IMG/VR virus record: IMGVR_UViG_3300022562_000051
Coordinates: 1-64,000 of that record
Reading direction: 5' to 3' (one strand)
DNA: 64,000 nt
Source of the DNA: a virus
The notes beneath the pieces were generated by a model. That model searched no databases. It was not told where the DNA came from and worked only from the letters and a program-made list of their open reading frames with translations. Below, piece after piece: positions 1 through 64,000 of this stretch. Position numbers and translations under genes: made by a program. How positions within the stretch are numbered: the first letter of the stretch is position 1; every line of letters starts with the position of its first letter.

Positions 1-59
1 GCATACCTACTATCCTCAAAAGTTAGTGTTTCTCGGTTCGAATCCGAGGTTGTCTACCA
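1..59 (+). tRNA. Partial tRNA, anticodon CAA (Leu codon box)
   Basis: This is the 3' part of a tRNA cut by the window start. It shows the end of a D-arm, an anticodon loop CTCAAAA (anticodon CAA), a T-arm with loop TTCGAAT and an encoded CCA at 57-59. The anticodon stem CTATC/GTTAG has a T-T mismatch at pair 30-40. The variable region is only 5 nt (TGTTT), although bacterial tRNA-Leu normally has a long variable arm, so the amino acid is uncertain. The acceptor 5' strand lies outside the window. Confidence 0.75.
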
Positions 60-63
60 ATAC

Positions 64-141
64 GCAAACGTGAAGGGAATTGGCATACCTACTTGGTCGA
101 GAGCCAAGTGTTTGTGGGTTCGACTCCCACCGTTTGCACCA
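64..141 (+). tRNA. tRNA, probable anticodon GAG (Leu codon box), short variable loop
   Basis: A complete cloverleaf: perfect 7-bp acceptor GCAAACG/CGTTTGC, D-arm containing GG, anticodon stem CTTGG/CCAAG, T-arm GTGGG/CCCAC with loop TTCGACT, and encoded CCA. The anticodon loop TCGAGAG puts GAG at 34-36 but has C rather than T at position 33. The variable region is 5 nt, not the long arm expected of Leu or Ser tRNAs. The D-arm and variable loop closely resemble those of the partial tRNA just upstream, so the two are probably related copies. The tRNA fold is clear but the amino acid is not. Confidence 0.8.
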
Positions 142-145
142 ATTA

Positions 146-337
146 GCTGAGTCGAGCTATCGCGGGAAACCGAGGAAGTTCGCGACTGGCGCGGAAATCG
201 TGTGGGAGCCGAAAGGCGTCTTACCACCGTGATATAGCCAGCAACACAAACAGAGCGTGGGAAGTTTCCGCTTAGACGTTCGGGTTGTGGCAAAGATGAA
301 TGGTAGCATAGAACAGAATCGCGGCTACGGACTCAGC
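146..337 (+). ncRNA. rnpB: Candidate miniature RNase P RNA (rnpB-like)
   Basis: A 192-nt region between two tRNAs carries the RNase P RNA core in the right order. P1 is a perfect 8-bp end-to-end helix (146-153/330-337). P2 is GCTATC/GGTAGC (156-161/302-307). P3 shrinks to CGG-GAAA-CCG (163-172). CR-I is GAGGAAGT (172-179). P4 pairs 177-185 with 319-326 and keeps a single bulged T (179), matching the universal bulged U69 of E. coli M1. P5 is CTGGC/GCCAG (186-190/237-241). CR-V appears as AGATGAATG (294-302) then ACAGAA (313-318), with P2's 3' strand immediately after GATGAAT exactly as in M1. M1 is 377 nt; here most of the specificity domain is missing. The identification rests on motif order and base pairing read by eye. 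The alternative is a decayed or mimic RNA without activity. Confidence 0.72.
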
Positions 338-431
338 ATCTTAAATCACTGGCTCATACGAGACAAAGCCCATTACGCCGCTTGCTTATTAGTGATCATA
401 AAGGCAAGATAGACGTTGAGCCGGTGGCGCT
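338..431 (+). other. Unassigned spacer with stem-loop between RNase P-like RNA and tRNA-Arg
   Basis: No open frame of interest and no tRNA is visible here. Complementary segments ATCTT/AAGAT (338-342/406-410) and ATCACT/AGTGAT (345-350/391-396) would close a long imperfect hairpin with an internal GGCT/AGCC helix (351-354/367-370). It may be a processing hairpin of the RNA precursor or an extra domain of the RNA upstream. No function can be named. Confidence 0.35.
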
Positions 432-506
432 GTCCTTGTAGTCTAATGGAGAGGCACCAGTTTCCTAAACTGGCTTATGCGGGTTCGAATCCTGCCAAGG
501 ACGCCA
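432..506 (+). tRNA. tRNA-Arg (anticodon CCT)
   Basis: A standard 75-nt tRNA: acceptor GTCCTTG/CAAGGAC, D-loop with GG, anticodon stem CCAGT/ACTGG with loop TTCCTAA (anticodon CCT, reads AGG), T-arm GCGGG/CCTGC with loop TTCGAAT, discriminator G and encoded CCA. It lies in the plus-strand stable-RNA cluster. Confidence 0.95.
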
Positions 507-517
507 AATTCAAAAAC

Positions 518-609
518 GGGAAAGACCCCACTTGGCTGTGGGAGTTTTCTGATCATAGAAAGTTTACTGCAAATCAACCTAATTGGTTCGACTCCAATCT
601 TTCCCGCCA
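518..609 (+). tRNA. Aberrant tRNA, probable tRNA-Cys (GCA) with an 18-nt insertion
   Basis: The acceptor GGGAAAG/CTTTCCC and T-arm ATTGG/CCAAT (loop TTCGACT) are perfect and CCA is encoded, but the gene is 92 nt. The D-region has normal size (stem CCCA/TGGG, GG in the loop). An ideal Cys anticodon loop CTGCAAA (GCA) sits in the stem GTTTA/TCAAC, which has one T-C mismatch. The excess is 18 nt lying exactly between positions 26 and 27, and it can fold as TTTCT-GATCAT-AGAAA. An alternative reading as a class II tRNA with an 8-nt anticodon loop lacks T33 and is less likely. It may need intron-like removal, tolerate the insert, or be inactive. Confidence 0.65.
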
Positions 610-610
610 T

Positions 611-685
611 GCCGCCATCGTATAATGGCAATTACAGATGCCTCGTAAGCATCTTATCTCTGTTCGACTCAGAGTGGCGGCACCA
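611..685 (+). tRNA. tRNA-Thr (anticodon CGT)
   Basis: A regular tRNA starting one base after the preceding CCA. Acceptor GCCGCCA/TGGCGGC, anticodon stem GATGC/GCATC with loop CTCGTAA (anticodon CGT, reads ACG), T-arm CTCTG/CAGAG, discriminator A, CCA encoded. The 1-nt spacing to the upstream tRNA implies co-transcription and processing from one precursor. Confidence 0.94.
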
Positions 686-686
686 A

Positions 687-1547
687 TCAATTCTTAGGGA
701 ATATCCAACTAAGCAATTTCTTGAAAAAGTCAACGATCTTCTGCCAGAAACTCTTCGAAGGTTCTGGTGTCGGAGTCGGAGTTGGCGTAGGTTCAGGAGT
801 TGGAGTAGGCACAGGATCAGTGACCGGATCACCTAGATGATTCAGGTCGTTCTGTAGCTTCGCCCAATCAAATCCAGATGGAGTGAGTCCGCTAGCCTGA
901 ATGAGCGAAAGGTCGTTCAGGACTGCGTAGCATTCATCCGCATAGGATTCATACCAAGAATAAGACATGTCCCAAATCTCGCCCCATGTGCAGACTTTGA
1001 ACATCTGACGAGCATCGTCATATCCGATGAGATTGACGGCATGACCATTGTATGGATTGCCGGGACCAGTTGGCACAGTCCATGGTCCGTAGAGACTCTT
1101 GTCTGGCAGTGCCATACCAATGTAGACACCACCGAAATAATGAATAGCGAGTTTAGCCTGCGTCACGTTGCGCGGCTCGACTTCGACAAAGGCTTCGACT
1201 TTATCGGTTCCTACACCGGTCTTGCGCCAGTGATTGAGCGCATCCAGCATGTAGGCTCCGTTGTCTTCGGGGCTGATCGTAAGGTAAGCCTTGATGATTT
1301 CAGAATCAGGAATGTTCTGTTGTCCACGTTCGGCATAGACCGACCAAGATTGAACCATATGCCCTGCTGCTGAGATAGTGCAGCTACCATACTGGTCGTT
1401 TGCCATCATGCCAATGTTCCTTAGACGCGAAGCGCGGTCTACGGCTGGCGGTGGAGCAGGAAGGGCAACCGGCAGATAACTCTTAAACTTAAGATTTCTG
1501 CGGTCTAACTTCGGTGGGTGCTTACCTAGACGGAAATTCTTGGACAT
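687..1547 (-). CDS. Papain-like (C1 family) cysteine peptidase with Pro/Thr linker and amphipathic C-terminal tail
   Basis: A 286-aa protein encoded against the surrounding RNA genes. Its N-terminal domain resembles C1/papain-type enzymes: NDQYGSC places an oxyanion Gln (Q52) before the likely nucleophile C56, and NGHAVNLIGYD gives the likely catalytic H169. The usual Asn-Ser-Trp-Gly segment appears as C-T-W-G, so the third catalytic residue may be altered. Residues of about 240-262 form a P-T-P-E-P linker. The last about 22 residues are rich in Phe, Trp, Leu and Lys, as in a membrane-binding amphipathic helix. The start at MSKNF was chosen because GGAG lies 7 nt upstream; the longer ORF adds 11 unlikely residues. 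A role as host-directed or virion-processing protease is inference. It is one of only two minus-strand genes. Confidence 0.72.
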   Translation of the reverse strand: MSKNFRLGKHPPKLDRRNLKFKSYLPVALPAPPPAVDRASRLRNIGMMANDQYGSCTISAAGHMVQSWSVYAERGQQNIPDSEIIKAYLTISPEDNGAYMLDALNHWRKTGVGTDKVEAFVEVEPRNVTQAKLAIHYFGGVYIGMALPDKSLYGPWTVPTGPGNPYNGHAVNLIGYDDARQMFKVCTWGEIWDMSYSWYESYADECYAVLNDLSLIQASGLTPSGFDWAKLQNDLNHLGDPVTDPVPTPTPEPTPTPTPTPEPSKSFWQKIVDFFKKLLSWIFPKN

Positions 1548-1595
1548 TGGTTGTCTCCGGTAAAAGGCTGTGGACAACACGTATTTAGTTTAATT

Positions 1596-1685
1596 GGTAG
1601 GTTGACCGAGAGGCTTATGGTCGCCGCTTGGAAAGCGGATGGTCGCGAAAGCGGCACACAGGTTCAAATCCTGTACCTACCGCCA
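1596..1685 (+). tRNA. tRNA-Ser (anticodon GGA)
   Basis: A 90-nt class II tRNA: acceptor GGTAGGT/ACCTACC, anticodon loop TTGGAAA (GGA, reads TCC), long variable arm GGTCGCGAAAGCGGC, T-arm ACAGG/CCTGT with loop TTCAAAT, discriminator G, CCA encoded. It shows that this phage does encode normal long-variable-arm tRNAs, in contrast to the two Leu-box tRNAs at the window start. Confidence 0.94.
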
Positions 1686-1713
1686 GTTTTAGGAACCGTG
1701 CAGCAACTCAAAA

Positions 1714-1794
1714 TTCCTCTGTAAAAGGACTATTGTAGGTTCGAATCCTGCCGCACTCCCCATTCAATGGAGTGTGTAGTGTAATGGTAACACA
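1714..1794 (+). tRNA. Candidate circularly permuted tRNA (3' half upstream of 5' half), anticodon GTA
   Basis: The 3' half comes first (1714-1762): anticodon arm TTCCT-CTGTAAA-AGGAC (anticodon GTA), 4-nt variable loop, T-arm GTAGG/CCTGC with TTCGAAT, acceptor CGCACTC, C73, CCA. After 6 nt (TTCAAT) the 5' half follows (1769-1794): GGAGTGTG, T8, A9, D-arm GTGT-AATGGTA-ACAC and A26. The acceptor strands pair over 8 bp including a G(-1):C73 pair, a feature known from tRNA-His. The halves total 26 + 49 = 75 nt, a complete tRNA broken between positions 26 and 27. Flanking segments AGGAACCG (1691-1698) and CGGTTCCT (1804-1811) are complementary and would close the precursor. The amino acid is ambiguous (Tyr anticodon, His-like end, one T-C mismatch in the anticodon stem). 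The alternative is two decayed tRNA fragments. Confidence 0.68.
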
Positions 1795-1817
1795 GTAAAA
1801 AAGCGGTTCCTGTCTAT

Positions 1818-1891
1818 GGTCACGTAGTTCAAAAGTAGAACGCAAGTCTCATAAGCTTGATACGATGGAGCGTTACCATCCGTGACTACCA
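1818..1891 (+). tRNA. tRNA with CAT anticodon (Met/Ile2) lacking canonical elbow nucleotides
   Basis: A 74-nt cloverleaf: acceptor GGTCACG/CGTGACT, anticodon stem CAAGT/GCTTG with loop CTCATAA (CAT), T-stem GATGG/CCATC, discriminator A, CCA encoded. The D-loop is AAAAGTA, without the conserved GG, and the T-loop is AGCGTTA, without TTC. The two elements that normally touch to form the tRNA elbow are therefore both missing. It could be a working but unusual tRNA or a tRNA-like RNA with another use. Confidence 0.72.
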
Positions 1892-1896
1892 AATTC

Positions 1897-1904
1897 TATA
1901 AATA
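1897..1904 (+). promoter_or_regulatory. Late promoter element TATAAATA
   Basis: An exact match to the T4 late promoter core. Transcription would start near 1911, just after the first ATG of the following ORF. This favours the second ATG (1934), which has a good ribosome binding site. Confidence 0.6.
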
Positions 1905-1933
1905 ACCCTATGACCAAACCGAGGGTTGTTTCG

Positions 1934-2260
1934 ATGCCAGTAAAGAAAATTACTCCCATGGGACTAATTGGTTCCATCATGACATTGGCTGCATTTGTCG
2001 GCATGGTATTCACCGTGGACGCTCGGTACATTACCAGAGCAGAAGCGGCTGACAAGACCTCTGATGTAATTCAGCAACAGCAAATGGATCGCGTGGAGAC
2101 AGACATTGCTCTAGTTGAACTTGAAATCAAGTTTCAGGAAGAGGTTGCTGAACACGCCGAAGAAGATCGCTCAAAGAGAGAAGCTGAAAAGAGAATTGAG
2201 TATCTTGAGCAGCGCAAACTGATTCTTGAAAAGTATCAGTTAGAACTCACCAAAGATTAA
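1934..2260 (+). CDS. Small membrane-anchored coiled-coil protein
   Basis: A 108-aa protein with a short basic N-terminus, one membrane segment (about residues 8-25, rich in Gly, Leu, Ala, Phe) and then a long charged helix with many Glu, Lys, Gln and Arg that looks like a coiled coil to the C-terminus. The start at 1934 was chosen over 1910 because GAGGG lies 8 nt upstream and the late promoter at 1897-1904 would start transcription downstream of 1910. No family is recognised. The layout of one membrane anchor plus coiled coil is compatible with a spanin-like or membrane scaffold role, but nothing in the sequence proves it. Confidence 0.7.
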   Translation: MPVKKITPMGLIGSIMTLAAFVGMVFTVDARYITRAEAADKTSDVIQQQQMDRVETDIALVELEIKFQEEVAEHAEEDRSKREAEKRIEYLEQRKLILEKYQLELTKD

Positions 2261-2288
2261 ACCATCAATTGTTAAAGGAAGTCATCTA

Positions 2289-3362
2289 ATGTTTAGACTT
2301 AATCAGTACATTGTTGAAAAGGAAATTGAAGCTTTTGCTCTGGAACTTGAAGAGTTCGAAGCACTAGGTCAGCTAGACGAAAAGCTAGGTGACATTCCTG
2401 TGAAGGTTGAGACACAGCACGACAAGAAGCAGAGTGGTAAGAATCACTGGCAGAAGGTTCGTGCAGGAGCGCACTCTTATTTTAGTAAGAGTCCCGAAGA
2501 ACAGCATCATGCCATTCAAAAGGCACATGAGGTTCTAGGTAAGGGCAACTTGCTCGGTGACGAGGCATCCAACCCGAAGCTCAAGAAGAGCGGCGAGAAG
2601 ATGCCTGAGTTCCGTACCAAGGGGCTGACGCTGGCACCATCTACCAAGTCTGGTATTGATACGTGTCCAGCATCGTCAACCGAATGCCGTGCCTCTTGTT
2701 TGGGTAGCTCCGCAGGAAGAGCCTGCATGAAGAATGTGAAGGATGCGCGTGTGAAGAAGACTCATAAGCTATTCAATCATCCTGAACACTTCTACGCAAA
2801 GCTCGACCATGAGATTACCAACGCGAAGCAGACTGCTCATCGTAATGGACAGAAGCTCGCAGTTCGGCTGAATGTTGCTTCCGACATTCCGCATGAACAC
2901 TTGGCAAGGGGTTTGTTCGACAAGCATAAGGACGTTCATTTCTATGATTACACCAAGATCACAGGAAGAGCGCAGCATAAGAACAAGCCTAGCAACTATC
3001 ACCTGACTCTATCCTCGACGGGATTGAACCACGGTGAAAGTAACTGGAAGCATGTACGCAAGCACCTTGATTCGGGTGGTGTGGCAGCGATGGCATTCAA
3101 CATTCCGTCGCGTGGCAAAGCAAGTCACACGCCGCTACCAACGCACGTACACGATGAAGAGACTGGTAAGAAGTATCGCGTGATTGACGGTGATGAGCAT
3201 GACCATAGACATTTGGACAAGGCTTATCACAACATCCCTGATCATGAAGGCGTCATTGCTGGATTGAAGTTCAAGGGTGGTGGACCGAATATCAAGCGAG
3301 CCGGTAAATTCGCCGTTCCGCATGAAGGTGGAATTGCAGTTGCCAAGCAGGGACAAAACTGA
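2289..3362 (+). CDS. GP88-like phage protein of unknown function
   Basis: A 357-aa soluble protein. The centre has closely spaced cysteines (DTCPASSTECRASCLGSSAG, then ACMKN) after a GLTLAPST stretch. This pattern of a Cys-rich loop after a conserved Ser/Thr segment is that of the phage family known as gene product 88. The N-terminal about 70 residues are acidic and helical. The C-terminal half is rich in His, Gly and Lys and contains a GVAAMAFNIPSRGKASHTPLP segment. The cysteines could bind metal. The biochemical activity of this family is not established. AAGGAAG lies 8 nt before the ATG. Confidence 0.65.
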   Translation: MFRLNQYIVEKEIEAFALELEEFEALGQLDEKLGDIPVKVETQHDKKQSGKNHWQKVRAGAHSYFSKSPEEQHHAIQKAHEVLGKGNLLGDEASNPKLKKSGEKMPEFRTKGLTLAPSTKSGIDTCPASSTECRASCLGSSAGRACMKNVKDARVKKTHKLFNHPEHFYAKLDHEITNAKQTAHRNGQKLAVRLNVASDIPHEHLARGLFDKHKDVHFYDYTKITGRAQHKNKPSNYHLTLSSTGLNHGESNWKHVRKHLDSGGVAAMAFNIPSRGKASHTPLPTHVHDEETGKKYRVIDGDEHDHRHLDKAYHNIPDHEGVIAGLKFKGGGPNIKRAGKFAVPHEGGIAVAKQGQN

Positions 3363-3368
3363 TATAAT
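3340..3368 (+). promoter_or_regulatory. Sigma70-type promoter (TTGCCA-N17-TATAAT)
   Basis: The -35 TTGCCA at 3340-3345 and consensus -10 TATAAT at 3363-3368 are separated by 17 bp. It lies at the end of the GP88-like gene and would transcribe the HNH nuclease gene starting at 3406. Confidence 0.6.
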
Positions 3369-3405
3369 CATGTCTTGTCCCTCTAATTGAAGAAAGGGAA
3401 AGATT

Positions 3406-3972
3406 GTGACTACACAAATTCTAATTACAGACAGTGCTGGTAGACCTACCGCATGGGCAGACTTTGAGACTGCTGCGTGTTACTACACCCGCGACAAGGT
3501 TCTGTGGGAAGTCGGTGAGAAGGTTAAGACCTTCCACGGTGGTACGAACGCAGATGGTGTTCAGTCTATTCTTGAGATTAGCTCCATTCTTGGAGTTAGC
3601 GGTCCTCTGCTCGGTGACTCTTTCTTCACTCGCGAGTCCATTTACACGGATCGTATGATTCTGTACGCTCGCGACAAGTACACCTGTGCTTACTGTGGGG
3701 ATGAGTTCTCTGGCTACAAGCTGACGATTGACCACGTTCACCCACGTTCGCGTGGCGGCAAGAACGTCTGGACAAACTGCGTTACGTCTTGCAAGCCATG
3801 CAACCATCGTAAGGGTGACAAGACGCCAGAAGAGGCACACATGAAGTTGCTGTATGTACCATACGCACCTAACGTGTTCGAAAAGATGATCCTGCGGAAC
3901 CGCAACATCCTTGCGGACCAGATGGATTTCCTCAAGGCGCGTGTTCCCCGTAACAGCAGGATTTTCGCCTAA
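3406..3972 (+). CDS. HNH endonuclease
   Basis: A 188-aa protein with a C-terminal HNH nuclease fold: CAYCG at about residues 98-102, then LTIDHVHPRSRGG carrying the core His, then W-x-N-C, and SCKPCNHRKGDKTP with the second Cys pair. The four cysteines form the zinc knuckles of the McrA-like HNH class. The N-terminal about 80 residues (DSAGRPTAW onward) are the form often fused to HNH in phages. It starts with GTG behind AAGGGAAAG. It sits between a promoter and a terminator and so forms a single-gene unit. It could be a homing-type nuclease or a host-DNA nuclease. Confidence 0.88.
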   Translation: MTTQILITDSAGRPTAWADFETAACYYTRDKVLWEVGEKVKTFHGGTNADGVQSILEISSILGVSGPLLGDSFFTRESIYTDRMILYARDKYTCAYCGDEFSGYKLTIDHVHPRSRGGKNVWTNCVTSCKPCNHRKGDKTPEEAHMKLLYVPYAPNVFEKMILRNRNILADQMDFLKARVPRNSRIFA

Positions 3973-4000
3973 AAACGTAAGTCCTTGATTGTGGAGAAGA

Positions 4001-4028
4001 AACGGGGGTTGACGAAACCCCCGTTTTT
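4001..4028 (+). terminator. Rho-independent terminator behind the HNH gene
   Basis: A perfect 10-bp stem (4001-4010/4016-4025) with loop GACGA, followed by T residues. Its right arm overlaps the spacer of the promoter at 4009-4037. Confidence 0.88.
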
Positions 4029-4037
4029 CTATATACT
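4009..4037 (+). promoter_or_regulatory. Sigma70-type promoter nested in the terminator (TTGACG-N17-TATACT)
   Basis: The -35 TTGACG (4009-4014) lies inside the terminator stem and the -10 TATACT (4032-4037) follows after 17 bp. The start point would be about 4044, so the gene at 4046 would be transcribed almost without a leader. Confidence 0.75.
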
Positions 4038-4045
4038 GGTAATAT

Positions 4046-4255
4046 ATGATTCTTATTGGTAAAACACAGAAAGGCAAGAATCGCGTTCGCGAGTTGGGTT
4101 CCGAATGGTTCCTAGTTCGCAAGTCGGCGCGAGTCCTGTTCGATTCGCGTCCCGGTCCATGGTGGCTTGTTCAGCCGGTGAATGGTTCCGAGGAAAAGTC
4201 CCGTTGGATTCATTCCAAAGAGGACAAGGATTTTGAGGTTAGGTGGGAAAAGTGA
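4046..4255 (+). CDS. Small conserved-looking phage protein, unknown function
   Basis: A 69-aa basic protein with a Trp-rich core (EWFLVRKSA, PGPWWLVQP, SRWIH) suggesting a compact beta fold. There is no membrane segment. The only ATG lies about 2 nt after the predicted transcription start, so the mRNA is either leaderless or begins translation at an internal TTG (4094). It overlaps the next gene by 4 nt (GTGA). It heads the operon containing the RNA repair genes. No function is recognised. Confidence 0.6.
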   Translation: MILIGKTQKGKNRVRELGSEWFLVRKSARVLFDSRPGPWWLVQPVNGSEEKSRWIHSKEDKDFEVRWEK

Positions 4256-4602
4256 CTGAGCATCATACTCCGTTTTGGATTCAGGGTCTTCATATTCCCG
4301 GCGATTCGCTTGAGGCGAAGACCATGACCCGCACCACAATCTGGAAGGGCAACGATCCGCGTCCGGTTATTCTCGGCGGCGATGCCTACTGGCAGTGGAG
4401 CGAGTTCGGACCATACCGTGACCATGGCAAGGGTTTCTGCTGGACGCAGGCTCTTCATGATGGTCTTGAGGGCTGGCATAGCACGATCTTTCATTCTGGT
4501 GATGACAAGTTCTGTGTGCATCCCGGTCATCCTGACTACGCGCATGTTGCACGTATTTGGGATTTGGTCAACGACAACGTGATGGTCCCGGTAGACTTCT
4601 AA
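4252..4602 (+). CDS. Hypothetical phage protein, Trp/His-rich
   Basis: A 116-aa protein starting with GTG that overlaps the previous stop, with AGGTGGG as ribosome binding site; a longer in-frame GTG at 4243 is less well placed. Notable segments are TPFWIQGLHIPG, GGDAYWQWSEFGP and HPGHPDYAHVARIWDLV. It looks like a small enzyme or binding domain, but no family or catalytic motif can be named. Confidence 0.6.
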   Translation: MTEHHTPFWIQGLHIPGDSLEAKTMTRTTIWKGNDPRPVILGGDAYWQWSEFGPYRDHGKGFCWTQALHDGLEGWHSTIFHSGDDKFCVHPGHPDYAHVARIWDLVNDNVMVPVDF

Positions 4603-4622
4603 TCTTAAGGGAAGCTTAAATT

Positions 4623-5072
4623 ATGAATACCCTATATATTATTAGAGGTCTGCCGGGTTCCGGCAAGTCCACGTTGGCAAGGAAGCTGGCAGATCGTTAT
4701 AGTTGCAACTATTACGAGGCAGACCAGTATTTCATGGTAGAAGGTGAATACAAGTTCGATCCGACCAAGCTGCATCAGGCGCATTCAGCTTGCTACAGGA
4801 ATGTTGCGGGTGATATTGCCAATGGTCGCGATGCTATCGTGTCGAACACGTTCACCACGATCAAGGAATTGCGCGATTATTTCCAGTTGGCGAATGACTA
4901 TGGTTGTGCGCTGGAAATCTTCGAATGCACTGGTAACTACGGTTCGATCCACAACGTGCCAGAAGCTTCGATTCAGCGTATGCGGGATCGTTGGGTTTCT
5001 TCGGATGACTTGTGGGAGTACGGTGAAAACTTTCAGCGTCTTAAGACGATGATAATGACTGAGTATTGTTGA
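4623..5072 (+). CDS. P-loop kinase (AAA_33 / polynucleotide-kinase-like)
   Basis: A 149-aa protein starting MNTLYIIRGLPGSGKST, a Walker A motif at residues 8-16 placed right at the N-terminus as in small nucleoside and polynucleotide kinases. YEADQYF follows with an acidic residue usual for phosphate-transfer kinases, and VSNTF occupies the Walker B-like region. Arginines near the C-terminus (QRMRDRW) could form the lid. It directly precedes an RNA ligase and a phosphoesterase, so a 5'-OH polynucleotide kinase role in RNA repair is likely but inferred. AAGGGAAG lies upstream of the ATG. Confidence 0.78.
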   Translation: MNTLYIIRGLPGSGKSTLARKLADRYSCNYYEADQYFMVEGEYKFDPTKLHQAHSACYRNVAGDIANGRDAIVSNTFTTIKELRDYFQLANDYGCALEIFECTGNYGSIHNVPEASIQRMRDRWVSSDDLWEYGENFQRLKTMIMTEYC

Positions 5073-5073
5073 C

Positions 5074-5958
5074 ATGTGTGATATCAAGCATTTGCGGAAT
5101 TTCGCAGAGTCCAACCCCGAGTTGGTGACTGTGCGTATTTCCATACGCCACCCTCGCTTGCGAGTGGTGAAGTACAAGAACAAGGTTTTCTACAAGAATC
5201 TCTGGACGCCAGAGTTAGAGGAAATGCGCGGTCTTGTAGTTGACGAGGATTGGAACGTAGTTGTCCGTCCTTTCAAAAAGATTTACAATCGCTTTGAAAA
5301 CGGAACTGATATGGCACCGGAGACTTCGGTTGTTGCGGTGCGCAAGATCAACGGGTTCATGGCGGCAGTGACCAAGAATCCTGAGTATGGAACTATCGTT
5401 TCGACTACGGGTTCGCTCGACTCGCCATTCGTAGCGATGGCAGAAGAGTCTCTTGATGGGCTATTGTCCTTTAAGGGACTTGTCGAGAACGTTACTTATC
5501 TCTTCGAAATCGTCCATCAAGACGATCCACATATCATCGAAGAGAAGATCGGTCCTTACCTGATCGGTGCGCGTTGCGTACATTCAGGAATGATACTGAC
5601 CGAGTGTGACCTTGACTTGTTGGCGAACGACATGCAGGGCGTTATGCGTCCTGAGTGGAAGGTTTGCCGATTCAAGGATGTGGTGGAAGAGGTTCACTCT
5701 TGCAAGCATGAAGGCTTTGTGGTCTATGATCGCAAGGGACATTCTCTCAAGATCAAGTCGCCTTACTACCTGACCAAGAAATTCTTCTCTCGCGTAAGAG
5801 CCGAGAAGCTGACTGTGGAATGGTTAGAGGAAAAGCGTGGAAACTTCGATGAAGAGTTCTACGGATTGATTGATTATTTGGCATTGAACCGTGATACTTT
5901 TGTTTCGCTTGATCAACATCAGCGTCGGAAGTTCATTGAGGAATACCTCGCCCAATGA
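5074..5958 (+). CDS. RNA ligase of the T4 Rnl1 type
   Basis: A 294-aa nucleotidyltransferase. Motif I is KING at K91, the lysine that would become adenylylated; T4 Rnl1 has KEDG, so Asn replaces the usual Asp. Upstream, MRGLVVD and RPFKKIYN-F-E match the conserved RG-RPF-K-FN-E block of Rnl1-like ligases. Motif IV is EGFVVYD (about 212) and motif V LKIKSPYY (about 227). The protein is shorter than T4 Rnl1 (374 aa), lacking part of the C-terminal domain. It starts 1 nt after the kinase stop and overlaps the next ORF, so kinase, ligase and phosphoesterase form one unit. The predicted activity is ATP-dependent sealing of 5'-P and 3'-OH RNA ends, for example cleaved tRNA. Confidence 0.86.
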   Translation: MCDIKHLRNFAESNPELVTVRISIRHPRLRVVKYKNKVFYKNLWTPELEEMRGLVVDEDWNVVVRPFKKIYNRFENGTDMAPETSVVAVRKINGFMAAVTKNPEYGTIVSTTGSLDSPFVAMAEESLDGLLSFKGLVENVTYLFEIVHQDDPHIIEEKIGPYLIGARCVHSGMILTECDLDLLANDMQGVMRPEWKVCRFKDVVEEVHSCKHEGFVVYDRKGHSLKIKSPYYLTKKFFSRVRAEKLTVEWLEEKRGNFDEEFYGLIDYLALNRDTFVSLDQHQRRKFIEEYLAQ

Positions 5959-6017
5959 TGCTCGGTGAATACATTGCCATGAACGTAGTGGATATAAAAT
6001 TTCCAGAGGAAAGAAAA

Positions 6018-6581
6018 GTGGAAAGAGTATGGTTTACGTCCGATACCCATTTCGGACACAAGAATATTTTGCGGTTCTGTCCGCAGACTCGTCCTGTGAC
6101 TTCTATCGAAGAGCATGACGAGCGTCTAATTGCAAACTGGCAGTCTCAGGTTTCTCCGCAGGATCGTGTCTACCATCTTGGTGACATGTTCTTCTGCAAC
6201 GGAGAACGCGCTCGGCGCATCCTTGATCGTCTGCCGGGACAGATTCATCTTATCTACGGAAACCACGATAAGGTGATTTCTTCCAATGCAGACATTCGTT
6301 CGCGATTCGTTGCAGTCCATGACTACAAGGAAATTCGACTGGACGATATCAAGGTCTGTCTGTTTCACTTCCCTATCCATGAGTGGCATCAGGTTCATCG
6401 TGGCTCGTTCCATCTGTACGGACACGTACATGGATCGGTCAAGCTGCCGGGACGCGCTATGGACGTTGGTGTAGACTCGCGTCCTGACGGCGACATGCTG
6501 TTGTGGTCTTGGGAAGAGATTAAGGCGCGACTGATCGTGCGTGAGCATGGTGTTCACCACGGCAAGACTCATATGGAGTAA
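6018..6581 (+). CDS. Calcineurin-like metallophosphoesterase
   Basis: A 187-aa enzyme with the full metallophosphoesterase motif set: SDTHFGH (D-x-H), HLGDMFF (GD), YGNHD, HFPIHEW and GHVHG. The GTG at 6018 was chosen because GAGGAAAG lies just upstream and the product then begins directly at the first beta strand (ERVWFTSDTH). An ATG at 5955 that overlaps the ligase stop would add 21 residues and is possible through translational coupling. As third member of the kinase-ligase-phosphoesterase set it may remove 2',3'-cyclic or 2'-phosphates from RNA ends; that substrate is inference. Confidence 0.85.
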   Translation: MERVWFTSDTHFGHKNILRFCPQTRPVTSIEEHDERLIANWQSQVSPQDRVYHLGDMFFCNGERARRILDRLPGQIHLIYGNHDKVISSNADIRSRFVAVHDYKEIRLDDIKVCLFHFPIHEWHQVHRGSFHLYGHVHGSVKLPGRAMDVGVDSRPDGDMLLWSWEEIKARLIVREHGVHHGKTHME

Positions 6582-6584
6582 GAC

Positions 6585-7547
6585 ATGAATAGTGAACTTT
6601 TTGTAATTGGTCTTGGTCTGTTTATCGTCTGGATGTTATTCATCACAGTCAGAGGTATATATCGCAAGTATCATAAGTGGCAGAGGGGACGATTGGAACT
6701 GGCAATGAAGGGAATTGCTGCCACCATCGTCCTGCGCTGTCTCCATCCAATGTGCGATGAAATCAAGGGAAAGAAGTTTAAGGATATTGACTTCGCTGCC
6801 TTGAAGGAAAAGCATCGGATACCGGGACACGACGATTCAGCGAGATTCCTCAACACCATCTTTTACATGGAAGTTGATAACGTTGTTAACTCAATCAGAG
6901 AGGGGAAACAAGATCATGTGCAATACATGCAGGATGCGTGGATCAACAAGGATTGGAAAGAAAGTGTCGAAGGTGTCTTGAATGAAGCGCGAGAACACAT
7001 CTGCTCTGATGATCGCGAGGAATCATATGCGTGGATCAAGGAATTCGGTGAGGAACTCGTCACTCTCGTAAACAAGGAACTTGCAGAGAAGGCGGCTGAC
7101 GCAGCACTTGATGGTAAGTATGTGTCCCGCAAAGAAGTTGAAGATACCGAAGAGGAATATGATTACGACTATGACGATAGTGATTATGACTACAGTGATG
7201 ATTCATCGGGTGGTTCTACTTACGTTGCTCCGGTAGTAATCCAAAATAACAAGTCACAAAAAGAAACTGTTCGCAGTTCATCGGTGTCTACTCCCCATAC
7301 ACCATGGCAGATGCCGCGCCAGACGCAGACTCAGCGGCAACCACAGAAGCAGCCGCAGCGACAGGAACAGTATACGGTGCAGCGCATGAATCGCGGTGGT
7401 CAGTGGGAAAACAAATTTAAGACTAACAATATGCGGCAGGCTGACCAGCAACAGAGGCTTTTCCAGAATGGTTCATATCGCAATCAAGACGCCAATCAGA
7501 AGAATGTTCGCTGGCGCATCGTGGACAAGGACGGCAAGGTTCAGTAA
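6585..7547 (+). CDS. Membrane-anchored protein with acidic Asp/Tyr tract and Gln-rich tail
   Basis: A 320-aa protein. One N-terminal membrane segment (residues 4-22) is followed by a basic stop-transfer RKYHKWQRGR and a helical domain to about residue 180. Then comes a striking acidic run of about 24 residues made of Asp, Glu, Tyr and Ser, and a disordered Gln/Arg-rich C-terminus (QRQPQKQPQRQ). No family is recognised. The layout suggests an inner-membrane anchor displaying a disordered cytoplasmic tail. GGAG lies 7 nt before the ATG. It ends just before a terminator. Confidence 0.7.
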   Translation: MNSELFVIGLGLFIVWMLFITVRGIYRKYHKWQRGRLELAMKGIAATIVLRCLHPMCDEIKGKKFKDIDFAALKEKHRIPGHDDSARFLNTIFYMEVDNVVNSIREGKQDHVQYMQDAWINKDWKESVEGVLNEAREHICSDDREESYAWIKEFGEELVTLVNKELAEKAADAALDGKYVSRKEVEDTEEEYDYDYDDSDYDYSDDSSGGSTYVAPVVIQNNKSQKETVRSSSVSTPHTPWQMPRQTQTQRQPQKQPQRQEQYTVQRMNRGGQWENKFKTNNMRQADQQQRLFQNGSYRNQDANQKNVRWRIVDKDGKVQ

Positions 7548-7555
7548 TTAGAATT

Positions 7556-7579
7556 AGAGGGCAGGGATGCCCTCTTTTT
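7556..7579 (+). terminator. Rho-independent terminator
   Basis: An 8-bp stem AGAGGGCA/TGCCCTCT with loop GGGA followed by TTTT. It separates the RNA repair operon from the NAD salvage operon. Confidence 0.88.
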
Positions 7580-7583
7580 CTAC

Positions 7584-7612
7584 TTGACTTGTACTCAGAT
7601 TGACTATATACT
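7584..7612 (+). promoter_or_regulatory. Sigma70-type promoter (TTGACT-N17-TATACT)
   Basis: TTGACT at 7584-7589 and TATACT at 7607-7612 with 17-bp spacing, directly after a terminator and about 50 bp upstream of the NAD salvage genes. Confidence 0.8.
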
Positions 7613-7661
7613 ATATGTAACGGGATAGACCTGTTACACTAATTCTAAGGGAGTCTTAGAA

Positions 7662-8717
7662 ATGGCAACGACAAAATCACTGTCCGTATTCATCGGACGC
7701 TTTCAGCCGCCTCACAAGGCACATCTTCAAATCATTCGGGAAGCACTCAAGCATTCCGAAAAAGTCCTGATTCTAATCGGTAGCTCATATCGCCCATCCG
7801 ATATCAAGAATCCATTCTCGCATCAAATGCGTGAAGCAATGATTCGCTCTTGCTTCGCTCCCGAAGAGAATCGCTTGCTCTTCGACTATATCTCCGACCA
7901 TCCGTATAACGATCTTGCGTGGGTTAAGAACGTGCAAGATGCCGTTGACAATGCCTATCAGAGAGCATTCGGTTGGGTGGACAAGCCAATCATCAAGCTG
8001 ATTGGACACCACAAGGATCATTCCTCTTACTACCTTGATATCTTCCCTTCATTTGAACAGATTGAAGTCGGACACATTCACGGTATGGATTCCACCACCA
8101 TTCGCGAACTCTATTTCGCTGGCAAGGATGCGTGGAAGTTTGAAAATCGCAAGAAGATTGAACAGTTCGTAAATGAGCCGGTCATGAAGATGATGACTGG
8201 TTACATGGAAACCTTCGGCTATGATCGGCTGGTGAAGGAATACGAATTCGTTCGCAACTACAAACTACAGTGGGCGAACTCTCCATATCCACCTACGTTC
8301 GTTACGGCTGACGCAGTTGTTACGTGCCTTGGGCATGTGCTGCTGGTCGTTCGCGGTGCTTCTCCCGGCGAGGGATTGCTGGCACTTCCCGGTGGATTCG
8401 TTGGACAGTACGAAACTGTCAAGGACTGCGCACTTCGCGAATTGCAGGAAGAAACCAAGATCAAAGTTCCACCCGCAATCCTGCGCAGTTCAATCGTAAA
8501 AGAAAATCGGTATGATCATCCGCGCCGTTCTACTCGCGGCAGGACGATCACCACAGCATTCCATTTTGATCTTCATGAGCGGACGCTTCCGAAGGTCAAG
8601 GGATCGGACGATGCTGCAAAGGCGAAGTGGGTTCCGTTGAACCAGTTCATCCGTATGCAGGATCAAATGTATGAGGATCACTATAGCATAGTTACTGATC
8701 TTCTCGGCTTGGGTTGA
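7662..8717 (+). CDS. nadM: Bifunctional NMN adenylyltransferase / Nudix hydrolase
   Basis: A 351-aa two-domain enzyme. Residues 1-185 form a nucleotidyltransferase of the NadM type: IGRFQPPHKAH is the (H/T)xGH-like site and DSTTIREL matches the C-terminal ISSTxxR motif. Residues of about 205-351 carry a Nudix box, GGFVGQYETVKDC-ALRELQEET, with the metal-binding REL-EE core. The first domain would make NAD from NMN and ATP; the second probably hydrolyses ADP-ribose or a related compound. It lies next to the nicotinamide phosphoribosyltransferase, forming a two-step salvage route. The ribosome binding site AAGGGAG precedes ATG 7662. Confidence 0.92.
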   Translation: MATTKSLSVFIGRFQPPHKAHLQIIREALKHSEKVLILIGSSYRPSDIKNPFSHQMREAMIRSCFAPEENRLLFDYISDHPYNDLAWVKNVQDAVDNAYQRAFGWVDKPIIKLIGHHKDHSSYYLDIFPSFEQIEVGHIHGMDSTTIRELYFAGKDAWKFENRKKIEQFVNEPVMKMMTGYMETFGYDRLVKEYEFVRNYKLQWANSPYPPTFVTADAVVTCLGHVLLVVRGASPGEGLLALPGGFVGQYETVKDCALRELQEETKIKVPPAILRSSIVKENRYDHPRRSTRGRTITTAFHFDLHERTLPKVKGSDDAAKAKWVPLNQFIRMQDQMYEDHYSIVTDLLGLG

Positions 8718-8755
8718 GGATAGACCTCAACTCCTTCTATGATAAGGAGCTTATC

Positions 8756-10078
8756 ATGCGTAACAATCTACTTCTAAACACAGACAGCTACAAGGCATCC
8801 CACTGGCTACAGTATCCACCGGGAACCGACTACGTTTATTCCTACGTTGAATCGCGAGGCGGCGACTACGACAAACTCGTATTCTTCGGCTTGCAAGCTT
8901 TCATCAAGGAATATCTCCTACATCCAATCACGGCTCGCGACATTGAAGAGGCTGCATACTTCTGGAAGCAGCACGGCGAACCATTCAATCGTGCCGGATG
9001 GAATTACATTCTGAACGAATACGATGGCTTCATGCCGGTTGAGATTCGCGCACTGCCGGAAGGCAAGGTCGTTGGTAATCGGCGCGTCCTGCTGACAATC
9101 GTCAATACGGATCGCAAGTGCTTCTGGCTGACGAGCTATCTGGAAACCGCATTGCTTCGCGCAATCTGGTATCCAACCACTGTCGCTACAATCTCTTGGC
9201 ACATCAAGCAGACGATCAAGGGATATCTTGAAGAGACTGGTGATGTGTCACTTCTGCCGTTCAAGCTGCATGACTTCGGTGCGCGTGGCGTATCGTCTAA
9301 CGAATCGGCTGCGCTTGGTGGTATGGCACATCTGGTCAACTTCATGGGTTCCGACACAGTTGCGGGAGTCCGCGCTGCCAAGGAATACTATGACGAGCCA
9401 ATGGCAGCATTCTCCATTCCTGCTGCGGAACATTCCACAATCACAACGTGGGGACGCGACGAGGAAGGTGAAACTGCTGCGTATGAGAACATGCTCGACC
9501 AGTACGCAAAGCCGGGAAGCATTCTCGCGGTAGTCTCCGACTCCTACGATATCTTCAAGGCTTGCGACAAGATTTGGGGACAGCGACTTAAGCAGAGAGT
9601 TATTGACTCTGGTGCGACAGTTGTCATTCGCCCCGATTCTGGTGATCCGGTGATGACCACTCTCAGAGTCATTCAGATTCTTGACGAGCGTTTCGGACAC
9701 ACAGTGAACGACAAGGGATTCAAGGTTCTGAACAACGTGCGTATCATTCAGGGTGACGGTGTTAATCCTCTTAGCATCAATTCCATCCTCATGAACTATC
9801 GCGCCCATGGTTACTCAGCCGATAACATTGCATTCGGTATGGGTGGCGCACTCTTGCAGCACATGAATCGTGATACGTTACAGTTCGCGATGAAAGCTAG
9901 CGCAATCATGGTCAATGGTGAATGGCGTGACGTTTCGAAGAATCCAGTCGGACAGCCTGAGAAGGCATCGAAGGGTGGACGCTTCCTTGACGATTCGGAA
10001 CTTGAGGTAGTCTACATGCCATGCTGCTTGAAGCGCAACATGACATTCGCAGAAGTAAGAGCGAACTCAAATCTGTAA
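8756..10078 (+). CDS. nadV: Nicotinamide phosphoribosyltransferase
   Basis: A 440-aa enzyme making NMN from nicotinamide and PRPP. Diagnostic segments include LLNTDSYKASHW at the N-terminus, LHDFGARGVSSNESAALGG, PAAEHSTITTWG with the catalytic His, VSDSYDIF and VIRPDSGDP for PRPP binding. The length is usual for NadV. The start at ATG 8756 (AAGGAG upstream) is preferred over an in-frame TTG at 8714. Together with the upstream NMN adenylyltransferase it can rebuild NAD from nicotinamide, the pathway described in phages as NARP2, which counters NAD-depleting defences. It is followed by a strong terminator. Confidence 0.95.
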   Translation: MRNNLLLNTDSYKASHWLQYPPGTDYVYSYVESRGGDYDKLVFFGLQAFIKEYLLHPITARDIEEAAYFWKQHGEPFNRAGWNYILNEYDGFMPVEIRALPEGKVVGNRRVLLTIVNTDRKCFWLTSYLETALLRAIWYPTTVATISWHIKQTIKGYLEETGDVSLLPFKLHDFGARGVSSNESAALGGMAHLVNFMGSDTVAGVRAAKEYYDEPMAAFSIPAAEHSTITTWGRDEEGETAAYENMLDQYAKPGSILAVVSDSYDIFKACDKIWGQRLKQRVIDSGATVVIRPDSGDPVMTTLRVIQILDERFGHTVNDKGFKVLNNVRIIQGDGVNPLSINSILMNYRAHGYSADNIAFGMGGALLQHMNRDTLQFAMKASAIMVNGEWRDVSKNPVGQPEKASKGGRFLDDSELEVVYMPCCLKRNMTFAEVRANSNL

Positions 10079-10080
10079 TC

Positions 10081-10087
10081 CTAAATA
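10081..10087 (+). promoter_or_regulatory. Possible late promoter element CTAAATA
   Basis: CTAAATA lies 40 bp upstream of the lipoprotein gene and immediately before a terminator hairpin. The element alone is short, so this is tentative. Confidence 0.35.
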
Positions 10088-10115
10088 GGGGGAGAGAAAT
10101 CTCCCCCTTCCTTTT
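10088..10115 (+). terminator. Rho-independent terminator after nadV
   Basis: An 8-bp stem GGGGGAGA/TCTCCCCC closed by a GAAA tetraloop and followed by TTCCTTTT. Confidence 0.85.
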
Positions 10116-10126
10116 GGAGAATTCAG

Positions 10127-10525
10127 ATGAAGATAGACATTAATAGAGTTATGATGGGTCTGGTAATTGCGCTAGTGTTCGTTGCCGCACTGTGGCTCAG
10201 TTCTGCACTGACTGGATGCGAACCAAAAAGCGAGGGACCACCCCTAACGTCCGAATGCAACTACAGCACTCCCATCACTCTTACTGTTATCGAATACGAA
10301 ACCGAAAGAGAACTCGCATCACAGTGGGAATACTATAAGCAAATGAAATTGCCAGATGGTGGACGCATTGAAGGATTCGCAACTTACAATACGCGGACGC
10401 AACTTCACACTCTTCATGTTCTTAAGATAAGAGGGCAAAAGGATTCGCGCCGAATTGAAACCATCGGACATGAACTCATGCATTCATTCTGCGGCGACTG
10501 GCATCCACCCGTTCCCGGTACTTGA
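10127..10525 (+). CDS. Putative lipoprotein with HExxH metalloprotease motif
   Basis: A 132-aa protein with an N-terminal hydrophobic segment (residues 9-28) ending in a lipobox-like LTGC (C31), so it may be a lipid-anchored periplasmic or surface protein. Near the C-terminus GHELMHSFCGDWH carries HExxH (H115-H119) with a third His at 126, a pattern of zinc metallopeptidases, although the domain is very short. Cysteines in the exported part fit an oxidising compartment. Superinfection exclusion or cell-envelope processing are possible jobs; neither is shown by sequence. TTGGAG lies before the ATG. Confidence 0.68.
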   Translation: MKIDINRVMMGLVIALVFVAALWLSSALTGCEPKSEGPPLTSECNYSTPITLTVIEYETERELASQWEYYKQMKLPDGGRIEGFATYNTRTQLHTLHVLKIRGQKDSRRIETIGHELMHSFCGDWHPPVPGT

Positions 10526-10764
10526 GAATCATTCTCATCTAGTATCGGGTGCTGCCGGGACCGTGGGAAAGACTAATTTCTCGCCAGAAAGCCCCCCTAC
10601 AGGCTCGCCACAAGGCGTTTATAGCCTACCCGCTACCACCCCCAAGGGTATCCCTGTAGAGGCTTAAAACGCCTCTCAGGGCTTCCTAGACCCCTTCCTA
10701 AGTCCTTGATTCTAAAGGATTTACCCATATCTCTAAGTTGTTGATATTTCTAATTTTTTCACTA
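10526..10764 (+). other. Non-coding region with mutually exclusive hairpins
   Basis: No convincing ORF is present. It holds a CGCC-ACAA-GGCG hairpin inside AGGCT/AGCCT (601-627 of the 10-kb block) and a strong 11-bp hairpin with one bulge (10652-10663/10671-10681, loop TTAAAAC). CTACAGG (10597-10603) can instead pair with CCTGTAG (10653-10659), which would break both. The hairpin at 10652-10681 has no T-tract, so it is not an ordinary terminator. This may be the structured 3' end of the upstream mRNA or a separate RNA. Confidence 0.4.
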
Positions 10765-10793
10765 TTGCGGAATCCTCGGTCCCTTGCTATACT
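10765..10793 (+). promoter_or_regulatory. Sigma70-type promoter (TTGCGG-N17-TATACT)
   Basis: TATACT at 10788-10793 matches the other promoters of this phage and a weaker -35 (TTGCGG, 10765-10770) sits exactly 17 bp upstream. It drives the structured RNA and the small-gene operon from 11042. Confidence 0.65.
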
Positions 10794-10796
10794 GTA

Positions 10797-11037
10797 TTTA
10801 CAGGATGAGGATACAGATAGTGTAGTTGACACGGTAACGTGATGCCTTGGTCCCACTCTCGCGTCGGGAAATGAAAACCAAGGGTCCACGTAGGGGACGC
10901 GGGTGCTGCCAGAAAAATGACCCCTCTGGCAGTAAGGAACGAGAGCCGACTCATAAACCGGTGGGGTGAGGACACGATTACTGGTTCCGGCACCTCTGAT
11001 ACGCGAGGAACCTCTTTCGAACGGTTTTACAGGATTT
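10797..11037 (+). ncRNA. Structured leader or small RNA between direct repeats
   Basis: About 240 nt separate the promoter from the first ATG. Helices include CTGCCAGA/TCTGGCAG (10906-10913/10925-10932), CCTTGG/CCAAGG (10845-10850/10878-10883), CGCGTC/GACGCG (10860-10865/10896-10901) and CTCTCG/CGAGAG (10856-10861/10940-10945). The second and third interleave and could form an H-type pseudoknot; the fourth competes with the third. The segment starts and ends with the direct repeat TTTACAGGAT (10797-10806 and 11027-11036). No known riboswitch or ribozyme was recognised. Confidence 0.45.
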
Positions 11038-11041
11038 GATC

Positions 11042-11458
11042 ATGGCTTACATGTCACAAGAGAAAAAGGCGAAGCTCGCGCCGCGTATCAAGTCGCTTTG
11101 CGCCAAGTATGGTGTGAAGGCGACGGTTGCCGTGCGTCATCACTCGACGTTGGTTGTCAACATCAAGTCGGGTCCGCTGGATTTCTGCCAGAACATGTAC
11201 GATACGTGCGCGGCTGACTACAATCGCCGCTTCCCGCACTGCACTCCGATGCAGAAGCCGGATTACTTCAACGTGAACGTGTATTGGGTTCACGCGCATT
11301 TCACTGGCAAGTGCCAGAAGTTCCTGTCTGAGTTGCTTCGCGTCATGAATGACGGCAACCATGACAATTCCGATCCGATGACCGACTACTTTGACGTTGG
11401 CTGGTACAACGATATCAACGTCGGTTCCTACAACAAGCCTTACGTGCTGGTGAAGTAA
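11042..11458 (+). CDS. Conserved-type phage protein, unknown function
   Basis: A 138-aa basic protein, first gene of a dense operon of small ORFs behind the structured leader. The N-terminus MSQEKKAKLAPRIKSLCAKYG is helical and is followed by a beta-rich part (TVAVRHHSTLVVNIKSG). The second half is rich in aromatic residues and Asn/Asp. The start at ATG 11042 is preceded by AGGA; an upstream TTG is less likely. No catalytic motif is visible. Proteins with this look recur in large phages, but I cannot assign a role. Confidence 0.65.
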   Translation: MAYMSQEKKAKLAPRIKSLCAKYGVKATVAVRHHSTLVVNIKSGPLDFCQNMYDTCAADYNRRFPHCTPMQKPDYFNVNVYWVHAHFTGKCQKFLSELLRVMNDGNHDNSDPMTDYFDVGWYNDINVGSYNKPYVLVK

Positions 11459-11793
11459 TGAAACTCTATACGCGCAACGATACGGCTGCTCGCAAGGTTC
11501 TCGCGGAAGTCCGCAAGCTGGCGAAGCGTTCGAAGGACGATTCGGTTGTCCTGATCGAAGCCTACGTGAACTGCCGCGAACAGGGTTTCGCGCTGGCTTC
11601 CTGCGATGCGCGTAAGGTCGCATTCTCCGAGTGTCGTAACACGGACGAGATTGTGGTCTATGCTGGCGCTCGCGAAGATTTCGCGTTCAACACCAACATT
11701 CCCTCTGATGAAGTCTACGAAAACCAGAAGCGGTTTCGCTACAACGAATTCGCCAAGGCTGCTCGCTTCATCGTCAAGTATCTGGAAAGCTAA
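11458..11793 (+). CDS. Hypothetical phage protein
   Basis: A 111-aa basic protein whose ATG overlaps the previous stop (TAATG), so it is translationally coupled. It has an N-terminal helix (RKVLAEVRKLAKRSK) and a central alternating strand region. No motif, membrane segment or metal site is visible. The function is unknown. Confidence 0.6.
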   Translation: MKLYTRNDTAARKVLAEVRKLAKRSKDDSVVLIEAYVNCREQGFALASCDARKVAFSECRNTDEIVVYAGAREDFAFNTNIPSDEVYENQKRFRYNEFAKAARFIVKYLES

Positions 11794-11794
11794 A

Positions 11795-12001
11795 ATGACA
11801 GACAAGTACGAAAAGTATTCCTATCACGGTGGTCCGTATGACCGAGGTTCAGCCGATTACTACTATTGGCGTCCGCGTCATCCGCACAAGTATCCGAATG
11901 GCACGTACAATGGTCCCGAGGTCACTGATCTGACCGAGGAAGAGATTGAGGCGTATAACGCCGGTTACGATGAATGCGGTGATCGCAAGGATTGGGGTTG
12001 A
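11795..12001 (+). CDS. Small Tyr/Pro-rich phage protein
   Basis: A 68-aa protein starting 1 nt after the previous stop. The N-terminal half is rich in Tyr, His, Gly and Pro (YKYSYHGGPYDRG-type composition, RPRHPHKYPNG). The C-terminal half has the pattern DLTEEEIEAYNAGYDE, which is common in small phage proteins that act as adaptors. No function is recognised. Confidence 0.55.
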   Translation: MTDKYEKYSYHGGPYDRGSADYYYWRPRHPHKYPNGTYNGPEVTDLTEEEIEAYNAGYDECGDRKDWG

Positions 12002-12003
12002 TC

Positions 12004-12363
12004 ATGACAAAGTGCATTTTCTCGGTTGGTCCGATTCCCGGTTTCAAGTCCGTACAGGCTTATCCCGGTGACACGCGATTCCGCAATGTCTCGCAGAGTG
12101 AACCGGCGCGGGATCGTAGATTCCCTGATCGTCCGCTGGTGAACGTTCGTTTTCGTTCGCAGTACGACGGATTTTGGGGACCGGGAAAGACTTATATTTC
12201 CCCGGTGCAGAATAACCCGTCATGGCGCAAGGTCAAGCATCTTGTCGAAGCCGCGATGAAGTGTACTGGCGACTATCATCACCAGTTTCTTGAGTCAATC
12301 GAATTTACCGGAGAGTTCCACAAGGACGGTTCCGAGTACGTTGACCTGTGGATGGGATCATGA
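12004..12363 (+). CDS. Hypothetical phage protein
   Basis: A 119-aa protein. The ATG lies 2 nt after the previous stop; an in-frame TTG at 11992 is not needed. The sequence is rich in Phe, Arg, Pro and Gly (GPIPGFKSVQAYPG, FWGPGKTYISP) with a C-terminal helix (WRKVKHLVEAAMKC). It overlaps the next gene by 4 nt. No family is recognised. Confidence 0.6.
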   Translation: MTKCIFSVGPIPGFKSVQAYPGDTRFRNVSQSEPARDRRFPDRPLVNVRFRSQYDGFWGPGKTYISPVQNNPSWRKVKHLVEAAMKCTGDYHHQFLESIEFTGEFHKDGSEYVDLWMGS

Positions 12364-12572
12364 AACTTTTCTCTGACGTTTTCAACGCGACTGTTCTCAC
12401 TGACGAATACGTAAACTGGATTCGCACTTGGGGCAATGGTCGCAATGGTGACGATCTTCGATTCGGGCAATACCTGATCAACGAATACGGCAACGGTACA
12501 TCGTGTCCTGCCATATTCTACGAAGAGTCGGCACACAAGGTATTCTCCAAGGTTGCACTGGAACATCTATGA
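12360..12572 (+). CDS. Small acidic phage protein
   Basis: A 70-aa protein coupled by ATGA overlap to the genes on both sides. It has N-terminal helix KLFSDVFNATVLTDEYVNWI and GNGRNGDDLRFGQYLI. There are no cysteines in metal-binding spacing and no membrane segment. The function is unknown. Confidence 0.55.
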   Translation: MKLFSDVFNATVLTDEYVNWIRTWGNGRNGDDLRFGQYLINEYGNGTSCPAIFYEESAHKVFSKVALEHL

Positions 12573-12880
12573 TCAAGCCTCTCACTCCCCGGCAGCAAAC
12601 GCTAATTGTAAATAGCGTAGTTCGCGCAATTGAGTCAGGTGACATTGAGCATCTTACTAAGAGTGCTTATAAGTTCCTGTACCTGTGCAGCGGATTCATT
12701 GCACATTACGATCTTTACGGCTTCCGCAGCTATTACGATGACACCGAAAAGCTGCGCCACGATATCATCTTGAATACTCAGGCGAATATGTGGTATAATT
12801 TCACTCCGAGGGATCGCGATTACGAATACTACATGTCGAAGCGCGATTGCTACAACGCTATCGTGGCGAGGATTTGCTAA
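12569..12880 (+). CDS. Hypothetical phage protein
   Basis: A 103-aa, mostly helical protein beginning MIKPLTPRQQTLIVNSVV, overlapped by 4 nt at its 5' end and 1 nt at its 3' end. The middle is rich in Tyr and Phe (YKFLYLCSGFIAHYDLYGF). No known domain is seen. A TATAAT-like sequence at 12794-12799 lies inside the gene and was not called as a promoter. Confidence 0.55.
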   Translation: MIKPLTPRQQTLIVNSVVRAIESGDIEHLTKSAYKFLYLCSGFIAHYDLYGFRSYYDDTEKLRHDIILNTQANMWYNFTPRDRDYEYYMSKRDCYNAIVARIC

Positions 12881-13122
12881 TGATGGACAATGTGCAAATT
12901 ACGAGCGAGGAATGGTCAGACCATATGACCATCGAAGAATGGGAGCAGTCTGTAGATTGCGGACTGTTCATTGACTACGATGGATTTGGTCACTTTGCGG
13001 ACAAGCTTGATGGCATCGAATGGGAAGGACTCGACGTTTACCCTTCGATGTACAAGAGGCAAGACCCGCGCTACTTGAACGAAAAGAGGAATTGGACGCA
13101 CATCGTCTGGTTTAACCGATGA
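12880..13122 (+). CDS. Small acidic phage protein
   Basis: An 80-aa protein, strongly acidic (ITSEEWSDHMTIEEWEQ), with DYDGFGHFADKL in the middle and an aromatic C-terminus. GAGG lies 8 nt upstream of ATGATG, and the first ATG overlaps the previous TAA. Small acidic proteins in such operons are often inhibitors of host enzymes, but there is no specific evidence here. Confidence 0.58.
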   Translation: MMDNVQITSEEWSDHMTIEEWEQSVDCGLFIDYDGFGHFADKLDGIEWEGLDVYPSMYKRQDPRYLNEKRNWTHIVWFNR

Positions 13123-13541
13123 GAATTGGATTCACAGGAACGCAAGACGGCATGAATGCTGCGCAGAAGCGCGAGCTATATGAAGTCCTGCGCACCTATG
13201 CCATGCCGTCGCCCATGCCACCGGATGAAAAGCATGAGTTTCACCATGGCGATTGCATTGGTGCCGATACGGAAGCGCATGAGATTGCCCTGATGCTCGG
13301 CTACGATGTTATTATTCATCCACCTACCAATCCCAAAAAGCGGACATTCTGCGAGGGATACAAGCGCCGTGCCAATCCCCTGCCGTATCTGGATCGCAAT
13401 AAGCGAATCGTTGAATCTACTTCGGTTCTTATTGTTGCGCCTAAGAGCGACAAGGAAGAATTGCGCAGTGGCACATGGTCTACGTATCGCTACGGTAAGG
13501 CACACGGCAAGACCATCGTAATGTTGAAGCGAGGCGAATAG
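13119..13541 (+). CDS. SLOG-like Rossmann protein
   Basis: A 140-aa protein with the signatures of SLOG/DprA-like nucleotide-binding folds: GFTGTQDGM at the first strand, FHHGDCIGADTEAHEIA at the phosphate-binding loop, NPLPYLDRNKRIVESTSVLIVAP and a C-terminal W-STYRYGKAHGK motif with glycine and basic residues. Members of this superfamily bind or process nucleotide-derived molecules. In a phage, handling of signalling nucleotides is conceivable but only inferred. It starts at ATG overlapping the previous gene's stop. Confidence 0.78.
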   Translation: MRIGFTGTQDGMNAAQKRELYEVLRTYAMPSPMPPDEKHEFHHGDCIGADTEAHEIALMLGYDVIIHPPTNPKKRTFCEGYKRRANPLPYLDRNKRIVESTSVLIVAPKSDKEELRSGTWSTYRYGKAHGKTIVMLKRGE

Positions 13542-13543
13542 TT

Positions 13544-13825
13544 GTGGAACCGACACTTGTCACAATCCTGCTGATAATTGCAGCAACCCCGATTATCGTA
13601 ATCGGACTCGTAGTGGCTATATGGGTAGGCATTAAGTTTATGTTTGGTGTAGCAGTTGCTCTCGGAACGTTTGCTGCTGTGTACATTGGAATTATATGCG
13701 CCATGTATCTTGCCGAGGCTTTGGGATTCCTGCCAGCGGGTATAACTGCTGAATTCTGGAATCAGACGGTACTCTTGTTTGATCAAGCCGTGCAGATGAT
13801 CAATGATGCGAGGATTTACAAGTGA
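13544..13825 (+). CDS. Small integral membrane protein
   Basis: A 93-aa protein with two or three hydrophobic segments (residues 4-25, 27-40 and 42-58, rich in Ile, Val, Ala and Gly). A soluble tail (TAEFWNQTVLLFDQAVQMINDAR) follows. It starts with GTG shortly after the previous stop. A holin is possible by size and topology, but the charged C-terminus typical of holins is weak and it is not next to a lysis enzyme. Confidence 0.58.
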   Translation: MEPTLVTILLIIAATPIIVIGLVVAIWVGIKFMFGVAVALGTFAAVYIGIICAMYLAEALGFLPAGITAEFWNQTVLLFDQAVQMINDARIYK

Positions 13826-14028
13826 GACTTTACGTGATTCCGGCTGGTAGTCCTGCCGTGGTGGTTTTCAAGACCCTTTCGAAAAATAGCTGCGCATCGT
13901 TTCCGCTGGATCATGCGATGGTGTTCGAAGAGTATGAATACGTGACTTCGGGTGAAGTTGAATATGTGTTCAAGCGCGACGGAAAAGAGTATTATTTCCC
14001 TGCCTCTGACGTTAAGATCGTAATTTAA
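13822..14028 (+). CDS. Small beta-rich phage protein
   Basis: A 68-aa protein starting with GTG that overlaps the preceding stop. The sequence alternates as in a small beta barrel (RLYVIPAGSPAVVVFKTL, EYEYVTSGEVEYVFKRDGKEYYFPA). It is the last gene of the operon before a strong promoter. No function is recognised. Confidence 0.58.
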   Translation: MRLYVIPAGSPAVVVFKTLSKNSCASFPLDHAMVFEEYEYVTSGEVEYVFKRDGKEYYFPASDVKIVI

Positions 14029-14035
14029 ATTAGAC

Positions 14036-14064
14036 TTGACACCAAGGCTAATCCCTGCTATACT
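14036..14064 (+). promoter_or_regulatory. Sigma70-type promoter (TTGACA-N17-TATACT)
   Basis: A consensus -35 TTGACA (14036-14041) and TATACT (14059-14064) with 17-bp spacing, about 40 bp upstream of the histone-like gene. Confidence 0.85.
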
Positions 14065-14105
14065 TATAGCGTCCATTTTGTAATTAATCCAAGTGAGGAT
14101 TGTAT

Positions 14106-14582
14106 ATGTCTAAGACAACCAAGTATTTCGACCTGTTCTCGGCTCTCAAGGCTGGTGGCGACAAGGGCGTGACTCCCGAAGCACTGGCTAAGAGCCTGAG
14201 TTTCACAACGGGTGCGCTCGCGGTCTACATTCACGCGCTGCGTCACAAGTTCGGCGCACAGATTGAGTCCGTGCGCAATGGTCGCACCGTAACCCTGTAT
14301 CGTCTGGTCAACATTGCGGAAATGGAAGCGGTGATCACACCGAATCGCAAGCCGCGCACGACCAAGGCGAAGGCTGCTGCAACCAAGACCAAGGCGAAGG
14401 CTACCAAGGCTACTCGCGTTACCAAGACGGTCAAGACCAAGAAGATCAAAGCTGCTCCGAAGGTCAAGGCTAAGGCTAAGAACGAGGATGGTCCGGTTGA
14501 GGTTCTCGACGCAGACCTCGACATTGCCGAGATTACTGATCGCGAACTGGATGACATTCGCTCGCAGTTGGGTATCGCCTAA
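14106..14582 (+). CDS. Histone H1-like DNA-binding protein with winged-helix-like head
   Basis: A 158-aa protein in three parts. Residues 1-75 look like a small winged helix (KGVTPEALAKSLSFTTGALAVYIHALRHKFG). Residues of about 78-125 consist almost only of Lys, Ala and Thr (TTKAKAAATKTKAKATKATR), like the tail of histone H1 or bacterial AlgP/HU-tail proteins. The C-terminus is acidic (EVLDADLDIAEITDRELDDI). GAGG lies 8 nt before ATG 14106. It is transcribed from its own strong promoter, so it is probably abundant. Likely roles are nucleoid or phage DNA compaction or gene control. Confidence 0.75.
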   Translation: MSKTTKYFDLFSALKAGGDKGVTPEALAKSLSFTTGALAVYIHALRHKFGAQIESVRNGRTVTLYRLVNIAEMEAVITPNRKPRTTKAKAAATKTKAKATKATRVTKTVKTKKIKAAPKVKAKAKNEDGPVEVLDADLDIAEITDRELDDIRSQLGIA

Positions 14583-14806
14583 TGGACGCAGCAACCGCAT
14601 TCTCTGGCGCATTCGGCGCAGTCTTCGCGCTCGCATTGATCGCACTGGCGGCAGCATTCTACTTGCTGCCTGCCATTGTCGCCTATAAGCGCAATCATCA
14701 CAACCGACTGGCAATCCTGCTCCTGAATATCTTGGGCGGCTGGTCATTCATTGGCTGGCTGATTTCCATGGTTTGGGCGTGTACTGCGGTTAAGAAGGAA
14801 GTATGA
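14582..14806 (+). CDS. imm: Superinfection immunity protein, T4 Imm family
   Basis: A 74-aa membrane protein with two membrane segments. The signature of the Imm family is clear: FYLLPAIVAYKRNHHNRLAILLLN followed by GGWSFIGWLISMVWA. T4 Imm sits in the inner membrane and blocks DNA injection by related superinfecting phages. The length (T4 Imm is 83 aa) and topology agree. It overlaps the upstream stop by 1 nt and the downstream gene by 4 nt, so it is co-expressed with the histone-like protein. Confidence 0.85.
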   Translation: MDAATAFSGAFGAVFALALIALAAAFYLLPAIVAYKRNHHNRLAILLLNILGGWSFIGWLISMVWACTAVKKEV

Positions 14807-15105
14807 CCGACTCTGCAAAACTCCTGTTGCGTAATCTGATTCAATCGAATCACGAAAAGAATCGTGGGTATCAGGCAGCATTGCGTGAAATCTACGAAAT
14901 GGAGAATCAGAATCGTCGGCTGCACTGGCTGATTCGTAATGGTCCGAAGGTATTCGGCACGTTGTGGACAGAAGCCTCTATTGAGGATATTGACACAGCC
15001 ATGCGTACACCGGAATGGTGTGAGCATCAGTGGATTTTCAACGGACGATTCGGCAAGAAAGACAATTACAAGTGTCTGTTCTGTGGTAAGGAAGAGGACC
15101 GCTGA
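14803..15105 (+). CDS. Small protein with putative C-terminal zinc site
   Basis: A 100-aa protein. The N-terminal half is helical (LLLRNLIQSNHEKNRGYQAAL, then a Glu/Asn/Arg segment) and the C-terminus has CEHQW and CLFCGKEEDR, a C-x-H ... C-x2-C arrangement that could bind zinc. It is coupled to imm by ATGA overlap. No family is recognised. Confidence 0.6.
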   Translation: MTDSAKLLLRNLIQSNHEKNRGYQAALREIYEMENQNRRLHWLIRNGPKVFGTLWTEASIEDIDTAMRTPEWCEHQWIFNGRFGKKDNYKCLFCGKEEDR

Positions 15106-15110
15106 TCTTA

Positions 15111-15278
15111 ATGGATCAGAGTAATATCCATTTAATCAAGCTTCCAAACCGCGATGATCTTTTGATCAAAGCGGCTTGGTTGCATGAGCATGGATACTAT
15201 ACGCACTTGACAATCCATCAAGTAGTTGATATGCTAGAGAAGCAACTAGACACTGCCAATACGGAGCCTAAACGTTGA
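15111..15278 (+). CDS. Small hypothetical protein (55 aa)
   Basis: A short ORF that fills the gap between two genes, starting 5 nt after the previous stop and overlapping the next start (GTTGA). It encodes a helical peptide with RDDLLIKAAWLHEHGYYTHL and HQVVDMLEKQLD. The tight spacing and coding-like composition support it; there is no recognisable motif. Confidence 0.5.
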   Translation: MDQSNIHLIKLPNRDDLLIKAAWLHEHGYYTHLTIHQVVDMLEKQLDTANTEPKR

Positions 15279-15805
15279 ACATCTTCTATCTGGCGCGTGA
15301 CCCTGCTACGGCTGCGCGTTACCATTGCGATAAGCACGTTGTAAAAATGATCGTGGAGTCAGCACAGCTACTCTCCACAGCACACCGTGTACTCGACGGC
15401 GACGAGAAGGGCAAGCTGCCCGATGCTCGCGATGCCGTCCTCTATCGTGCGACACACAAGAATCATCCATCCGCAATCTGGACTCGCAGCAATGTGGATC
15501 ACTATCGGTGGGTGCATGACCTTTTGTATTACCTGATATGGGAATACAAGAGCCGCTACGGACTGGACAAGCATCACAAGTGTCAGGACTTGCAACCGTA
15601 TCTGCTTGACGCACCACACAATATTCAATTCACTGAATGGCAAGACCCGCCACAGTGTATGCCCGAAGACGTTCAACAGAAAGACCCCGTTCAGGCTTAC
15701 AGGGACTACTACGCTAAATACAAAAGCGATTTCGCGCTTTGGCGTTGGGGCGACACGCCGGGATGGTGGGATGAAACGGTTCAGAGATTTCCTAAAAGAA
15801 AATAG
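15275..15805 (+). CDS. Conserved phage protein with HCDKHVVKM motif
   Basis: A 176-aa protein starting at TTG with GGAG 8 nt upstream. The N-terminus NIFYLARDPATAARYHCDKHVVKMIVESAQLL is the hallmark of a family found widely in T4-like and other large phages, with conserved Cys and two His that suggest a metal or catalytic site. A further conserved part is HPSAIWTRSNVDHYRWVHDLL. The family has no established function to my knowledge. It overlaps the next gene by 35 nt. Confidence 0.7.
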   Translation: MNIFYLARDPATAARYHCDKHVVKMIVESAQLLSTAHRVLDGDEKGKLPDARDAVLYRATHKNHPSAIWTRSNVDHYRWVHDLLYYLIWEYKSRYGLDKHHKCQDLQPYLLDAPHNIQFTEWQDPPQCMPEDVQQKDPVQAYRDYYAKYKSDFALWRWGDTPGWWDETVQRFPKRK

Positions 15806-16358
15806 CTTGCATGTCTTCGACATAGATGACACGCTATTTCACCATCCAGCCAAGATAAGAGTCATGAAGGGTCACAAGGAAGTGGCTCGACTCTCTTCGG
15901 CTGAGTACGCAGCGCATAAGCTGCCCGATGGACACCGGTACGACTACTCCGAGTTCCGGTCAGCGCAGCACTTTCACGACACGGCTGAACCTATCAAGCC
16001 GATGATCAATAAACTCAAGAGGCTGCACAAGAATCCTAATAATAAGATCATCATGAACACCGCAAGGGGTGACATGGATGATCGCGATAAGTTCCTCGAC
16101 AAGTTCCGCAAGCATGGCATTGACATAGATCGCATACATATTCATAGGGCAGGCGACATGGAGTTGCCGGGACCAGAAGCCAAGGCAGAGATTACGCACA
16201 AGCAACTACGCAAGGGCAGCTTTAAGTCAGTTCATATGTACGATGACCACAAAGATAACCTAAATAGTTTCATGAAGCTCAAAGACAGACACCCCGATAC
16301 CAAGTTCGTAGCGTATCATGTCAATAACGGAAAGACCAAGAAACATGAAGAGAATTAA
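15771..16358 (+). CDS. HAD-superfamily phosphatase
   Basis: A 195-aa protein with the HAD motifs: VFDIDDTLF (motif I, nucleophile Asp in DxDDT), NTARGD (motif II, Thr) and MYDDHKDNL (motif III/IV acidic residues). A small cap lies between motifs I and II. It starts at ATG 15771 inside the end of the previous gene; the longer frame upstream overlaps that gene fully and is not likely. CTAAATA at 15714-15720 could serve as a late promoter. The substrate is unknown; nucleotides or 3'/5'-phosphates are usual in phages. Confidence 0.82.
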   Translation: MKRFRDFLKENSLHVFDIDDTLFHHPAKIRVMKGHKEVARLSSAEYAAHKLPDGHRYDYSEFRSAQHFHDTAEPIKPMINKLKRLHKNPNNKIIMNTARGDMDDRDKFLDKFRKHGIDIDRIHIHRAGDMELPGPEAKAEITHKQLRKGSFKSVHMYDDHKDNLNSFMKLKDRHPDTKFVAYHVNNGKTKKHEEN

Positions 16359-16360
16359 TT

Positions 16361-16720
16361 ATGCCCACATATGAGTTTCGGAATAGAAAGACTGGTAAGG
16401 TAGAAGAACACGTTCTAAGAATGTCAGAGTATGATCAGTTCAAGGCTGACCATCCTGAACTAGAAAGAGTAGTATTATCAGCACCTTTAGTAAGCAGACT
16501 ATCAAGTGGCGCAACAGGCACAGTAACAGATATCGCAGCCAAGAAAGATGGCGGCTGGAAAGAAGTCTTACAGAAGATCGGCAGAGCAAATCCAATTAGC
16601 GAGGTAGGAGAAAAGTTTCACCGCAAGGGCATTAAAGAAATCAAGACTAGCCAAGTAATTGATAAGCATGTCAAGAAGCAAGAAAAGCAACGTGCAGAAC
16701 GTGCAGCAAGAGCAAAATAG
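16361..16720 (+). CDS. FmdB-like small protein without zinc cysteines
   Basis: A 119-aa protein beginning MPTYEFRNRKTGKVEEHVLRMSEYDQF. This is the start of the FmdB family and of a common short virion-associated phage family, but here without cysteines, so no zinc ribbon forms. The C-terminus is very basic (KKQEKQRAERAARAK). It starts 2 nt after the HAD gene and ends before a strong terminator. CTAAATA at 16260-16266 may provide late expression. The role is unknown. Confidence 0.65.
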   Translation: MPTYEFRNRKTGKVEEHVLRMSEYDQFKADHPELERVVLSAPLVSRLSSGATGTVTDIAAKKDGGWKEVLQKIGRANPISEVGEKFHRKGIKEIKTSQVIDKHVKKQEKQRAERAARAK

Positions 16721-16749
16721 ATTAGACATTGTATTCAGTGATGGTCGCG

Positions 16750-16784
16750 GGGGCAGGCACTCTCAATGGGTGCCTGCCCCTTTT
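16750..16784 (+). terminator. Strong rho-independent terminator
   Basis: A perfect 11-bp stem (16750-16760/16770-16780) with a 9-nt loop and TTTT. It ends the operon before phoH. Confidence 0.9.
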
Positions 16785-16809
16785 CATTTCCACAACGAAA
16801 GGGATTCCC

Positions 16810-17490
16810 ATGTCCAAAAAGAACAAGCAACCACAACACTTCTCTCTTCGCCATGTAAAGCCATTGACCGTCAATCAACAAAATACCTTTGAAGCATGGT
16901 ACCAAGGACAAAACCTGTTGCTTCATGGGGTTGCTGGAACAGGTAAAACATTCATATCACTATATCTCGCATTAGAGGAGATTTTACGAAGCAGTCAATA
17001 CAACAAGGTAGTCATCATTCGCTCAGTGGTACCTAGCCGAGACATGGGATTCCTTCCCGGTAACGCTAAGGAAAAGGCAAAGGTATTCGAAGACCCGTAC
17101 AAGGAAATCTGCGACGATCTGTTTGCGAGAGGCGATGGCTACGAAGTCCTCAAGATGAAGCGCATGGTAGACTTCATGACTACCTCGCATCTACGTGGTA
17201 TGACATTCCGTGATTCCATCGTGATCGTGGACGAGTGTCAGAACATGATCATGCAGGAGTTGGATACGGTCATTACTCGCATGGGTGAGAACAGCCGCAT
17301 CATCTTCTCTGGCGACTTCCGGCAGACTGATCTACAGCGGGACAAGGAACGAGCAGGGCTGCATTCATTTATGAACATCTTATCCGATTTATCTTGTTTC
17401 GATAAGATCGAATTTGGCGTGGAAGATATCGTCAGATCGGGGCTGGTCAAGGAATATATTATATCCAAATTAGAGTTAGGATATGTCTAA
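16810..17490 (+). CDS. phoH: PhoH-family ATPase
   Basis: A 226-aa P-loop ATPase typical of phages. It has Walker A GVAGTGKTF at about residues 40-48, Walker B IVIVDECQN, VIIRSVVPSRDMGFLPG after helix 2, and a sensor-like IIFSGDFRQTDL. The start at MSKKNKQ was chosen because GAAAGGGA lies upstream; the longer ORF would run through the terminator. PhoH proteins are linked to RNA metabolism and are common auxiliary genes in T4-like phages. The following gene has its own promoter. Confidence 0.92.
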   Translation: MSKKNKQPQHFSLRHVKPLTVNQQNTFEAWYQGQNLLLHGVAGTGKTFISLYLALEEILRSSQYNKVVIIRSVVPSRDMGFLPGNAKEKAKVFEDPYKEICDDLFARGDGYEVLKMKRMVDFMTTSHLRGMTFRDSIVIVDECQNMIMQELDTVITRMGENSRIIFSGDFRQTDLQRDKERAGLHSFMNILSDLSCFDKIEFGVEDIVRSGLVKEYIISKLELGYV

Positions 17491-17508
17491 AATAATTTGG
17501 AATTAGAC

Positions 17509-17537
17509 TTGACAGGACTGCTGGTGGCGTGTATAAT
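17509..17537 (+). promoter_or_regulatory. Consensus sigma70 promoter (TTGACA-N17-TATAAT)
   Basis: Both hexamers are perfect consensus with 17-bp spacing, the strongest-looking promoter in the window. It drives the operon from the PD-(D/E)XK nuclease at 17596. Confidence 0.9.
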
Positions 17538-17595
17538 GAGCGTGTAGCGATTGAAGATATAGTTTTAAATATATCTTAAAGGTATTAAAGAAAAC

Positions 17596-18261
17596 GTGTT
17601 TAACCATATTCGTCATGAGTTCCCGTCTTTGCTGACAGAAACAGTGGATGGGGGCAGAATCTATAATACGCCAGATGGTAATCGGTATCCATCCGTCACC
17701 ACAGTCCTTCAAGCTTACAGTGCCAAGGGTATTGCTGAGTGGCGTAAACGTGTGGGTGAGGCAACGGCTAACAGAATAAGCCGTACTGCTACAGATCGTG
17801 GCACATCCGTTCACAACGCAATTGAAAAATATCTCAAGAACGAATCCCTGTCGAATGTGGTAATGATGCCACACGCGAAGGCTGTCTACGTTCACATGAA
17901 GAAAGTGCTGGACGATCACGTTGATAACATTCACTGCCTTGAGACTCAGTTGTGGTCAGATGAATTGCGATTAGCTGGACAGGTTGACTGCATTGCTGAA
18001 TATGACGGTAAGCTGACTGTCATAGACTTCAAGACCAGTAAGAGGCTTAAGAAGAAAGAACAGATTGCTAACTATTTCATGCAGTTGTCAGCCTATTCGG
18101 TGATGTTCACTGAACGTACTGGTCTAATGGTCGAAGATGGGCGCATTATCATTGGTGTGGATGACTGCGCGTTTGCTCAAATCATGAGAGTCAATCCTTA
18201 TGATTACTTGGGCAACCTAAAAGAATATATCCATAAATACGAGAGCAGAGTGGCAGCGTGA
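17596..18261 (+). CDS. PD-(D/E)XK exonuclease (MGME1/Cas4-like)
   Basis: A 221-aa nuclease. RYPSVTTVL near residue 31 and RGTSVHNAIEKYL near 72 are typical of the MGME1/RecB-like branch. The catalytic core reads QVDCIAEYDGKLTVIDFKTSK (about 127-147), giving the D...D-x-K triad. C-terminal residues YFMQLSAYSVMF match the conserved Q-x3-Y motif. It probably acts on single-stranded or recessed DNA ends during replication or recombination. It starts with GTG about 50 nt after the predicted transcript start and overlaps a tiny membrane ORF. Confidence 0.85.
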   Translation: MFNHIRHEFPSLLTETVDGGRIYNTPDGNRYPSVTTVLQAYSAKGIAEWRKRVGEATANRISRTATDRGTSVHNAIEKYLKNESLSNVVMMPHAKAVYVHMKKVLDDHVDNIHCLETQLWSDELRLAGQVDCIAEYDGKLTVIDFKTSKRLKKKEQIANYFMQLSAYSVMFTERTGLMVEDGRIIIGVDDCAFAQIMRVNPYDYLGNLKEYIHKYESRVAA

Positions 18262-18338
18262 AATTACTATTTTACGTTCTGATCTTTCTTGTTCTTGTTG
18301 CTCTCTGGTGGATTTCATTTCCAGACGAGGGAGAATAA
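18258..18338 (+). CDS. Tiny single-pass membrane peptide (26 aa)
   Basis: A 26-aa ORF starting with GTG that overlaps the upstream stop (GTGA). It encodes one hydrophobic segment (KLLFYVLIFLVLVALWWIS) and an acidic end. Its position in an operon with two further membrane-anchored genes supports it, but such a short ORF could be chance. Confidence 0.4.
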   Translation: MKLLFYVLIFLVLVALWWISFPDEGE

Positions 18339-18342
18339 TCAG

Positions 18343-18573
18343 ATGGATGCACAAACAGTAGTTGGTGGCGTTGCTGCCGTTGTCGCACTAGCAGGCTTTG
18401 GCTGGTTCGTATGGACTAAGATCAAGGCTTCGAAGGAAGACGATAATTCCGGCTCCGGTGGCGGGGGCGGGGGCGGCGGCGGGGTTGAACCTATCGTAGA
18501 AAACACTCCGAAGGGTAAGAAGAAGGTCGCCGTCCGCAAGAAGGCAGTCGCCAACAAGAAGAAGGGCAAGTAA
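18343..18573 (+). CDS. Membrane-anchored protein with Gly and Lys tracts
   Basis: A 76-aa protein with an N-terminal membrane segment (VVGGVAAVVALAGFGWFVW), a run of about 10 glycines and a Lys/Ala-rich tail (KKKVAVRKKAVANKKKGK) that could bind nucleic acid or acidic lipids. Its first about 28 residues resemble those of the next gene (MD-QTV at the start, then GFG-F-W-K-K-SK), so the two share a duplicated membrane anchor. GAGGGAG lies 9 nt upstream of the ATG. Confidence 0.65.
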   Translation: MDAQTVVGGVAAVVALAGFGWFVWTKIKASKEDDNSGSGGGGGGGGGVEPIVENTPKGKKKVAVRKKAVANKKKGK

Positions 18574-18575
18574 TC

Positions 18576-19253
18576 ATGGACATGCAGACTGTTATTTCTG
18601 GTTTTATCGGCGGCTCTGTCCTTCTAGGATTCGGGGCGTTCCTTTGGTATAAGGTGAAACAGTCGAAGAAGCAGGATGTAAGCGGCGAGGGTGGTGTTGA
18701 ACCACCTGACCCGCTTGATCCTCTTGCTGAGAAGTCCAAGACGTTTGCTAACGTTACGGATTTCATCGGCAAGCTGTTCAACAATCCACGATCAATTCGC
18801 TGGATCATTGTTGGCGCACTGGCTATCTTTATTGCGTTGCTGTCCGTCAAGTCACGCGGCGAAGAACTATACTTCGATGCGGGTTCAGCCGTTGTGCGGG
18901 GCTATGCGCCGACACTTGGCTTGAACATTGCGTGGAAGGAAGCGGGACCAGTTAATACGGATTATGAGTTGGGATTCAAACTGATTGGACAGTCCGAATA
19001 TCGGGATGTTCATCAGTCAAATCAATTCGTGATTCATGGTATGCTGGTAGACGGCTACAAGAACTTCGAAATGGGCATGGGATTCGCATACTTCAATGTA
19101 CCTAGCGATTATGCCTGCCAAGAGACATTTACTATTCTGACTCGCTGGCGTTTCACACCGAGAATACATGCTCAGTATCAGCACTATTCATCCGGTGGAT
19201 CGTGTAAGCCTAACGTCGGCAGAGACTTGTTTACTTTGGGGTGGAGATTCTAA
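18576..19253 (+). CDS. Membrane protein with PagL-like C-terminal barrel segment
   Basis: A 225-aa protein. It has an N-terminal membrane segment like that of the upstream gene, a Pro/Asp linker, a second membrane segment (about residues 71-88), then a region of alternating strands ending in Phe as outer-membrane barrels do. The end, QHYSSGGSCKPNVGRDLFTL, resembles the catalytic block of PagL lipid A 3-O-deacylases (His-x-Ser, then PN-G), with H and S kept. If correct, it would modify or mimic a lipid A enzyme, but two inner membrane-type segments before a barrel are unusual. The PagL assignment is by motif only. Confidence 0.55.
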   Translation: MDMQTVISGFIGGSVLLGFGAFLWYKVKQSKKQDVSGEGGVEPPDPLDPLAEKSKTFANVTDFIGKLFNNPRSIRWIIVGALAIFIALLSVKSRGEELYFDAGSAVVRGYAPTLGLNIAWKEAGPVNTDYELGFKLIGQSEYRDVHQSNQFVIHGMLVDGYKNFEMGMGFAYFNVPSDYACQETFTILTRWRFTPRIHAQYQHYSSGGSCKPNVGRDLFTLGWRF

Positions 19254-19709
19254 ATGAGCGAAGCTAATACTGATTCATTCACAATCAACACAACGGAAGG
19301 CACCGTGTTGACTGAGGGTGGCATTAATTCACTGAATCCTAAGATGAATCCTGAAAATCCGCCATGGACATTTCGTGGGCGTTGCGTCAGAGTTGTAGAC
19401 GGCGACACTTACGACATTCTCTGTGATTGTGGATTCTCCATTTATCATAAGATTCGCGTCAGACTTCGCGGTGTGGATACTCCCGAAGTTTATGGCAAGA
19501 ATGCTAGCGAGGAAGGCAGGGTAGCTTCGAAGGTGGTGTACGACACTATCTTTGATAAGGAAGTTCTGATCTATACTTACAAGAATGCACCGTCAACGTT
19601 CAATCGTTGGGAAGCGGACGTATTCTTCAAGGACGAGGGCGGCAACATAATAAACCTAGCCAAATTCCTTGCACTGAATGGTTATGCAACGTTGTGGGAA
19701 CCAAAATAG
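19254..19709 (+). CDS. Thermonuclease (SNase-like)
   Basis: A 151-aa protein with the staphylococcal-nuclease fold: RVVDGDTYDI (metal-binding Asp), IRVRLRGVDTPEVYG (catalytic Arg and Asp), then a Glu/Gly-rich loop, LIYTYKN-style strand, RWEADVFF and a C-terminal NLAKFLALNGYATLW. The catalytic R-x-R-D-T/E set is present. There is no signal peptide, so it acts inside the cell, probably in host DNA or RNA breakdown. The start overlaps the previous stop (TAAATG). Confidence 0.88.
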   Translation: MSEANTDSFTINTTEGTVLTEGGINSLNPKMNPENPPWTFRGRCVRVVDGDTYDILCDCGFSIYHKIRVRLRGVDTPEVYGKNASEEGRVASKVVYDTIFDKEVLIYTYKNAPSTFNRWEADVFFKDEGGNIINLAKFLALNGYATLWEPK

Positions 19710-19719
19710 GAGACACAAG

Positions 19720-19845
19720 ATGTTGTTCGACATTCTATTAGCAGTAGTCGGTGTTATCATCGGCTGGCATTTCCCACAGCCGCTTTGGGCAAAGGCAGCT
19801 TGGGCAGCAATCACGGCTTGGATTCAAAAGATTCGTGATCGGTAA
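19720..19845 (+). CDS. Small Trp-rich membrane peptide (41 aa)
   Basis: An ideal ribosome binding site (AGGAG, 6 nt before ATG) precedes an ORF encoding MLFDILLAVVGVIIGWHFP and then a Trp/Ala-rich amphipathic helix ending in KIRDR. One membrane segment is likely. It sits between the thermonuclease and the tmRNA. The function is unknown. Confidence 0.6.
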   Translation: MLFDILLAVVGVIIGWHFPQPLWAKAAWAAITAWIQKIRDR

Positions 19846-19854
19846 GTTTTATTG

Positions 19855-20160
19855 TGGTATGAGGTAAAGCGAAGGCGTTTCGGACGCGGGTGCGAATCCC
19901 GCCTGCTCCACCACGAAAGACTCTCACTCCTAGATGCGCAGAAGTTGAGTTCTTACTGCGATACACGGAGAGCAAAACTCTGAGAGTCTTTCGTAATGGG
20001 GCAGAAATAGATTCGACGGGATGAGATAGCGGCACGGACCACAGGATAGGCGACTAACCTAATTAGCGCAAAACGAGTAAAGGCAAACGAAGATACCTTT
20101 CATGAGATGGCACTAGCTGCCTGATCGGAGTTTGACCCACTTGGCAACAGGACGGGTCTG
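19855..20160 (+). ncRNA. ssrA: Circularly permuted two-piece tmRNA
   Basis: The acceptor piece comes first: TTTCGGACGCGGG, T-arm GCGGG/CCCGC with loop TGCGAAT, acceptor strand CTGCTCC (19903-19909), A and encoded CCA (19911-19913). An intervening segment (19914-19997) follows. It is bounded by a perfect 14-bp inverted repeat (19913-19926/19981-19994). The coding piece then begins GGGGCAG (19998-20004), which pairs with CTGCTCC, followed by the conserved ATTCGACGGG. The reading frame GCA...TGA at 20083-20124 encodes the tag ANEDTFHEMALAA, ending in the Ala-Leu-Ala-Ala type recognised by ClpXP. This gene order is that of alphaproteobacterial permuted tmRNAs, matured into two RNAs held by the acceptor and neighbouring helices. 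It would rescue stalled ribosomes with host SmpB; no smpB is seen here. The exact 5' end is uncertain. Confidence 0.92.
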
Positions 20161-20189
20161 GTGAGGGGAGCAATCCCCTCGCCATTTTT
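20159..20189 (+). terminator. Terminator of the tmRNA
   Basis: A 9-bp stem GGTGAGGGG/CCCCTCGCC with loop AGCAAT followed by ATTTTT, directly downstream of the tmRNA coding piece. Confidence 0.85.
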
Positions 20190-20214
20190 GTCGCCCTACA
20201 TGGAGATTACTAAC

Positions 20215-20760
20215 ATGCGACGACTGATGATTATTGTGATGATGATGCTGTTCAGTTTTAATGCAAAGGCAGAAGTAGATATTATTCCTCTTGAGTTGCT
20301 AGAAGACTTAATCACTTCGATTGATATTCCAGCACCGATACCACTGCCGGTAGACGAGAAAGAGCAGGAATGTCTGGCTAAGAACATTTACTTCGAAGCT
20401 CGCAATGAGCCATATGAAGGCAAGCTTGCAGTAGCTACGGTCACGCGCAATCGTGTGGAATCCGAAAGGTATCCAGACACGTATTGTGATGTTGTGTGGC
20501 AAATTACCAAGCGTAAGGACAATGGCAAGAAAGTTGCTCAGTTCTCATGGACGCTCGACGGCAAGCCTGACAACCCATACAACTTAGAACTATATCAGGA
20601 AGCTTTAAGAATAGCGGAAGAAGTCTTGCGTTACGGCAAAAAGTCTGATATAATTGGAGACATGGTGTACCATTACCATGCTGTCTATGTACAGCCGAAG
20701 TGGTCGCGATACATGAAAAAGGTTACTAGAATTGGTAATCATATCTTTTATAGAAGTTAA
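20215..20760 (+). CDS. Exported SleB-type cell wall hydrolase
   Basis: A 181-aa protein. It has a signal peptide MRRLMIIVMMMLFSFNAKA and then a short Pro-rich spacer. The hydrolase domain has CLAKNIYFEARNEPYEGKLAVATVTRNR with the likely catalytic Glu in YFEAR, followed by QFSWT, YHAVYVQPKWS and IGNHIFY. These are the hallmarks of the Hydrolase_2 (SleB/CwlJ) family, found as endolysins or transglycosylase-like enzymes in many phages of alphaproteobacteria. ATG 20215 with GGAG upstream was chosen over earlier in-frame starts that lie in the tmRNA terminator. The signal peptide suggests export through Sec without a holin. Confidence 0.88.
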   Translation: MRRLMIIVMMMLFSFNAKAEVDIIPLELLEDLITSIDIPAPIPLPVDEKEQECLAKNIYFEARNEPYEGKLAVATVTRNRVESERYPDTYCDVVWQITKRKDNGKKVAQFSWTLDGKPDNPYNLELYQEALRIAEEVLRYGKKSDIIGDMVYHYHAVYVQPKWSRYMKKVTRIGNHIFYRS

Positions 20761-20771
20761 AGGGACACAAT

Positions 20772-21797
20772 ATGTTTGGTGACAATGATACTAAGCTGGA
20801 TTATGCGGATGTACTACTGGTGCCGAGAGAATCGGACTTGTCCAGCAGATCACAAATTGATCTAACCGTAGATCACTTTGAGATTCCTGTGGTACCTATC
20901 ATTGCCGCAAACATGGATGGTGTGGGTACATTTGCCATGGCAAAGTCGCTAGCTAAATATCAGCTAATGACCGCACTGGTAAAACACTATTCACTGGAAG
21001 AACTCCTAGACTTCTATGCGCAAGAAGAGCATTCCAAATACGCTATCTACAGTATGGGTACTGGTGACGGAGATTGGGATAAGTTTGTCTCTTTTGATCG
21101 CGCTTGTACTGATAGCGACATTCATCACCCCATTGCTGTTTGTGTTGATGTTGCTAACGGGTACACGGCTCATTTGGAGCGGTTTCTTGCAAGGCTTAGA
21201 GAGGATTACCCCGACTACATCCTCATGGTCGGAAACGTTGTCACACCAGAACGTACAGAAAAGCTCATTGACCTCGGAGCAGATATCGTCAAGATTGGAG
21301 TCGGTCCCGGCTCAGTCTGCACCACAAGAAAAATGACGGGTGTGGGCTATCCACAATTCTCAGCAGTCCTAGAATGTGCCGCAGCAGCCGACGCCGCTGG
21401 CGGTGCTATCTGTGCGGACGGTGGTATCACCTGTCCCGGTGACGCAGCGAAAGCCTTCGCAGCCGGTGCGAAGTACATCATGGCTGGTGGATTGTTTGCT
21501 GGTCATGAGGAAGGATTGCCGATTGATGCGCCTAGTGATATTCAACGTGTCTTCTTCTATGGCATGGCATCCAAGGAAGCACAGGACAAGCATAATGGTG
21601 GAGTCGCGGACTATCGTGCAAGCGAAGGCAAGTTCGTAGCTGTTCCATATCGTGGTCCGGTTGAGTCCACTGTCAAGGAACTGTTGGGTGGATTGCGTTC
21701 AGCCTGTACTTACATTGGTGCGGAGTCGGTTGAAGATATGCATCGTCGCGCTAAATTTGTAAAGGTCTATCGTCAACTTAACAATGTGTTCATGTGA
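20772..21797 (+). CDS. guaC: GMP reductase
   Basis: A 341-aa TIM-barrel enzyme of the IMPDH/GMPR family without CBS domains, the length of GMP reductase. It shows LDYADVLLVP, PIIAANMDGVGT, DVANGYT, VKIGVGPGSVCTTR with the catalytic Cys, GVGYPQFSAV, CADGGITCPGDAAKAFAAGA and a GGLFAGHEE flap, all typical of GuaC rather than IMPDH. It converts GMP to IMP with NADPH and so recycles guanine nucleotides towards adenine. AAGGGA lies before the ATG. It is followed by overlapping late-transcription and replication genes. Confidence 0.9.
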   Translation: MFGDNDTKLDYADVLLVPRESDLSSRSQIDLTVDHFEIPVVPIIAANMDGVGTFAMAKSLAKYQLMTALVKHYSLEELLDFYAQEEHSKYAIYSMGTGDGDWDKFVSFDRACTDSDIHHPIAVCVDVANGYTAHLERFLARLREDYPDYILMVGNVVTPERTEKLIDLGADIVKIGVGPGSVCTTRKMTGVGYPQFSAVLECAAAADAAGGAICADGGITCPGDAAKAFAAGAKYIMAGGLFAGHEEGLPIDAPSDIQRVFFYGMASKEAQDKHNGGVADYRASEGKFVAVPYRGPVESTVKELLGGLRSACTYIGAESVEDMHRRAKFVKVYRQLNNVFM

Positions 21798-22018
21798 TGC
21801 CTACTCGCGAAGAAAGGGACGAATTCTCAATTCTGATCCTCAAACGTGCCTCGCACTTGAGGACGGATCATATTGATGCTATTGTCACTTACTGTGACGA
21901 GATAGGGCTGGAAATGGAAGTGGCAGCAACCCTGATCAATGAAGAGTTGAAAGCACGTATTGAAGAGGAAGCGGAAGAACTGAGGATCATACCAAAGACT
22001 GGAAGGCTACCGTTATGA
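21797..22018 (+). CDS. 33: gp33-like late transcription coactivator
   Basis: A 73-aa acidic helical protein. The pattern HIDAIVTYCDEIGLEMEVAATLINEELKARIEEEAEEL then RLPL is the core of the gp33 family, which bridges the late sigma factor gp55, the sliding clamp and RNA polymerase at late promoters. Short versions like this are usual outside T4 itself. Late promoters of the matching type occur in this window. ATG 21797 overlaps the guaC stop; an in-frame GTG lies one codon earlier. The assignment is by pattern, without a search. Confidence 0.68.
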   Translation: MPTREERDEFSILILKRASHLRTDHIDAIVTYCDEIGLEMEVAATLINEELKARIEEEAEELRIIPKTGRLPL

Positions 22019-22269
22019 GTAATGAATTAACAGCGAAATATCAAAACCTATTGCAGCAGACTCTCAATCTATTCGAAGAGTTCGGTGTGCGCGAAGGTGT
22101 GGGCAAGGATGGCATCCTCATGAAGAATATTCGTGAGACATTGACTACAGGTTCCGTTAGCACATTCATCAGTCCTACTCGTCCAACTGGTTGCCCACTA
22201 TGTGGCGCACCCTCACTGTTGGATTGTGACTGTGATCCGGCTGAACAAATGGCGGCAATGCAACAATGA
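22015..22269 (+). CDS. Small protein with CxxC...CxC metal site
   Basis: An 84-aa protein. The N-terminal half is helical (LLQQTLNLFEEFGV). The C-terminal part has TGCPLCGAPSLLDCDCDP, four cysteines spaced as in a zinc ribbon, and a Gln/Met-rich end. It overlaps its neighbours by 4 nt. The function is unknown; its place between gp33-like and gp59 suggests a part in replication or transcription. Confidence 0.62.
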   Translation: MSNELTAKYQNLLQQTLNLFEEFGVREGVGKDGILMKNIRETLTTGSVSTFISPTRPTGCPLCGAPSLLDCDCDPAEQMAAMQQ

Positions 22270-22484
22270 ATGTAGATGAACAGTGGCGGTTTCTTGAGAA
22301 CGACAAGCCTGCGCACTTGCAGGAAGTGATTTACTTTTCACCCATGGTTGGTGTATGGCGTGGCAAGTTCGATGAAGTATCCTATTGCTTTTATGGCGCG
22401 GGTGGATTCATTGATGGCTATGATGTAGAACTGTGGATGCCAGACAAGGGACAGACGCTACCGCCTCGACCAGTATTGCGATGA
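22266..22484 (+). CDS. Small hypothetical protein
   Basis: A 72-aa protein with aromatic residues throughout (EQWRFLEND, YFSPMVGVWRGKFDEV, YGAGGFIDGYDVELWMP). It looks like the short beta-rich proteins of the DUF551 kind that report on cofactors, but I cannot assign it. It is coupled by 4-nt overlaps on both sides. Confidence 0.55.
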   Translation: MNVDEQWRFLENDKPAHLQEVIYFSPMVGVWRGKFDEVSYCFYGAGGFIDGYDVELWMPDKGQTLPPRPVLR

Positions 22485-23074
22485 ACGGCTACGAAACTTA
22501 CTGTCTATATACAGCACTCAAGCTGCACTTCTCTTCCAACTACGATTTCTTCAAGTATAATGGAAGAGTCAAATCCACGACACCGGAAGCCTATGAGCGT
22601 CGGCGGGACAAGTATATGTTCCACAAGCTGGCTCGCACCGTGGCTGATCGTGACATGACTGCCTATCTGGTAGCTAATTTTATCGTGAGTGATCAATACT
22701 GGACAAAGGACTTGATCAGTCAGGAAGCACAGGACAATTGGAGAGAGTGGCAAAAGCGCAATCAATCTCTCTATTACACCTTCACACAGGATTTTCGTAA
22801 ACTGACGATTGGCATTACGCCAGACCAAGCAGTTGCGACAAGAGATTTCGGTGAATATCCTATTCTACTCAACATGTACATGTCGGGTGAGATATGCATC
22901 GAAACAATGGTCATTCTAAACAAGATGGCTCGCATTCTAGCTCGCTGGAATGGTCATATTAGCGATAACGTAATGTACCCAAAGATTAGAGATAAGATTC
23001 TCAAGTACACGCCGTTCCTTCAATATGACTTAGAGCGACCAAAAGAAATTGTGAAAACCATCTTGACTGAATGA
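22481..23074 (+). CDS. 59: Loader of replicative helicase, gp59 family
   Basis: A 197-aa basic helical protein. ALKLHFSSNYDFFKYNGRVK followed by AYERRRDKYMFHKLA aligns by eye with T4 gp59 (KQHMNGKYDVIKYNW, then QKRRDKYFFQKL). VANFIVSDQYW and the helical C-terminus also agree. Gp59 (217 aa in T4) loads the gp41 helicase on gp32-coated forks and controls the start of recombination-dependent replication. It starts at ATG overlapping the previous stop and lies just upstream of gene 32, which fits its known partner. Confidence 0.85.
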   Translation: MNGYETYCLYTALKLHFSSNYDFFKYNGRVKSTTPEAYERRRDKYMFHKLARTVADRDMTAYLVANFIVSDQYWTKDLISQEAQDNWREWQKRNQSLYYTFTQDFRKLTIGITPDQAVATRDFGEYPILLNMYMSGEICIETMVILNKMARILARWNGHISDNVMYPKIRDKILKYTPFLQYDLERPKEIVKTILTE

Positions 23075-23091
23075 GAAGATTCCTATATACT
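23063..23091 (+). promoter_or_regulatory. Sigma70-type promoter (TTGACT-N17-TATACT)
   Basis: TTGACT (23063-23068) and TATACT (23086-23091) with 17-bp spacing overlap the end of gene 59 and give gene 32 its own strong transcript. Confidence 0.82.
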
Positions 23092-23150
23092 GTTTGTATA
23101 TTATGAATCATGTGGATAAGACGCAATACTAATCATACGAGGTAATACAA

Positions 23151-24044
23151 ATGACATTTAATCTTAAATCACTCAAGAAGTCGAACTCTCTCGACAAGCT
23201 CACCAAGGCAATCGAAGCAACACAGAAGCCCGTCTACGCAAAGGACGATGAGCGTTTCTGGCAACCCGAAGTAGACAAGGCAGGCAACGGTTACGCAGTA
23301 GTCCGTTTGCTTGACGCGCCTGCTGTGGATGGCGAAGATGGTCTGCCGTGGGTACAGGTGTTCAATCACGGTTTCCAAGGACCGGCTGGCTGGTACATTG
23401 AAAACTGCCCAACGACCATTGGTGCGAAGTGTCCGCTCTGTGAACACAACAACAAGTTGTGGAACAGTGGCATTGACGCCAACAAGGATATCGTTCGCAA
23501 GCAGAAGCGCAGGCTGACGTACATTGCCAACATCCTTGTGGTCAGTGACAAAAACCGTCCTGAGAACGAAGGCAAGGTGTTCCTGTGGAAGTTCGGAAAG
23601 AAGATTTTCGACAAGATTCAGGAAAAGCTGTCGCCAGAGTTTGAAGATGAAACGGCAATGAATCCGTTTGACTTCTGGAAGGGTGCGAATCTCAAGATCA
23701 AGATTCGTCAGGTCGAAGGCTTCCGTAACTACGATAAGTCCGAGTTCGAAGATGCGTCACCTATCGCAGATAGTGACGAGGAAATCGAACGCATCTGGAA
23801 GACTGCGTACTCGCTCAAGGAGTTCGTGGCGGCTGATCAGTTCAAGTCATATGACGAACTGGCTGATAAGCTGAATCGTGCGTTGGGGGCTGGTGGTGCC
23901 GTTGCTGCTCGCGCAAAGCCAGTGAGCGACGATACCGCACCGTGGGATGAGCCAAAGTCGGCAGCGCCTCGCGCAACAGCCGAGTCGGTGACTCCATCAG
24001 AGGATGATGACTTGTCTTTCTTTGACAAGCTTGCTAACGAATAA
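23151..24044 (+). CDS. 32: Single-stranded DNA-binding protein gp32
   Basis: A 297-aa protein with the gp32 layout. The basic N-terminus (LKSLKKSNSLDKLTKAI) is for cooperative self-association. An OB-fold follows with FWQPEVDKAGNGYAVVRLLDAP and a zinc subdomain CPTTIGAKCPLCEHNNKLW. The C-terminal tail is acidic (SEDDDLSFFDKLANE) and recruits replication partners. T4 gp32 is 301 aa. It has its own promoter and a strong terminator, as expected for a highly expressed stoichiometric protein. Confidence 0.94.
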   Translation: MTFNLKSLKKSNSLDKLTKAIEATQKPVYAKDDERFWQPEVDKAGNGYAVVRLLDAPAVDGEDGLPWVQVFNHGFQGPAGWYIENCPTTIGAKCPLCEHNNKLWNSGIDANKDIVRKQKRRLTYIANILVVSDKNRPENEGKVFLWKFGKKIFDKIQEKLSPEFEDETAMNPFDFWKGANLKIKIRQVEGFRNYDKSEFEDASPIADSDEEIERIWKTAYSLKEFVAADQFKSYDELADKLNRALGAGGAVAARAKPVSDDTAPWDEPKSAAPRATAESVTPSEDDDLSFFDKLANE

Positions 24045-24071
24045 CAGAAGTTCCTCTCTGGTAGTTAGCGA

Positions 24072-24098
24072 GGGCGAGCCGCAAGGCTCGCCCTTTTT
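24072..24098 (+). terminator. Rho-independent terminator after gene 32
   Basis: A 9-bp stem GGGCGAGCC/GGCTCGCCC with loop GCAA and five T. It lies at the convergence with the minus-strand gp4 gene; only the plus direction has a T-tract. Confidence 0.9.
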
Positions 24099-24534
24099 AT
24101 TTCCAGCCACCCAAATCCTTTTCGGTGATAATCTGGAATCGCCACATGCGGTCAGCGCAATAATCCTTGGCAGCGGTCCATTTGGCAAGATTAGTGGCAT
24201 AGGTCAGTTGCTCCCGTAGCAGCCGCCGATTCTTGCGCCCATCCTTGTGCATCATGCCAGTGGGTGCCTCAGTTTCCTTGCTAGGCTTGATTTCGACCAT
24301 GGTGGTGCCTGCCTTGGTGCGCACGATGAAGTCGGGAAAGTACCTACGCCAGCGTTTACGTACAGGGTCGAAATATGGTACAATTGTCTCTTCCGATGAC
24401 CATTTGATCACACCACTGTTGGAATCTAGGTACTGCATATATCGTAATTCAAGACGACTTCGATATATGATGTTGGTGGGATCACCGTCGTACTTTTCAG
24501 GGTGTGAGGGGCGGAATCGTCCTTTCCAAGCCAT
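24097..24534 (-). CDS. 4: Head completion nuclease, gp4 (gp50/65) family
   Basis: A 145-aa protein beginning AWKGRFRPSHPEKYDGDPTNI, the characteristic start of T4 gp4. YRSRLELRYMQYLD, IKWSSEETIVPY and RYFPDFIVR--AGTTMVEIKPSKET give the PD-(D/E)XK-like nuclease core (FPDF ... EIKP). Gp4 trims or protects DNA ends and completes the head before tail joining. Its length matches T4 gp4 (150 aa). It is on the minus strand, opposite to the baseplate genes, with a CTAAATA late element in the shared divergent region. Confidence 0.9.
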   Translation of the reverse strand: MAWKGRFRPSHPEKYDGDPTNIIYRSRLELRYMQYLDSNSGVIKWSSEETIVPYFDPVRKRWRRYFPDFIVRTKAGTTMVEIKPSKETEAPTGMMHKDGRKNRRLLREQLTYATNLAKWTAAKDYCADRMWRFQIITEKDLGGWK

Positions 24535-24546
24535 AATAAAACCACA

Positions 24547-24553
24547 CTAAATA
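24547..24553 (+). promoter_or_regulatory. Late promoter element CTAAATA (plus direction)
   Basis: CTAAATA 29 bp upstream of the first baseplate-region gene. It forms an inverted repeat with the minus-strand element at 24567-24573. Confidence 0.6.
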
Positions 24554-24566
24554 GATTAGAACCAGC

Positions 24567-24573
24567 TATTTAG
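24567..24573 (-). promoter_or_regulatory. Late promoter element CTAAATA (minus direction)
   Basis: The reverse complement of TATTTAG, 33 bp upstream of the gp4 start. The two opposite elements face each other across 13 bp, so each transcript runs through the other promoter. Confidence 0.58.
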
Positions 24574-24581
24574 GACATATG

Positions 24582-25133
24582 ATGGCAACTTCCGTTTGGC
24601 AAAGACTCAGGAATGACATGAAGACTGCGGGTATCATCCCGAGAACCCGCGCTGCTCGCCAGTGGTACGGCACGGTGGTCAATCGCATCCGTATTCCCAC
24701 CAATAGGTCAAATATCCTGCACGATCCGTCCCGAGCCACTCGCCATGCCATTATCGGGCGCATGTATGCCTACCACTATCGCCCTAAATACGAAGATGTA
24801 CTACCTTTGTGGGATCAGTTCCCTCTGGTGCTGCCGATGGAGCAATACCCTGACGGATTCTTGGGATTAAACTTACACTATCTCGACCCCGGCAATCGGC
24901 TAGCCCTCTTGGAACTCCTGCATGACTTCATCACGAATGGTAAATATGACGATTCGACACGATTCAAACTGTCTTATGCTGTTCTTAACGGAATTAAGAA
25001 GTATGAGATTATGCGCCCATGCATCAAGCGATACCTGATTGAGTACATGGAGTCACCCATGATTTACATTGAACCGGACCAGTGGGAGCTAGCCGTGCTG
25101 CTGCCATTTGAACGTTTCCACCACAACTATTAA
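24582..25133 (+). CDS. T4-like virion-region protein, unknown function
   Basis: A 183-aa basic protein. The central block YHYRPKYEDVLPLWDQFPLV followed by P--YPDGFLGLNLHYLDP is typical of a family conserved next to head completion and tail genes in T4-like phages. A YRP/LPLVLP loop and LALLELLHDF helix follow. By position (beside gp4, before baseplate genes) it could be a DNA end protector (gp2-like) or baseplate accessory protein; I could not settle this by eye. ATG 24582 has better spacing to AGGA than ATG 24579. Confidence 0.65.
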   Translation: MATSVWQRLRNDMKTAGIIPRTRAARQWYGTVVNRIRIPTNRSNILHDPSRATRHAIIGRMYAYHYRPKYEDVLPLWDQFPLVLPMEQYPDGFLGLNLHYLDPGNRLALLELLHDFITNGKYDDSTRFKLSYAVLNGIKKYEIMRPCIKRYLIEYMESPMIYIEPDQWELAVLLPFERFHHNY

Positions 25134-25143
25134 GGTCACGCTA

Positions 25144-25824
25144 ATGTTCGTAGACGCATTTCTAGCTAACTATGCACTCCACTTCGATTTCGCCAAGCCA
25201 TCGAAGTTTACTGCACTCATATTCCAACCACCGGGACTGACAAATACTGGTGGATTGTTTGGTGGATTGATAGGACAGAACAAGCTGACACAGAAGCTAG
25301 GCAGTGGTATCAATACCGCGTCCCTCGCCTTTCAGTGTGAGCAGGCACAGTTACCGGGATACCAGATCAATACGGTTGAGCAAGCCATCTATGGTGCTAA
25401 GTTCACGCAGCCAGCTACACCCATCTTCGAACCCATGCAGCTTACGTTCATATCCGCTGGTGACATGTGGGAGCGTAAGTTCTTTGAAGATTGGATGGAG
25501 CTAATTCTGCCGCGTGAGCCACAGAAGGTAGATATCAAGAGCGTGATAGGTGAGTATTTCGATGCTGATGGTTCAGGTAAGCGTCCACCATTCACAGCCG
25601 CATATCGTGAACAGTTCTGCTCCACCATTGAAGTCATTCAGTTCCACGATACCGGTGTACCATCAGTCCGGTATAAGTTCGAAGAAGCATATCCTGTAGA
25701 CATGAACCCACAACAACTGAATTGGGGTGACAATGATGTTCATCGTCTACAAGTAACATTCCACTACAGGACATATCGTAGGGAAGAGAACGTTGTCAAA
25801 CAGATTTTTGATGCATTTAGATGA
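25144..25824 (+). CDS. Baseplate/tail-tube-fold protein, gp54-like
   Basis: A 226-aa protein with the pattern of the gp19/gp54 tube fold: AFQCEQAQLPGYQINTVEQAIYGAKF, then PMQLTFISAGDMWERKFFEDWM, and at the end LQVTFHYRTYR. The tube initiator gp54 and the tube protein gp19 share this fold. The location among hub genes rather than beside a sheath gene favours the baseplate initiator. A second copy elsewhere in the genome would be the true tube. AAGG lies upstream of ATG 25144. Confidence 0.7.
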   Translation: MFVDAFLANYALHFDFAKPSKFTALIFQPPGLTNTGGLFGGLIGQNKLTQKLGSGINTASLAFQCEQAQLPGYQINTVEQAIYGAKFTQPATPIFEPMQLTFISAGDMWERKFFEDWMELILPREPQKVDIKSVIGEYFDADGSGKRPPFTAAYREQFCSTIEVIQFHDTGVPSVRYKFEEAYPVDMNPQQLNWGDNDVHRLQVTFHYRTYRREENVVKQIFDAFR

Positions 25825-25835
25825 GGAATTAAACC

Positions 25836-26573
25836 ATGCCATTACCAAAGATTGAACATCCTATTGTTGAAATATACGTACATTCATTGAATAGGAAAGT
25901 GAAGTTTCGCCCATTTCTTGTTAAGGAAGAACGGGTGCTGATGATTGCCAAGGAATCAGATGACCCTAATGAGATTCAGACTGCCGTGCAACAGATCGTA
26001 AACAACTGTTTGATTGATGAGGGTGTGGATATCACCACACTACCATTGTTTGACGTTGAAATGATCTTTGTCAAGCTACGCGCCGCATCTGTAGGACAGA
26101 CCATTCAACTGTCGTTCCATTGCAAGAATGAAGTGGATGGAGTGCCGTGCGATACAGACACGGACTATAATCTCGACTTGGATAAGATCAAGTATGAAAT
26201 ACCAGAAGGTCACAAGAATATTGTAATGCTTACCGATAAGGTGGGTATTAAATTGAAATATCCAACTTTAAGTTCATCCACGGCTGATATTAGCGAAGAG
26301 GACAGTGACGAGGAAATATACCGTGAGGTATTGGGTACCCTACTGGATAACATTGATCATATCTTTGATGAAGAGTCTATCTATAAGGTATCTGATCTGT
26401 CCAAGGATGAGTTAATCGAATTCATTGAAAACCTCACTGTAGACAAGATGAATAACATTGAGGCATTCTTTGCCACTTCGCCTAGAGTGCTGCTTGAAGA
26501 CAAAGTTGTATGTAAGAAATGCGGATTCGAACATACTCTGAGGTATGAGGGACTCGCAAGTTTTTTTATGTAA
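25836..26573 (+). CDS. 26: Baseplate hub assembly protein gp26-like, with C-terminal slippery site
   Basis: A 245-aa protein of the T4_baseplate family (gp26/gp51): N-terminal IEIYVHSLNRKVKFRPFLVKEERVLMIAKESDD-type start, LKYPT segment, acidic helices and a C-terminal CKKCGFEHTLRYEGLASFF with CxxC. The coding sequence ends with AGT TTT TTT ATG TAA. The heptamer T-TTT-TTT at 26561-26567 is a classic -1 slippery site. Shifting there continues into the gp51-like frame (26567-26764) and gives a 309-aa product. T4 uses two separate genes, gp26 (208 aa) and gp51 (249 aa). GAGG lies upstream of the ATG. Confidence 0.85.
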   Translation: MPLPKIEHPIVEIYVHSLNRKVKFRPFLVKEERVLMIAKESDDPNEIQTAVQQIVNNCLIDEGVDITTLPLFDVEMIFVKLRAASVGQTIQLSFHCKNEVDGVPCDTDTDYNLDLDKIKYEIPEGHKNIVMLTDKVGIKLKYPTLSSSTADISEEDSDEEIYREVLGTLLDNIDHIFDEESIYKVSDLSKDELIEFIENLTVDKMNNIEAFFATSPRVLLEDKVVCKKCGFEHTLRYEGLASFFM

Positions 26574-26764
26574 CTTTTAGCTATGACAATCTTGAGAACT
26601 TTATGCGCACCAACTTTGCGTTGATGCAACATCATCAGTACAAATATGATGACCTTATGAATATGATTGCTTGGGAACGATCTGTGTATGTTACTCTCCT
26701 ACGAGCATACCTCAAGGAAGAGAAGGAACGAATTAAGCTGGAACAACAAACTAGAAGACGCTAA
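26567..26764 (+). CDS. 51: gp51-like C-terminal extension, reached by -1 frameshift or internal ATG 26603
   Basis: The -1 frame runs open from the slippery site: YVTFSYDNLENFMRTNFALM, then QHHQYKYDDLMNMIAWERSV and a charged helix ending KLEQQTRRR, 65 aa after the shift. The TNF-LMQHH-Y-L--M--WER-VYV pattern is that of gp51-type baseplate hub catalysts. An independent start at ATG 26603 would give only 53 aa, would lose the conserved FSYDNLENF part and has no clear ribosome binding site. A frameshift fusion is therefore the better reading. The stop overlaps the tape-measure ATG (TAATG). Confidence 0.75.
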   Translation, partial: YVTFSYDNLENFMRTNFALMQHHQYKYDDLMNMIAWERSVYVTLLRAYLKEEKERIKLEQQTRRR

Positions 26765-29451
26765 TGGCAAGAAACAACATACCAAGCTTACCTGAACAAG
26801 AGTTCAAGTATGGACAGAGTAGGTCTGTCAAGCAAGCTATTCAGGAAGCCAACTATAACAGGGAATTGCTTAGACGGCACCCTGAACTTGCTGATCAGAT
26901 TAAACAGCATCCTACCAGTAGGATAAAGGCTGGCGTTGGTGCGTGGATTGAACAGAAGAAATCATCCATGTATGGTGGTGGAAGAACCAAGACTGGTGGC
27001 ATCCTCAGAATGCTTGGTCAGCAGGGCGCGGGTGAATTCTATGATACCATGTTTGGCAAGCAGAAGCCAAGGTGGGTAGGTGATCAAAAGGAAAAACAAA
27101 ATACAGCCAAATTAGAAAGAGCGCAACAACAAACCGCTGCGGTCATGAGCGGAGTTGCCAAGACTATTGAACAGGTGAGCAGCAGTCTTACTGCATTCAA
27201 GCAGGAACTAGGCATTGTCAAAGCCAGTGTTCTTGACGTTAGGCGTAACATGGGTGATATCGGCAGTGATGTGTCTGATATCAAGTCCCTCATCATGCCA
27301 CGTAATATCACAGCTAAGGGCAAGCCATTAACTGATTCGTGGGGCAGGCAGGATAAGAGTAAGGTTGGTAAGATTCAATTTGCTCAATACAATCCGCTAG
27401 CACCCGCAGGCGCACAGTTCCTACAGCAGAATGTCAAGCAGCTAGGTGGTGGATTCTTTACTCGCGGTGGATTAACCAGTAAGGCAATCGAACCGGGATT
27501 TATGCAGGACGCAATCAAACAGGCATCCATGCAGACTGCTATACTGACACTCAAGATACAGAAGAAGGACGCATCCAAAGCTGAACTCAGAAGAAAGAAC
27601 GATTACTCTGATCCAACTGAGCGTAAGTTGTTTGAGACTGATCCTATTATTGCTCTGCGTGATGAAATGCGCGAGAACTTTGCGAAGCTATTTGCACTAT
27701 TGAAGGGGTTGCGTGGTTATGGTGATGATGGATTTGGTATTGACGGATTACCATTGCCTATTCCTCTTGGTGGTGGCAAGGGCAAGGGTGCGCGAGGCAA
27801 AGGTCGCCGTGGTGCTACCAGTTCGAAGGCAAAAGAAAGATACAAGAGAAGATATGGTAAGCGAGCAGCAGGCAAGAGATTTGGTGGTAAGGGTGGCGGC
27901 AGTATACTAGGACTTGGCGCACTGGCTGGTGGCTATCTTGGCTACAAGCTATTTGATAGCATGAGGGATGAGAGCCTTGAATCAGAAGACCCTGAAATGC
28001 TCAAGGAGCAGGCAGCAGCCGCTACCAAATCTGGTGATGTTGAGGGATTGAGAAAGACGCGCACACAGATCGCAAAGCAGAAAGAAGATGTTGAGATACA
28101 GATGGCATCCAATGTGGGTGCTGTCGGTGGTGCTGCGGCTGGCGCTGCTACTACCAAGGTGATGTGGAAGCTGTTCGTTAATTTCGTTAAGAGAAAAGCA
28201 CCACAACTCGCAGCACGTATTGGCACACGCCTCGCTGCATCTGGTGTCATGGCATCCGTACCAGTCATTGGCTGGATTGGTGCAGCTATCTCACTAGGAT
28301 TCACTGCATGGATGGCATGGGACTTGTATCAGTTGTGGAAGGAGTTCCAATCATTGAGTGATGCTGAGAAGGAAGCATACACCGATGAGGCTGTTCGTCT
28401 TGATGAATCCAAGGATAAGCCGGGAGCAGAACTGTCAGCATTATCCAAGCCACCTGATTATGAAATGGCTAGACAAATTGAATCCACTGCAACCAAGACC
28501 GGACCAACCACAAGAGGCGGCAGGCGCGGTAGGAATGCTACGCCAGCACCAGCTACGGCATCTAAGCCAGCATCTACCACTGGTGTCCTGTCTGCATCAC
28601 AAGCAAGTCAAGGTGCGCGTGGTGGTAGAAACACTGCACCATCGTCAGCCGAAGGTAAGAAGAATGTAATGGAAGCAATGGATGCGGCTGGCATTACAGG
28701 CGCACATCGTGCATCCCTGCTCGCTCAATTGCATCATGAGTCTAATGGATTCAGAAGGCTTGAAGAGAATCTGAATTACTCAGCCGATAGGCTCATGCAA
28801 GTATTTCCAAAGTATTACAAGAATCCTAAAGACGCAGAGGAAGATGCTGGCAATCCACAGAAGATTGCTATGCGTGTATATGGCAAGCGTTCTGACTTGG
28901 GTAATAGTTCTGCCGAGGATGGTTGGAAGTATCGTGGTCGCGGATATATTCAATTGACTGGCAAGAGCAACTACGAGCAATTTGGTAAGTTAATAGGTAT
29001 GGACTTGGTTAACAATCCATCACTGGCTGCACATCCTAAGATCGCTGCCAAGATTGCTGTTGCGTATTATAAGAGCAGAGTGATTGACAAGGGTATACAA
29101 GGTGAGGATGTTAAGGGAGTAACCAAAGCTATTCAAGGCGGCTCACTAGGGTTAGAAGAACGTGGTGAATTGACCGCTATGTACAGTGGTGATAGTGCTG
29201 GTGGATTGGCTACACCAGCATCAACTCATAAGGGTGCAGAGATTGATGGTGAATCCAGACAGGTCAAGCAGGCACAGCAACAGGCACCTGTAATGGTAGC
29301 CATGACTACGCCAGCACCAGCACCAGCACCAGCAGCGCGTGGCGGTCCATCACCGGGAGCAGTATCCATGGCACGTTCAAGTGCAACAACTGATGATTCA
29401 TCATTAATACGAGCAGCACAACAGGATACAACACATCCTGTGTACGCTTAA
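26764..29451 (+). CDS. Tape-measure-like hub protein with GH19 lysozyme/chitinase domain
   Basis: An 895-aa protein. Residues of about 1-330 are helical and polar. A Gly/Arg/Lys-rich stretch (about 335-385) follows, then a hydrophobic segment at about 483-525 (GVMASVPVIGWIGAAISLGF) as seen in tape measures that insert in the membrane, and a Pro/Ala/Thr linker. Residues of about 630-790 form a glycoside hydrolase 19 domain: LLAQLHHESNGFRR holds the catalytic Glu, and YRGRGYIQLTGKSNY is the family signature. The tail after 800 is disordered. It probably sets tail length and digests peptidoglycan during entry. Its place right after the frameshift gene pair is the canonical tape-measure position. 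Confidence 0.82.
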   Translation: MARNNIPSLPEQEFKYGQSRSVKQAIQEANYNRELLRRHPELADQIKQHPTSRIKAGVGAWIEQKKSSMYGGGRTKTGGILRMLGQQGAGEFYDTMFGKQKPRWVGDQKEKQNTAKLERAQQQTAAVMSGVAKTIEQVSSSLTAFKQELGIVKASVLDVRRNMGDIGSDVSDIKSLIMPRNITAKGKPLTDSWGRQDKSKVGKIQFAQYNPLAPAGAQFLQQNVKQLGGGFFTRGGLTSKAIEPGFMQDAIKQASMQTAILTLKIQKKDASKAELRRKNDYSDPTERKLFETDPIIALRDEMRENFAKLFALLKGLRGYGDDGFGIDGLPLPIPLGGGKGKGARGKGRRGATSSKAKERYKRRYGKRAAGKRFGGKGGGSILGLGALAGGYLGYKLFDSMRDESLESEDPEMLKEQAAAATKSGDVEGLRKTRTQIAKQKEDVEIQMASNVGAVGGAAAGAATTKVMWKLFVNFVKRKAPQLAARIGTRLAASGVMASVPVIGWIGAAISLGFTAWMAWDLYQLWKEFQSLSDAEKEAYTDEAVRLDESKDKPGAELSALSKPPDYEMARQIESTATKTGPTTRGGRRGRNATPAPATASKPASTTGVLSASQASQGARGGRNTAPSSAEGKKNVMEAMDAAGITGAHRASLLAQLHHESNGFRRLEENLNYSADRLMQVFPKYYKNPKDAEEDAGNPQKIAMRVYGKRSDLGNSSAEDGWKYRGRGYIQLTGKSNYEQFGKLIGMDLVNNPSLAAHPKIAAKIAVAYYKSRVIDKGIQGEDVKGVTKAIQGGSLGLEERGELTAMYSGDSAGGLATPASTHKGAEIDGESRQVKQAQQQAPVMVAMTTPAPAPAPAARGGPSPGAVSMARSSATTDDSSLIRAAQQDTTHPVYA

Positions 29452-29457
29452 TAAATA
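29450..29457 (+). promoter_or_regulatory. Late promoter element AATAAATA
   Basis: ATAAATA overlaps the tape-measure stop codon, 25 bp upstream of the gp48 gene. It matches the NATAAATA form of T4-type late promoters. Confidence 0.5.
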
Positions 29458-29481
29458 GGCAATCAACGAGAGAACTAATCA

Positions 29482-30564
29482 ATGAGTTTCATCAAAAACA
29501 TAGGTCAGGTAGCTACCGACGTAGGAAAAATCCTCAAGAAAAGCTTCGGACCATTAGATGCCCTGAATCCAACCTCTGATGAAAGCATCAAGGGGTTGTA
29601 TCGTTATCCACTGGATGTGGGTAATGTCAATCTGTATCCACATACGGTTGAGTTCCATTGCTATAAGCCATTGCCGGAAGGATTGCCAAAGGATACACAG
29701 GATAAGACCAAGACGTTTGATAAGAGTGGCAGGGACATTACACCAGAGTATGGGCATAGTCAGGACTTGATTGACAGGTATGGCAAAGGTGGAATGGCAG
29801 TTAACAGGAATCAGGCAGTCAATGGTGAGCGCATTAGTGATTGGGAGCGCCGTGCTGAACTCTACAGTGTGATTGCTCTGTACATGCCACGCCAAGCATT
29901 ACAAGAAACGATTAACAACAACTACGAAGAGAAGTCCATGACTGAGATTCTTGGTGGCTTGGGTATGGCAGCGGAAGCTGGCTCATCCATCATTGAATCA
30001 TTCCAGAAGAATGAATCCACATGGCAAGGACTCAAGAGTGCTGTGAAGGGATTGGCACCATTCGCAGCAGCGGTGGCTGGTACTGCGGCAGAGAAAGCTG
30101 GTGGACTAGGTTTGGGTGATCCGAAAGCAGCAGCAGAAGCATATCTGCAATCACGCGGACTGGCTACCAATCCACAGTTTGAGGTATTCTATGGTGGCAC
30201 ACAGTTCCGCAAGTTCATGTTTCAGTATAAGCTGTTGCCGCGCAGTGCCAAGGAAGCGGATGAGATTCTAAAGATCGTGCGAGTCCTCAAGTATCACGCA
30301 TCACCAGAATATCTAATGACACAAGGACGCTTCATGGCACCACCATCCTACTTTGATATCTACATCAAGTATCGTGGTGAAGAGAATGAGCGTATTCCAT
30401 TACAGATATCCACATGCGTATTGACTGCACTGGATATTGACATGGGATCATCCACCGATCAGTTTGTCACGTTCCATGATGGTACACCATTGGAGATTGG
30501 TATTCAGATGCAATTCACTGAACTTGAAATCATGCACAAGAGACTGCGTAAGGATGGATACTAA
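29482..30564 (+). CDS. 48: Baseplate tail-tube cap, gp48
   Basis: A 360-aa protein, the length of T4 gp48 (364). The C-terminal domain has the tube-like fold: FRKFMFQYKLLPRSAKEADEI for the -TPRS-ED- motif, LKYHASPEYL, PPSYFDIYI, ISTCVLTALDIDMGS, and a final strand IGIQMQFTELEIMHKRL. The N-terminal half contains a Gly/Ala-rich membrane-like helix (about 190-205). Gp48 sits on the hub and starts tube assembly with gp54. The neighbours tape measure and gp53 agree. Confidence 0.85.
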   Translation: MSFIKNIGQVATDVGKILKKSFGPLDALNPTSDESIKGLYRYPLDVGNVNLYPHTVEFHCYKPLPEGLPKDTQDKTKTFDKSGRDITPEYGHSQDLIDRYGKGGMAVNRNQAVNGERISDWERRAELYSVIALYMPRQALQETINNNYEEKSMTEILGGLGMAAEAGSSIIESFQKNESTWQGLKSAVKGLAPFAAAVAGTAAEKAGGLGLGDPKAAAEAYLQSRGLATNPQFEVFYGGTQFRKFMFQYKLLPRSAKEADEILKIVRVLKYHASPEYLMTQGRFMAPPSYFDIYIKYRGEENERIPLQISTCVLTALDIDMGSSTDQFVTFHDGTPLEIGIQMQFTELEIMHKRLRKDGY

Positions 30565-31244
30565 TGACTTATTTCAGTAAGTTTCCAAAGGTCGTTATTA
30601 CAGACCTTACCAATGAAAACTCAGATATCATTCTAACGAATATATTTGCTCGTTCTGCGTTTCTGCGTGATATACTGGAAAACACATCAATCTTCTATGA
30701 GTATGAAGTCAAGGAGAATGAGACACCAGAGATTATTGCACACAAGCTATACGGCAGTGTGGAACGTTTCTGGATTGTATTGCTATTCAATAAACTGATG
30801 AATCCACTATATGATTTTCCATTGAATTCGGAACAATTGGACGATGTGATTGAATCCAAATATGGATATAGCGTAGAAGACGCTCAATCCATAGCGCATC
30901 ATTATGAACAAAGAATTACCAAATCCGTCCTGTTGAATGGCATTGTACAAACATCTAATACATTTACAGTAACCATATCGCAGTATGAGGCTGATCCTAC
31001 TACTGGTATTGCCACAATCAATCCATGGTTGGATGGACTGTCGCCAGATACGGGAGTGACTTATGACACCACTACAGAGGCTATTGATAGCTCGACCAGT
31101 GTGGTCACTACGTATGAATACTGGTTTGTGTCTGTCTATGCTCATGAGCAGAATGAAAACGAGAAAAAGCGCAAGATCAGACTATTGGATGCACGATATA
31201 TCAATGCAGTAGAGAATGAGTTCCAGAGGCTTATGAATGAATGA
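30564..31244 (+). CDS. 53: Baseplate wedge subunit gp53
   Basis: A 226-aa protein. The segment ENETPEIIAHKLYGSVERFW followed by IVLLFNKLMNPLYDFPL is the LysM-like core of gp53 (T4: PEELANAIYGNPQLYWVLLMC-N). The C-terminus NEKKRKIRLLDARYINAVEN matches gp53's basic helix. T4 gp53 is 196 aa; a beta-rich insertion (about 110-190) accounts for the excess. Gp53 joins wedges around the hub. The ATG overlaps the gp48 stop. Confidence 0.88.
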   Translation: MTYFSKFPKVVITDLTNENSDIILTNIFARSAFLRDILENTSIFYEYEVKENETPEIIAHKLYGSVERFWIVLLFNKLMNPLYDFPLNSEQLDDVIESKYGYSVEDAQSIAHHYEQRITKSVLLNGIVQTSNTFTVTISQYEADPTTGIATINPWLDGLSPDTGVTYDTTTEAIDSSTSVVTTYEYWFVSVYAHEQNENEKKRKIRLLDARYINAVENEFQRLMNE

Positions 31245-32535
31245 TACCACTCATCTTCCACAAGACAAAGCATTAGACTTTAGAGAGTTTCGTGTTGAGT
31301 CTATCTCGCTAATCAGTGGTGGTGGCGAGACTATTGACATTGCCAGACTGGTGCTGGAAATTACTCTTAGGCAGGATATCTTCACCAATTACATTAATGG
31401 TGAATGTCTAGTCTCGGATGGTGTTGACCTCATTAATCAGCAGGGTGTACATGGCAGTGAGTTCCTGTATCTGAATTTGAAGGAACCGGGAACCTCATAT
31501 CAGGTCAGAAAAGCATTTCGCATCTACAAGATCAGTGGGCGTGAGCCAGCCAAGAACAACAGCCAGACCTATAAGATTCATTTCGTATCTGATGAAATGG
31601 TTGCCTCATCCACCAAGCGTATCAGCCGAGCATACTCAGATCGTACCATTTCGGATATCGTCAAGGACATACTGAGCAAGGAACTGGCAGTTACCAAGGT
31701 CAATGTGGATGATACGGACACAGGCACCAATCTGGTCATACCTAGCCTGCGCCCAACAGAAGCCTTGAACTGGCTAGCCAGCCGTGCTACCAATGGCAAT
31801 GATCAGTTTGCATACCTGTTCTATGAGAATCTGGATGGTTTCAACTTCCGTTCCCTGCAATCCATGTACGAGGATAAGGAAGTCAACAGCAAGCCATTCG
31901 TATATGAATACTCCACGGTTGAAAAGACACTGGAAGATCATCAATACTATCTGGACGCATTCACCTTCAAGCGTGATTTCGACATTCTAACTCTAATTCG
32001 TAATGGTGGCTTGGGCATACACTTCACTGGCTTTGATCCTATTCGGCGCACCATAACCATCAATGAGTATTCAGTCAAAGACATACCCAAGATGTATGAC
32101 ATACCACCCATTGTCAATTTCGACTATGATGGTACATCACACTATCAAGCCTCATCTGCCTATCAGGTGGTTTATCCACAGACCACCGAGTTTGCTGGCA
32201 ACAAAGCCACACAGTCAGAGATATGGATGAAGCGTGTCATGTCCATTGCCCTATTGAGCAATTCACTGTTGGAACTGGTCATGCCGGGAAACATGTCCCT
32301 GCAAGCTGGCAAGCCTATCAACATAGACTTCAAGTATATGATTACACCTACCACACAGAACATGAAGGACGAGGTACGCAGTGGCAAGTATCTGGTGACA
32401 GCCGTGGTGCATCGTTTCAATGTCATGCAATCACAATTTGACTCTGTACTGATCTGTGGGCGAGACTCATTGCCAGTTGCGCCAGTCAAGCCTAAGACTG
32501 ATCTACCACTCTCAATACGTAAACTGAGCAAGTAA
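31237..32535 (+). CDS. 27: Baseplate hub protein, gp27-like
   Basis: A 432-aa protein with the fold of the gp27/gpD/VgrG-N hub ring. EITLRQDIFTNYINGECLVSDGVDLINQQ and FRIYKISGREPAKNNSQTY give the first tube-like domain; SRAYSDRTISDIVKDIL gives the helix-strand LysM-like part; ALNWLASRA and the C-terminal MPGNMSLQAGKPINIDF complete the pattern. T4 gp27 is 391 aa. It directly precedes the gp5-like spike that binds it. Its start overlaps the end of gp53. Confidence 0.82.
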   Translation: MNDTTHLPQDKALDFREFRVESISLISGGGETIDIARLVLEITLRQDIFTNYINGECLVSDGVDLINQQGVHGSEFLYLNLKEPGTSYQVRKAFRIYKISGREPAKNNSQTYKIHFVSDEMVASSTKRISRAYSDRTISDIVKDILSKELAVTKVNVDDTDTGTNLVIPSLRPTEALNWLASRATNGNDQFAYLFYENLDGFNFRSLQSMYEDKEVNSKPFVYEYSTVEKTLEDHQYYLDAFTFKRDFDILTLIRNGGLGIHFTGFDPIRRTITINEYSVKDIPKMYDIPPIVNFDYDGTSHYQASSAYQVVYPQTTEFAGNKATQSEIWMKRVMSIALLSNSLLELVMPGNMSLQAGKPINIDFKYMITPTTQNMKDEVRSGKYLVTAVVHRFNVMQSQFDSVLICGRDSLPVAPVKPKTDLPLSIRKLSK

Positions 32536-32536
32536 C

Positions 32537-33574
32537 ATGAATCAGCGATATTTCATTGGCAAGGAAGGATTCATCTGGTTTGTGGGTGTGGTCGAGGATC
32601 GCATGGACCCTGACATGTTGGGGCGTGTGCGTGTACGTTGCTTTGGCTGGCATACCGAGAACAAGGAAGACATACCTACTGAGAGTCTGCCATGGAGTCA
32701 GTGCCTACACAATAGCAATACGCCTAATGCTGCTCATGCACCAAAAGAGGGCGATTGGGTCATTGGATTCTTTATGGATGGTGACAGTTGCCAACAGCCA
32801 GTGGTCATGGGTGTACTACCGGGATATCCTACTCAAACACCAGATTCCAATGTGGGGTATAATGATCCTAATGGTGTATATCCAAAGCGCATCAATGAAT
32901 CCACGCTCAATAGACTCAGCCGTGGACGCAAGGATGGTACAGTCATTGAGACTCGCGAACGCAATCTCAAGACAGGCGTGAAACAGATAGAGGGTAGTTG
33001 GGATGAACCCGCACCCACATTCTCACCCACCTATCCATACAATGCTGCTCATGAGTCGGAGTCTGGTCACGCATTAGAGTTTGACGATACAGAGGGCAGC
33101 GAGCGTGTTCATCTTGCACATAAGAATGGTTCGCATGTAGAGTTCAAGCCTGATGGTACATGCACCTACAAAGCCACCAAGGATAGGTACTCAGTCATAC
33201 TAGGGGATGACTATATCTCAGTGGATGGTAATTGCAATATCACGGTGGGTGGAGACTGTAATCTCAAGGTGATAGGCAAGTTCAATGTGGAAGCCAGTGA
33301 GATTAACATGGCAGCGTCAGGGCAAGTACGCATTAAGGCTGGTGGAGCATTAAAGCAAGAGGGTAAGACAGTAGATATCAAGTCAGGTGGTGTGATGAAG
33401 ATAGGAGCTACAGGCAAGCTCAATCTCAAGGGCAAGTCAGCCGCACTACAGGGTAAGTCAGTCTCCCTTGCTGGTAAGATCGCCAACAAGGTCAAGTGTC
33501 CAAAGTCCATTTGTAAGATACTGCCAACTGGTTCAGCCTCGTCCCCATCCAATACAGGATTGAAGACGCCATGA
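32537..33574 (+). CDS. 5: Central tail spike gp5 without lysozyme domain
   Basis: A 345-aa protein. Residues of about 10-105 form the gp5 OB-fold (FVGVVEDRMDPDMLGRVRVR, GDWVIGFFMDGDSCQQPVVMG). A loop region (about 105-190) follows, then a C-terminal triple-stranded beta-helix made of short V-x-G-x repeats (NCNITVGGDCNLKVIGKFNV ... IKSGGVMKIGATG). The lysozyme domain found between these parts in T4 gp5 (575 aa) is absent. The peptidoglycan-degrading activity is instead in the tape-measure protein, which carries GH19. The 4-nt overlap with the next gene indicates coupling. Confidence 0.88.
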   Translation: MNQRYFIGKEGFIWFVGVVEDRMDPDMLGRVRVRCFGWHTENKEDIPTESLPWSQCLHNSNTPNAAHAPKEGDWVIGFFMDGDSCQQPVVMGVLPGYPTQTPDSNVGYNDPNGVYPKRINESTLNRLSRGRKDGTVIETRERNLKTGVKQIEGSWDEPAPTFSPTYPYNAAHESESGHALEFDDTEGSERVHLAHKNGSHVEFKPDGTCTYKATKDRYSVILGDDYISVDGNCNITVGGDCNLKVIGKFNVEASEINMAASGQVRIKAGGALKQEGKTVDIKSGGVMKIGATGKLNLKGKSAALQGKSVSLAGKIANKVKCPKSICKILPTGSASSPSNTGLKTP

Positions 33575-35220
33575 GACTCACAGAAGACAAGAATTTAGTA
33601 AAATATACGAAAGCTCAAGATGCTTATCGTACAGTCCTGCGTACCGAGAGGGATGCCATCAAGCTACGCGCAGCCACTCATACGCTTGAGGATACACTGA
33701 ATGGGCTGTCGGGATACTATACGGGTTGGGTGTACAGCATACGCTCAGACCTACAAGCCATCAACTATGAGCTATACAAGCTTGCCAAGGACAAGGGAAT
33801 CATACTCAATCTGTATCCACCGATGCTGCCCAACGTCCAGATTAGCACTGAAACACAGACGGTAATACGGACGGGTAAGAAGCTATACCCGAAAACGGTA
33901 ACTTTTTCAACTTCTGCCTGTTCATCGAGTGAAGTGATCACCTACACCGCTGCCGCTGCTCCCGCAAACACGGTCATCGTCCCATATTCGCAAGTGCTGG
34001 ATGACGAGATTGATCCCGAGTTTGACGCACTGGACGCAGAGGAAGTCACCGAAGCTCCCATGACGTACAATGCCGTGGAAGCGCCCTTTGCGCCCATGAT
34101 GAGTAACGCACTGATCGCGCTGGCACTGACTGCGGCTGCGAATGCCAATGGCTTACAGGCTGGTCTTACGACATTCTCGCAAAATCCGCTAGCGGCTGAC
34201 ATTGACTCCATGCGTGATCTGCTCTTCTACTATACGGAAGGCAACTATGCGAATCTGAATACTGCGCTATCGGGCGTGTCTTCCAATCCATCCCTGAACA
34301 CCGAGTATCGTATGCTTCGCGAGGCTATCGGTGGACCGGACGGACTCTCTGGATGCGTGGCTCAGTTGGACGCCTTTCTGGATCACACTAATCGGTTGTC
34401 GGGACTAACGCTGGACGAGGATAGCCCGAATGCCGAAGCGACTGCGGATAGCACACAGGAGTATCTGAATCTCTATGGACTTTCCGGTGGTCCGCAGATC
34501 ATCTTCCGATTCAATGCGCGAAAGTTCCGTTCAGCCAAGTATCTCATACAGGCGACTGCGGCTGACGCGGATCGTGGGCATCAGGTCAACGAGCTTTACA
34601 TATTGCACGATGGACACCACGCCTACACTCGCGAAATCGCAGCCATGTATTCGGAAAATCCATTCGTCACTTTTACGACTCGCCTTTACGGGGGCAACAT
34701 CGAAGTCTTGGCTACGACCACTGCGGACAATACGGATTTCGTCATACACGGAACGCGGCTGCAAGTCTCGCGAAGTGCAGCGTCTTACTCCAAGATAAGC
34801 CAAAGTAAGATTATAGAAAACCATCAGACGCTATCGAACTTTCTGAATGACGGCGTGGACTACATTCGCTATCAGAGCGGCTCCCTGTATAACGCGGTTG
34901 TCGTCCGTAACATTGCGCGGGAAATGAAAGACATGCTGCGAGTTCTGACTGCGGGATCGTTTCTGGTTTCTCCGCTAGCTAATCAGTCCGCGACGATCAA
35001 TTCATGGTCAGCCCTCATGTCCACGCGAGCCAATCTGATACAGGAGAGCATTAACACCGACTGGAATTCGTTTGTGGAGTGCGGCAAGAAGTCGGAAGCT
35101 TTGACGATTGCTTACGGGCTGGCGCAGGGTTACGAAGACGCCAATGCTAATACTACTTTGGAATCTACACTAAATAGCACAACGAAGATCGCAATCGTGG
35201 ATGAAGACGATAATGGCTAA
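33571..35220 (+). CDS. Virion structural protein with beta-sandwich C-terminal domain
   Basis: A 549-aa protein. It has an N-terminal helical coiled region (to about 80), an Ala/Glu-rich central part, a helical region (about 190-300), and then a module at about residues 305-405, RFNARKFRSAKYLIQATAA and HQVNELYILHDGHHAYTREI, common in baseplate and fibre proteins of T4-like marine and soil phages. The C-terminal about 140 residues are helical. It sits between the spike and gp25 genes, so it is probably a baseplate or tail-fibre attachment protein. No T4 counterpart was recognised. Confidence 0.68.
   Translation: MRLTEDKNLVKYTKAQDAYRTVLRTERDAIKLRAATHTLEDTLNGLSGYYTGWVYSIRSDLQAINYELYKLAKDKGIILNLYPPMLPNVQISTETQTVIRTGKKLYPKTVTFSTSACSSSEVITYTAAAAPANTVIVPYSQVLDDEIDPEFDALDAEEVTEAPMTYNAVEAPFAPMMSNALIALALTAAANANGLQAGLTTFSQNPLAADIDSMRDLLFYYTEGNYANLNTALSGVSSNPSLNTEYRMLREAIGGPDGLSGCVAQLDAFLDHTNRLSGLTLDEDSPNAEATADSTQEYLNLYGLSGGPQIIFRFNARKFRSAKYLIQATAADADRGHQVNELYILHDGHHAYTREIAAMYSENPFVTFTTRLYGGNIEVLATTTADNTDFVIHGTRLQVSRSAASYSKISQSKIIENHQTLSNFLNDGVDYIRYQSGSLYNAVVVRNIAREMKDMLRVLTAGSFLVSPLANQSATINSWSALMSTRANLIQESINTDWNSFVECGKKSEALTIAYGLAQGYEDANANTTLESTLNSTTKIAIVDEDDNG
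35170..35176 (+). promoter_or_regulatory. Possible late promoter element CTAAATA
   Basis: CTAAATA lies in the last codons of the preceding gene and 37 bp upstream of the gp25 ATG, the same spacing as at other late elements here. Confidence 0.42.
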
Positions 35221-35611
35221 TTCCCTTATAACGCGCACCTATAAAGACCTCGACTTTACCTTTGCCGCTCATCCGGTAACGGGCGACGTTGCGCGAAAGA
35301 CGGGCGAGAAAGCCATCATGCAGTCTATCGCGGGGCTTCTACAGACGGGGCGCTTTGAGCGGCTCTGGCAACCGAATCTTCATAGCAAGCTGCGGGAACA
35401 CCTTTTCGAACCGGTGGACAGCATTACGGGCAGCGCGATTGCCGCAGAGATTCGCACGACGATTGGCAAGCACGAACCGCGAGTAGACCTCACTACGGTA
35501 AACGTCACGCCCGACTATGACAACAACGGCTATTCGGTCACGCTTACGTTCTTCATTGTGAACCAAGCGAACCCAATCACAATTACACTTTTCTTAGAGA
35601 GAATTCGCTAA
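35213..35611 (+). CDS. 25: Baseplate wedge subunit gp25
   Basis: A 132-aa protein of the gpW/gp25 family, same length as T4 gp25 (132 aa). It shows DLDFTFAAHPVTGDVARKTGEKAIMQSIAGLLQT, FEPVDSITGSAIAAEI and the final NANPITITLFLER-like strand. It forms the core bundle of each wedge with gp6 and gp7. The start at MANSL overlaps the previous gene by 8 nt. It has no lysozyme catalytic residues. Confidence 0.93.
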   Translation: MANSLITRTYKDLDFTFAAHPVTGDVARKTGEKAIMQSIAGLLQTGRFERLWQPNLHSKLREHLFEPVDSITGSAIAAEIRTTIGKHEPRVDLTTVNVTPDYDNNGYSVTLTFFIVNQANPITITLFLERIR

Positions 35612-37666
35612 ATGGCACAGAAAATTCGCATCACAGAACTCGACTTTGACTCAATCAAAGCGAACCTCAAGGAATTCCTGAGAAGCCAGCCGGAATTTAC
35701 CGACTACGACTTTGACGGAAGCGCGTTGTCGGTGCTGTTGGACGTTCTCGCATACAACACGCACTACATGGGCTACTACATGAACATGGTCGGCAACGAA
35801 ATGTTCATAGACACCGCGCAGCTTCGGCAGTCCGTCGTTTCCCACGCAAAGCTTCTCGGATACACGCCAAGAAGCCGCGTAGCCAGCCAAGCCATTATTG
35901 ACGTAAAGTTCGCGGAAGTGGTCGGCGGCGCAAACTCTTCCATGACGCTGCCGAAGTTCACGAAGTTTACGAGCGCACCGAAGGACGGCAAGAGTTACAG
36001 CTTTGTCACGATAGAGTCGCGCACGGTGGCAAAGGACGCAAACAGCGACTTTATCTTCGAATCCGTCACGATCAAGGAAGGAAACCCCGTCAGCTACGTC
36101 TTTGCCTATGTCGCGGACACGAACAGCAAGCAGATTTTCGAACTGCCAGACGAGGGCATTGATACAAGTACAATTACAGTTCAGGTGCAGAAAGGTGCGG
36201 ACAACTACTCGCTGGAAACGTTCGAACTCGCGGAAGACGCAACTTCGGTAGTCTCGGATGATCCGGTCTACTATCTGGAAGAAAACCGCAACGGGCGCTA
36301 TCAGATTTACTTTGGCGACGGCGTAATTGGCAAGGCTCTGGATGACGGCAATCTGGTGCTGGTCAGCTATGTCGTTACGAGCGGCGACGAAGCGAACGGA
36401 ATCGGCACTTTCCGCCTAAGCAGCAATCCAAAGCCGGGTTCTACGGGAGTGGTCACGGTAACGCAGGAAAGTTCATCAGGAAAGCAAGCGGAAGATATCG
36501 AATCCATTCGCTTTACCGCGCCGAAGTCCTTCATTGCCCAAAACCGCGCTGTGACGAAGAACGACTACGAAGCACTCATTAATAAGAATTATCCGTACTT
36601 CGACTCGGTTTCGGTGTGGGGCGGCGAAGAGAACGACCCGCCAGTATACGGCAAGATTTTCTTCTCTTGCAAGCCGCGTGGAAACTACGAGGTCACGCAG
36701 ACGGAAATTCAGTACATGAAGGACAACGTATTGAAGCCGATTTCCGTCCTGACCGTAACGCCCGAGTATGTCGCGCCGGATTACAACTACATGAACTTTG
36801 TGATTGACGTAGTGTACGATCCGCGCCAGACCACGAAGACCGCAGGCGCAATCAACACGGCTGTTCGGGCAGCGGTGGAAGGTTTCGCTAATACGTATTT
36901 GAACACCTTTAATAACACCTTCCGCATGTCCAAGCTGGTTCGCGCAGTAGACGAGGCTGATCCGAGCATTCAGAATAACAGTATTCGCGTCCTGATAGAG
37001 AAGCGTTTCCGTCCGTTGCTGAATCAAGCGAAAAGTTACAGAATTGACTTTTACGTGCCGCTGCGGAAAGGAACCGCGCTGGACCGGCTTTATTCGTCGC
37101 CGTCTTTCGGCATCATTGACGAGTATGGCGTAGAGCGAACCGCGTTCATCGAAGAAGTCCCGCAGTCCTTTACCGGCATTGACGAAATCACCGTTCTAGC
37201 GACGGGCGACCAGTATACGGACATTCCGAAGGTCACTATCGAAGGCGACGGAGAAGGCGCGGCTGCAAGTGCGGTCATTATCAACGGCAAGCTCAAGTCC
37301 GTCGTTGTGACTAATTCAGGTTCGGGTTATTCCGCAGCCGTCGTTCGCGTAGAAGGTGGCGGTGGAAGCGGCGCGGAACTTCGGGCTGTTCTACAGGGCA
37401 AGAAGGGAACGCTGCGCACGTTCTACTATGACGTAAACAACATCAAGCGCGTGATCAATAACAACGTGGGAACGATCTACTATGATGACGGCTATATCGT
37501 CCTCGACTCGTTTGCGCCGACTTTCGTGAATGATCCGTTTGGCACGATGACCTTTAAAGCCTCACCAAACACCAACGTTTTCTCGACAACCCGCAACGCA
37601 ATTTTGACGCTGGACGATACCGATCCAGCCGCAATTGATATTAGAGTCGGCGTAGTACAGAGTTAA
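35612..37666 (+). CDS. 6: Baseplate wedge subunit gp6
   Basis: A 684-aa protein (T4 gp6 is 660). The N-terminus is diagnostic: ITELDFDSIKANLKEFLRSQ, then FTDYDFDGSALSVLLDVLAYNTHY and NEMFIDTAQLRQSVVSHAKLLGYTPRS. A gpJ-like domain (VTKNDYEALINKNYP, VSVWGGEENDPPVYG) follows, and then a C-terminal beta-rich extension with Gly repeats (GSGYSAAVVRVEGGGGSG). Gp6 dimers make the continuous ring of the baseplate and carry the gp25-gp7 bundle. The ATG directly follows the gp25 stop. Confidence 0.94.
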   Translation: MAQKIRITELDFDSIKANLKEFLRSQPEFTDYDFDGSALSVLLDVLAYNTHYMGYYMNMVGNEMFIDTAQLRQSVVSHAKLLGYTPRSRVASQAIIDVKFAEVVGGANSSMTLPKFTKFTSAPKDGKSYSFVTIESRTVAKDANSDFIFESVTIKEGNPVSYVFAYVADTNSKQIFELPDEGIDTSTITVQVQKGADNYSLETFELAEDATSVVSDDPVYYLEENRNGRYQIYFGDGVIGKALDDGNLVLVSYVVTSGDEANGIGTFRLSSNPKPGSTGVVTVTQESSSGKQAEDIESIRFTAPKSFIAQNRAVTKNDYEALINKNYPYFDSVSVWGGEENDPPVYGKIFFSCKPRGNYEVTQTEIQYMKDNVLKPISVLTVTPEYVAPDYNYMNFVIDVVYDPRQTTKTAGAINTAVRAAVEGFANTYLNTFNNTFRMSKLVRAVDEADPSIQNNSIRVLIEKRFRPLLNQAKSYRIDFYVPLRKGTALDRLYSSPSFGIIDEYGVERTAFIEEVPQSFTGIDEITVLATGDQYTDIPKVTIEGDGEGAAASAVIINGKLKSVVVTNSGSGYSAAVVRVEGGGGSGAELRAVLQGKKGTLRTFYYDVNNIKRVINNNVGTIYYDDGYIVLDSFAPTFVNDPFGTMTFKASPNTNVFSTTRNAILTLDDTDPAAIDIRVGVVQS

Positions 37667-37671
37667 GCATC

Positions 37672-40600
37672 ATGGCAGCAGCAGAAAAAACCGTAAGTGC
37701 GCTAATTGGTCGCCAGCTACCGGACTTTGTTCGGGCTGACAATCCGCAGTTTCAAGCGTTCCTGCAAGCCTACTATCGCTGGCTGGAAGACGAAACCAAG
37801 GGCAATACGGTCTATCACATCATGCGTTCCGGCGAGTATCGGGACATTGACAACACACTCGACCCGTTCATTCGCCTATTCAAGCAGGAACTCCTGCCGT
37901 ACTTTCCTGAGAAGTCCGAGCTAGACCTCGTAAAAATCCTTAAGGGAGCGCGAGAGTTTTACGTTAAGAAGGGTTCGATTGAGTCCGTTCAGTGGCTTTT
38001 CCGCGTTCTCTTTGGCGAAGACGTAGAGATTTACTATCCAAAACAGCAAGTCCTGATCGCGTCGGATGGTAAGTGGAAGCTGCCTCAAGCCTTCCAGCTA
38101 ACTCTAAGCGTGGAAAACGCCAGCATAGACGTAAACCTTCTGGAAAAGCACAAAGCCACAGGGTCTATTTCGAAAGCCACCTGTATCATCGAATCCGCGA
38201 ACAAGACGGTAGACCCAAGTCGCGGATCGTTGCTTAAGAAGGTGCTGGAAATCACGCCCAACAATGCGGTAGACATTCTGAGCGATTACACCGTTTATCA
38301 GGGTGGTAATATCGCGCCGACGTTTTCCGCTACGGTAGACACGTACTATACCGGCAATACGACTCTGGTTATCACTAATACGTCGGGCAGCTACGATCCA
38401 ACCGGCACTCTCTATATCATTGATCCAGCTACCGAAGAAATCATCATTACCGCTACGTTGCTGAACACCTTTACCTTGCACGGCGCGGAATTGTTGGAAA
38501 TGTACGTATCGAATGTCGAAAAGGAATTCACGAACGGCGAATACTTAGAGATACCGTATGTGGACGAGAACGGCGTAGAGCAGCTTTTCCGTGAGCGCAT
38601 CATCGGTTCGATCAGTGGCGTCATCATGGATTCGGACATTCGCACTGATCCAGACGGCAGAAGGCGCGGTAGAACGTACAAGGTCGGTGATCCGATTGTG
38701 TTCTATGGCGGTTTGGCTGACTCCGTGGAAGCCAATGACGCGGTTGCAATCGTCGGAAACGTCACCGTGGGTTCGATTGAGGGCTTGACCGTCAGATTCC
38801 CCGGCTATGGCTATCGCACATACTGGAACACGGAAGCCATTGTTTATCGCAGCGAGGATGATGATCCAAACGCTAATTTGTCTACGGACATTCGCGTGGC
38901 TGGTATTACGACTCTGGTCGGCGCAAACTCACAGGAATCGTATCTGGAAACGATTTCCGTGGACAAGATGCCGATTGAGTACATGAATACGACGGTCATT
39001 GGCGACGGCAGCACATTCTATCCGCTCTTTTCCAATACAAACAAGAACATCGTGCTGACTCTGAGCCAGACGCCAGCCGACGATCCGTGGATTCCCGGCG
39101 AGTACGTATACGCTAATTCGAACGGCAGCTTCGAAACAGCCAACTTTACCGCACAGATTCTTTCCGCTAACACCGGTTGGGCAGGCGGTCCAACTAACGT
39201 CATTCTCTATAACGTCAATAGCACCGTTGCGCTGGATACAACCGGCTTTTTGGTCGGGCAAACACTGACCACAACGCAATCTCTAACCAATTTTGACGTT
39301 GACGCACTGATTGACCTTGATCCGCCGAATCTGCAATACTACCTAGACGCTAATCTGAACACGCAAATCGTTCAAGCACTCACTTATGAGAACATTGATA
39401 CGGGCGGAATTGCGCTTTATAACGTCATCAACGGTGGTTATGGCTTTGCAGGAGAGCCATCTGTGGACACGCAAAGCTACTTTGACACGCTTTTGAGTGC
39501 AAATTATGACTATGCGAACACGGCTGAGTATCCAGATAAGGTTAATACACGCCAAAGTTTGGGTGTTTTTGGGCATATTGCGCACATTTACATTGATAAT
39601 GGCGGCGATGGCTACGCAAACGGCGAAACTGTGTCGGTTTCGGGGCGTGGATACGGCTTTAACGGTGTCGTAACAGTCGGCGCGAGCGGAGAAATCACTT
39701 CCGTAGACATTTTGGACCGTGGTGCAGGCTATTTTGGTGGAATTACGCATCGAACAGTGACCGTAAACACCGTTTCGGGCGCAAATGCCATTCTAACAGC
39801 CTACGGATTCGGTGAAGGTGTCGAAGTGGCAGTGGAAACGGGTGCAATTGGACGTATTCGTGACGTTCGAATGATCAGTCGCGGCTTCGATTACATTGAT
39901 GAGCCGCTGGTTTCCTTCAAGGTTGTGGACATGATCATTGATGGAGTGGACGATAATGAGACTTTGAGCGAGGGCGAGCGCGTCTATCAGGGCGCAACGC
40001 TGGAAACGGCTCTGTTCCAAGGCATTGTCAAGTCCTACAATCGCTCCACCAAGCGTCTGCGTCTGTTCAACTACTCCGGTAACACCAGCTACACTACCAG
40101 TCTGGTCTTTACTTCTCAGGGTGGCGTTCAGTTCACGGTCAATACGAGCGCAAACGTGCCTGCACCGGCTGAATATCCCGCAGCACTTCGCGCAACCGGA
40201 CTGACGAATCCTTACTTCTACGGCAACGGTAAGGCTAAGGGATACGCAGAGTTCTATCAGGGACTCATCAAGTTCCCCGGCTTCTATCTGAATACGGACG
40301 GTTTCCCATCATCCGACAAGAGATTGCAGGATGGTCGCGTTTATCAGAATTACAGTTACGTCATTGAGTCGGAGAAGAGCCTGTCTGAGTACGAGAACAC
40401 CATGAAGGATATCATTCATCCAATTGGTACGCTCATGCTGTCTCGCACCATCACACGCTCGCAGCTACAGGAAGGCATCAGTGGAAATTCCGTAATTTAC
40501 GTAAATGCTGAGAATCCTGTCAGCAGTCAGATCACCATTGCGAACTCTTGGAGCAACGTGGTTACGGGTTCTTCCACCACATGGTCTTCGAACGCGAACG

Positions 40601-40989
40601 TGGGCGACATGCTCTATCTGGTGGACAACTATCCCGGTCATACGTGGCGTGATCAGGTCAAGATCATTACTGCGGTCAACTCGGATACGGAACTGGAAGT
40701 CGAGAGTAATTTCACCTATATCGGCTATGGAAAGCTGTCTTCCGAGGAAAGCAACGATACGGTATTGATCGTGGGGCATGACAAGAGCCTTTCCAGCTTT
40801 GTCAATGTTGGTGATGAAATTAGATTTAATGCCAATAGCTATGTCGAAACCTGTCAGGTTTTGAGCATGGGCGCGAATACACTGACCCTAAATACGACTA
40901 TCGGTAATACTGTCAGTAATGTGGTGTACATTGTTGCACCAGATTACAGCAGTCTTCCTTACGATTATGAAATCATCACGGTAGAATAA
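37672..40989 (+). CDS. 7: Baseplate wedge protein, gp7-like
   Basis: An 1105-aa protein (T4 gp7 is 1032). The N-terminal domain reads LPDFVRADNPQFQAFLQAYYRWLED and FPEKSELDLVKILKGAREFY, a conserved start in many T4-like phages. The body consists of beta modules, including Gly-rich half-repeats (GYGFAGEPSV, GGDGYANGETVSVSGRGYGF) reminiscent of beta-helix or YadA-like folds. The order gp25-gp6-gp7-gp8 is that of T4, which supports the assignment beyond the sequence. It would link gp6 to the outer fibre network. Confidence 0.82.
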   Translation: MAAAEKTVSALIGRQLPDFVRADNPQFQAFLQAYYRWLEDETKGNTVYHIMRSGEYRDIDNTLDPFIRLFKQELLPYFPEKSELDLVKILKGAREFYVKKGSIESVQWLFRVLFGEDVEIYYPKQQVLIASDGKWKLPQAFQLTLSVENASIDVNLLEKHKATGSISKATCIIESANKTVDPSRGSLLKKVLEITPNNAVDILSDYTVYQGGNIAPTFSATVDTYYTGNTTLVITNTSGSYDPTGTLYIIDPATEEIIITATLLNTFTLHGAELLEMYVSNVEKEFTNGEYLEIPYVDENGVEQLFRERIIGSISGVIMDSDIRTDPDGRRRGRTYKVGDPIVFYGGLADSVEANDAVAIVGNVTVGSIEGLTVRFPGYGYRTYWNTEAIVYRSEDDDPNANLSTDIRVAGITTLVGANSQESYLETISVDKMPIEYMNTTVIGDGSTFYPLFSNTNKNIVLTLSQTPADDPWIPGEYVYANSNGSFETANFTAQILSANTGWAGGPTNVILYNVNSTVALDTTGFLVGQTLTTTQSLTNFDVDALIDLDPPNLQYYLDANLNTQIVQALTYENIDTGGIALYNVINGGYGFAGEPSVDTQSYFDTLLSANYDYANTAEYPDKVNTRQSLGVFGHIAHIYIDNGGDGYANGETVSVSGRGYGFNGVVTVGASGEITSVDILDRGAGYFGGITHRTVTVNTVSGANAILTAYGFGEGVEVAVETGAIGRIRDVRMISRGFDYIDEPLVSFKVVDMIIDGVDDNETLSEGERVYQGATLETALFQGIVKSYNRSTKRLRLFNYSGNTSYTTSLVFTSQGGVQFTVNTSANVPAPAEYPAALRATGLTNPYFYGNGKAKGYAEFYQGLIKFPGFYLNTDGFPSSDKRLQDGRVYQNYSYVIESEKSLSEYENTMKDIIHPIGTLMLSRTITRSQLQEGISGNSVIYVNAENPVSSQITIANSWSNVVTGSSTTWSSNANVGDMLYLVDNYPGHTWRDQVKIITAVNSDTELEVESNFTYIGYGKLSSEESNDTVLIVGHDKSLSSFVNVGDEIRFNANSYVETCQVLSMGANTLTLNTTIGNTVSNVVYIVAPDYSSLPYDYEIITVE

Positions 40990-40990
40990 C

Positions 40991-42595
40991 ATGCATGATA
41001 AAATCAATATCACTCCACTGCTAAAATTTGAGATAGTGGAAAACATCAAGAGCAACATCTTTACGACGGCTGCTAATACCTATATGGGTATTGGTCGTCC
41101 GATTCGTTGGGGTGATGCCGTTGATCCAGAAGAAGTTGATGAGATTGAGGGTATCATATTTTCTACCAATTATGCAAATCAGGTCTGGCGTGACATGGTA
41201 GCCATGAAGAAGGTTGAGTCTGCGTCAATGTATCTGGTCGTTCCGCGCAGGGATTGGATTTCTGGCATTCATTACGATCCATATTCGGACAATCAAGCAC
41301 TATTTTCACACGAAGCGCATCTTTCCATCGGAACCGTGGATGCTACCGGAAATATCGTTTATTCGAACACAGCAGTCTTTACCGGAAACCTCGCAACCGG
41401 AAATGTAATTCAGATTGGGCATGAGTCTAAGGAAGTTGTTGGTTTCATTAACGCAACGGCAGTGGTGATCAATACCAACGTTTCCACTGCCTACACCAAT
41501 ACAGCCGCAATTCGTATTTCGAACACCTATCCGCAATTCGCGAATAACTTCTATGTGCGTAATAGCAAGGATCAGGTCTTCAAGTGCCTGTTCAACAACT
41601 ATGAAGCGAATTCCACAGTTGAGCCGACAATTGACATTGACGGACAGTTGCCAGAAAATCCGTACATCGAAACGGGTGATGGTTACAAGTGGAAGTATCT
41701 GTACACCATTCCGTATGGCTTGAAGCAGAAGTTCTTCACCAAAAACTGGATGCCTGTCGTAGAAGATGCTTCGGTGGTTGCTGGTGCTGTTAGTGGTCGT
41801 ATTGACGTTATCAACATCGTGGATGGCGGCACTGGATACTTCCTCGACAATGGCGAATCAGGTAATTCAAATTCGCTCGCAATTCTGACCGTTGTTGGTG
41901 ATGGAACCGGCGCGACAGTTTCAGCGAGGGTTGAATCTGGTGTCATTACCGACATAAATATACTTAATGGTGGTAGCGACTATACTACGGCTGAGATTGT
42001 CATTGACGATCCTGATCAGCTAGCAAACGGAACATCAGCTAATCTTGAGGTAGCAATTTCACCGTATGGTGGACATGGCAGCAATCCGGCAAAGGAACTT
42101 GGATGCTTTTCCATTATGATATCGGTAGACCTTGAGGGAACCGAATCGGGAACGATTCCAGTAGGAACAGATGTTGATCCATTCGATTTCCGTCAGATCA
42201 TACTGGTACGTGATCCACTAACTGCGAATGGGTTGTATGCGAATGATTCGGTTTACAGAACCACCACTAAGTTGAGTTTGACGGACCCCGGTACATCAAA
42301 CTACAGTAATGACGAAACGGTGTACATTGGTGCTTCGGGTGATCCTGCATTCACAGCCGTAGTGGTTCATTGGGAGCCTAATACGAACGAACTATACGTG
42401 AATAATCTGTCTGGTAATGTGACTGTCGGCAGTACCCTGTACGGTACCGTTTCCAATGCCAGCGCGACGATTCTAGGCACAGAAGAGCCTGATGTAAGCC
42501 TGTTTGCGGGAGATATCCTATATATTGAGAATAGGCAAAAAATTGTTCGTAATGAGAACCAAACCGAGCAGATCAGGTTAATCCTATCATTCTAA
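40991..42595 (+). CDS. 8: Baseplate wedge subunit gp8
   Basis: A 534-aa protein. The start has ITPLLKFEIVENIKSNIFTTAANTYMGIGRP, followed by WGDAVDPEE, VWRDMVAMKKVESASMYLVV and WISGIHYDPYSD. NFYVRNSKDQVFKCLFNN and ETGDGYKWKYLYTIPYGLKQKF are the strongly conserved gp8 blocks. T4 gp8 is 334 aa; the extra about 200 residues are beta-rich insertions near the C-terminus. Gp8 forms dimers beside gp7. The start lies 1 nt after the gp7 stop. Confidence 0.93.
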   Translation: MHDKINITPLLKFEIVENIKSNIFTTAANTYMGIGRPIRWGDAVDPEEVDEIEGIIFSTNYANQVWRDMVAMKKVESASMYLVVPRRDWISGIHYDPYSDNQALFSHEAHLSIGTVDATGNIVYSNTAVFTGNLATGNVIQIGHESKEVVGFINATAVVINTNVSTAYTNTAAIRISNTYPQFANNFYVRNSKDQVFKCLFNNYEANSTVEPTIDIDGQLPENPYIETGDGYKWKYLYTIPYGLKQKFFTKNWMPVVEDASVVAGAVSGRIDVINIVDGGTGYFLDNGESGNSNSLAILTVVGDGTGATVSARVESGVITDINILNGGSDYTTAEIVIDDPDQLANGTSANLEVAISPYGGHGSNPAKELGCFSIMISVDLEGTESGTIPVGTDVDPFDFRQIILVRDPLTANGLYANDSVYRTTTKLSLTDPGTSNYSNDETVYIGASGDPAFTAVVVHWEPNTNELYVNNLSGNVTVGSTLYGTVSNASATILGTEEPDVSLFAGDILYIENRQKIVRNENQTEQIRLILSF

Positions 42596-42606
42596 GAGAG
42601 TAAGCA

Positions 42607-45600
42607 ATGGAATTCAATGTAGACCCCTATAATGACGATTTTGAGTTAAACGCGAAAGATAATAACTATCTGCGTATTCTGTTCAAGCCGGGATATGCGG
42701 TTCAGGCGCGTGAACTGACTCAGATTCAGTCCATTCTACAGAACCAGATCAAGTCGTTTGGCGACCACATCTTTGCTGACGGTTCTCCTGTGGTTGGTGG
42801 CAACCTTGCGTTGGACAACAACGTGGTTTACATCAAGCTGGAAGAAACCTATGACACCGAAGACGTTGAAGTAGACGATTTTGTTGGTAAGGTTATTCTG
42901 CGTGACTCCGATTCTGTGGTTCAGGCTAAGGTTCTCGCATCGTATTTCCCATCGGGTGGCGTTCCAACCCTGATGATCAAGTATCTCTCCGGTGTTGCAT
43001 TTAGCGACGGTGACGTATTCCGCATTGCCGGAACCACCACAAGAGCAAGGTTGCAGGGTTCATCTGCATCTGGCTTCGGCACCATCGTTTCGATCAATGA
43101 CGGTATCTTCTACGTAGACGGATTCTTTGTCAAGATCAATCCACAGACCACTGTTGTTGATGCATATACACAGTATGCAAATGTCAAGATTGGTCTGGAA
43201 GTCAGTGACGATGTTATTGACTATGGTGTGGATTCTACGTTGCTTGATCCAGCGCAGGGCAGCTTCAACTATCAGGCTCCCGGCGCAGATCGCTATCAGT
43301 TCAATCTACAGCTTTCGACTCGACCTCTTGCAACTGCCGTTGACGAGTCCAAGTTCTTTGAGTTGATGCGCCTAGAGAACGGTGCAATCACCAAGCAAGT
43401 CAAGTATCCAATCTACTCGGAAATCGAAAAGACGCTTGCGCGTAGAACGTTTGATGAATCCGGTGACTACACCGTGGTTCCATTCCGCGCTTCGGTTTCT
43501 GACGCACCAGATTCAAACAACTACATTATCAACCTTGAGCCGGGTAAAGCCTACGTCAAGGGATTTGAGTTCGAAACCATCGGCACGTTCCGCATGGAAG
43601 TCGCAAAGCCACGCGAAGAAGGCATTGACACTCGTTCCATGGTGGACATTGATTTCGATACCTCTTATGGCAATTACCTCAAGTTCAAGAATGTCTTCGG
43701 TTCGAACGTTGCGTTCATTGCAACCAACGCGCTTGAATCTGTTGACCTACATTGCGTCACTCGCGACAAGGTAAACGTCGGTAACACAATCAGCTATCCA
43801 AACACCAAGATTGGTACTGCAAAGGTTCGCGCAATTACTCGCGCAATTCCTGAAACGACTGGTGTTGCTAATTCCGACTCCAATGGTGTGTTCAACTTCT
43901 ATTTCTCGGATATCAGCATCAAGCCAAAGGTATTCAAGGTTTCTGGTGCGGATACCAACGCTAACACCATTCTGTTCCCCGCACATGCCAGCGCATGTAC
44001 CAATGCGTATTTGAATGTGTCGGTTAGTGTTCTGCCGCTTGACCTCGTAGCCGTTGCTGGTGTTACTCAAGCAAACGTATTTGCATATTCGACTCGCGTC
44101 AACGCAAACTCTGCTGCTGCATTCTCAAGCCTGAACATCGGTGATATCGTTCGCGTGGGTGATGAGTCCCGCGAAGTAGTATATATTGATTCTTCTGGTG
44201 ATTGGCTGACCGTCAACAGCGCGTTCACATCAACTCTTGTTGGCACTCCAACCAATCCTGTTGTTGTTTACACGCAATATGACTATTCATCGAATGTTGT
44301 AAATCAGGTTCGAAAGATCGTGAATTACAGCGGTAAAGTTGGAACATTAGATCGTCCGTGGGATGAGGGTGCCAAGGCAGGAGCCAATACTGTATTCCAG
44401 TTGAACTTTGGTATTGGTGATCTTGAATCCATCATGGAAACTGATGGTGTAACGGCTAATGCTCACGCAAACATTTCCATTCAATCTGTACTGTTAGACG
44501 GACAGACTGAACTCTTTGATTCGGCTCGTAAGGGATTGCTCTTCCCATTGCCACGCAATACTGTTCAGCGTAACAGCATTCAAAATGTAGATTATAACTA
44601 CATCAAGTACGTTGAGGGACTTGTTGGGTCTACCTCTGCTGGTAATACCACCTTTGTTCACAACTTCGATGCAGATGAGTCCATTCCTTGGTCTGGTACC
44701 AACAGCAACCTTGAAGATAATCTCATTATTGTTGTAGCTGCTAATACCGGTTCCGGTCCTGCCAATGGTACAATTTATCCAATCACCGTCAACGAGGGTG
44801 TGTCTATCGTCGGTGGTCTTGGTGGCTCACTAACATTCAATACAGCATCAACCATTACCAAGACGGACATTTATGTGATGACCAAGGTGAATGATGCAGA
44901 GGATAGCCGCAGAACCAAGACGTTCCGCAGTAACACCAACCTGTCTGTTTCACCTTATAATTATCCAGCAAACACGGCAGTAAATATTGATCATACCGTG
45001 ACCATTGATTCGGTAAATCGTGTTGAAATGAACGTTGAACATGGTCTAATCTACGTGGTTGATCCAAATGTGACCGCAATTTATCCCGGTGATAGCATCA
45101 ATCTGTATGTTCCTGATGTAGTCAAAATTCGTAAGGTTCTGGCTGGAACCTACGCTGATAATCCAGATTCTACGAATTATCAGGATATCACTGATAACTT
45201 CGTTGTTGACTATGGACAGTCTGATGAGCTATACGATCACTGCAAGCTCATTCTCAAGCAGGGGTATCCATCACCTAATGCAAAGATGCTTGTCCACGTT
45301 GACTTCTTTGAGCATGATGGCGTTGGAACAAGCTACTTCTCTGTTGAGTCATATGAAGCGGATGTATATGAAGATGGTAACATTCCGGTATACTACTCAA
45401 ATGATGGCTACGTATACTTCCTGCGCGACTGTCTGGACTTCCGTCCAGTACGCCAGATTGGTAGCCCAACTGCACTGGATATTCCAAGAATTCCCGCGCC
45501 AGATTCGTCTTGCGAGTTAAGTTTCAGCTACTATCTACCTCGTATTGACAAACTGGTACTGTCGAAGAACAAGGAATTCCGTATTCTTAAGGGTGTCTCG

Positions 45601-47013
45601 GCTCCACAGCCGGTCCCACCAGATGATACGGATGACGCAATGACTCTGTATACGATCTATCTGCCGCCATTCGTTGCGCGTGTGGATGACATTCGTATGC
45701 GCTACAATGAGACTAAGCGTTATACCATGAAGGATATCGCTCGCATTGACAAGCGCGTTCAGGCTATCGAATACTACACTGCTCTGAACAACATTGAATC
45801 TATGGCAATGTATGATGATACCAAGTATGATGATGGTAAGACTGAAAAGGAAAAGTTCGGTATCATTGGCGAAGGTTTCAAGAATTTCAACATTGCTGAT
45901 TATCAAGACCCCGACTTCAATGTGACGATGGAAGAGGGTGAAATGCGCCCTTACATCAAGAACAGTTCATTTGGTCTTAATTTGGTGAGTGGTTCTAACG
46001 TCAATCGTCGCAATAAGACTTTGACTCTGAATTACACCGAGGAAGAAATGGTGTCACAGCCAGTTACAAGCAACAAGCTCATTTCTGTGCAGCCATTCCT
46101 GTTTGCACAGTTTGTGGGTGATGTTCGCTTGAATCCTGACATTGATTATTGGGTATCAGAAACTCTCAAGCCAGACGTACTCCGTGCGCCTGAGATTGAT
46201 GGTCGCGTTCGTGAAATCTTCAATGCCGAGCGCATTGCGAACCAGATTGCGGAGCCTGCTCCACAGGTCACGGTTCCAGTACCTTCTACCAATGCAGCTA
46301 ACCAGATTATCACTACGCCTGCAACTGATCCGCCAGCACAGAACACTTGGTTCACGCTGCCGGTCATTATACCAACTCCGACTCCGGTCATTGCTCCGCA
46401 GCCTGCTCCTACGACCACGCGCAGCAGGACGATCTTCGATGTTCTGCGTACACTGATCACAGTCAAGGAGCCTGCACCGCAGCCAACAGTCACCCCACTA
46501 CCAACAGTTACTACCTCTACTGTTAGGGCTACGAGATTTAGTGGCGGTGGTGGTTGCGTTGCTCTGGAATCCTACATTCCGTGGGTTGATGGACAGGTAT
46601 GGAACAACAGTGAAATTCGTCAAGCTTATCAGCTACAGGATGGGTTCAAGATTTGGCTGGCTAATGAGACTAATCTTGCAGTATTCGTTGGTGAAGTGCG
46701 TAAGGGTGCAATCGAACTGCAACCATGCGTTCGTGTGGTCACGGAAGATGGCACTTCGCTGGTCTGCTCGACTACGGCTCCATTGCCAACCCTACAGGGA
46801 CTACATCTTGCACCAGATGTTCTTGGTAAGGCAGTTGCAGTGTTCAAGGATGGTATGACTTACTGGAATAAGGTTGTTAGCGTGGAAGATGCTGGTGTCA
46901 AGTTCGTTCGTGTCATTGACGCACATAACAACAGTTTTTGGGCGGGTGAGAAGGAAGGTGCCTACATACTGCACCACAACATGGCAGCACTGAGTACAGT
47001 GGAAAAGTTTTAA
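42607..47013 (+). CDS. Large baseplate/fibre protein with C-terminal Hint (hedgehog/intein) domain
   Basis: A 1468-aa protein. The N-terminus, NDNYLRILFKPGYAVQARELTQIQSILQNQ-like (K-NNYLRILFKPG here), is the DUF4815 start common to large structural proteins downstream of gp8. The body is beta-rich and ends near residue 1225 in a Pro/Thr linker. Residues 1317-1458 look like a Hint domain: GGGCVALES with Cys1317 as nucleophile, LVCSTTAPLPT as block B, and the end YILHHN (N1458). Only 10 residues follow. Such a domain could cleave or splice the protein or act as a fixed fold. The position suits a gp9/gp10-type fibre connector. Confidence 0.78.
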   Translation: MEFNVDPYNDDFELNAKDNNYLRILFKPGYAVQARELTQIQSILQNQIKSFGDHIFADGSPVVGGNLALDNNVVYIKLEETYDTEDVEVDDFVGKVILRDSDSVVQAKVLASYFPSGGVPTLMIKYLSGVAFSDGDVFRIAGTTTRARLQGSSASGFGTIVSINDGIFYVDGFFVKINPQTTVVDAYTQYANVKIGLEVSDDVIDYGVDSTLLDPAQGSFNYQAPGADRYQFNLQLSTRPLATAVDESKFFELMRLENGAITKQVKYPIYSEIEKTLARRTFDESGDYTVVPFRASVSDAPDSNNYIINLEPGKAYVKGFEFETIGTFRMEVAKPREEGIDTRSMVDIDFDTSYGNYLKFKNVFGSNVAFIATNALESVDLHCVTRDKVNVGNTISYPNTKIGTAKVRAITRAIPETTGVANSDSNGVFNFYFSDISIKPKVFKVSGADTNANTILFPAHASACTNAYLNVSVSVLPLDLVAVAGVTQANVFAYSTRVNANSAAAFSSLNIGDIVRVGDESREVVYIDSSGDWLTVNSAFTSTLVGTPTNPVVVYTQYDYSSNVVNQVRKIVNYSGKVGTLDRPWDEGAKAGANTVFQLNFGIGDLESIMETDGVTANAHANISIQSVLLDGQTELFDSARKGLLFPLPRNTVQRNSIQNVDYNYIKYVEGLVGSTSAGNTTFVHNFDADESIPWSGTNSNLEDNLIIVVAANTGSGPANGTIYPITVNEGVSIVGGLGGSLTFNTASTITKTDIYVMTKVNDAEDSRRTKTFRSNTNLSVSPYNYPANTAVNIDHTVTIDSVNRVEMNVEHGLIYVVDPNVTAIYPGDSINLYVPDVVKIRKVLAGTYADNPDSTNYQDITDNFVVDYGQSDELYDHCKLILKQGYPSPNAKMLVHVDFFEHDGVGTSYFSVESYEADVYEDGNIPVYYSNDGYVYFLRDCLDFRPVRQIGSPTALDIPRIPAPDSSCELSFSYYLPRIDKLVLSKNKEFRILKGVSAPQPVPPDDTDDAMTLYTIYLPPFVARVDDIRMRYNETKRYTMKDIARIDKRVQAIEYYTALNNIESMAMYDDTKYDDGKTEKEKFGIIGEGFKNFNIADYQDPDFNVTMEEGEMRPYIKNSSFGLNLVSGSNVNRRNKTLTLNYTEEEMVSQPVTSNKLISVQPFLFAQFVGDVRLNPDIDYWVSETLKPDVLRAPEIDGRVREIFNAERIANQIAEPAPQVTVPVPSTNAANQIITTPATDPPAQNTWFTLPVIIPTPTPVIAPQPAPTTTRSRTIFDVLRTLITVKEPAPQPTVTPLPTVTTSTVRATRFSGGGGCVALESYIPWVDGQVWNNSEIRQAYQLQDGFKIWLANETNLAVFVGEVRKGAIELQPCVRVVTEDGTSLVCSTTAPLPTLQGLHLAPDVLGKAVAVFKDGMTYWNKVVSVEDAGVKFVRVIDAHNNSFWAGEKEGAYILHHNMAALSTVEKF

Positions 47014-47024
47014 GGTAAAATAAC

Positions 47025-50000
47025 ATGGCAGACATTACCCAAGGTAAGCTCATTTCAGAATCAACGCTGATTCCGTATATTCGTCGGCAGGACGTTATGT
47101 TCGACGCCGACAATCTGCGTCCAAACAGGTTGGCAAGAATCTGGTTTGATGACGTTGCTATGAACCTGTTTACTCAGAAGGGTAACAGGATTGTACTCAA
47201 CTCTAAGAAGGTACTGACTGTAACGCCAAATACGGGGGCAAGTCCACCGGTTGCTGGTGACATTCTATATCAGGGTTCCTCTAACCTGTCGCCAACTTTC
47301 TCAGCCGTTGTTGATACGTATACGTCAGCTAATACCACCTTGCTCGTCAAGAGCATGTCTGGTAACTTCGATGAAGATGCCAACGTTTATATTGAGGCTG
47401 CGAGCGTTCATGGAAATGTCAGTGCGGTTGGTCAGACATTCATGTACGCAAACATCAGCCGCGTTGTCAACCAGAATACCTCTGATATCTTTGAGCAGAA
47501 TGAAGGACTCTTCTGCCTATCTACCAACAATTTCGTTCGCGTAATCGGTAATTCCGGCGAGAACATCCTGTACGTTAATGAGAATTACATTCAGGCTAAT
47601 ATCTCCGGTAACGTGACCGCATCTTCATTTGCTAATGGCGACATGATCTTCCAGTCTTCGGACGGAACTCGCAACTTCGAACGCGCAACATTCGTCGGTA
47701 AGGTTGAATATTACTCTACTGCTGGTGGACCCTCTACTGGATTGCTTGTTATCAGTCCAGTAAGAGGTAAGATGAATGTCAATACCACTACCACAAACGT
47801 TCAGTCTCGTATCTGGAACTCTTCCAATTCGGCTGCTCTGATGACCGTGGGTACTGGATATCGTTATTACAACTTTGCCAATGGCGACATTCTGGTTTCC
47901 ACTGCCAACACTGCAAAGCGCGTTTCCATCGTATCGCATGAACATTCCTCTGGTTTGTTCTCTAATGTGGCTAACACTTCTGGAACAGGTACTACATTGT
48001 ACCTCAGTTCTACTGCAAACGTAACCACCGCAGTTGGAAACCTGATTTACTTCACGGCAGGAACAGGCTTGGGGCAGTTCCGTCGTATTACCGCAGTTAC
48101 CGGAAATACTGTCACTATCGCGGATGCGCTACTTGTCGCCCCAACGTGTAATACCAAGTACAGCATTGGCAACCACTACGTTGATGAGAATGGTACTCTG
48201 TGTGGTATTCTGAACATTCCAGAAGAACCAAACTTCAAGTTCAAGACTGGTGAGCGTGTATTCACAATCACGGACACCAACGTTCTTGAGGACAGCGACT
48301 ATACAATGAAGGCAGCAGCTAAGTTCACCACGGCTGGTTTGCAGAATGCATTGCAGAACTTGAATCTACAATTTCCAACTACGCCAATTGTAATTCCAGT
48401 TCCACCGGTTCCACCGGACAATCCAGTTAAGCCGCCGCCACCAACCGAAGAGCCAATCTCTCCAACTCCGGTTACGCCACCTATCATCACGCCAACTCCG
48501 CGTGTTCGACCAAGAGTTGTGCCGCGTTTCCGCTCGGGCGACCCAATCGCACAGACGTTCTTTACGCCTAAGCCAAAGAGCAACAAGGTCAGCTACGGTG
48601 TGTTCGTAACATCCGTTGACCTGTTCTTCGGTGCGAAGCCATCCTTGGCTCGCGGCTCCATGCAGCTACCGGTGTCGGTCAAGATCGCACGTTGCAGCAA
48701 TGGATTCCCAACCAAGGACTACCTAGCCGTTTCTACGGTCAAGGCTAAGGATGTTAAGGTTTCGACCTCGCCATCTATTGACGATCCAGATACGATTACG
48801 AACTTCCCATTTAGTGATCCGGTCTACCTACAGCCAGATACCGAATACGCACTGATCGTGTACTCCGATTCGCCAGAATATGAGTGCTACATTGCAGAAC
48901 TCGGTGGTTCGGTGCTTGGTGCTGATCCGCCTCGTCGTATCTCCGAGCAGCCATACTCTGGTTCGTTCTTCCGTTCGCAGAATGCAACGACATGGACACC
49001 GTACCAGAATGAAGACCTGATGTTCCGCATCAACAAGGCAACTTTCCAGAGCAGCGGTTCTGCCCTGTTCAACCTCAAGGATGCACCACTTGCTAACATG
49101 AATGTGGATCGCCTGCTTCTGAACACCAACAAGCTGACTTTCCCTGTCGGCAGCATTGATTTCAAGGTGAAGGGCGTCTACAAGTCGAACAGCAATTACG
49201 ATAACTACACTTATATTTCGCCACAGGAAATCTTCGAATACGGCAAGTTGCTCGACGCATCCACCAAGGAATCGTCAGCAAACTTCCTGAACACTCGTAA
49301 GATCATTCTTGGAAATGTAAACAGCCTCAATGTATTGGTGGAGTTCGCATCTTCTGATACCGACGTTTCACCAATTTTCAATAAGGATTCGTTCTCAATT
49401 ATCGTTGGCGAACATGATGTAAACAATGGTGGTGTTTCCAATAACATTATTTCTATCACCAATCGCGGTGCTGGATACAATGCGACAGCAACATTGGCTA
49501 GCCCATCAAATGTTGTCATCGGCTCTTCCAATAACACACTGAATGCGGCTGCGCATCTGTTTAGACAGACTTATTACGCATATGAGGATGGTAGTCTGAA
49601 CTGGAATATCGGTTTCTACAACGTCACTATAACGGGTGGACAGGGAACCGGTGCTGATGGCTTTGCGGTAGCTAACACGGATGGATCGGAAAGTGTCAAC
49701 TACATCGTGGTCAACTCTTCGGGTAGCGGCTATGTCGAGACTCCGTTAGTATCTATCGCAAGTGGTAACGCTACGAGCGGACTCGTTACAGCTACCGCAG
49801 TTGCGCAGGGTGAAACTGGAAAGCGTGGTGGTAACATTCGTGCCAAGTACGTCACTCGCCAAATTACGCTGGAAGAAGGTTTCGAATCGGGCGACTTGAG
49901 AGTATTCATGGATTGTGTCCGTCCAATTAATACGGACATTCAGGTATATTACAAGGTTCTTGGTAATGAAGACCCCGAAAGGTTCTCGGACAAGTCTTGG

Positions 50001-50234
50001 GTACGTATGCTAAGACCAGTTGAAAAGTATTCGAAGGATGCTAATCAATTGGTCGAAATGGTATTCCGTCCAGACCTGTTGGAGAATACACTCAAGTACA
50101 CCGAAAATGGTACTCAGTACCCAATCGGCGGTAAGTTCAAGTCATTTGCTATCAAGGTATGTCTGTTAACCGCAGACTCCACCGTGGTTCCAGTTGTGAC
50201 TAATCTGAGAATCATTGCTACACCGGATGGATAA
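47025..50234 (+). CDS. Large virion structural protein (baseplate/fibre connector)
   Basis: A 1069-aa protein. The N-terminal part has ITQGKLISESTLIPYIRRQD and ARIWFDDVAMN; beta modules follow with regular Asn/Thr-rich strands. A linker at about 450-500 is almost only Pro, Val and Thr (VPPVPPDNPVKPPPPTEEP), then a jelly-roll-like part (ITNFPFSDPVYLQPDTEYAL). The C-terminal block DIQVYYKVLGNEDPERFSDK then W-RMLRPVEKYSKDANQLVE is widely conserved in T4-like cyano- and rhizophages. It probably anchors fibres to the wedge together with the previous protein. Confidence 0.75.
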   Translation: MADITQGKLISESTLIPYIRRQDVMFDADNLRPNRLARIWFDDVAMNLFTQKGNRIVLNSKKVLTVTPNTGASPPVAGDILYQGSSNLSPTFSAVVDTYTSANTTLLVKSMSGNFDEDANVYIEAASVHGNVSAVGQTFMYANISRVVNQNTSDIFEQNEGLFCLSTNNFVRVIGNSGENILYVNENYIQANISGNVTASSFANGDMIFQSSDGTRNFERATFVGKVEYYSTAGGPSTGLLVISPVRGKMNVNTTTTNVQSRIWNSSNSAALMTVGTGYRYYNFANGDILVSTANTAKRVSIVSHEHSSGLFSNVANTSGTGTTLYLSSTANVTTAVGNLIYFTAGTGLGQFRRITAVTGNTVTIADALLVAPTCNTKYSIGNHYVDENGTLCGILNIPEEPNFKFKTGERVFTITDTNVLEDSDYTMKAAAKFTTAGLQNALQNLNLQFPTTPIVIPVPPVPPDNPVKPPPPTEEPISPTPVTPPIITPTPRVRPRVVPRFRSGDPIAQTFFTPKPKSNKVSYGVFVTSVDLFFGAKPSLARGSMQLPVSVKIARCSNGFPTKDYLAVSTVKAKDVKVSTSPSIDDPDTITNFPFSDPVYLQPDTEYALIVYSDSPEYECYIAELGGSVLGADPPRRISEQPYSGSFFRSQNATTWTPYQNEDLMFRINKATFQSSGSALFNLKDAPLANMNVDRLLLNTNKLTFPVGSIDFKVKGVYKSNSNYDNYTYISPQEIFEYGKLLDASTKESSANFLNTRKIILGNVNSLNVLVEFASSDTDVSPIFNKDSFSIIVGEHDVNNGGVSNNIISITNRGAGYNATATLASPSNVVIGSSNNTLNAAAHLFRQTYYAYEDGSLNWNIGFYNVTITGGQGTGADGFAVANTDGSESVNYIVVNSSGSGYVETPLVSIASGNATSGLVTATAVAQGETGKRGGNIRAKYVTRQITLEEGFESGDLRVFMDCVRPINTDIQVYYKVLGNEDPERFSDKSWVRMLRPVEKYSKDANQLVEMVFRPDLLENTLKYTENGTQYPIGGKFKSFAIKVCLLTADSTVVPVVTNLRIIATPDG

Positions 50235-50236
50235 AA

Positions 50237-50446
50237 ATGAAAGTTCAAGTTAAAGATAACAATAGGTTTGTGCGGGATACCCGTAATTTTGCCATTCTCA
50301 ACACGGATCGCAGTGTTATTGCTGAACATGAACGCAAGCTGGCTAGGATTCAACGGGAAAAACAGCAGCAGGAAGAAATAAATAACATCAAGAGTGATGT
50401 TGCTGAGATAAAGGCAATGATTGCCCAACTACTACAGAGTAAATAA
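50237..50446 (+). CDS. Small coiled-coil protein of the fibre cluster
   Basis: A 69-aa protein. A short N-terminal strand region (VKDNNRFVRDTRNFAILNTD) precedes a coiled coil with heptad spacing to the end (EINNIKSDVAEIKAMIAQLL). Its placement between the connector and a trimeric fibre suggests a trimerisation or adaptor piece. It starts 2 nt after the previous stop. No family name is known to me. Confidence 0.65.
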   Translation: MKVQVKDNNRFVRDTRNFAILNTDRSVIAEHERKLARIQREKQQQEEINNIKSDVAEIKAMIAQLLQSK

Positions 50447-50449
50447 CCA

Positions 50450-53347
50450 ATGACAGACACAGTTAATATTGGTGCGGTTCAAACCACCAACACGTTTGGT
50501 GAGTGGGTAATACAGACCAACCTAGCTAAAGATGACCTCAATGAGATTGCTCGCGGCAACTTCATTAAGCCTACCGGAAACGTTCGTATTAACGTTGGTC
50601 CGCTTCTTTTGGCTTGCACAAGTGGAACCTCGCTCGACGTTACTGCTAATGCCAAGATTGCTGGACAGTTGCAAGTCAAGAACATCCAGCAGGACGGTGG
50701 TGGATCATTCTTCTATTCTGACTCTCCTGACATTCAGTTCCGCGAAAGGACTGGAAGTTTCCATGCCAACGGCAATACCAGCACGGTCTATTTCCGCAAT
50801 AATGTCTTTATCTCAGCCGCAAACATAAACGCCAACGGTTTCATTGAAACGACTGGCGTATATTCCAACAATGATCTGTTGCTGAATGTAGCTAATGTCC
50901 TGACTGTGGGCAACTCTAATACCAATTATGCGGTCAATGTAACCTCTAATCTGGTTGTCACGCAGAACAGCACCACTGGAAATCTGGTGGTTTCGGAATT
51001 GGCTAACATTGCAACTGGCAACATCGTTGTCGCAAATGTAGCTACATTGAATGTCAATGCTGTCGGCGCAATTGCTACGGTTGCTAACGCGACCATCTAC
51101 AACGCAGCCGCTCAGAACGTTCAGACAGTGATGTTGAATGTTACCACTCGCGCCAATGCTGTACTGGCTAACATCGTCACCGCAAATGTCGGTAGCTTGA
51201 ATGTAGCCGCAACGGGTGGCGTAGCCAACTTTGCCAACGTATCCATTGCTAACAGTGTGACTACCAATGCTGCCGCTGGCATATTGAATGTTACCACTCG
51301 CGCTAATGCGGTTCTTGCTAACATTACCACAGCCAACGTTGCAACACTGAATGTCAATGCTTCGGGTGCGCAAGCCGTTGTTGCTAATCTGACTGTAAGC
51401 AACGTAGCCGCAGCCAACGTTCAGAGTGGCGTTCTGCGCGTGACCGGTCAGGCTAACGCAGCTACACTGAATGTGTCATCCACAGCCAACATTGCTGTGG
51501 GTAACATTGCGAATGTTTACTCAGCTAACGCAGAAGTTTATGTGGCGAACGTCAAGACGCGCCTCAACGCAACAACAGCTAACATCGGAACGCTTGAACT
51601 AAGTGACATTAACATTCTCACTGGTAATGTTACTACTCGCCTGAATGCCGCCCTGATCAACGTAACAACTGCAAATGTCGCTACGTTGAATGTTCGTGCG
51701 GCTGGTGCTGTAGCTAACATTGCCAATGCAAATATTGCAAATGCTGCAATAGCGAATGCGCAGATTGATGTGGGTAACTTCGCCACTCGTATGAATGCGG
51801 CGACGGCTAACATCACAAATCTGTTGGTCACTGACCTGACAGTAAGTGGTTCTCTTTCGGCTCCCGCTGAATCTAACGAAGTTTCTTATCGTCTTCGTGC
51901 CGCTTCCAGCGGAAAGGGTGATGGTTGGTTTGGTGTAAATCAGGGTGGTGCTAATGGTAATGCACAAATCCTGTTTGATTCTGCTGCGTGGGCATGGAAA
52001 CTAAGTGCTAACAATCTGGCTGATCCAACTGGTAATACCATTCTCAGCTTGGCAAATGTTAAGACGGCTTATGCTACGGATTCCGGCAACGTTGCAACTC
52101 TGACTCTCACTAAGGGTGCAAACGATAACGCGGTAGCTGCATACGCTAAAGCCAACGGCGCTGCTAACACAGTGCGCGTTTCGGCAAATGGTACGGCTAC
52201 GATTTCACAGGTTCAGTTGAACTTTGTTAACTCAGCATCCATTAACGTTGCTGTGTCGGCAGGCGCGGGTGGTGCGGCGGGTAATGCTAACATTACTTTC
52301 ACTGCAAACTCTTCGAATCCTGAACTGTTGGGACCACAAGGAACCACTGGCGCACAAGGCACAACTGGTGTTCAGGGTGTACAGGGTACTGCGGGTTATA
52401 TTGGTTCTGACGGTGCGCAAGGTATTCAGGGTTTGCAAGGTACCACTGGTACACAAGGTGCAACGGGTACGCAGGGTGCAACCGGCACTCAAGGTACTAC
52501 GGGTACTACGGGTACGCAAGGCGCAACAGGCGCACAGGGTACTCAAGGTATTCAGGGTCGCCAAGGAACAACCGGTTCGCAAGGCGCAACGGGTACACAA
52601 GGTGTGCAAGGTACTGCTGGCACGATTGGTGTTGACGGTGCGCAGGGTGCAACCGGTGCGCAGGGTGTGCAAGGTATTCAGGGTCGGCAGGGTGCAACAG
52701 GCGCACAAGGTACGACTGGTGCGCAAGGTACGACTGGCGCAACAGGTATTCAAGGTGCAACCGGTACACAGGGTGCAACTGGTACGACTGGTTCACAGGG
52801 TACAACCGGTGCGCAGGGTACAACTGGTACAACCGGTTCGACTGGTGCGCAAGGTGCAACCGGTGTACAGGGTATTCAGGGTATCACTGGTCCGTCTACC
52901 GCTATTCTTGCTTCGGCATATTCCAGCGGTTCGTACTATCCAGTCATGGTTGCAACCACCGGTTCCAACCAGACGCCACGTTGCTGTACCTCTATTCTGA
53001 TTTACAGTTCTGGTACTCTGAGTGCGACGGACTTCTCCGCAACTTCGGACGCTCGACTCAAGAGTGTTGAGGGTACGGTTGAAGAAGCAACCTTCAAGCT
53101 ATGCACCATGAGTGGCGTCTACTACAGGTGGAATGAACACGCAAAGGATATTGGTATCATTGATCGTGAACGTCCTGACCGCTTGGAGATTGGATTGCTC
53201 GCACAAGAAGTTCAAAATGTTCTTCCAGAGGCTATCTACACGGATGACAGAGGATATCTACGAATCACTTATGATCGTCTGGTTCCGGTACTCATCGAAG
53301 CAATCAAGGAATTGAACGAAAGAGTCAAGAAGCTAGAGGGGAATTAA
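50450..53347 (+). CDS. Tail fibre with collagen-like stalk and S74 intramolecular chaperone
   Basis: A 965-aa protein. The N-terminal part (to about 470) is made of repeating strands rich in Asn, Ala, Thr and Val (ANVATLNV-type repeats) that suggest a triple beta-helix. A globular part (about 470-625) follows, then a collagen-like stalk of Gly-x-x triplets at about 627-810 with Gln, Thr and Ala and hardly any Pro. The C-terminus (from about 865) is a peptidase S74 chaperone: SDARLKS carries the Ser-Lys dyad, and [17 protein letters not shown] and [20 protein letters not shown] complete it. The chaperone trimerises the fibre and then cuts itself off. Confidence 0.9.
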
Positions 53348-53348
53348 T

Positions 53349-54689
53349 ATGCCTCGCGTGGCTAATTCATATCCAATCAAGCTTACTGATGTTATCAATG
53401 CGTACACTTATGATTCTTCATCTATCGTAAGAACTGATACTTTCACGACAGTTGCCAATGGCTCGGTTACTGCACCATCCACTGCTGCTTGGTGTAAGAT
53501 TGAGCTTTGGGGTGGTGGTGGCGGTGGTCGCGGGTACAATTCCATTGGCTCACAATACGGTGGTGGTGGCGGTGGCTACGTATCATATATTGTTCCAGTA
53601 GAAGGTGGTGTCACCACCATGGGATATCGCGTTGGTAATGGTGGAGCGGGTGGTGCGGCTGTCACTGGTTCTGGTGGTATAGGTTCGACGGGTGGATTTA
53701 GTCACGCTAATGGTGTTCCCGGTTTAGATGATACTTTTGTAGGCACACTATATGCATACGGTGGTAAACCGGGATATAACGTTGCTCCATCAACCGGTGG
53801 ATTTTATTCACTCGGCGGCGCACCAGATCAAAATATTACTACTATAGATTCGGATGGTGGTAGTGCCGTATTGGTGCCAAATTGTACTGGTCAAGCGGGA
53901 GCTAATGGAACAACAACCACAGGTGGAACTGGTGCAAATGGTGGTGCTGGTGGTTCATCCAGCGGCGCGGCTGGTACCGCACCGGGGGGCGGCGGCGCAC
54001 CGGGATATTCCAGTGGTGTCGTTGGTGGTGCTGGCGCACAAGGTAAGGTTGTATTCACTTGGTATGGTAAAAGGACAAGTGGAGTAACACTTCGTTCATT
54101 CTTGTCAGGTGGCTCCTATGTTCCACCAAGTGCTGTTGGTGACAGTGGAAAGATTCCTACCAGTGGTACGTTAAAGATTAGTGATTTTAAGGGTGCGGAT
54201 GCAATAGGCTATTATGCCAACAACGTGCCAAATGGCATTTATGATTACAACGCATTCTTGTTCTATGGTAGTGCCGAAAACAGCGCAGGCGGGAGTGCAA
54301 CAGCATATTCTAGCATAAACATCGCTGCAAACGGCATATTCTACGCGGGTTTGACCGATGGAAGCCCTAGCAATGATGTGCAACGTTGGATGGAAAGATT
54401 TAAAACTATTGCCTATTCAACCCTAACTGATGACTTTGACGTTCTATGGAATCCTGTAATTAAATTTGGAACTACTATGACGGCTGGTAGTTCATCTGCA
54501 AATACATGGATACAAGCCAGCACAAATCCAAAATGGTTGCTTTACGCAGACCAATTCGGTAATGGTACCACAACTTCTTACATGAAAGGATATCTGGCAT
54601 TTCGCAGAAGAAGCGATAACGTCACGGTGGCGAATGTGTATTGTAATGTTTATGCGTATGCTTTAGTTTGGACGGAAGACACAAAATGA
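53349..54689 (+). CDS. Glycine-rich tail fibre/adhesin
   Basis: A 446-aa protein. The N-terminal linker is followed by WCKIELWGGGGGGRGYNSIG and many Gly-rich loops up to about residue 240, as in adhesin tips whose polyglycine helices carry receptor-binding loops. YGKRTSGVTLRSFLSGGSYVP then separates a C-terminal domain (about 280-446) with regular strands. It starts 1 nt after the S74 fibre gene, so the two may assemble together. The receptor is unknown. It overlaps the next gene by 4 nt. Confidence 0.75.
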   Translation: MPRVANSYPIKLTDVINAYTYDSSSIVRTDTFTTVANGSVTAPSTAAWCKIELWGGGGGGRGYNSIGSQYGGGGGGYVSYIVPVEGGVTTMGYRVGNGGAGGAAVTGSGGIGSTGGFSHANGVPGLDDTFVGTLYAYGGKPGYNVAPSTGGFYSLGGAPDQNITTIDSDGGSAVLVPNCTGQAGANGTTTTGGTGANGGAGGSSSGAAGTAPGGGGAPGYSSGVVGGAGAQGKVVFTWYGKRTSGVTLRSFLSGGSYVPPSAVGDSGKIPTSGTLKISDFKGADAIGYYANNVPNGIYDYNAFLFYGSAENSAGGSATAYSSINIAANGIFYAGLTDGSPSNDVQRWMERFKTIAYSTLTDDFDVLWNPVIKFGTTMTAGSSSANTWIQASTNPKWLLYADQFGNGTTTSYMKGYLAFRRRSDNVTVANVYCNVYAYALVWTEDTK

Positions 54690-55021
54690 TTCTAATACAT
54701 CACGTAAATGTCTTGTTTGACAAGTCCACATGGCATTTTGATCCTTCGTTGCAGGACAAGGTGTGGGATAAGATCGTCTATATGATCGTGACTCGCGACA
54801 TAGACATGAATCTTCCAAGAACACCAGTTCAATCATCGGTACACGAATTGATTCTGCCAGCACCGACGCCGGGAAACTTCATTCCATTTGACGAGGTTGA
54901 TGAGGGGGTTGTGATTGGTTGGATTGATCAGCACGATAACACGCTTCTCGACAGTCAGGATGAAAATACTAAGGCACTGGTAGGTAGGAATAAAAAGCTT
55001 TATAGGTTTAATGTGTCATGA
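54686..55021 (+). CDS. Small fibre-cluster protein, possible chaperone or assembly factor
   Basis: A 111-aa protein starting at ATG overlapping the adhesin stop; an upstream in-frame start adds six doubtful residues. It contains HHVNVLFDKSTWHFDPSLQD and the pattern RTPVQSSVHELILPAPTPG. The tight coupling between fibre and sulfotransferase suggests a fibre assembly or modification helper, but no family is recognised. Confidence 0.55.
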   Translation: MILIHHVNVLFDKSTWHFDPSLQDKVWDKIVYMIVTRDIDMNLPRTPVQSSVHELILPAPTPGNFIPFDEVDEGVVIGWIDQHDNTLLDSQDENTKALVGRNKKLYRFNVS

Positions 55022-55722
55022 TCGTATCCATACCTAAAAGAATAATTGTACTTGATGTTCCGCGCACAGGAACTCATACTCGCTACGAGGTTTTTCGTCA
55101 GGCGGGAGTTTCGGCTGACGTTCGTAACATCAATCACTTCACGATGAATGATGTGACCAAGTTTGCTCAAGCTGGTGATGACCATCCCATGTTTCGTGGA
55201 AAGGGAGTAAACGCTCAGAATTTGTCCACGTTCAAGGTCTTTGCGTTCTATCGTGATCCTTTTGACAGAGTGATTTCGTGCGTCAATCACCTTCGCCGTG
55301 GTCGCCTACACGCTCGCTTCTTTCATGCGTTTTGGGGTAATGACGTAAGGATCAAGTGTACCTCTCGTCTAGCCTATGAGGACTGGACGCCAGAAATGAA
55401 GCAGCTACACGATGAGATTCCGCTTATTGAGGTTTTCCGAAAATTCCGCTACTTCTTTGAGAGGGGCGTGTTCGCGAAGACACACAAGCCGTGGCTGACT
55501 GATGGAGTAATACCACTTAATTACCATAACTTTAATACTGAAATGGCGACGTTATTGGCTGAGTTCGATGTGGATAGCAGTACAGTGACCATTCCACAGT
55601 TGAATGGCGTGACGCTTGATCCGCAACTCGACAGCCTATCGCCAAGCGAGGAGTCGGAGATTCGGGCATACTGTCAGGAAGACTATACTTTCCTCGCCAG
55701 CAAGGGCATAACTTTCTCCTAA
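55018..55722 (+). CDS. Sulfotransferase-like protein
   Basis: A 234-aa protein. LDVPRTGTHTRYEVFRQAG near residue 12 is the 5'-phosphosulfate loop (P-x-x-G-T) of PAPS-dependent sulfotransferases. FAFYRDPFDRVISCVNHLRR near residue 79 is the 3'-phosphate-binding R-D-P-x-x-R motif. FAKTHKPWL and C-terminal SPSEESEIRAYCQEDYTFL resemble the Sulfotransfer_2 family. Its placement inside the fibre gene cluster suggests that it sulfates a virion protein or a surface glycan. Substrate and activity are inference. Confidence 0.78.
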   Translation: MIVSIPKRIIVLDVPRTGTHTRYEVFRQAGVSADVRNINHFTMNDVTKFAQAGDDHPMFRGKGVNAQNLSTFKVFAFYRDPFDRVISCVNHLRRGRLHARFFHAFWGNDVRIKCTSRLAYEDWTPEMKQLHDEIPLIEVFRKFRYFFERGVFAKTHKPWLTDGVIPLNYHNFNTEMATLLAEFDVDSSTVTIPQLNGVTLDPQLDSLSPSEESEIRAYCQEDYTFLASKGITFS

Positions 55723-55725
55723 ATA
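55719..55725 (+). promoter_or_regulatory. Late promoter element CTAAATA
   Basis: CTAAATA overlaps the sulfotransferase stop, 25 bp upstream of the next gene. It starts the second fibre transcription unit. Confidence 0.55.
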
Positions 55726-55750
55726 ATCAATAAATCACCGGAAGACCGCC

Positions 55751-56086
55751 ATGGCACTATACGTAGAACTTACAATGGATCAGGGAACCACGTTTTCAAG
55801 TAGCGTGGACTTGACCAACGATGACGCCACGCCGATTGACGTTACCGGTTATTCCTTTGTCTGCCAGATTCGTAAGTCTTATTACTCTTCCAACGCAACA
55901 GCTAATCTGACTGTTACTGTGGCTGATGCTGCGAATGGCAACGTTACACTAGGACTGGATGCTGCTAATACAGCCAACATTCGTGCTGGACGCTATTTGT
56001 ATGATCTTAAGATGACCACGGATGATGATCGCACCATTCGCGTTCTTGAAGGCATCATTACCATTACGCCACAGGTCAGTCAATGA
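55751..56086 (+). CDS. Fibre adaptor domain protein (BppU-N-like)
   Basis: A 111-aa beta-sandwich protein: [39 protein letters not shown], then [12 protein letters not shown] and a final strand [10 protein letters not shown]. This order of strands is common in small proteins preceding collagen-like fibres in T4-like phages and resembles the N-terminal domain of BppU. It probably connects the fibre to the baseplate. The stop overlaps the next ATG. Confidence 0.72.
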
Positions 56087-59004
56087 AAGTAACTGTTACA
56101 GAACAGAATGCAGTTGGTAGAGTAGGGCTATCGGCTGGCGCACCGGGAGCGCAAGGCTTAACGGGACCGCAGGGTGCCGATGGCATTCAGGGTTCCTCTG
56201 GCTATATTGGCGCGGATGGTGCGCAAGGTGCAACCGGTGCGCAGGGTGTTCAGGGACTTGATGGACTGTATGCCGCGCAGGGTATTCAGGGTGTTCAGGG
56301 AACAACTGGTACACAGGGTGCGACGGGTACACAGGGAACCGATGGCATACAAGGCACTACTGGCACACAAGGTGCAACAGGAACGCAAGGTACTACGGGT
56401 GCGCAAGGCGTACAGGGTTCGACTGGCTCGCAAGGTGTGCAGGGAACGACTGGTGTGCAAGGCGCAACCGGCGTTCAGGGTACACAGGGTATTCAGGGAT
56501 TGCAGGGTGTTCTCGGACAACCCGGCGACCAATACGTAACGACCTCTTCAAATTCGATTACGATTGAAAACTATCCTGCTGCAAATCCTCTTAATATCAC
56601 GATTGGAACTGGACTTGCTTACTCGGCTGGTCAGCTAATCATCGTTGCAAATGATGCGACACATTCTCTGGAAGGTACAATCACATCGTATGACTCTGGT
56701 ACTGGCGCAATCGTAATTGAAGTTACTACGATTACTGGTACTGGTACGTTTTCATCGTGGGACGTAAACCTTGGTGGTGTTCCCGGCGCGGACGGACCAC
56801 AAGGTATTCAGGGTCTACAAGGAACTACTGGAACGCAAGGTGCGACTGGTACACAAGGCGTACAAGGCACTACCGGCACTCAGGGTGTTCAAGGCACCAC
56901 AGGTACGCAGGGAACTACCGGTTCGCAAGGTGTACAGGGAACTACCGGAGCGCAAGGCGCACAGGGTACTACTGGTACACAAGGCGCAACAGGCGCACAA
57001 GGCGTTCAAGGAACTACTGGCACTCAAGGTGTTCAGGGAACTACCGGAACACAAGGTGTTCAAGGAACTACAGGAACGCAGGGTGCAACTGGCGCACAAG
57101 GTGTTCAAGGCACTACTGGTTCGCAGGGTATTCAGGGAACGACTGGTACACAGGGCGCAACGGGTACACAAGGTGTTCAAGGAACTACAGGTGCGCAAGG
57201 TGTTCAAGGCACTACCGGAACTCAAGGTGCAACTGGCACTCAGGGCGTACAGGGATCAACTGGCGCACAAGGTATTCAGGGATTGCAAGGTGTTCTCGGT
57301 TCTCCCGGCGATATCTATGCAACCACATCTGTTACCTCAATTACAATTGAAAATTATCCAGCGGGTAATCCTCTCAATCTAACCGTTGGTACTGGACTCG
57401 CATATTCGGCTGGTCAGACTGTTGTTATCGCTAATGATGCGACACACTCTCTGGAAGGTCTGGTTATCTCCTATGTAACTGGCACAGGCGCAATGTCTGT
57501 TCAGGTTTCCAGCGTCACTGGTACTGGCACGTTCGCATCGTGGGATGTAAACCTCGGCGGTACTCCCGGTGCAGATGGTCCGCAGGGTATTCAGGGATTG
57601 CAGGGAACGACTGGTACACAAGGTGCAACTGGTACGCAGGGTATTCAGGGAACCACTGGCTCGCAAGGTATTCAGGGTGTTCAAGGCACCACTGGAACAC
57701 AGGGTGCAACTGGATCGCAAGGCGTACAGGGTACTACCGGCACACAAGGTGCAACCGGTACGCAAGGTATTCAGGGAACGACAGGCGCACAAGGTGTCCA
57801 AGGCACTACTGGTACGCAAGGCGCAACCGGTACACAAGGCGTACAAGGTGCAACTGGTACACAGGGTGCTACTGGCGCACAGGGTGTGCAGGGAACGACT
57901 GGTACACAAGGCGCAACAGGCACACAGGGTGTACAGGGTGCAACAGGTGCGCAAGGTGTGCAGGGGACTACCGGCACTCAAGGCGCAACAGGCACACAAG
58001 GTATTCAGGGTACTACTGGAACACAAGGCGTACAAGGTACCACTGGCACACAGGGTGCAACAGGAACACAAGGTGTTCAAGGTGCAACCGGAACACAGGG
58101 TACAACTGGCGCACAAGGTGTACAGGGAACCACTGGTACTCAGGGTGCTACCGGTACGCAGGGTATTCAGGGTACAACAGGCGCACAAGGCGTACAAGGT
58201 ACTACCGGCATTCAAGGTGCGACAGGAACGCAGGGTGTTCAAGGCGTACAAGGTACTACTGGCGCACAGGGTGTACAGGGTACCACAGGAATTCAGGGTG
58301 CAACTGGTGTGCAAGGCGTTCAAGGAACCACTGGCGCACAAGGCATTCAGGGTCTACAGGGAACAACTGGTGTACAGGGTCTACAGGGTACCACTGGTTC
58401 GCAGGGTATTCAAGGTGTTCAGGGTACCACTGGTTCGCAGGGTGTTCAGGGTACTACTGGCGTACAGGGTATTCAAGGTGTTCAGGGTACCACTGGTTCG
58501 CAGGGTATTCAAGGTGTTCAGGGTACCACTGGCGTACAGGGTGTTCAGGGAACTACTGGTGTACAGGGCGTACAGGGAACTACTGGTTCGCAAGGTGTAC
58601 AGGGTATTCAAGGTACTGCCGGTCCTCGCGTACTCAACTATATCATTGATGGTGGTGGAACTACCATCACTACAGGTGCTACCGAAGCTGCACAATCCAA
58701 GGGATACATAATGGTAGCTAACTCGGCTGTCATTAGTGGCTGGCAAGCTTTTGGTAACACTTCTGGTTCGATCAACGTTGATATCTACACTGCGAGCTAC
58801 ACCAACTTCCCAACCATGACTAAGATTAGTGGTGGTGCGCAGACTCCAAGACTGGCAACTGCGCAGAAGGGTTCTGGCGACAATACTGGATGGAGTTCAG
58901 CCGTCATTGCTGCTGGTAACATCATTCAGTTCCGCGTCAACAGCAACCCAACAGTAACGGTGGATCGTGTCACGGTATCTCTGAATCTGATTATAACGAG
59001 TTAA
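56083..59004 (+). CDS. Long collagen-like tail fibre with repeated globular modules
   Basis: A 973-aa protein. After about 18 residues the chain becomes Gly-x-x triplets ([15 protein letters not shown]) in three blocks at about 19-150, 235-402 and 490-845, nearly without Pro. Between the blocks lie two copies of an about 80-residue module ([25 protein letters not shown] to WDVNLGG) that are about 80 percent alike by eye. A third, more distant copy is in the last fibre gene. The C-terminal about 110 residues form a jelly-roll-like tip. Stability without Pro suggests Gln/Thr-based triple helix packing, as in other phage collagens. Confidence 0.88.
56140..58625 (+). repeat. Collagen-coding tandem repeats
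   Basis: Short imperfect tandem repeats of 9 to 45 bp built from codons for Gly-Thr-Gln, Gly-Ala-Thr, Gly-Val-Gln and Gly-Thr-Thr. Blocks of this kind also occur at 52330-52885, 60136-61240, 61500-61930 and 63530-64000. Synonymous codons vary between repeats, which argues for old repeats under protein-level selection with some recent duplication. The shared DNA could support recombination between fibre genes. Confidence 0.85.
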
Positions 59005-59006
59005 TT

Positions 59007-59303
59007 ATGTCTGGAAGGAAATACGATATGCTACCAATCAAGGCATGGCGTATCTATTACGCCGATGGCTCTACATTTGATTCTACTCAAGGAACATGGG
59101 CAGACGCACCACCGTTTGGTGTTCAGTGCATCGTGTGGTATCATACTCCACCATTTAAGACTGTTCACACGGAAGCATTCGATGATTCTGTTTATGTGTG
59201 GCAGGGTGAAGGTGAGAAAGAAGGAATCAAGATGGGACTCTGGATGGATGATGAGGGATACTATCGCATTCTTGATATCGCTAGAAAGAGCAGTGAACCG
59301 TAA
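59007..59303 (+). CDS. Small fibre-cluster protein
   Basis: A 98-aa protein rich in Trp, Tyr and acidic residues (PIKAWRIYYADGSTFDSTQG, PFGVQCIVWYHTPPFKTV, GLWMDDEGYYRIL). Short proteins of this look occur near phage fibre genes, but there is no known role. It starts 2 nt after the fibre stop and shares its last base with the next ATG. Confidence 0.6.
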   Translation: MSGRKYDMLPIKAWRIYYADGSTFDSTQGTWADAPPFGVQCIVWYHTPPFKTVHTEAFDDSVYVWQGEGEKEGIKMGLWMDDEGYYRILDIARKSSEP

Positions 59304-59827
59304 TGGCACAGACTTATTATCAAAGAGATACCGCATCTGATCTTAGTGTCGCTGGTGCTAATGCCAATAACCAGTTGTTGACTTCAACAACGACACCAAA
59401 CACGCTTGCTATTGGTATGGGTAAAGGTGGAACGTCCTTTATCTATTTTTGGACGGAACCGGCAGTTCCCGGTGCTGCGGGGTCTACTGGAAATTATACT
59501 GTTACGTGTAATGTCACAGTTGGTGCAACATCAGCAAATATCTCTGCTCAACTTTTTCGCGTATCTTCTTCTGGTACTGTACAATCCACCGGAACACTTT
59601 CTGCTGAACAAGCACTAACCGCAGGAATCAAGACATTTAACTTTACTGCTTTAAGTCTAGGAACTTGGACTGCTGGTGATAGATTAAGAGCGTTAATCAA
59701 CTTTATTAACCTCTCGGCTCACCAGACCGACTCCTGTACAATTGGTTTGAATAGTGCCGATGAATACGTATTAACTCCATGGACAATTGCGGGTCCAAAA
59801 CCCTTCGCTCAAGCAGTTTTAATTTAA
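59303..59827 (+). CDS. Putative fibre tip or decoration protein
   Basis: A 174-aa protein of alternating strands (AGSTGNYTVTCNVTVGATSA, ISAQLFRVSSSGTVQSTGTL, WTAGDRLRALINF), consistent with a jelly-roll or beta-sandwich. No signal peptide or collagen triplets are present. By location it belongs to the fibre complex. The T4-type late element follows its stop. Confidence 0.65.
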   Translation: MAQTYYQRDTASDLSVAGANANNQLLTSTTTPNTLAIGMGKGGTSFIYFWTEPAVPGAAGSTGNYTVTCNVTVGATSANISAQLFRVSSSGTVQSTGTLSAEQALTAGIKTFNFTALSLGTWTAGDRLRALINFINLSAHQTDSCTIGLNSADEYVLTPWTIAGPKPFAQAVLI

Positions 59828-59832
59828 CTGCC

Positions 59833-59839
59833 ATAAATA
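59833..59839 (+). promoter_or_regulatory. Late promoter element ATAAATA with short hairpin leader
   Basis: ATAAATA is followed by the hairpin AGACG-GATGAA-CGTCT (59839-59854), ending about 11 nt before the ATG of the last fibre gene. Confidence 0.5.
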
Positions 59840-59865
59840 GACGGATGAACGTCTAAGAGAACAAA

Positions 59866-62800
59866 ATGGCAGATTTCCCCATCAATCCTAATCCCGGCGA
59901 CACCTTCGTAGCTCCTGACGGCACAGTTTGGGAGTGGGATGGTTATTCGTGGAAAACCGAAGGATCATTCGGAAGTGGTGGTATATCTGAAATTCTTGTC
60001 TCTGCTAACTCTGAATCCACCATTAATGCCAATGGCGTAAACTTTGTCAATACAGCCGACATTACCGTGGCTGTCACCGCAGGAGAAGGTGGAAATGCGA
60101 ACGTAGAACTATACGTAGCGGGTACCATTGCAGGACCGCAGGGTATTCAGGGTATACAAGGTATTCAGGGTGATTTTGGTGTTCAGGGTACTCAGGGTAT
60201 TGCTAATCAGGGTATTCAGGGAACCACAGGAACTCAAGGCGCAACCGGCACACAAGGTCTGCAAGGTGCGCTCGGTCCACAGGGTATTCAGGGTATCACA
60301 GGATCGCAAGGTGCAACTGGCACACAAGGCGCAACGGGTGTTCAGGGTATTCAGGGTATTCAAGGTCGGCAAGGTACTACTGGTACTCAGGGTGCAACAG
60401 GCACTCAGGGTGCAACTGGCGCACAAGGAACACAGGGATTACAGGGAACTACCGGTACTCAAGGCGCAACGGGAACGCAGGGTGCTACGGGCGCACAAGG
60501 TACGCAAGGTATTCAGGGTCGGCAGGGAACCACTGGCTCGCAGGGTGCAACTGGTACGCAAGGTATTCAAGGCACACAGGGACTACAAGGCACTACTGGA
60601 TCGCAGGGTGCAACAGGTTCACAGGGTACCACTGGCGCACAAGGTATTCAAGGTACCACAGGCGTTCAAGGTATAACTGGTACCACTGGCGCACAAGGCG
60701 TTCAGGGTACAACTGGCTTTCAGGGTATTCAGGGATTACAGGGAACTACCGGTACTCAAGGTGCAACTGGAACACAAGGTTCTACGGGCGCACAAGGCAT
60801 TCAAGGACTACAAGGCACTACTGGTACTCAGGGTGCAACAGGCACTCAGGGTGCAACTGGCGCACAAGGCGTACAGGGAACGACAGGCGCACAAGGCGTA
60901 CAGGGAACGACTGGTACACAAGGTGCGACGGGTACACAAGGTACGCAAGGTGCAACAGGCGCACAGGGAACAACTGGTTCGCAGGGTGTGCAAGGAACAA
61001 CGGGTACACAGGGACTACAAGGCACCACTGGTACTCAAGGCGTACAGGGTATTCAGGGTCGGCAAGGAACAACCGGTACACAGGGTGCAACTGGATCGCA
61101 AGGCGTACAGGGAACCACTGGTACGCAGGGTGTGCAAGGACTACAAGGTACTACCGGTACGCAAGGTGCAACTGGCACTCAAGGCACAACAGGCACTCAA
61201 GGTGTTCAGGGATTACAAGGAACTCAAGGACTACAAGGCTTTGCTGGTGATCGTTACGCAACTACTTCTGCGACCTCTCTTACGATTGGTACTGGCACAA
61301 AGAGCCTGACTGTTGCAAGTGGTCTTTCATATTCTGCTGGTCAGTCTGTTGTTATTGCTAATAGTGCCTCTGCCTTTATGGAAGGTACGGTTTCGTCCTA
61401 TGATAGTGGTACTGGTGCGATGCAAGCAGAAATTGCTTCTACCACCGGTTCTGGTACGTTTAATGTTTGGGATGTAAACCTCGGTGGTGCTGCGGGTGCC
61501 GATGGTGCGCAAGGTATTCAGGGTATTCAGGGACTACAAGGCACCACTGGTACACAAGGTGCAACAGGCACACAAGGTATTCAGGGTACGACGGGTAGCC
61601 AAGGTGTACAGGGTATTCAAGGTCGGCAGGGAACGACGGGTAGCCAAGGTACAACAGGTGCGCAAGGCGTACAGGGAACGACAGGTACTCAGGGTGCGAC
61701 AGGAACGCAAGGTGTTCAAGGCACCACTGGTACACAAGGTGCAACCGGAACTCAAGGCGTACAGGGAACGACAGGTACTCAGGGTGCGACTGGCACTCAG
61801 GGTGTACAGGGAACGACGGGTACTCAGGGTGCGACAGGCGCACAAGGCACACAAGGCATTCAAGGTCGGCAGGGAACAACAGGCACTCAGGGTGCTACCG
61901 GTACGCAAGGTGTTCAGGGTATTCAGGGCGCTATTCTCTCCACCTCTCCCGGTGCGGATGAGCAAGTATCTTACAACGACGGTGGCGTATTTGGTGCGTC
62001 GGCTAATCTCAAGTTCTCAACAGCCAATGGCAATGTTCTCATCGTTGGTGCTAATACAATTCGTATTAATGCCGAGAGTAATACCGTCGAAGCCAACATT
62101 ATCACTGCTAATGTAATCAACACCACCAATCTCTATATCGGCGGTGCGAACGTAGCAAATACTTTCGTAGCTAAGAAGAGTCGCCTCGGTTTCCCATATC
62201 ATCCAGATACAGGATATCAGGTCACGCTTGGATATAACGATGCTGCTCGACAGGTATCCATTTATCCGGTTGCCGACGATTTCGAAATTTACACGTTCAA
62301 TAATGGACGCATGATTTTCACTGGTACACAAGCTGTTAGTCATGCTGACGTAAGCGACGAATACTTTGTTTACTTCGATGCAGATGGTGTTTTGACATGC
62401 GTAGCTTCTCCGTGGGATTTGTTGAAGCACTGTCCTGTTGCTACGATTTCGTATAATGCGGATACTAAGGAATCTGCTGCAACCCTGATGGAGTTGCACA
62501 CGGCTGATCGTGATCCAGAGTTGCACTATCGTCTGCACTTTGGCGACGGAACGAAGGTCGCATCGAAGCCGGGATTGCCAACGTATGCAGGTTATACTCT
62601 TAATGTGTCTAACACCGATGCGGTGACGTTCTCCGCGACTTCGATTCGTATCATGGACGAAGACATTCAGTTGGATACTGGTGTTCTTTCGGATGGTGGT
62701 ACTTATCGTGTCATGTGGCGCAGTAATACGTCAGGTGGTCCGACTATTCAGACCTCTACGTTTGCTGTTGACTCCAAGGGTGTTCCATTCCTGACTGATG

Positions 62801-64000
62801 GTACTACGATTTGCTACAACCAGTATACGGGTGCAACGTGGCAGAAGACCGCACTTAGCACTGGTGGTCAAGGTCAGTGGGTCAACATGTATCTGTGTGC
62901 AACGACAGAAATTCAACAGTCTCGTCGTTACTTCCTCATGGCTGGTCAGAATGTTCACAATTCTCTGGCATCGGCAGTATCCGAATCACCAAGTACAATT
63001 AGTTGGGGTGACGTAACACCAGAAGAGTTGGTCATTGTTGGTAAGTTCACATACAACGGACGATCTAGCGCAAACTCTCAGTGTCACTACGCGGAACTTC
63101 AATATGTCGAAGTCATTGACACGTACACTCGCGCTTCTATACAAACGGGCGGCGGCGGCTCGACTCAGCCGGGGGGTTCGAATACTCACATTCAGTATAA
63201 TGACGATACAACATTCGGTGGTTCCGCTAATCTGACTTTTGACAAGGGTGCGGGAACTCTGGCTGTTGGTGGTGCTAAGGCAACACTGATCGCGAACTCG
63301 ACAGCGAATACAGTCAATGTCGCCAATCTGTTTATCGGTACAACCAACGTCAAGTTCGAACTCGCGAATGTTGCAAATACCGTGCGCGTGTCTGCAAACG
63401 GTGGTTCGACACTATCTGCGCGTCAACTGAATTTCGTCAACACTCAGAACGTATCTGTTGTTGTCACGGATGGAGCAGGCGCAGCCGCAGGCAATGCCAA
63501 CGTTGCTTTCAGTGTAGCTACGGTTCAGGGTGCTACGGGTGCGCAAGGCATACAGGGATTGCAGGGAACCACAGGCACACAGGGTGCAACTGGCACTCAG
63601 GGCGCAACCGGCGCACAAGGTGTTCAGGGTATTCAGGGACGGCAGGGAACCACAGGTACTCAAGGCGCAACGGGTACTCAAGGTGTGCAAGGAACAACTG
63701 GAACACAGGGTGCTACCGGTACTCAAGGTGTGCAAGGAACAACTGGAACACAGGGTGCAACCGGATCACAAGGCGTACAGGGTACTACCGGATCGCAGGG
63801 TGCTACGGGTGCGCAAGGCGTCCAAGGCACTACTGGCTCGCAAGGTGCAACTGGATCACAAGGTATTCAGGGAACTACTGGTACGCAAGGTGCGACAGGA
63901 ACTCAAGGTGCAACTGGCACTCAGGGTGCAACGGGCGCACAAGGTGCAACTGGCACTCAGGGTGCAACAGGCGCACAAGGTGTTCAGGGCATTCAGGGTC
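59866..64000 (+). CDS. Very long collagen-like tail fibre (3' end outside window)
   Basis: At least 1378 residues, still open at the window end. The N-terminal about 75 residues resemble fibre attachment domains ([22 protein letters not shown], a typical phage structural start). Collagen-like triplets run from about 60136 to 61240. A globular module similar to those in the previous fibre lies at about 61240-61490 (TSLTIGTGT ... WDVNLGG). A second collagen block reaches 61930. A large beta-rich knob (61930-63530) with [16 protein letters not shown] and [17 protein letters not shown] elements follows, and then a third collagen block. Alternation of stalks and knobs suggests a jointed host-range fibre. 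AGAGA lies upstream of the ATG. Confidence 0.88.

Follow-up and report, generated by a model that had tools for sequence, protein, structure and literature searches.

Positions 146-337, on the plus strand, of the 64,000-nucleotide stretch of viral DNA analysed here (hereafter the window) constitute a full-length RNase P RNA of 192 nt that is reduced to its catalytic domain. Its homology to RNase P RNA is near certain, while its activity is inferred. A first-pass annotation, made from sequence alone, had proposed at this place a strongly shortened phage RNase P RNA from which most of the specificity domain is gone, and had suggested as checks a relaxed Infernal search with the Rfam models and a covariance model built from relatives. 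Both checks were positive, and the proposal is supported by homology, by covariation and by genomic context. The Rfam model RNaseP_arch (RF00373) aligned over all of its positions (1-288 of 288) with 40.8 bits and an E-value of 2.2e-9 when 4 kb were searched, and gave its sole such match in the whole 172,580-base genome at the same RNA (E 2.2e-11). The RNA falls below the Rfam gathering score (40.8 vs 84 for RF00373), which is a detection threshold calibrated on full-size RNAs and not a structural feature. Covariance model R1, built from 33 relatives with the window left out (alignment A3), scored the RNA at 172.1 bits (E 4.6e-49) and found no other match across the 64 kb up to an E-value of 10; under the same model, 34 cellular RNase P RNA loci reached at most 47 bits.

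The structure can be followed helix by helix along the plus strand, with pairing and two-sided changes scored in 24 relatives. P1 (8 bp, 146-153 with 330-337) has two-sided changes in all eight pairs, and its precise outer ends are positions 146 and 337. P2 (156-160 with 303-307) is 100% paired with two-sided changes in four of five pairs, and is followed by P3 (163-172), a 3-bp hairpin with a GAAA tetraloop that is likewise 100% paired. CR-I (172-182; family form GAGGAAG[T/C]TC[G/A]) leads into P4 (177-185 with 319-326), which carries a bulged U180 in its 5' strand, at a position set by the members having GAGGAAGCTC, and is 99.5% paired. P5 (186-190 with 237-241) is 100% paired, four of its five pairs showing two-sided changes; taken together, P1, P2, P3 and P5 are 91.7-100% paired with such changes in all four. 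P6 is a pseudoknot between GCGGAAA (191-197) and TTTCCGC (265-271), supported by two-sided changes in six of seven pairs and by a re-pairing test. A residual specificity-domain stem within 202-227 (202-205 with 224-227), seen in the 24-relative alignment, and a GAAA hairpin inside it (208-217) together replace P7-P14. Next comes J5/15 with GCAA (241-244), the region of E. coli A248, a motif also present in most members retrieved with patterns that did not require it. P15 (245-289; 245-249 with 285-289; 100% paired) encloses both L15 and P16. L15 (CGGGT, 281-285) offers a GGU for pairing with the tRNA 3' RCCA, and CGGGT is found in all 36 members that were not selected on it; P16 (253-281; 253-258 with 276-281; 99.3% paired, six of six pairs with two-sided changes) carries the 3' strand of P6 in its loop. 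CR-IV (AGATGAAT, 294-301) and CR-V (ACAGAA, 313-318) were recognised by sequence, are conserved in the family and stand with CR-I in the standard order.

The bulged U of P4, the GCAA of J5/15, the GGU of L15, CR-IV and CR-V are thus all retained. P17, which in type A RNAs holds the 3' strand of P6 in its loop, is absent from the window member, as is P18; in an alignment of a second subfamily, GGG and CCC flank the P6 strand (by eye). Folding of the single strand placed P4 and P6 wrongly, and RNAalifold was avoided because these two helices are pseudoknots. The boundaries given in the first-pass annotation, together with its P1 of 8 bp, P2, P3 with GAAA loop, CR-I, P4 with one bulged U and P5, all held. 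Its labelling of CR-V held only in part, in that ACAGAA is CR-V but AGATGAAT is CR-IV, and it had missed P6, P15 with its GGU loop, P16 and the residual specificity-domain stem.

In an alignment of 24 window-like sequences made with MAFFT and not fitted to structure (A2), 96.3% of cells are paired under the proposed structure and two-sided changes occur at 37 of 54 pairs; the covariation score is 0.587, vs 0.185 +/- 0.010 for shuffled alignments and at most 0.092 for slid structures, in which pairing drops to 30-40%. None of 500 shuffles reaches the observed value, whether for the score or for the paired cells. The signal is carried by P1, P2, P5, P6 and P16, and P4 shows compensatory changes at two pairs within the family. 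As the structure was derived from the window sequence, the paired percentage is slightly biased towards the window, while the two-sided changes are unaffected. A second set of 36 loci aligned to R1 gave 0.777 vs 0.183 when shuffled, although here the alignment had itself been fitted to the R1 model. An absence of covariation in P1, P2 and P4, which would have refuted the proposal, did not occur.

The family is set apart from cellular RNAs by the sequence of CR-I, which reads GAGGAAG[T/C]TC in all 63 distinct phage cores and GAGGAAAGTCC in 20 of 20 cellular type A RNAs and in four CPR RNAs, the two forms differing at two positions. Several of the retrieval patterns, from which most of the cores came, fixed part of CR-I; in two pattern scans run without any CR-I, most of the full-length loci added still show the phage form. 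In the ungapped register, the two pairs directly preceding the bulged U on its 5' side change from A-U to G-C and from G-C to U-G or C-G, and CR-V carries changes that match those in CR-I. Loss of a P4 base pair was rejected, since the ungapped register forms all eight pairs. Aligned from the bulged U, the swapped pairs correspond to A50 and G51 of Geobacillus RNase P; in that enzyme both catalytic metals are bound by the backbone phosphates of these two residues, and the adjoining U52 contacts the acceptor stem (PMC13254310). Because the metal-holding phosphates are not altered by the swaps, activity can be retained.

Far from standing alone, the RNA is a small representative of a widespread family, whose sizes, in loci with an automatically delimited P1, range from 192 to 300 nt. 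About 93 loci are known, the window and 92 others, with 63 distinct cores, and all of them are unannotated. They were collected by pattern scans of IMG/VR and one scan of 84,980 species genomes and checked with a covariance model. Among the stretches rejected in this process were L006, L007, L010 and L011, four of the ten from the first pattern scan, in which the rest of the RNA is missing, and likewise L019 and L028. BLAST identified one annotated phage, Stenotrophomonas phage DLP6 (KU682439.2, about 105.8 kb), which is counted among the 92; it has no annotation at the RNA, and a tRNA-Arg lies directly downstream. The DLP6 RNA matches the Rfam bacterial type A model (RF00010) with 54.7 bits (E 3.7e-14), the gathering score of 100 not being met, and the paper describing this phage lists 30 tRNAs but is silent on RNase P (PMC5349666). 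BLAST with other members revealed no further isolate phages, no plasmid match was found for the window RNA, and the 56-tRNA phage XacN1 gave no credible match within its first 50 kb, the only part searched. Some members come from contigs 277 to 494 kb long, and both the 635-kb phage LR745206 and the 735-kb phage LR756501 carry the RNA; the latter, the largest published phage, matches in size the largest genome of Al-Shayeb 2020, a paper in which RNase P is not mentioned. The scan of the 84,980 species genomes gave a single match, L131, on a 3-kb contig with 13 tRNAs (JAAXWV010000224.1) in a Candidatus Roizmanbacteria MAG, which is probably a misbinned phage fragment. CPR bacteria were rejected as the source of the family, as among 192 genomes of that phylum only L131 exceeds 38 bits, the maximum in the other 191 being 37.6 bits.

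In the window RNA the specificity domain has shrunk to a stub of about 45 nt, and across the family the median distance from CR-I to J5/15 is 57 nt. CR-II-like strings were found in only one of the 63 cores and CR-III-like strings in only two. A locus on a 360-kb phage contig (L121, 11470-12119) combines the phage CR-I with a bacterial P18 and bacterial specificity-domain motifs, and scores 118.3 bits against RF00010, above the gathering score of 100. This locus ties the phage family to bacterial type A, and, being nearly bacterial type A with a phage CR-I, it might represent an evolutionary intermediate. By eye, an HNH-like open stretch is inserted in its RNA gene, and in three other members (L027, L030 and L106) the RNA gene is interrupted by long GIY-YIG-like open stretches; all four inserts resemble homing endonuclease genes.

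The genomic context is that of phage tRNA genes. tRNAs occur within the fetched DNA at 80 of the 93 loci (about 14% of loci lack any), and the nearest tRNA lies within 10 nt at 46 of the 93, where random placement gave a mean of 1.8 and a maximum of 6 in 200 repeats; 1117 of the 1118 tRNAs share the strand of the RNA. In the window, all on the plus strand, a tRNA-Leu(GAG) with encoded CCA (64-141) ends 4 nt before the RNA, and the next gene downstream is a tRNA-Arg(CCT) (432-506), followed by a tRNA-Thr(CGT) (611-685), a tRNA-Ser(GGA) (1596-1685) and a tRNA with anticodon CAT by eye and 3' CCA encoded (1818-1891; Rfam tRNA, 54.3 bits). CCA is encoded in all five. An array of 34 tRNAs stands at the end of the window's contig (168681-172577), the last 144 bases of which are the same as its first 144 (window 1-144). 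Through these identical ends the contig maps as a 172,436-base circle with the array running across the join. This places the RNA 4 nt after the 34-tRNA array and midway through about 38 clustered tRNAs, in agreement with the earlier placement in the middle of a tRNA operon. The genome is T4-like, as judged by a baseplate wedge protein. No RnpA (Pfam PF00825) was recognised in it or anywhere in the 56 phage records checked, many of which are fragments, so that absence there is not proof.

Several other features of the window were observed. A permuted two-piece tmRNA at 19805-20215 (RF04321, 133 bits; tag ANEDTFHEMALAA proposed by ARAGORN) gives this phage one more RNase P substrate. At 1690-1812 lies a permuted tRNA-like element, with a T arm and CCGCACTCCCCA first and GGAGTGTGTAGTGTAATGGTAACACAG after them, enclosed by AGGAACCG/CGGTTCCT; it matches the Rfam YrlA (Y RNA-like) model weakly (24.9 bits), folds well (z -3.7) and may be a permuted tRNA or a Y RNA-like molecule. 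Between the tRNA-Arg and the tRNA-Thr, positions 517-606 hold a divergent tRNA-like gene (RF01852, 29 bits) that ARAGORN did not call. Consecutive genes at 4623-6581, near the tRNA cluster, encode a kinase-like protein (by eye), an RNA ligase (PHROG 562) and a phosphoesterase, and recall the T4-style tRNA repair set; two very long proteins that resemble tail fibres and contain collagen-like GXX repeats are encoded at 50450-59004.

The reading favoured here is that a catalytic-domain-only RNase P RNA, probably together with the host RnpA, matures the phage tRNAs; this is likely, with activity inferred. The analysis shows that the RNA is present, how it is built and conserved, its family and its genomic context, and that a recognisable rnpA gene is lacking. 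No transcript or activity data exist, and transcription, catalysis, the use of RnpA, action in trans and phage tRNAs as the main substrates are all inferences. In the proposed course of events, a bacterial type A RNase P RNA would have been the ancestor; P7-P14 would have been lost to leave the 45-nt stub, and P17 and P18 lost in the window member, while all elements touching the cleavage site and the tRNA 3' end would have been kept. The RNA would be transcribed within the phage tRNA array and would fold via P1-P5, the P6 pseudoknot, P15 and P16. It would probably recruit the host RnpA, since the phage encodes none, and this protein would provide leader binding and function at low Mg2+. The 5' leaders of the phage pre-tRNAs would then be cut in trans, the encoded CCA meeting the GGU loop. 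The conservation of active-site and tRNA-contact residues extends to members whose retrieval patterns did not demand these residues. In published experiments an isolated E. coli catalytic domain cleaves substrates, with an efficiency that requires a P6-like pairing and not P18, and a P. furiosus catalytic domain deprived of P18 is active in the absence of both the specificity domain and protein (PMC5839562). The phage RNAs, with no specificity domain, a strong real P6 and an optional P18, fit these findings. Against the maturase reading, it is possible that host RNase P matures the phage tRNAs, as in T4, whose tRNAs are matured by the host enzyme and during whose infection the host rnpB is stable (PMC9697503); moreover, at two positions whose phosphates bind the catalytic metals the base differs (A to G, G to U/C), albeit in each case together with its partner, and about 14% of loci show no tRNA in the DNA fetched around them. 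Conceivable reasons for a phage to have its own RNA are the demand of 30-40 tRNAs, survival of host shut-off and an altered substrate preference. A bolder reading, in which the RNA works largely without a protein subunit or with an unrecognised phage protein, independently of host RNase P, is unlikely; if true, it would mean that large phages supply the 5' processing of their tRNAs themselves, by a ribozyme that has no specificity domain and a remodelled active-site helix.

Competition for host RnpA had also been raised in the first-pass annotation, next to tRNA maturation. Such a decoy, an RnpA-binding catalytic domain that titrates host RnpA or competes with host RNase P without cutting, would be favoured by the lack of a phage rnpA in the 56 records; the remaining catalytic domain is the part expected to bind RnpA. 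However, the bulged U of P4, the GGU of L15 and the GCAA of J5/15 would be dispensable in a decoy, yet all three are kept despite strong divergence, and placement in tRNA arrays suits a maturase better, which leaves the decoy very unlikely. Equally improbable is a ribozyme for some other substrate, such as the permuted tmRNA, the odd tRNA-like elements or mRNAs: the permuted tmRNA and the atypical tRNA-like elements are indeed in the same genome, but the RNA is tightly linked to ordinary tRNAs at most loci.

Two further alternatives can be all but excluded. A decaying pseudogene of a host rnpB acquired by the phage would account for an RNA shorter than the cellular ones and for the few relatives interrupted by endonuclease genes, but not for compensatory change in every helix in sets of 24 and 35 sequences, nor for a family-wide CR-I that was found in no cellular RNA checked. 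Cellular sequence misassembled into phage contigs, or misclassified as such, has to be considered as the records are mostly metagenomic and one member (L131) lies in a bacterial MAG contig. Against this, the family RNA is present in the isolate phage DLP6, the window's contig is T4-like, bears 34 tRNAs and has ends that overlap by 144 bases, and the pattern scan of the species genomes yielded only L131, itself on a tRNA-rich contig and without a counterpart above 37.6 bits in 191 other genomes of its phylum.

No report of a viral RNase P RNA, and no exact phrase such as 'phage-encoded RNase P', was found in the open-access literature searched, subscription journals and preprints being outside its scope; a 2024 RNase P review has none in its passages on phages and viruses. 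A published search of megaphages with Rfam models recorded tRNAs and a tmRNA but nothing else (PMC8172020), as is to be expected of RNAs that score below the Rfam cutoffs, which explains this blind spot. A large natural family without specificity domain makes the minimal requirement of the ribozyme directly testable, and shows which near-universal positions of the metal-binding helix can be exchanged, namely two adjacent P4 pairs. With activity inferred, tRNA 5' processing would be added to the translation functions of huge phages.

Among known systems, bacterial type A RNase P RNA (RF00010, E. coli M1) shares with the window RNA the helix order P1-P6, P15 and P16, the three regions CR-I, CR-IV and CR-V and the GGU of L15. 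Unlike it, the window RNA has about half the length, a 45-nt stub in place of P7-P14 and no P17 or P18, and the phage RNAs have two adjacent P4 pairs swapped and are encoded within phage tRNA arrays. The minimal RNase P RNA of Pyrobaculum (type T / type P) similarly keeps the catalytic domain with the specificity domain nearly gone, a comparison that rests on its published description (PMC4919922) and not on Pyrobaculum sequences; but it is an archaeal chromosomal gene, whereas bacterial-type signatures mark the phage RNAs. The relatives indicate phages of bacteria (DLP6), and the DLP6 and L121 RNAs match bacterial type A best. Catalytic-domain constructs of E. coli and P. furiosus also lack the specificity domain, depend on a P6-like pairing (E. 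coli) and dispense with P18 (PMC5839562); in contrast to these laboratory truncations, the phage RNAs are natural and their real P6 is much longer (5-8 bp). Theta ribozymes are, like the window RNA with its inferred function, phage-encoded ribozymes of tRNA maturation. They are, however, HDV-like and cis-acting, with one per tRNA, and make 3' ends (PMC10879173), whereas the window RNA is a single, trans-acting candidate for the maturation of 5' ends.
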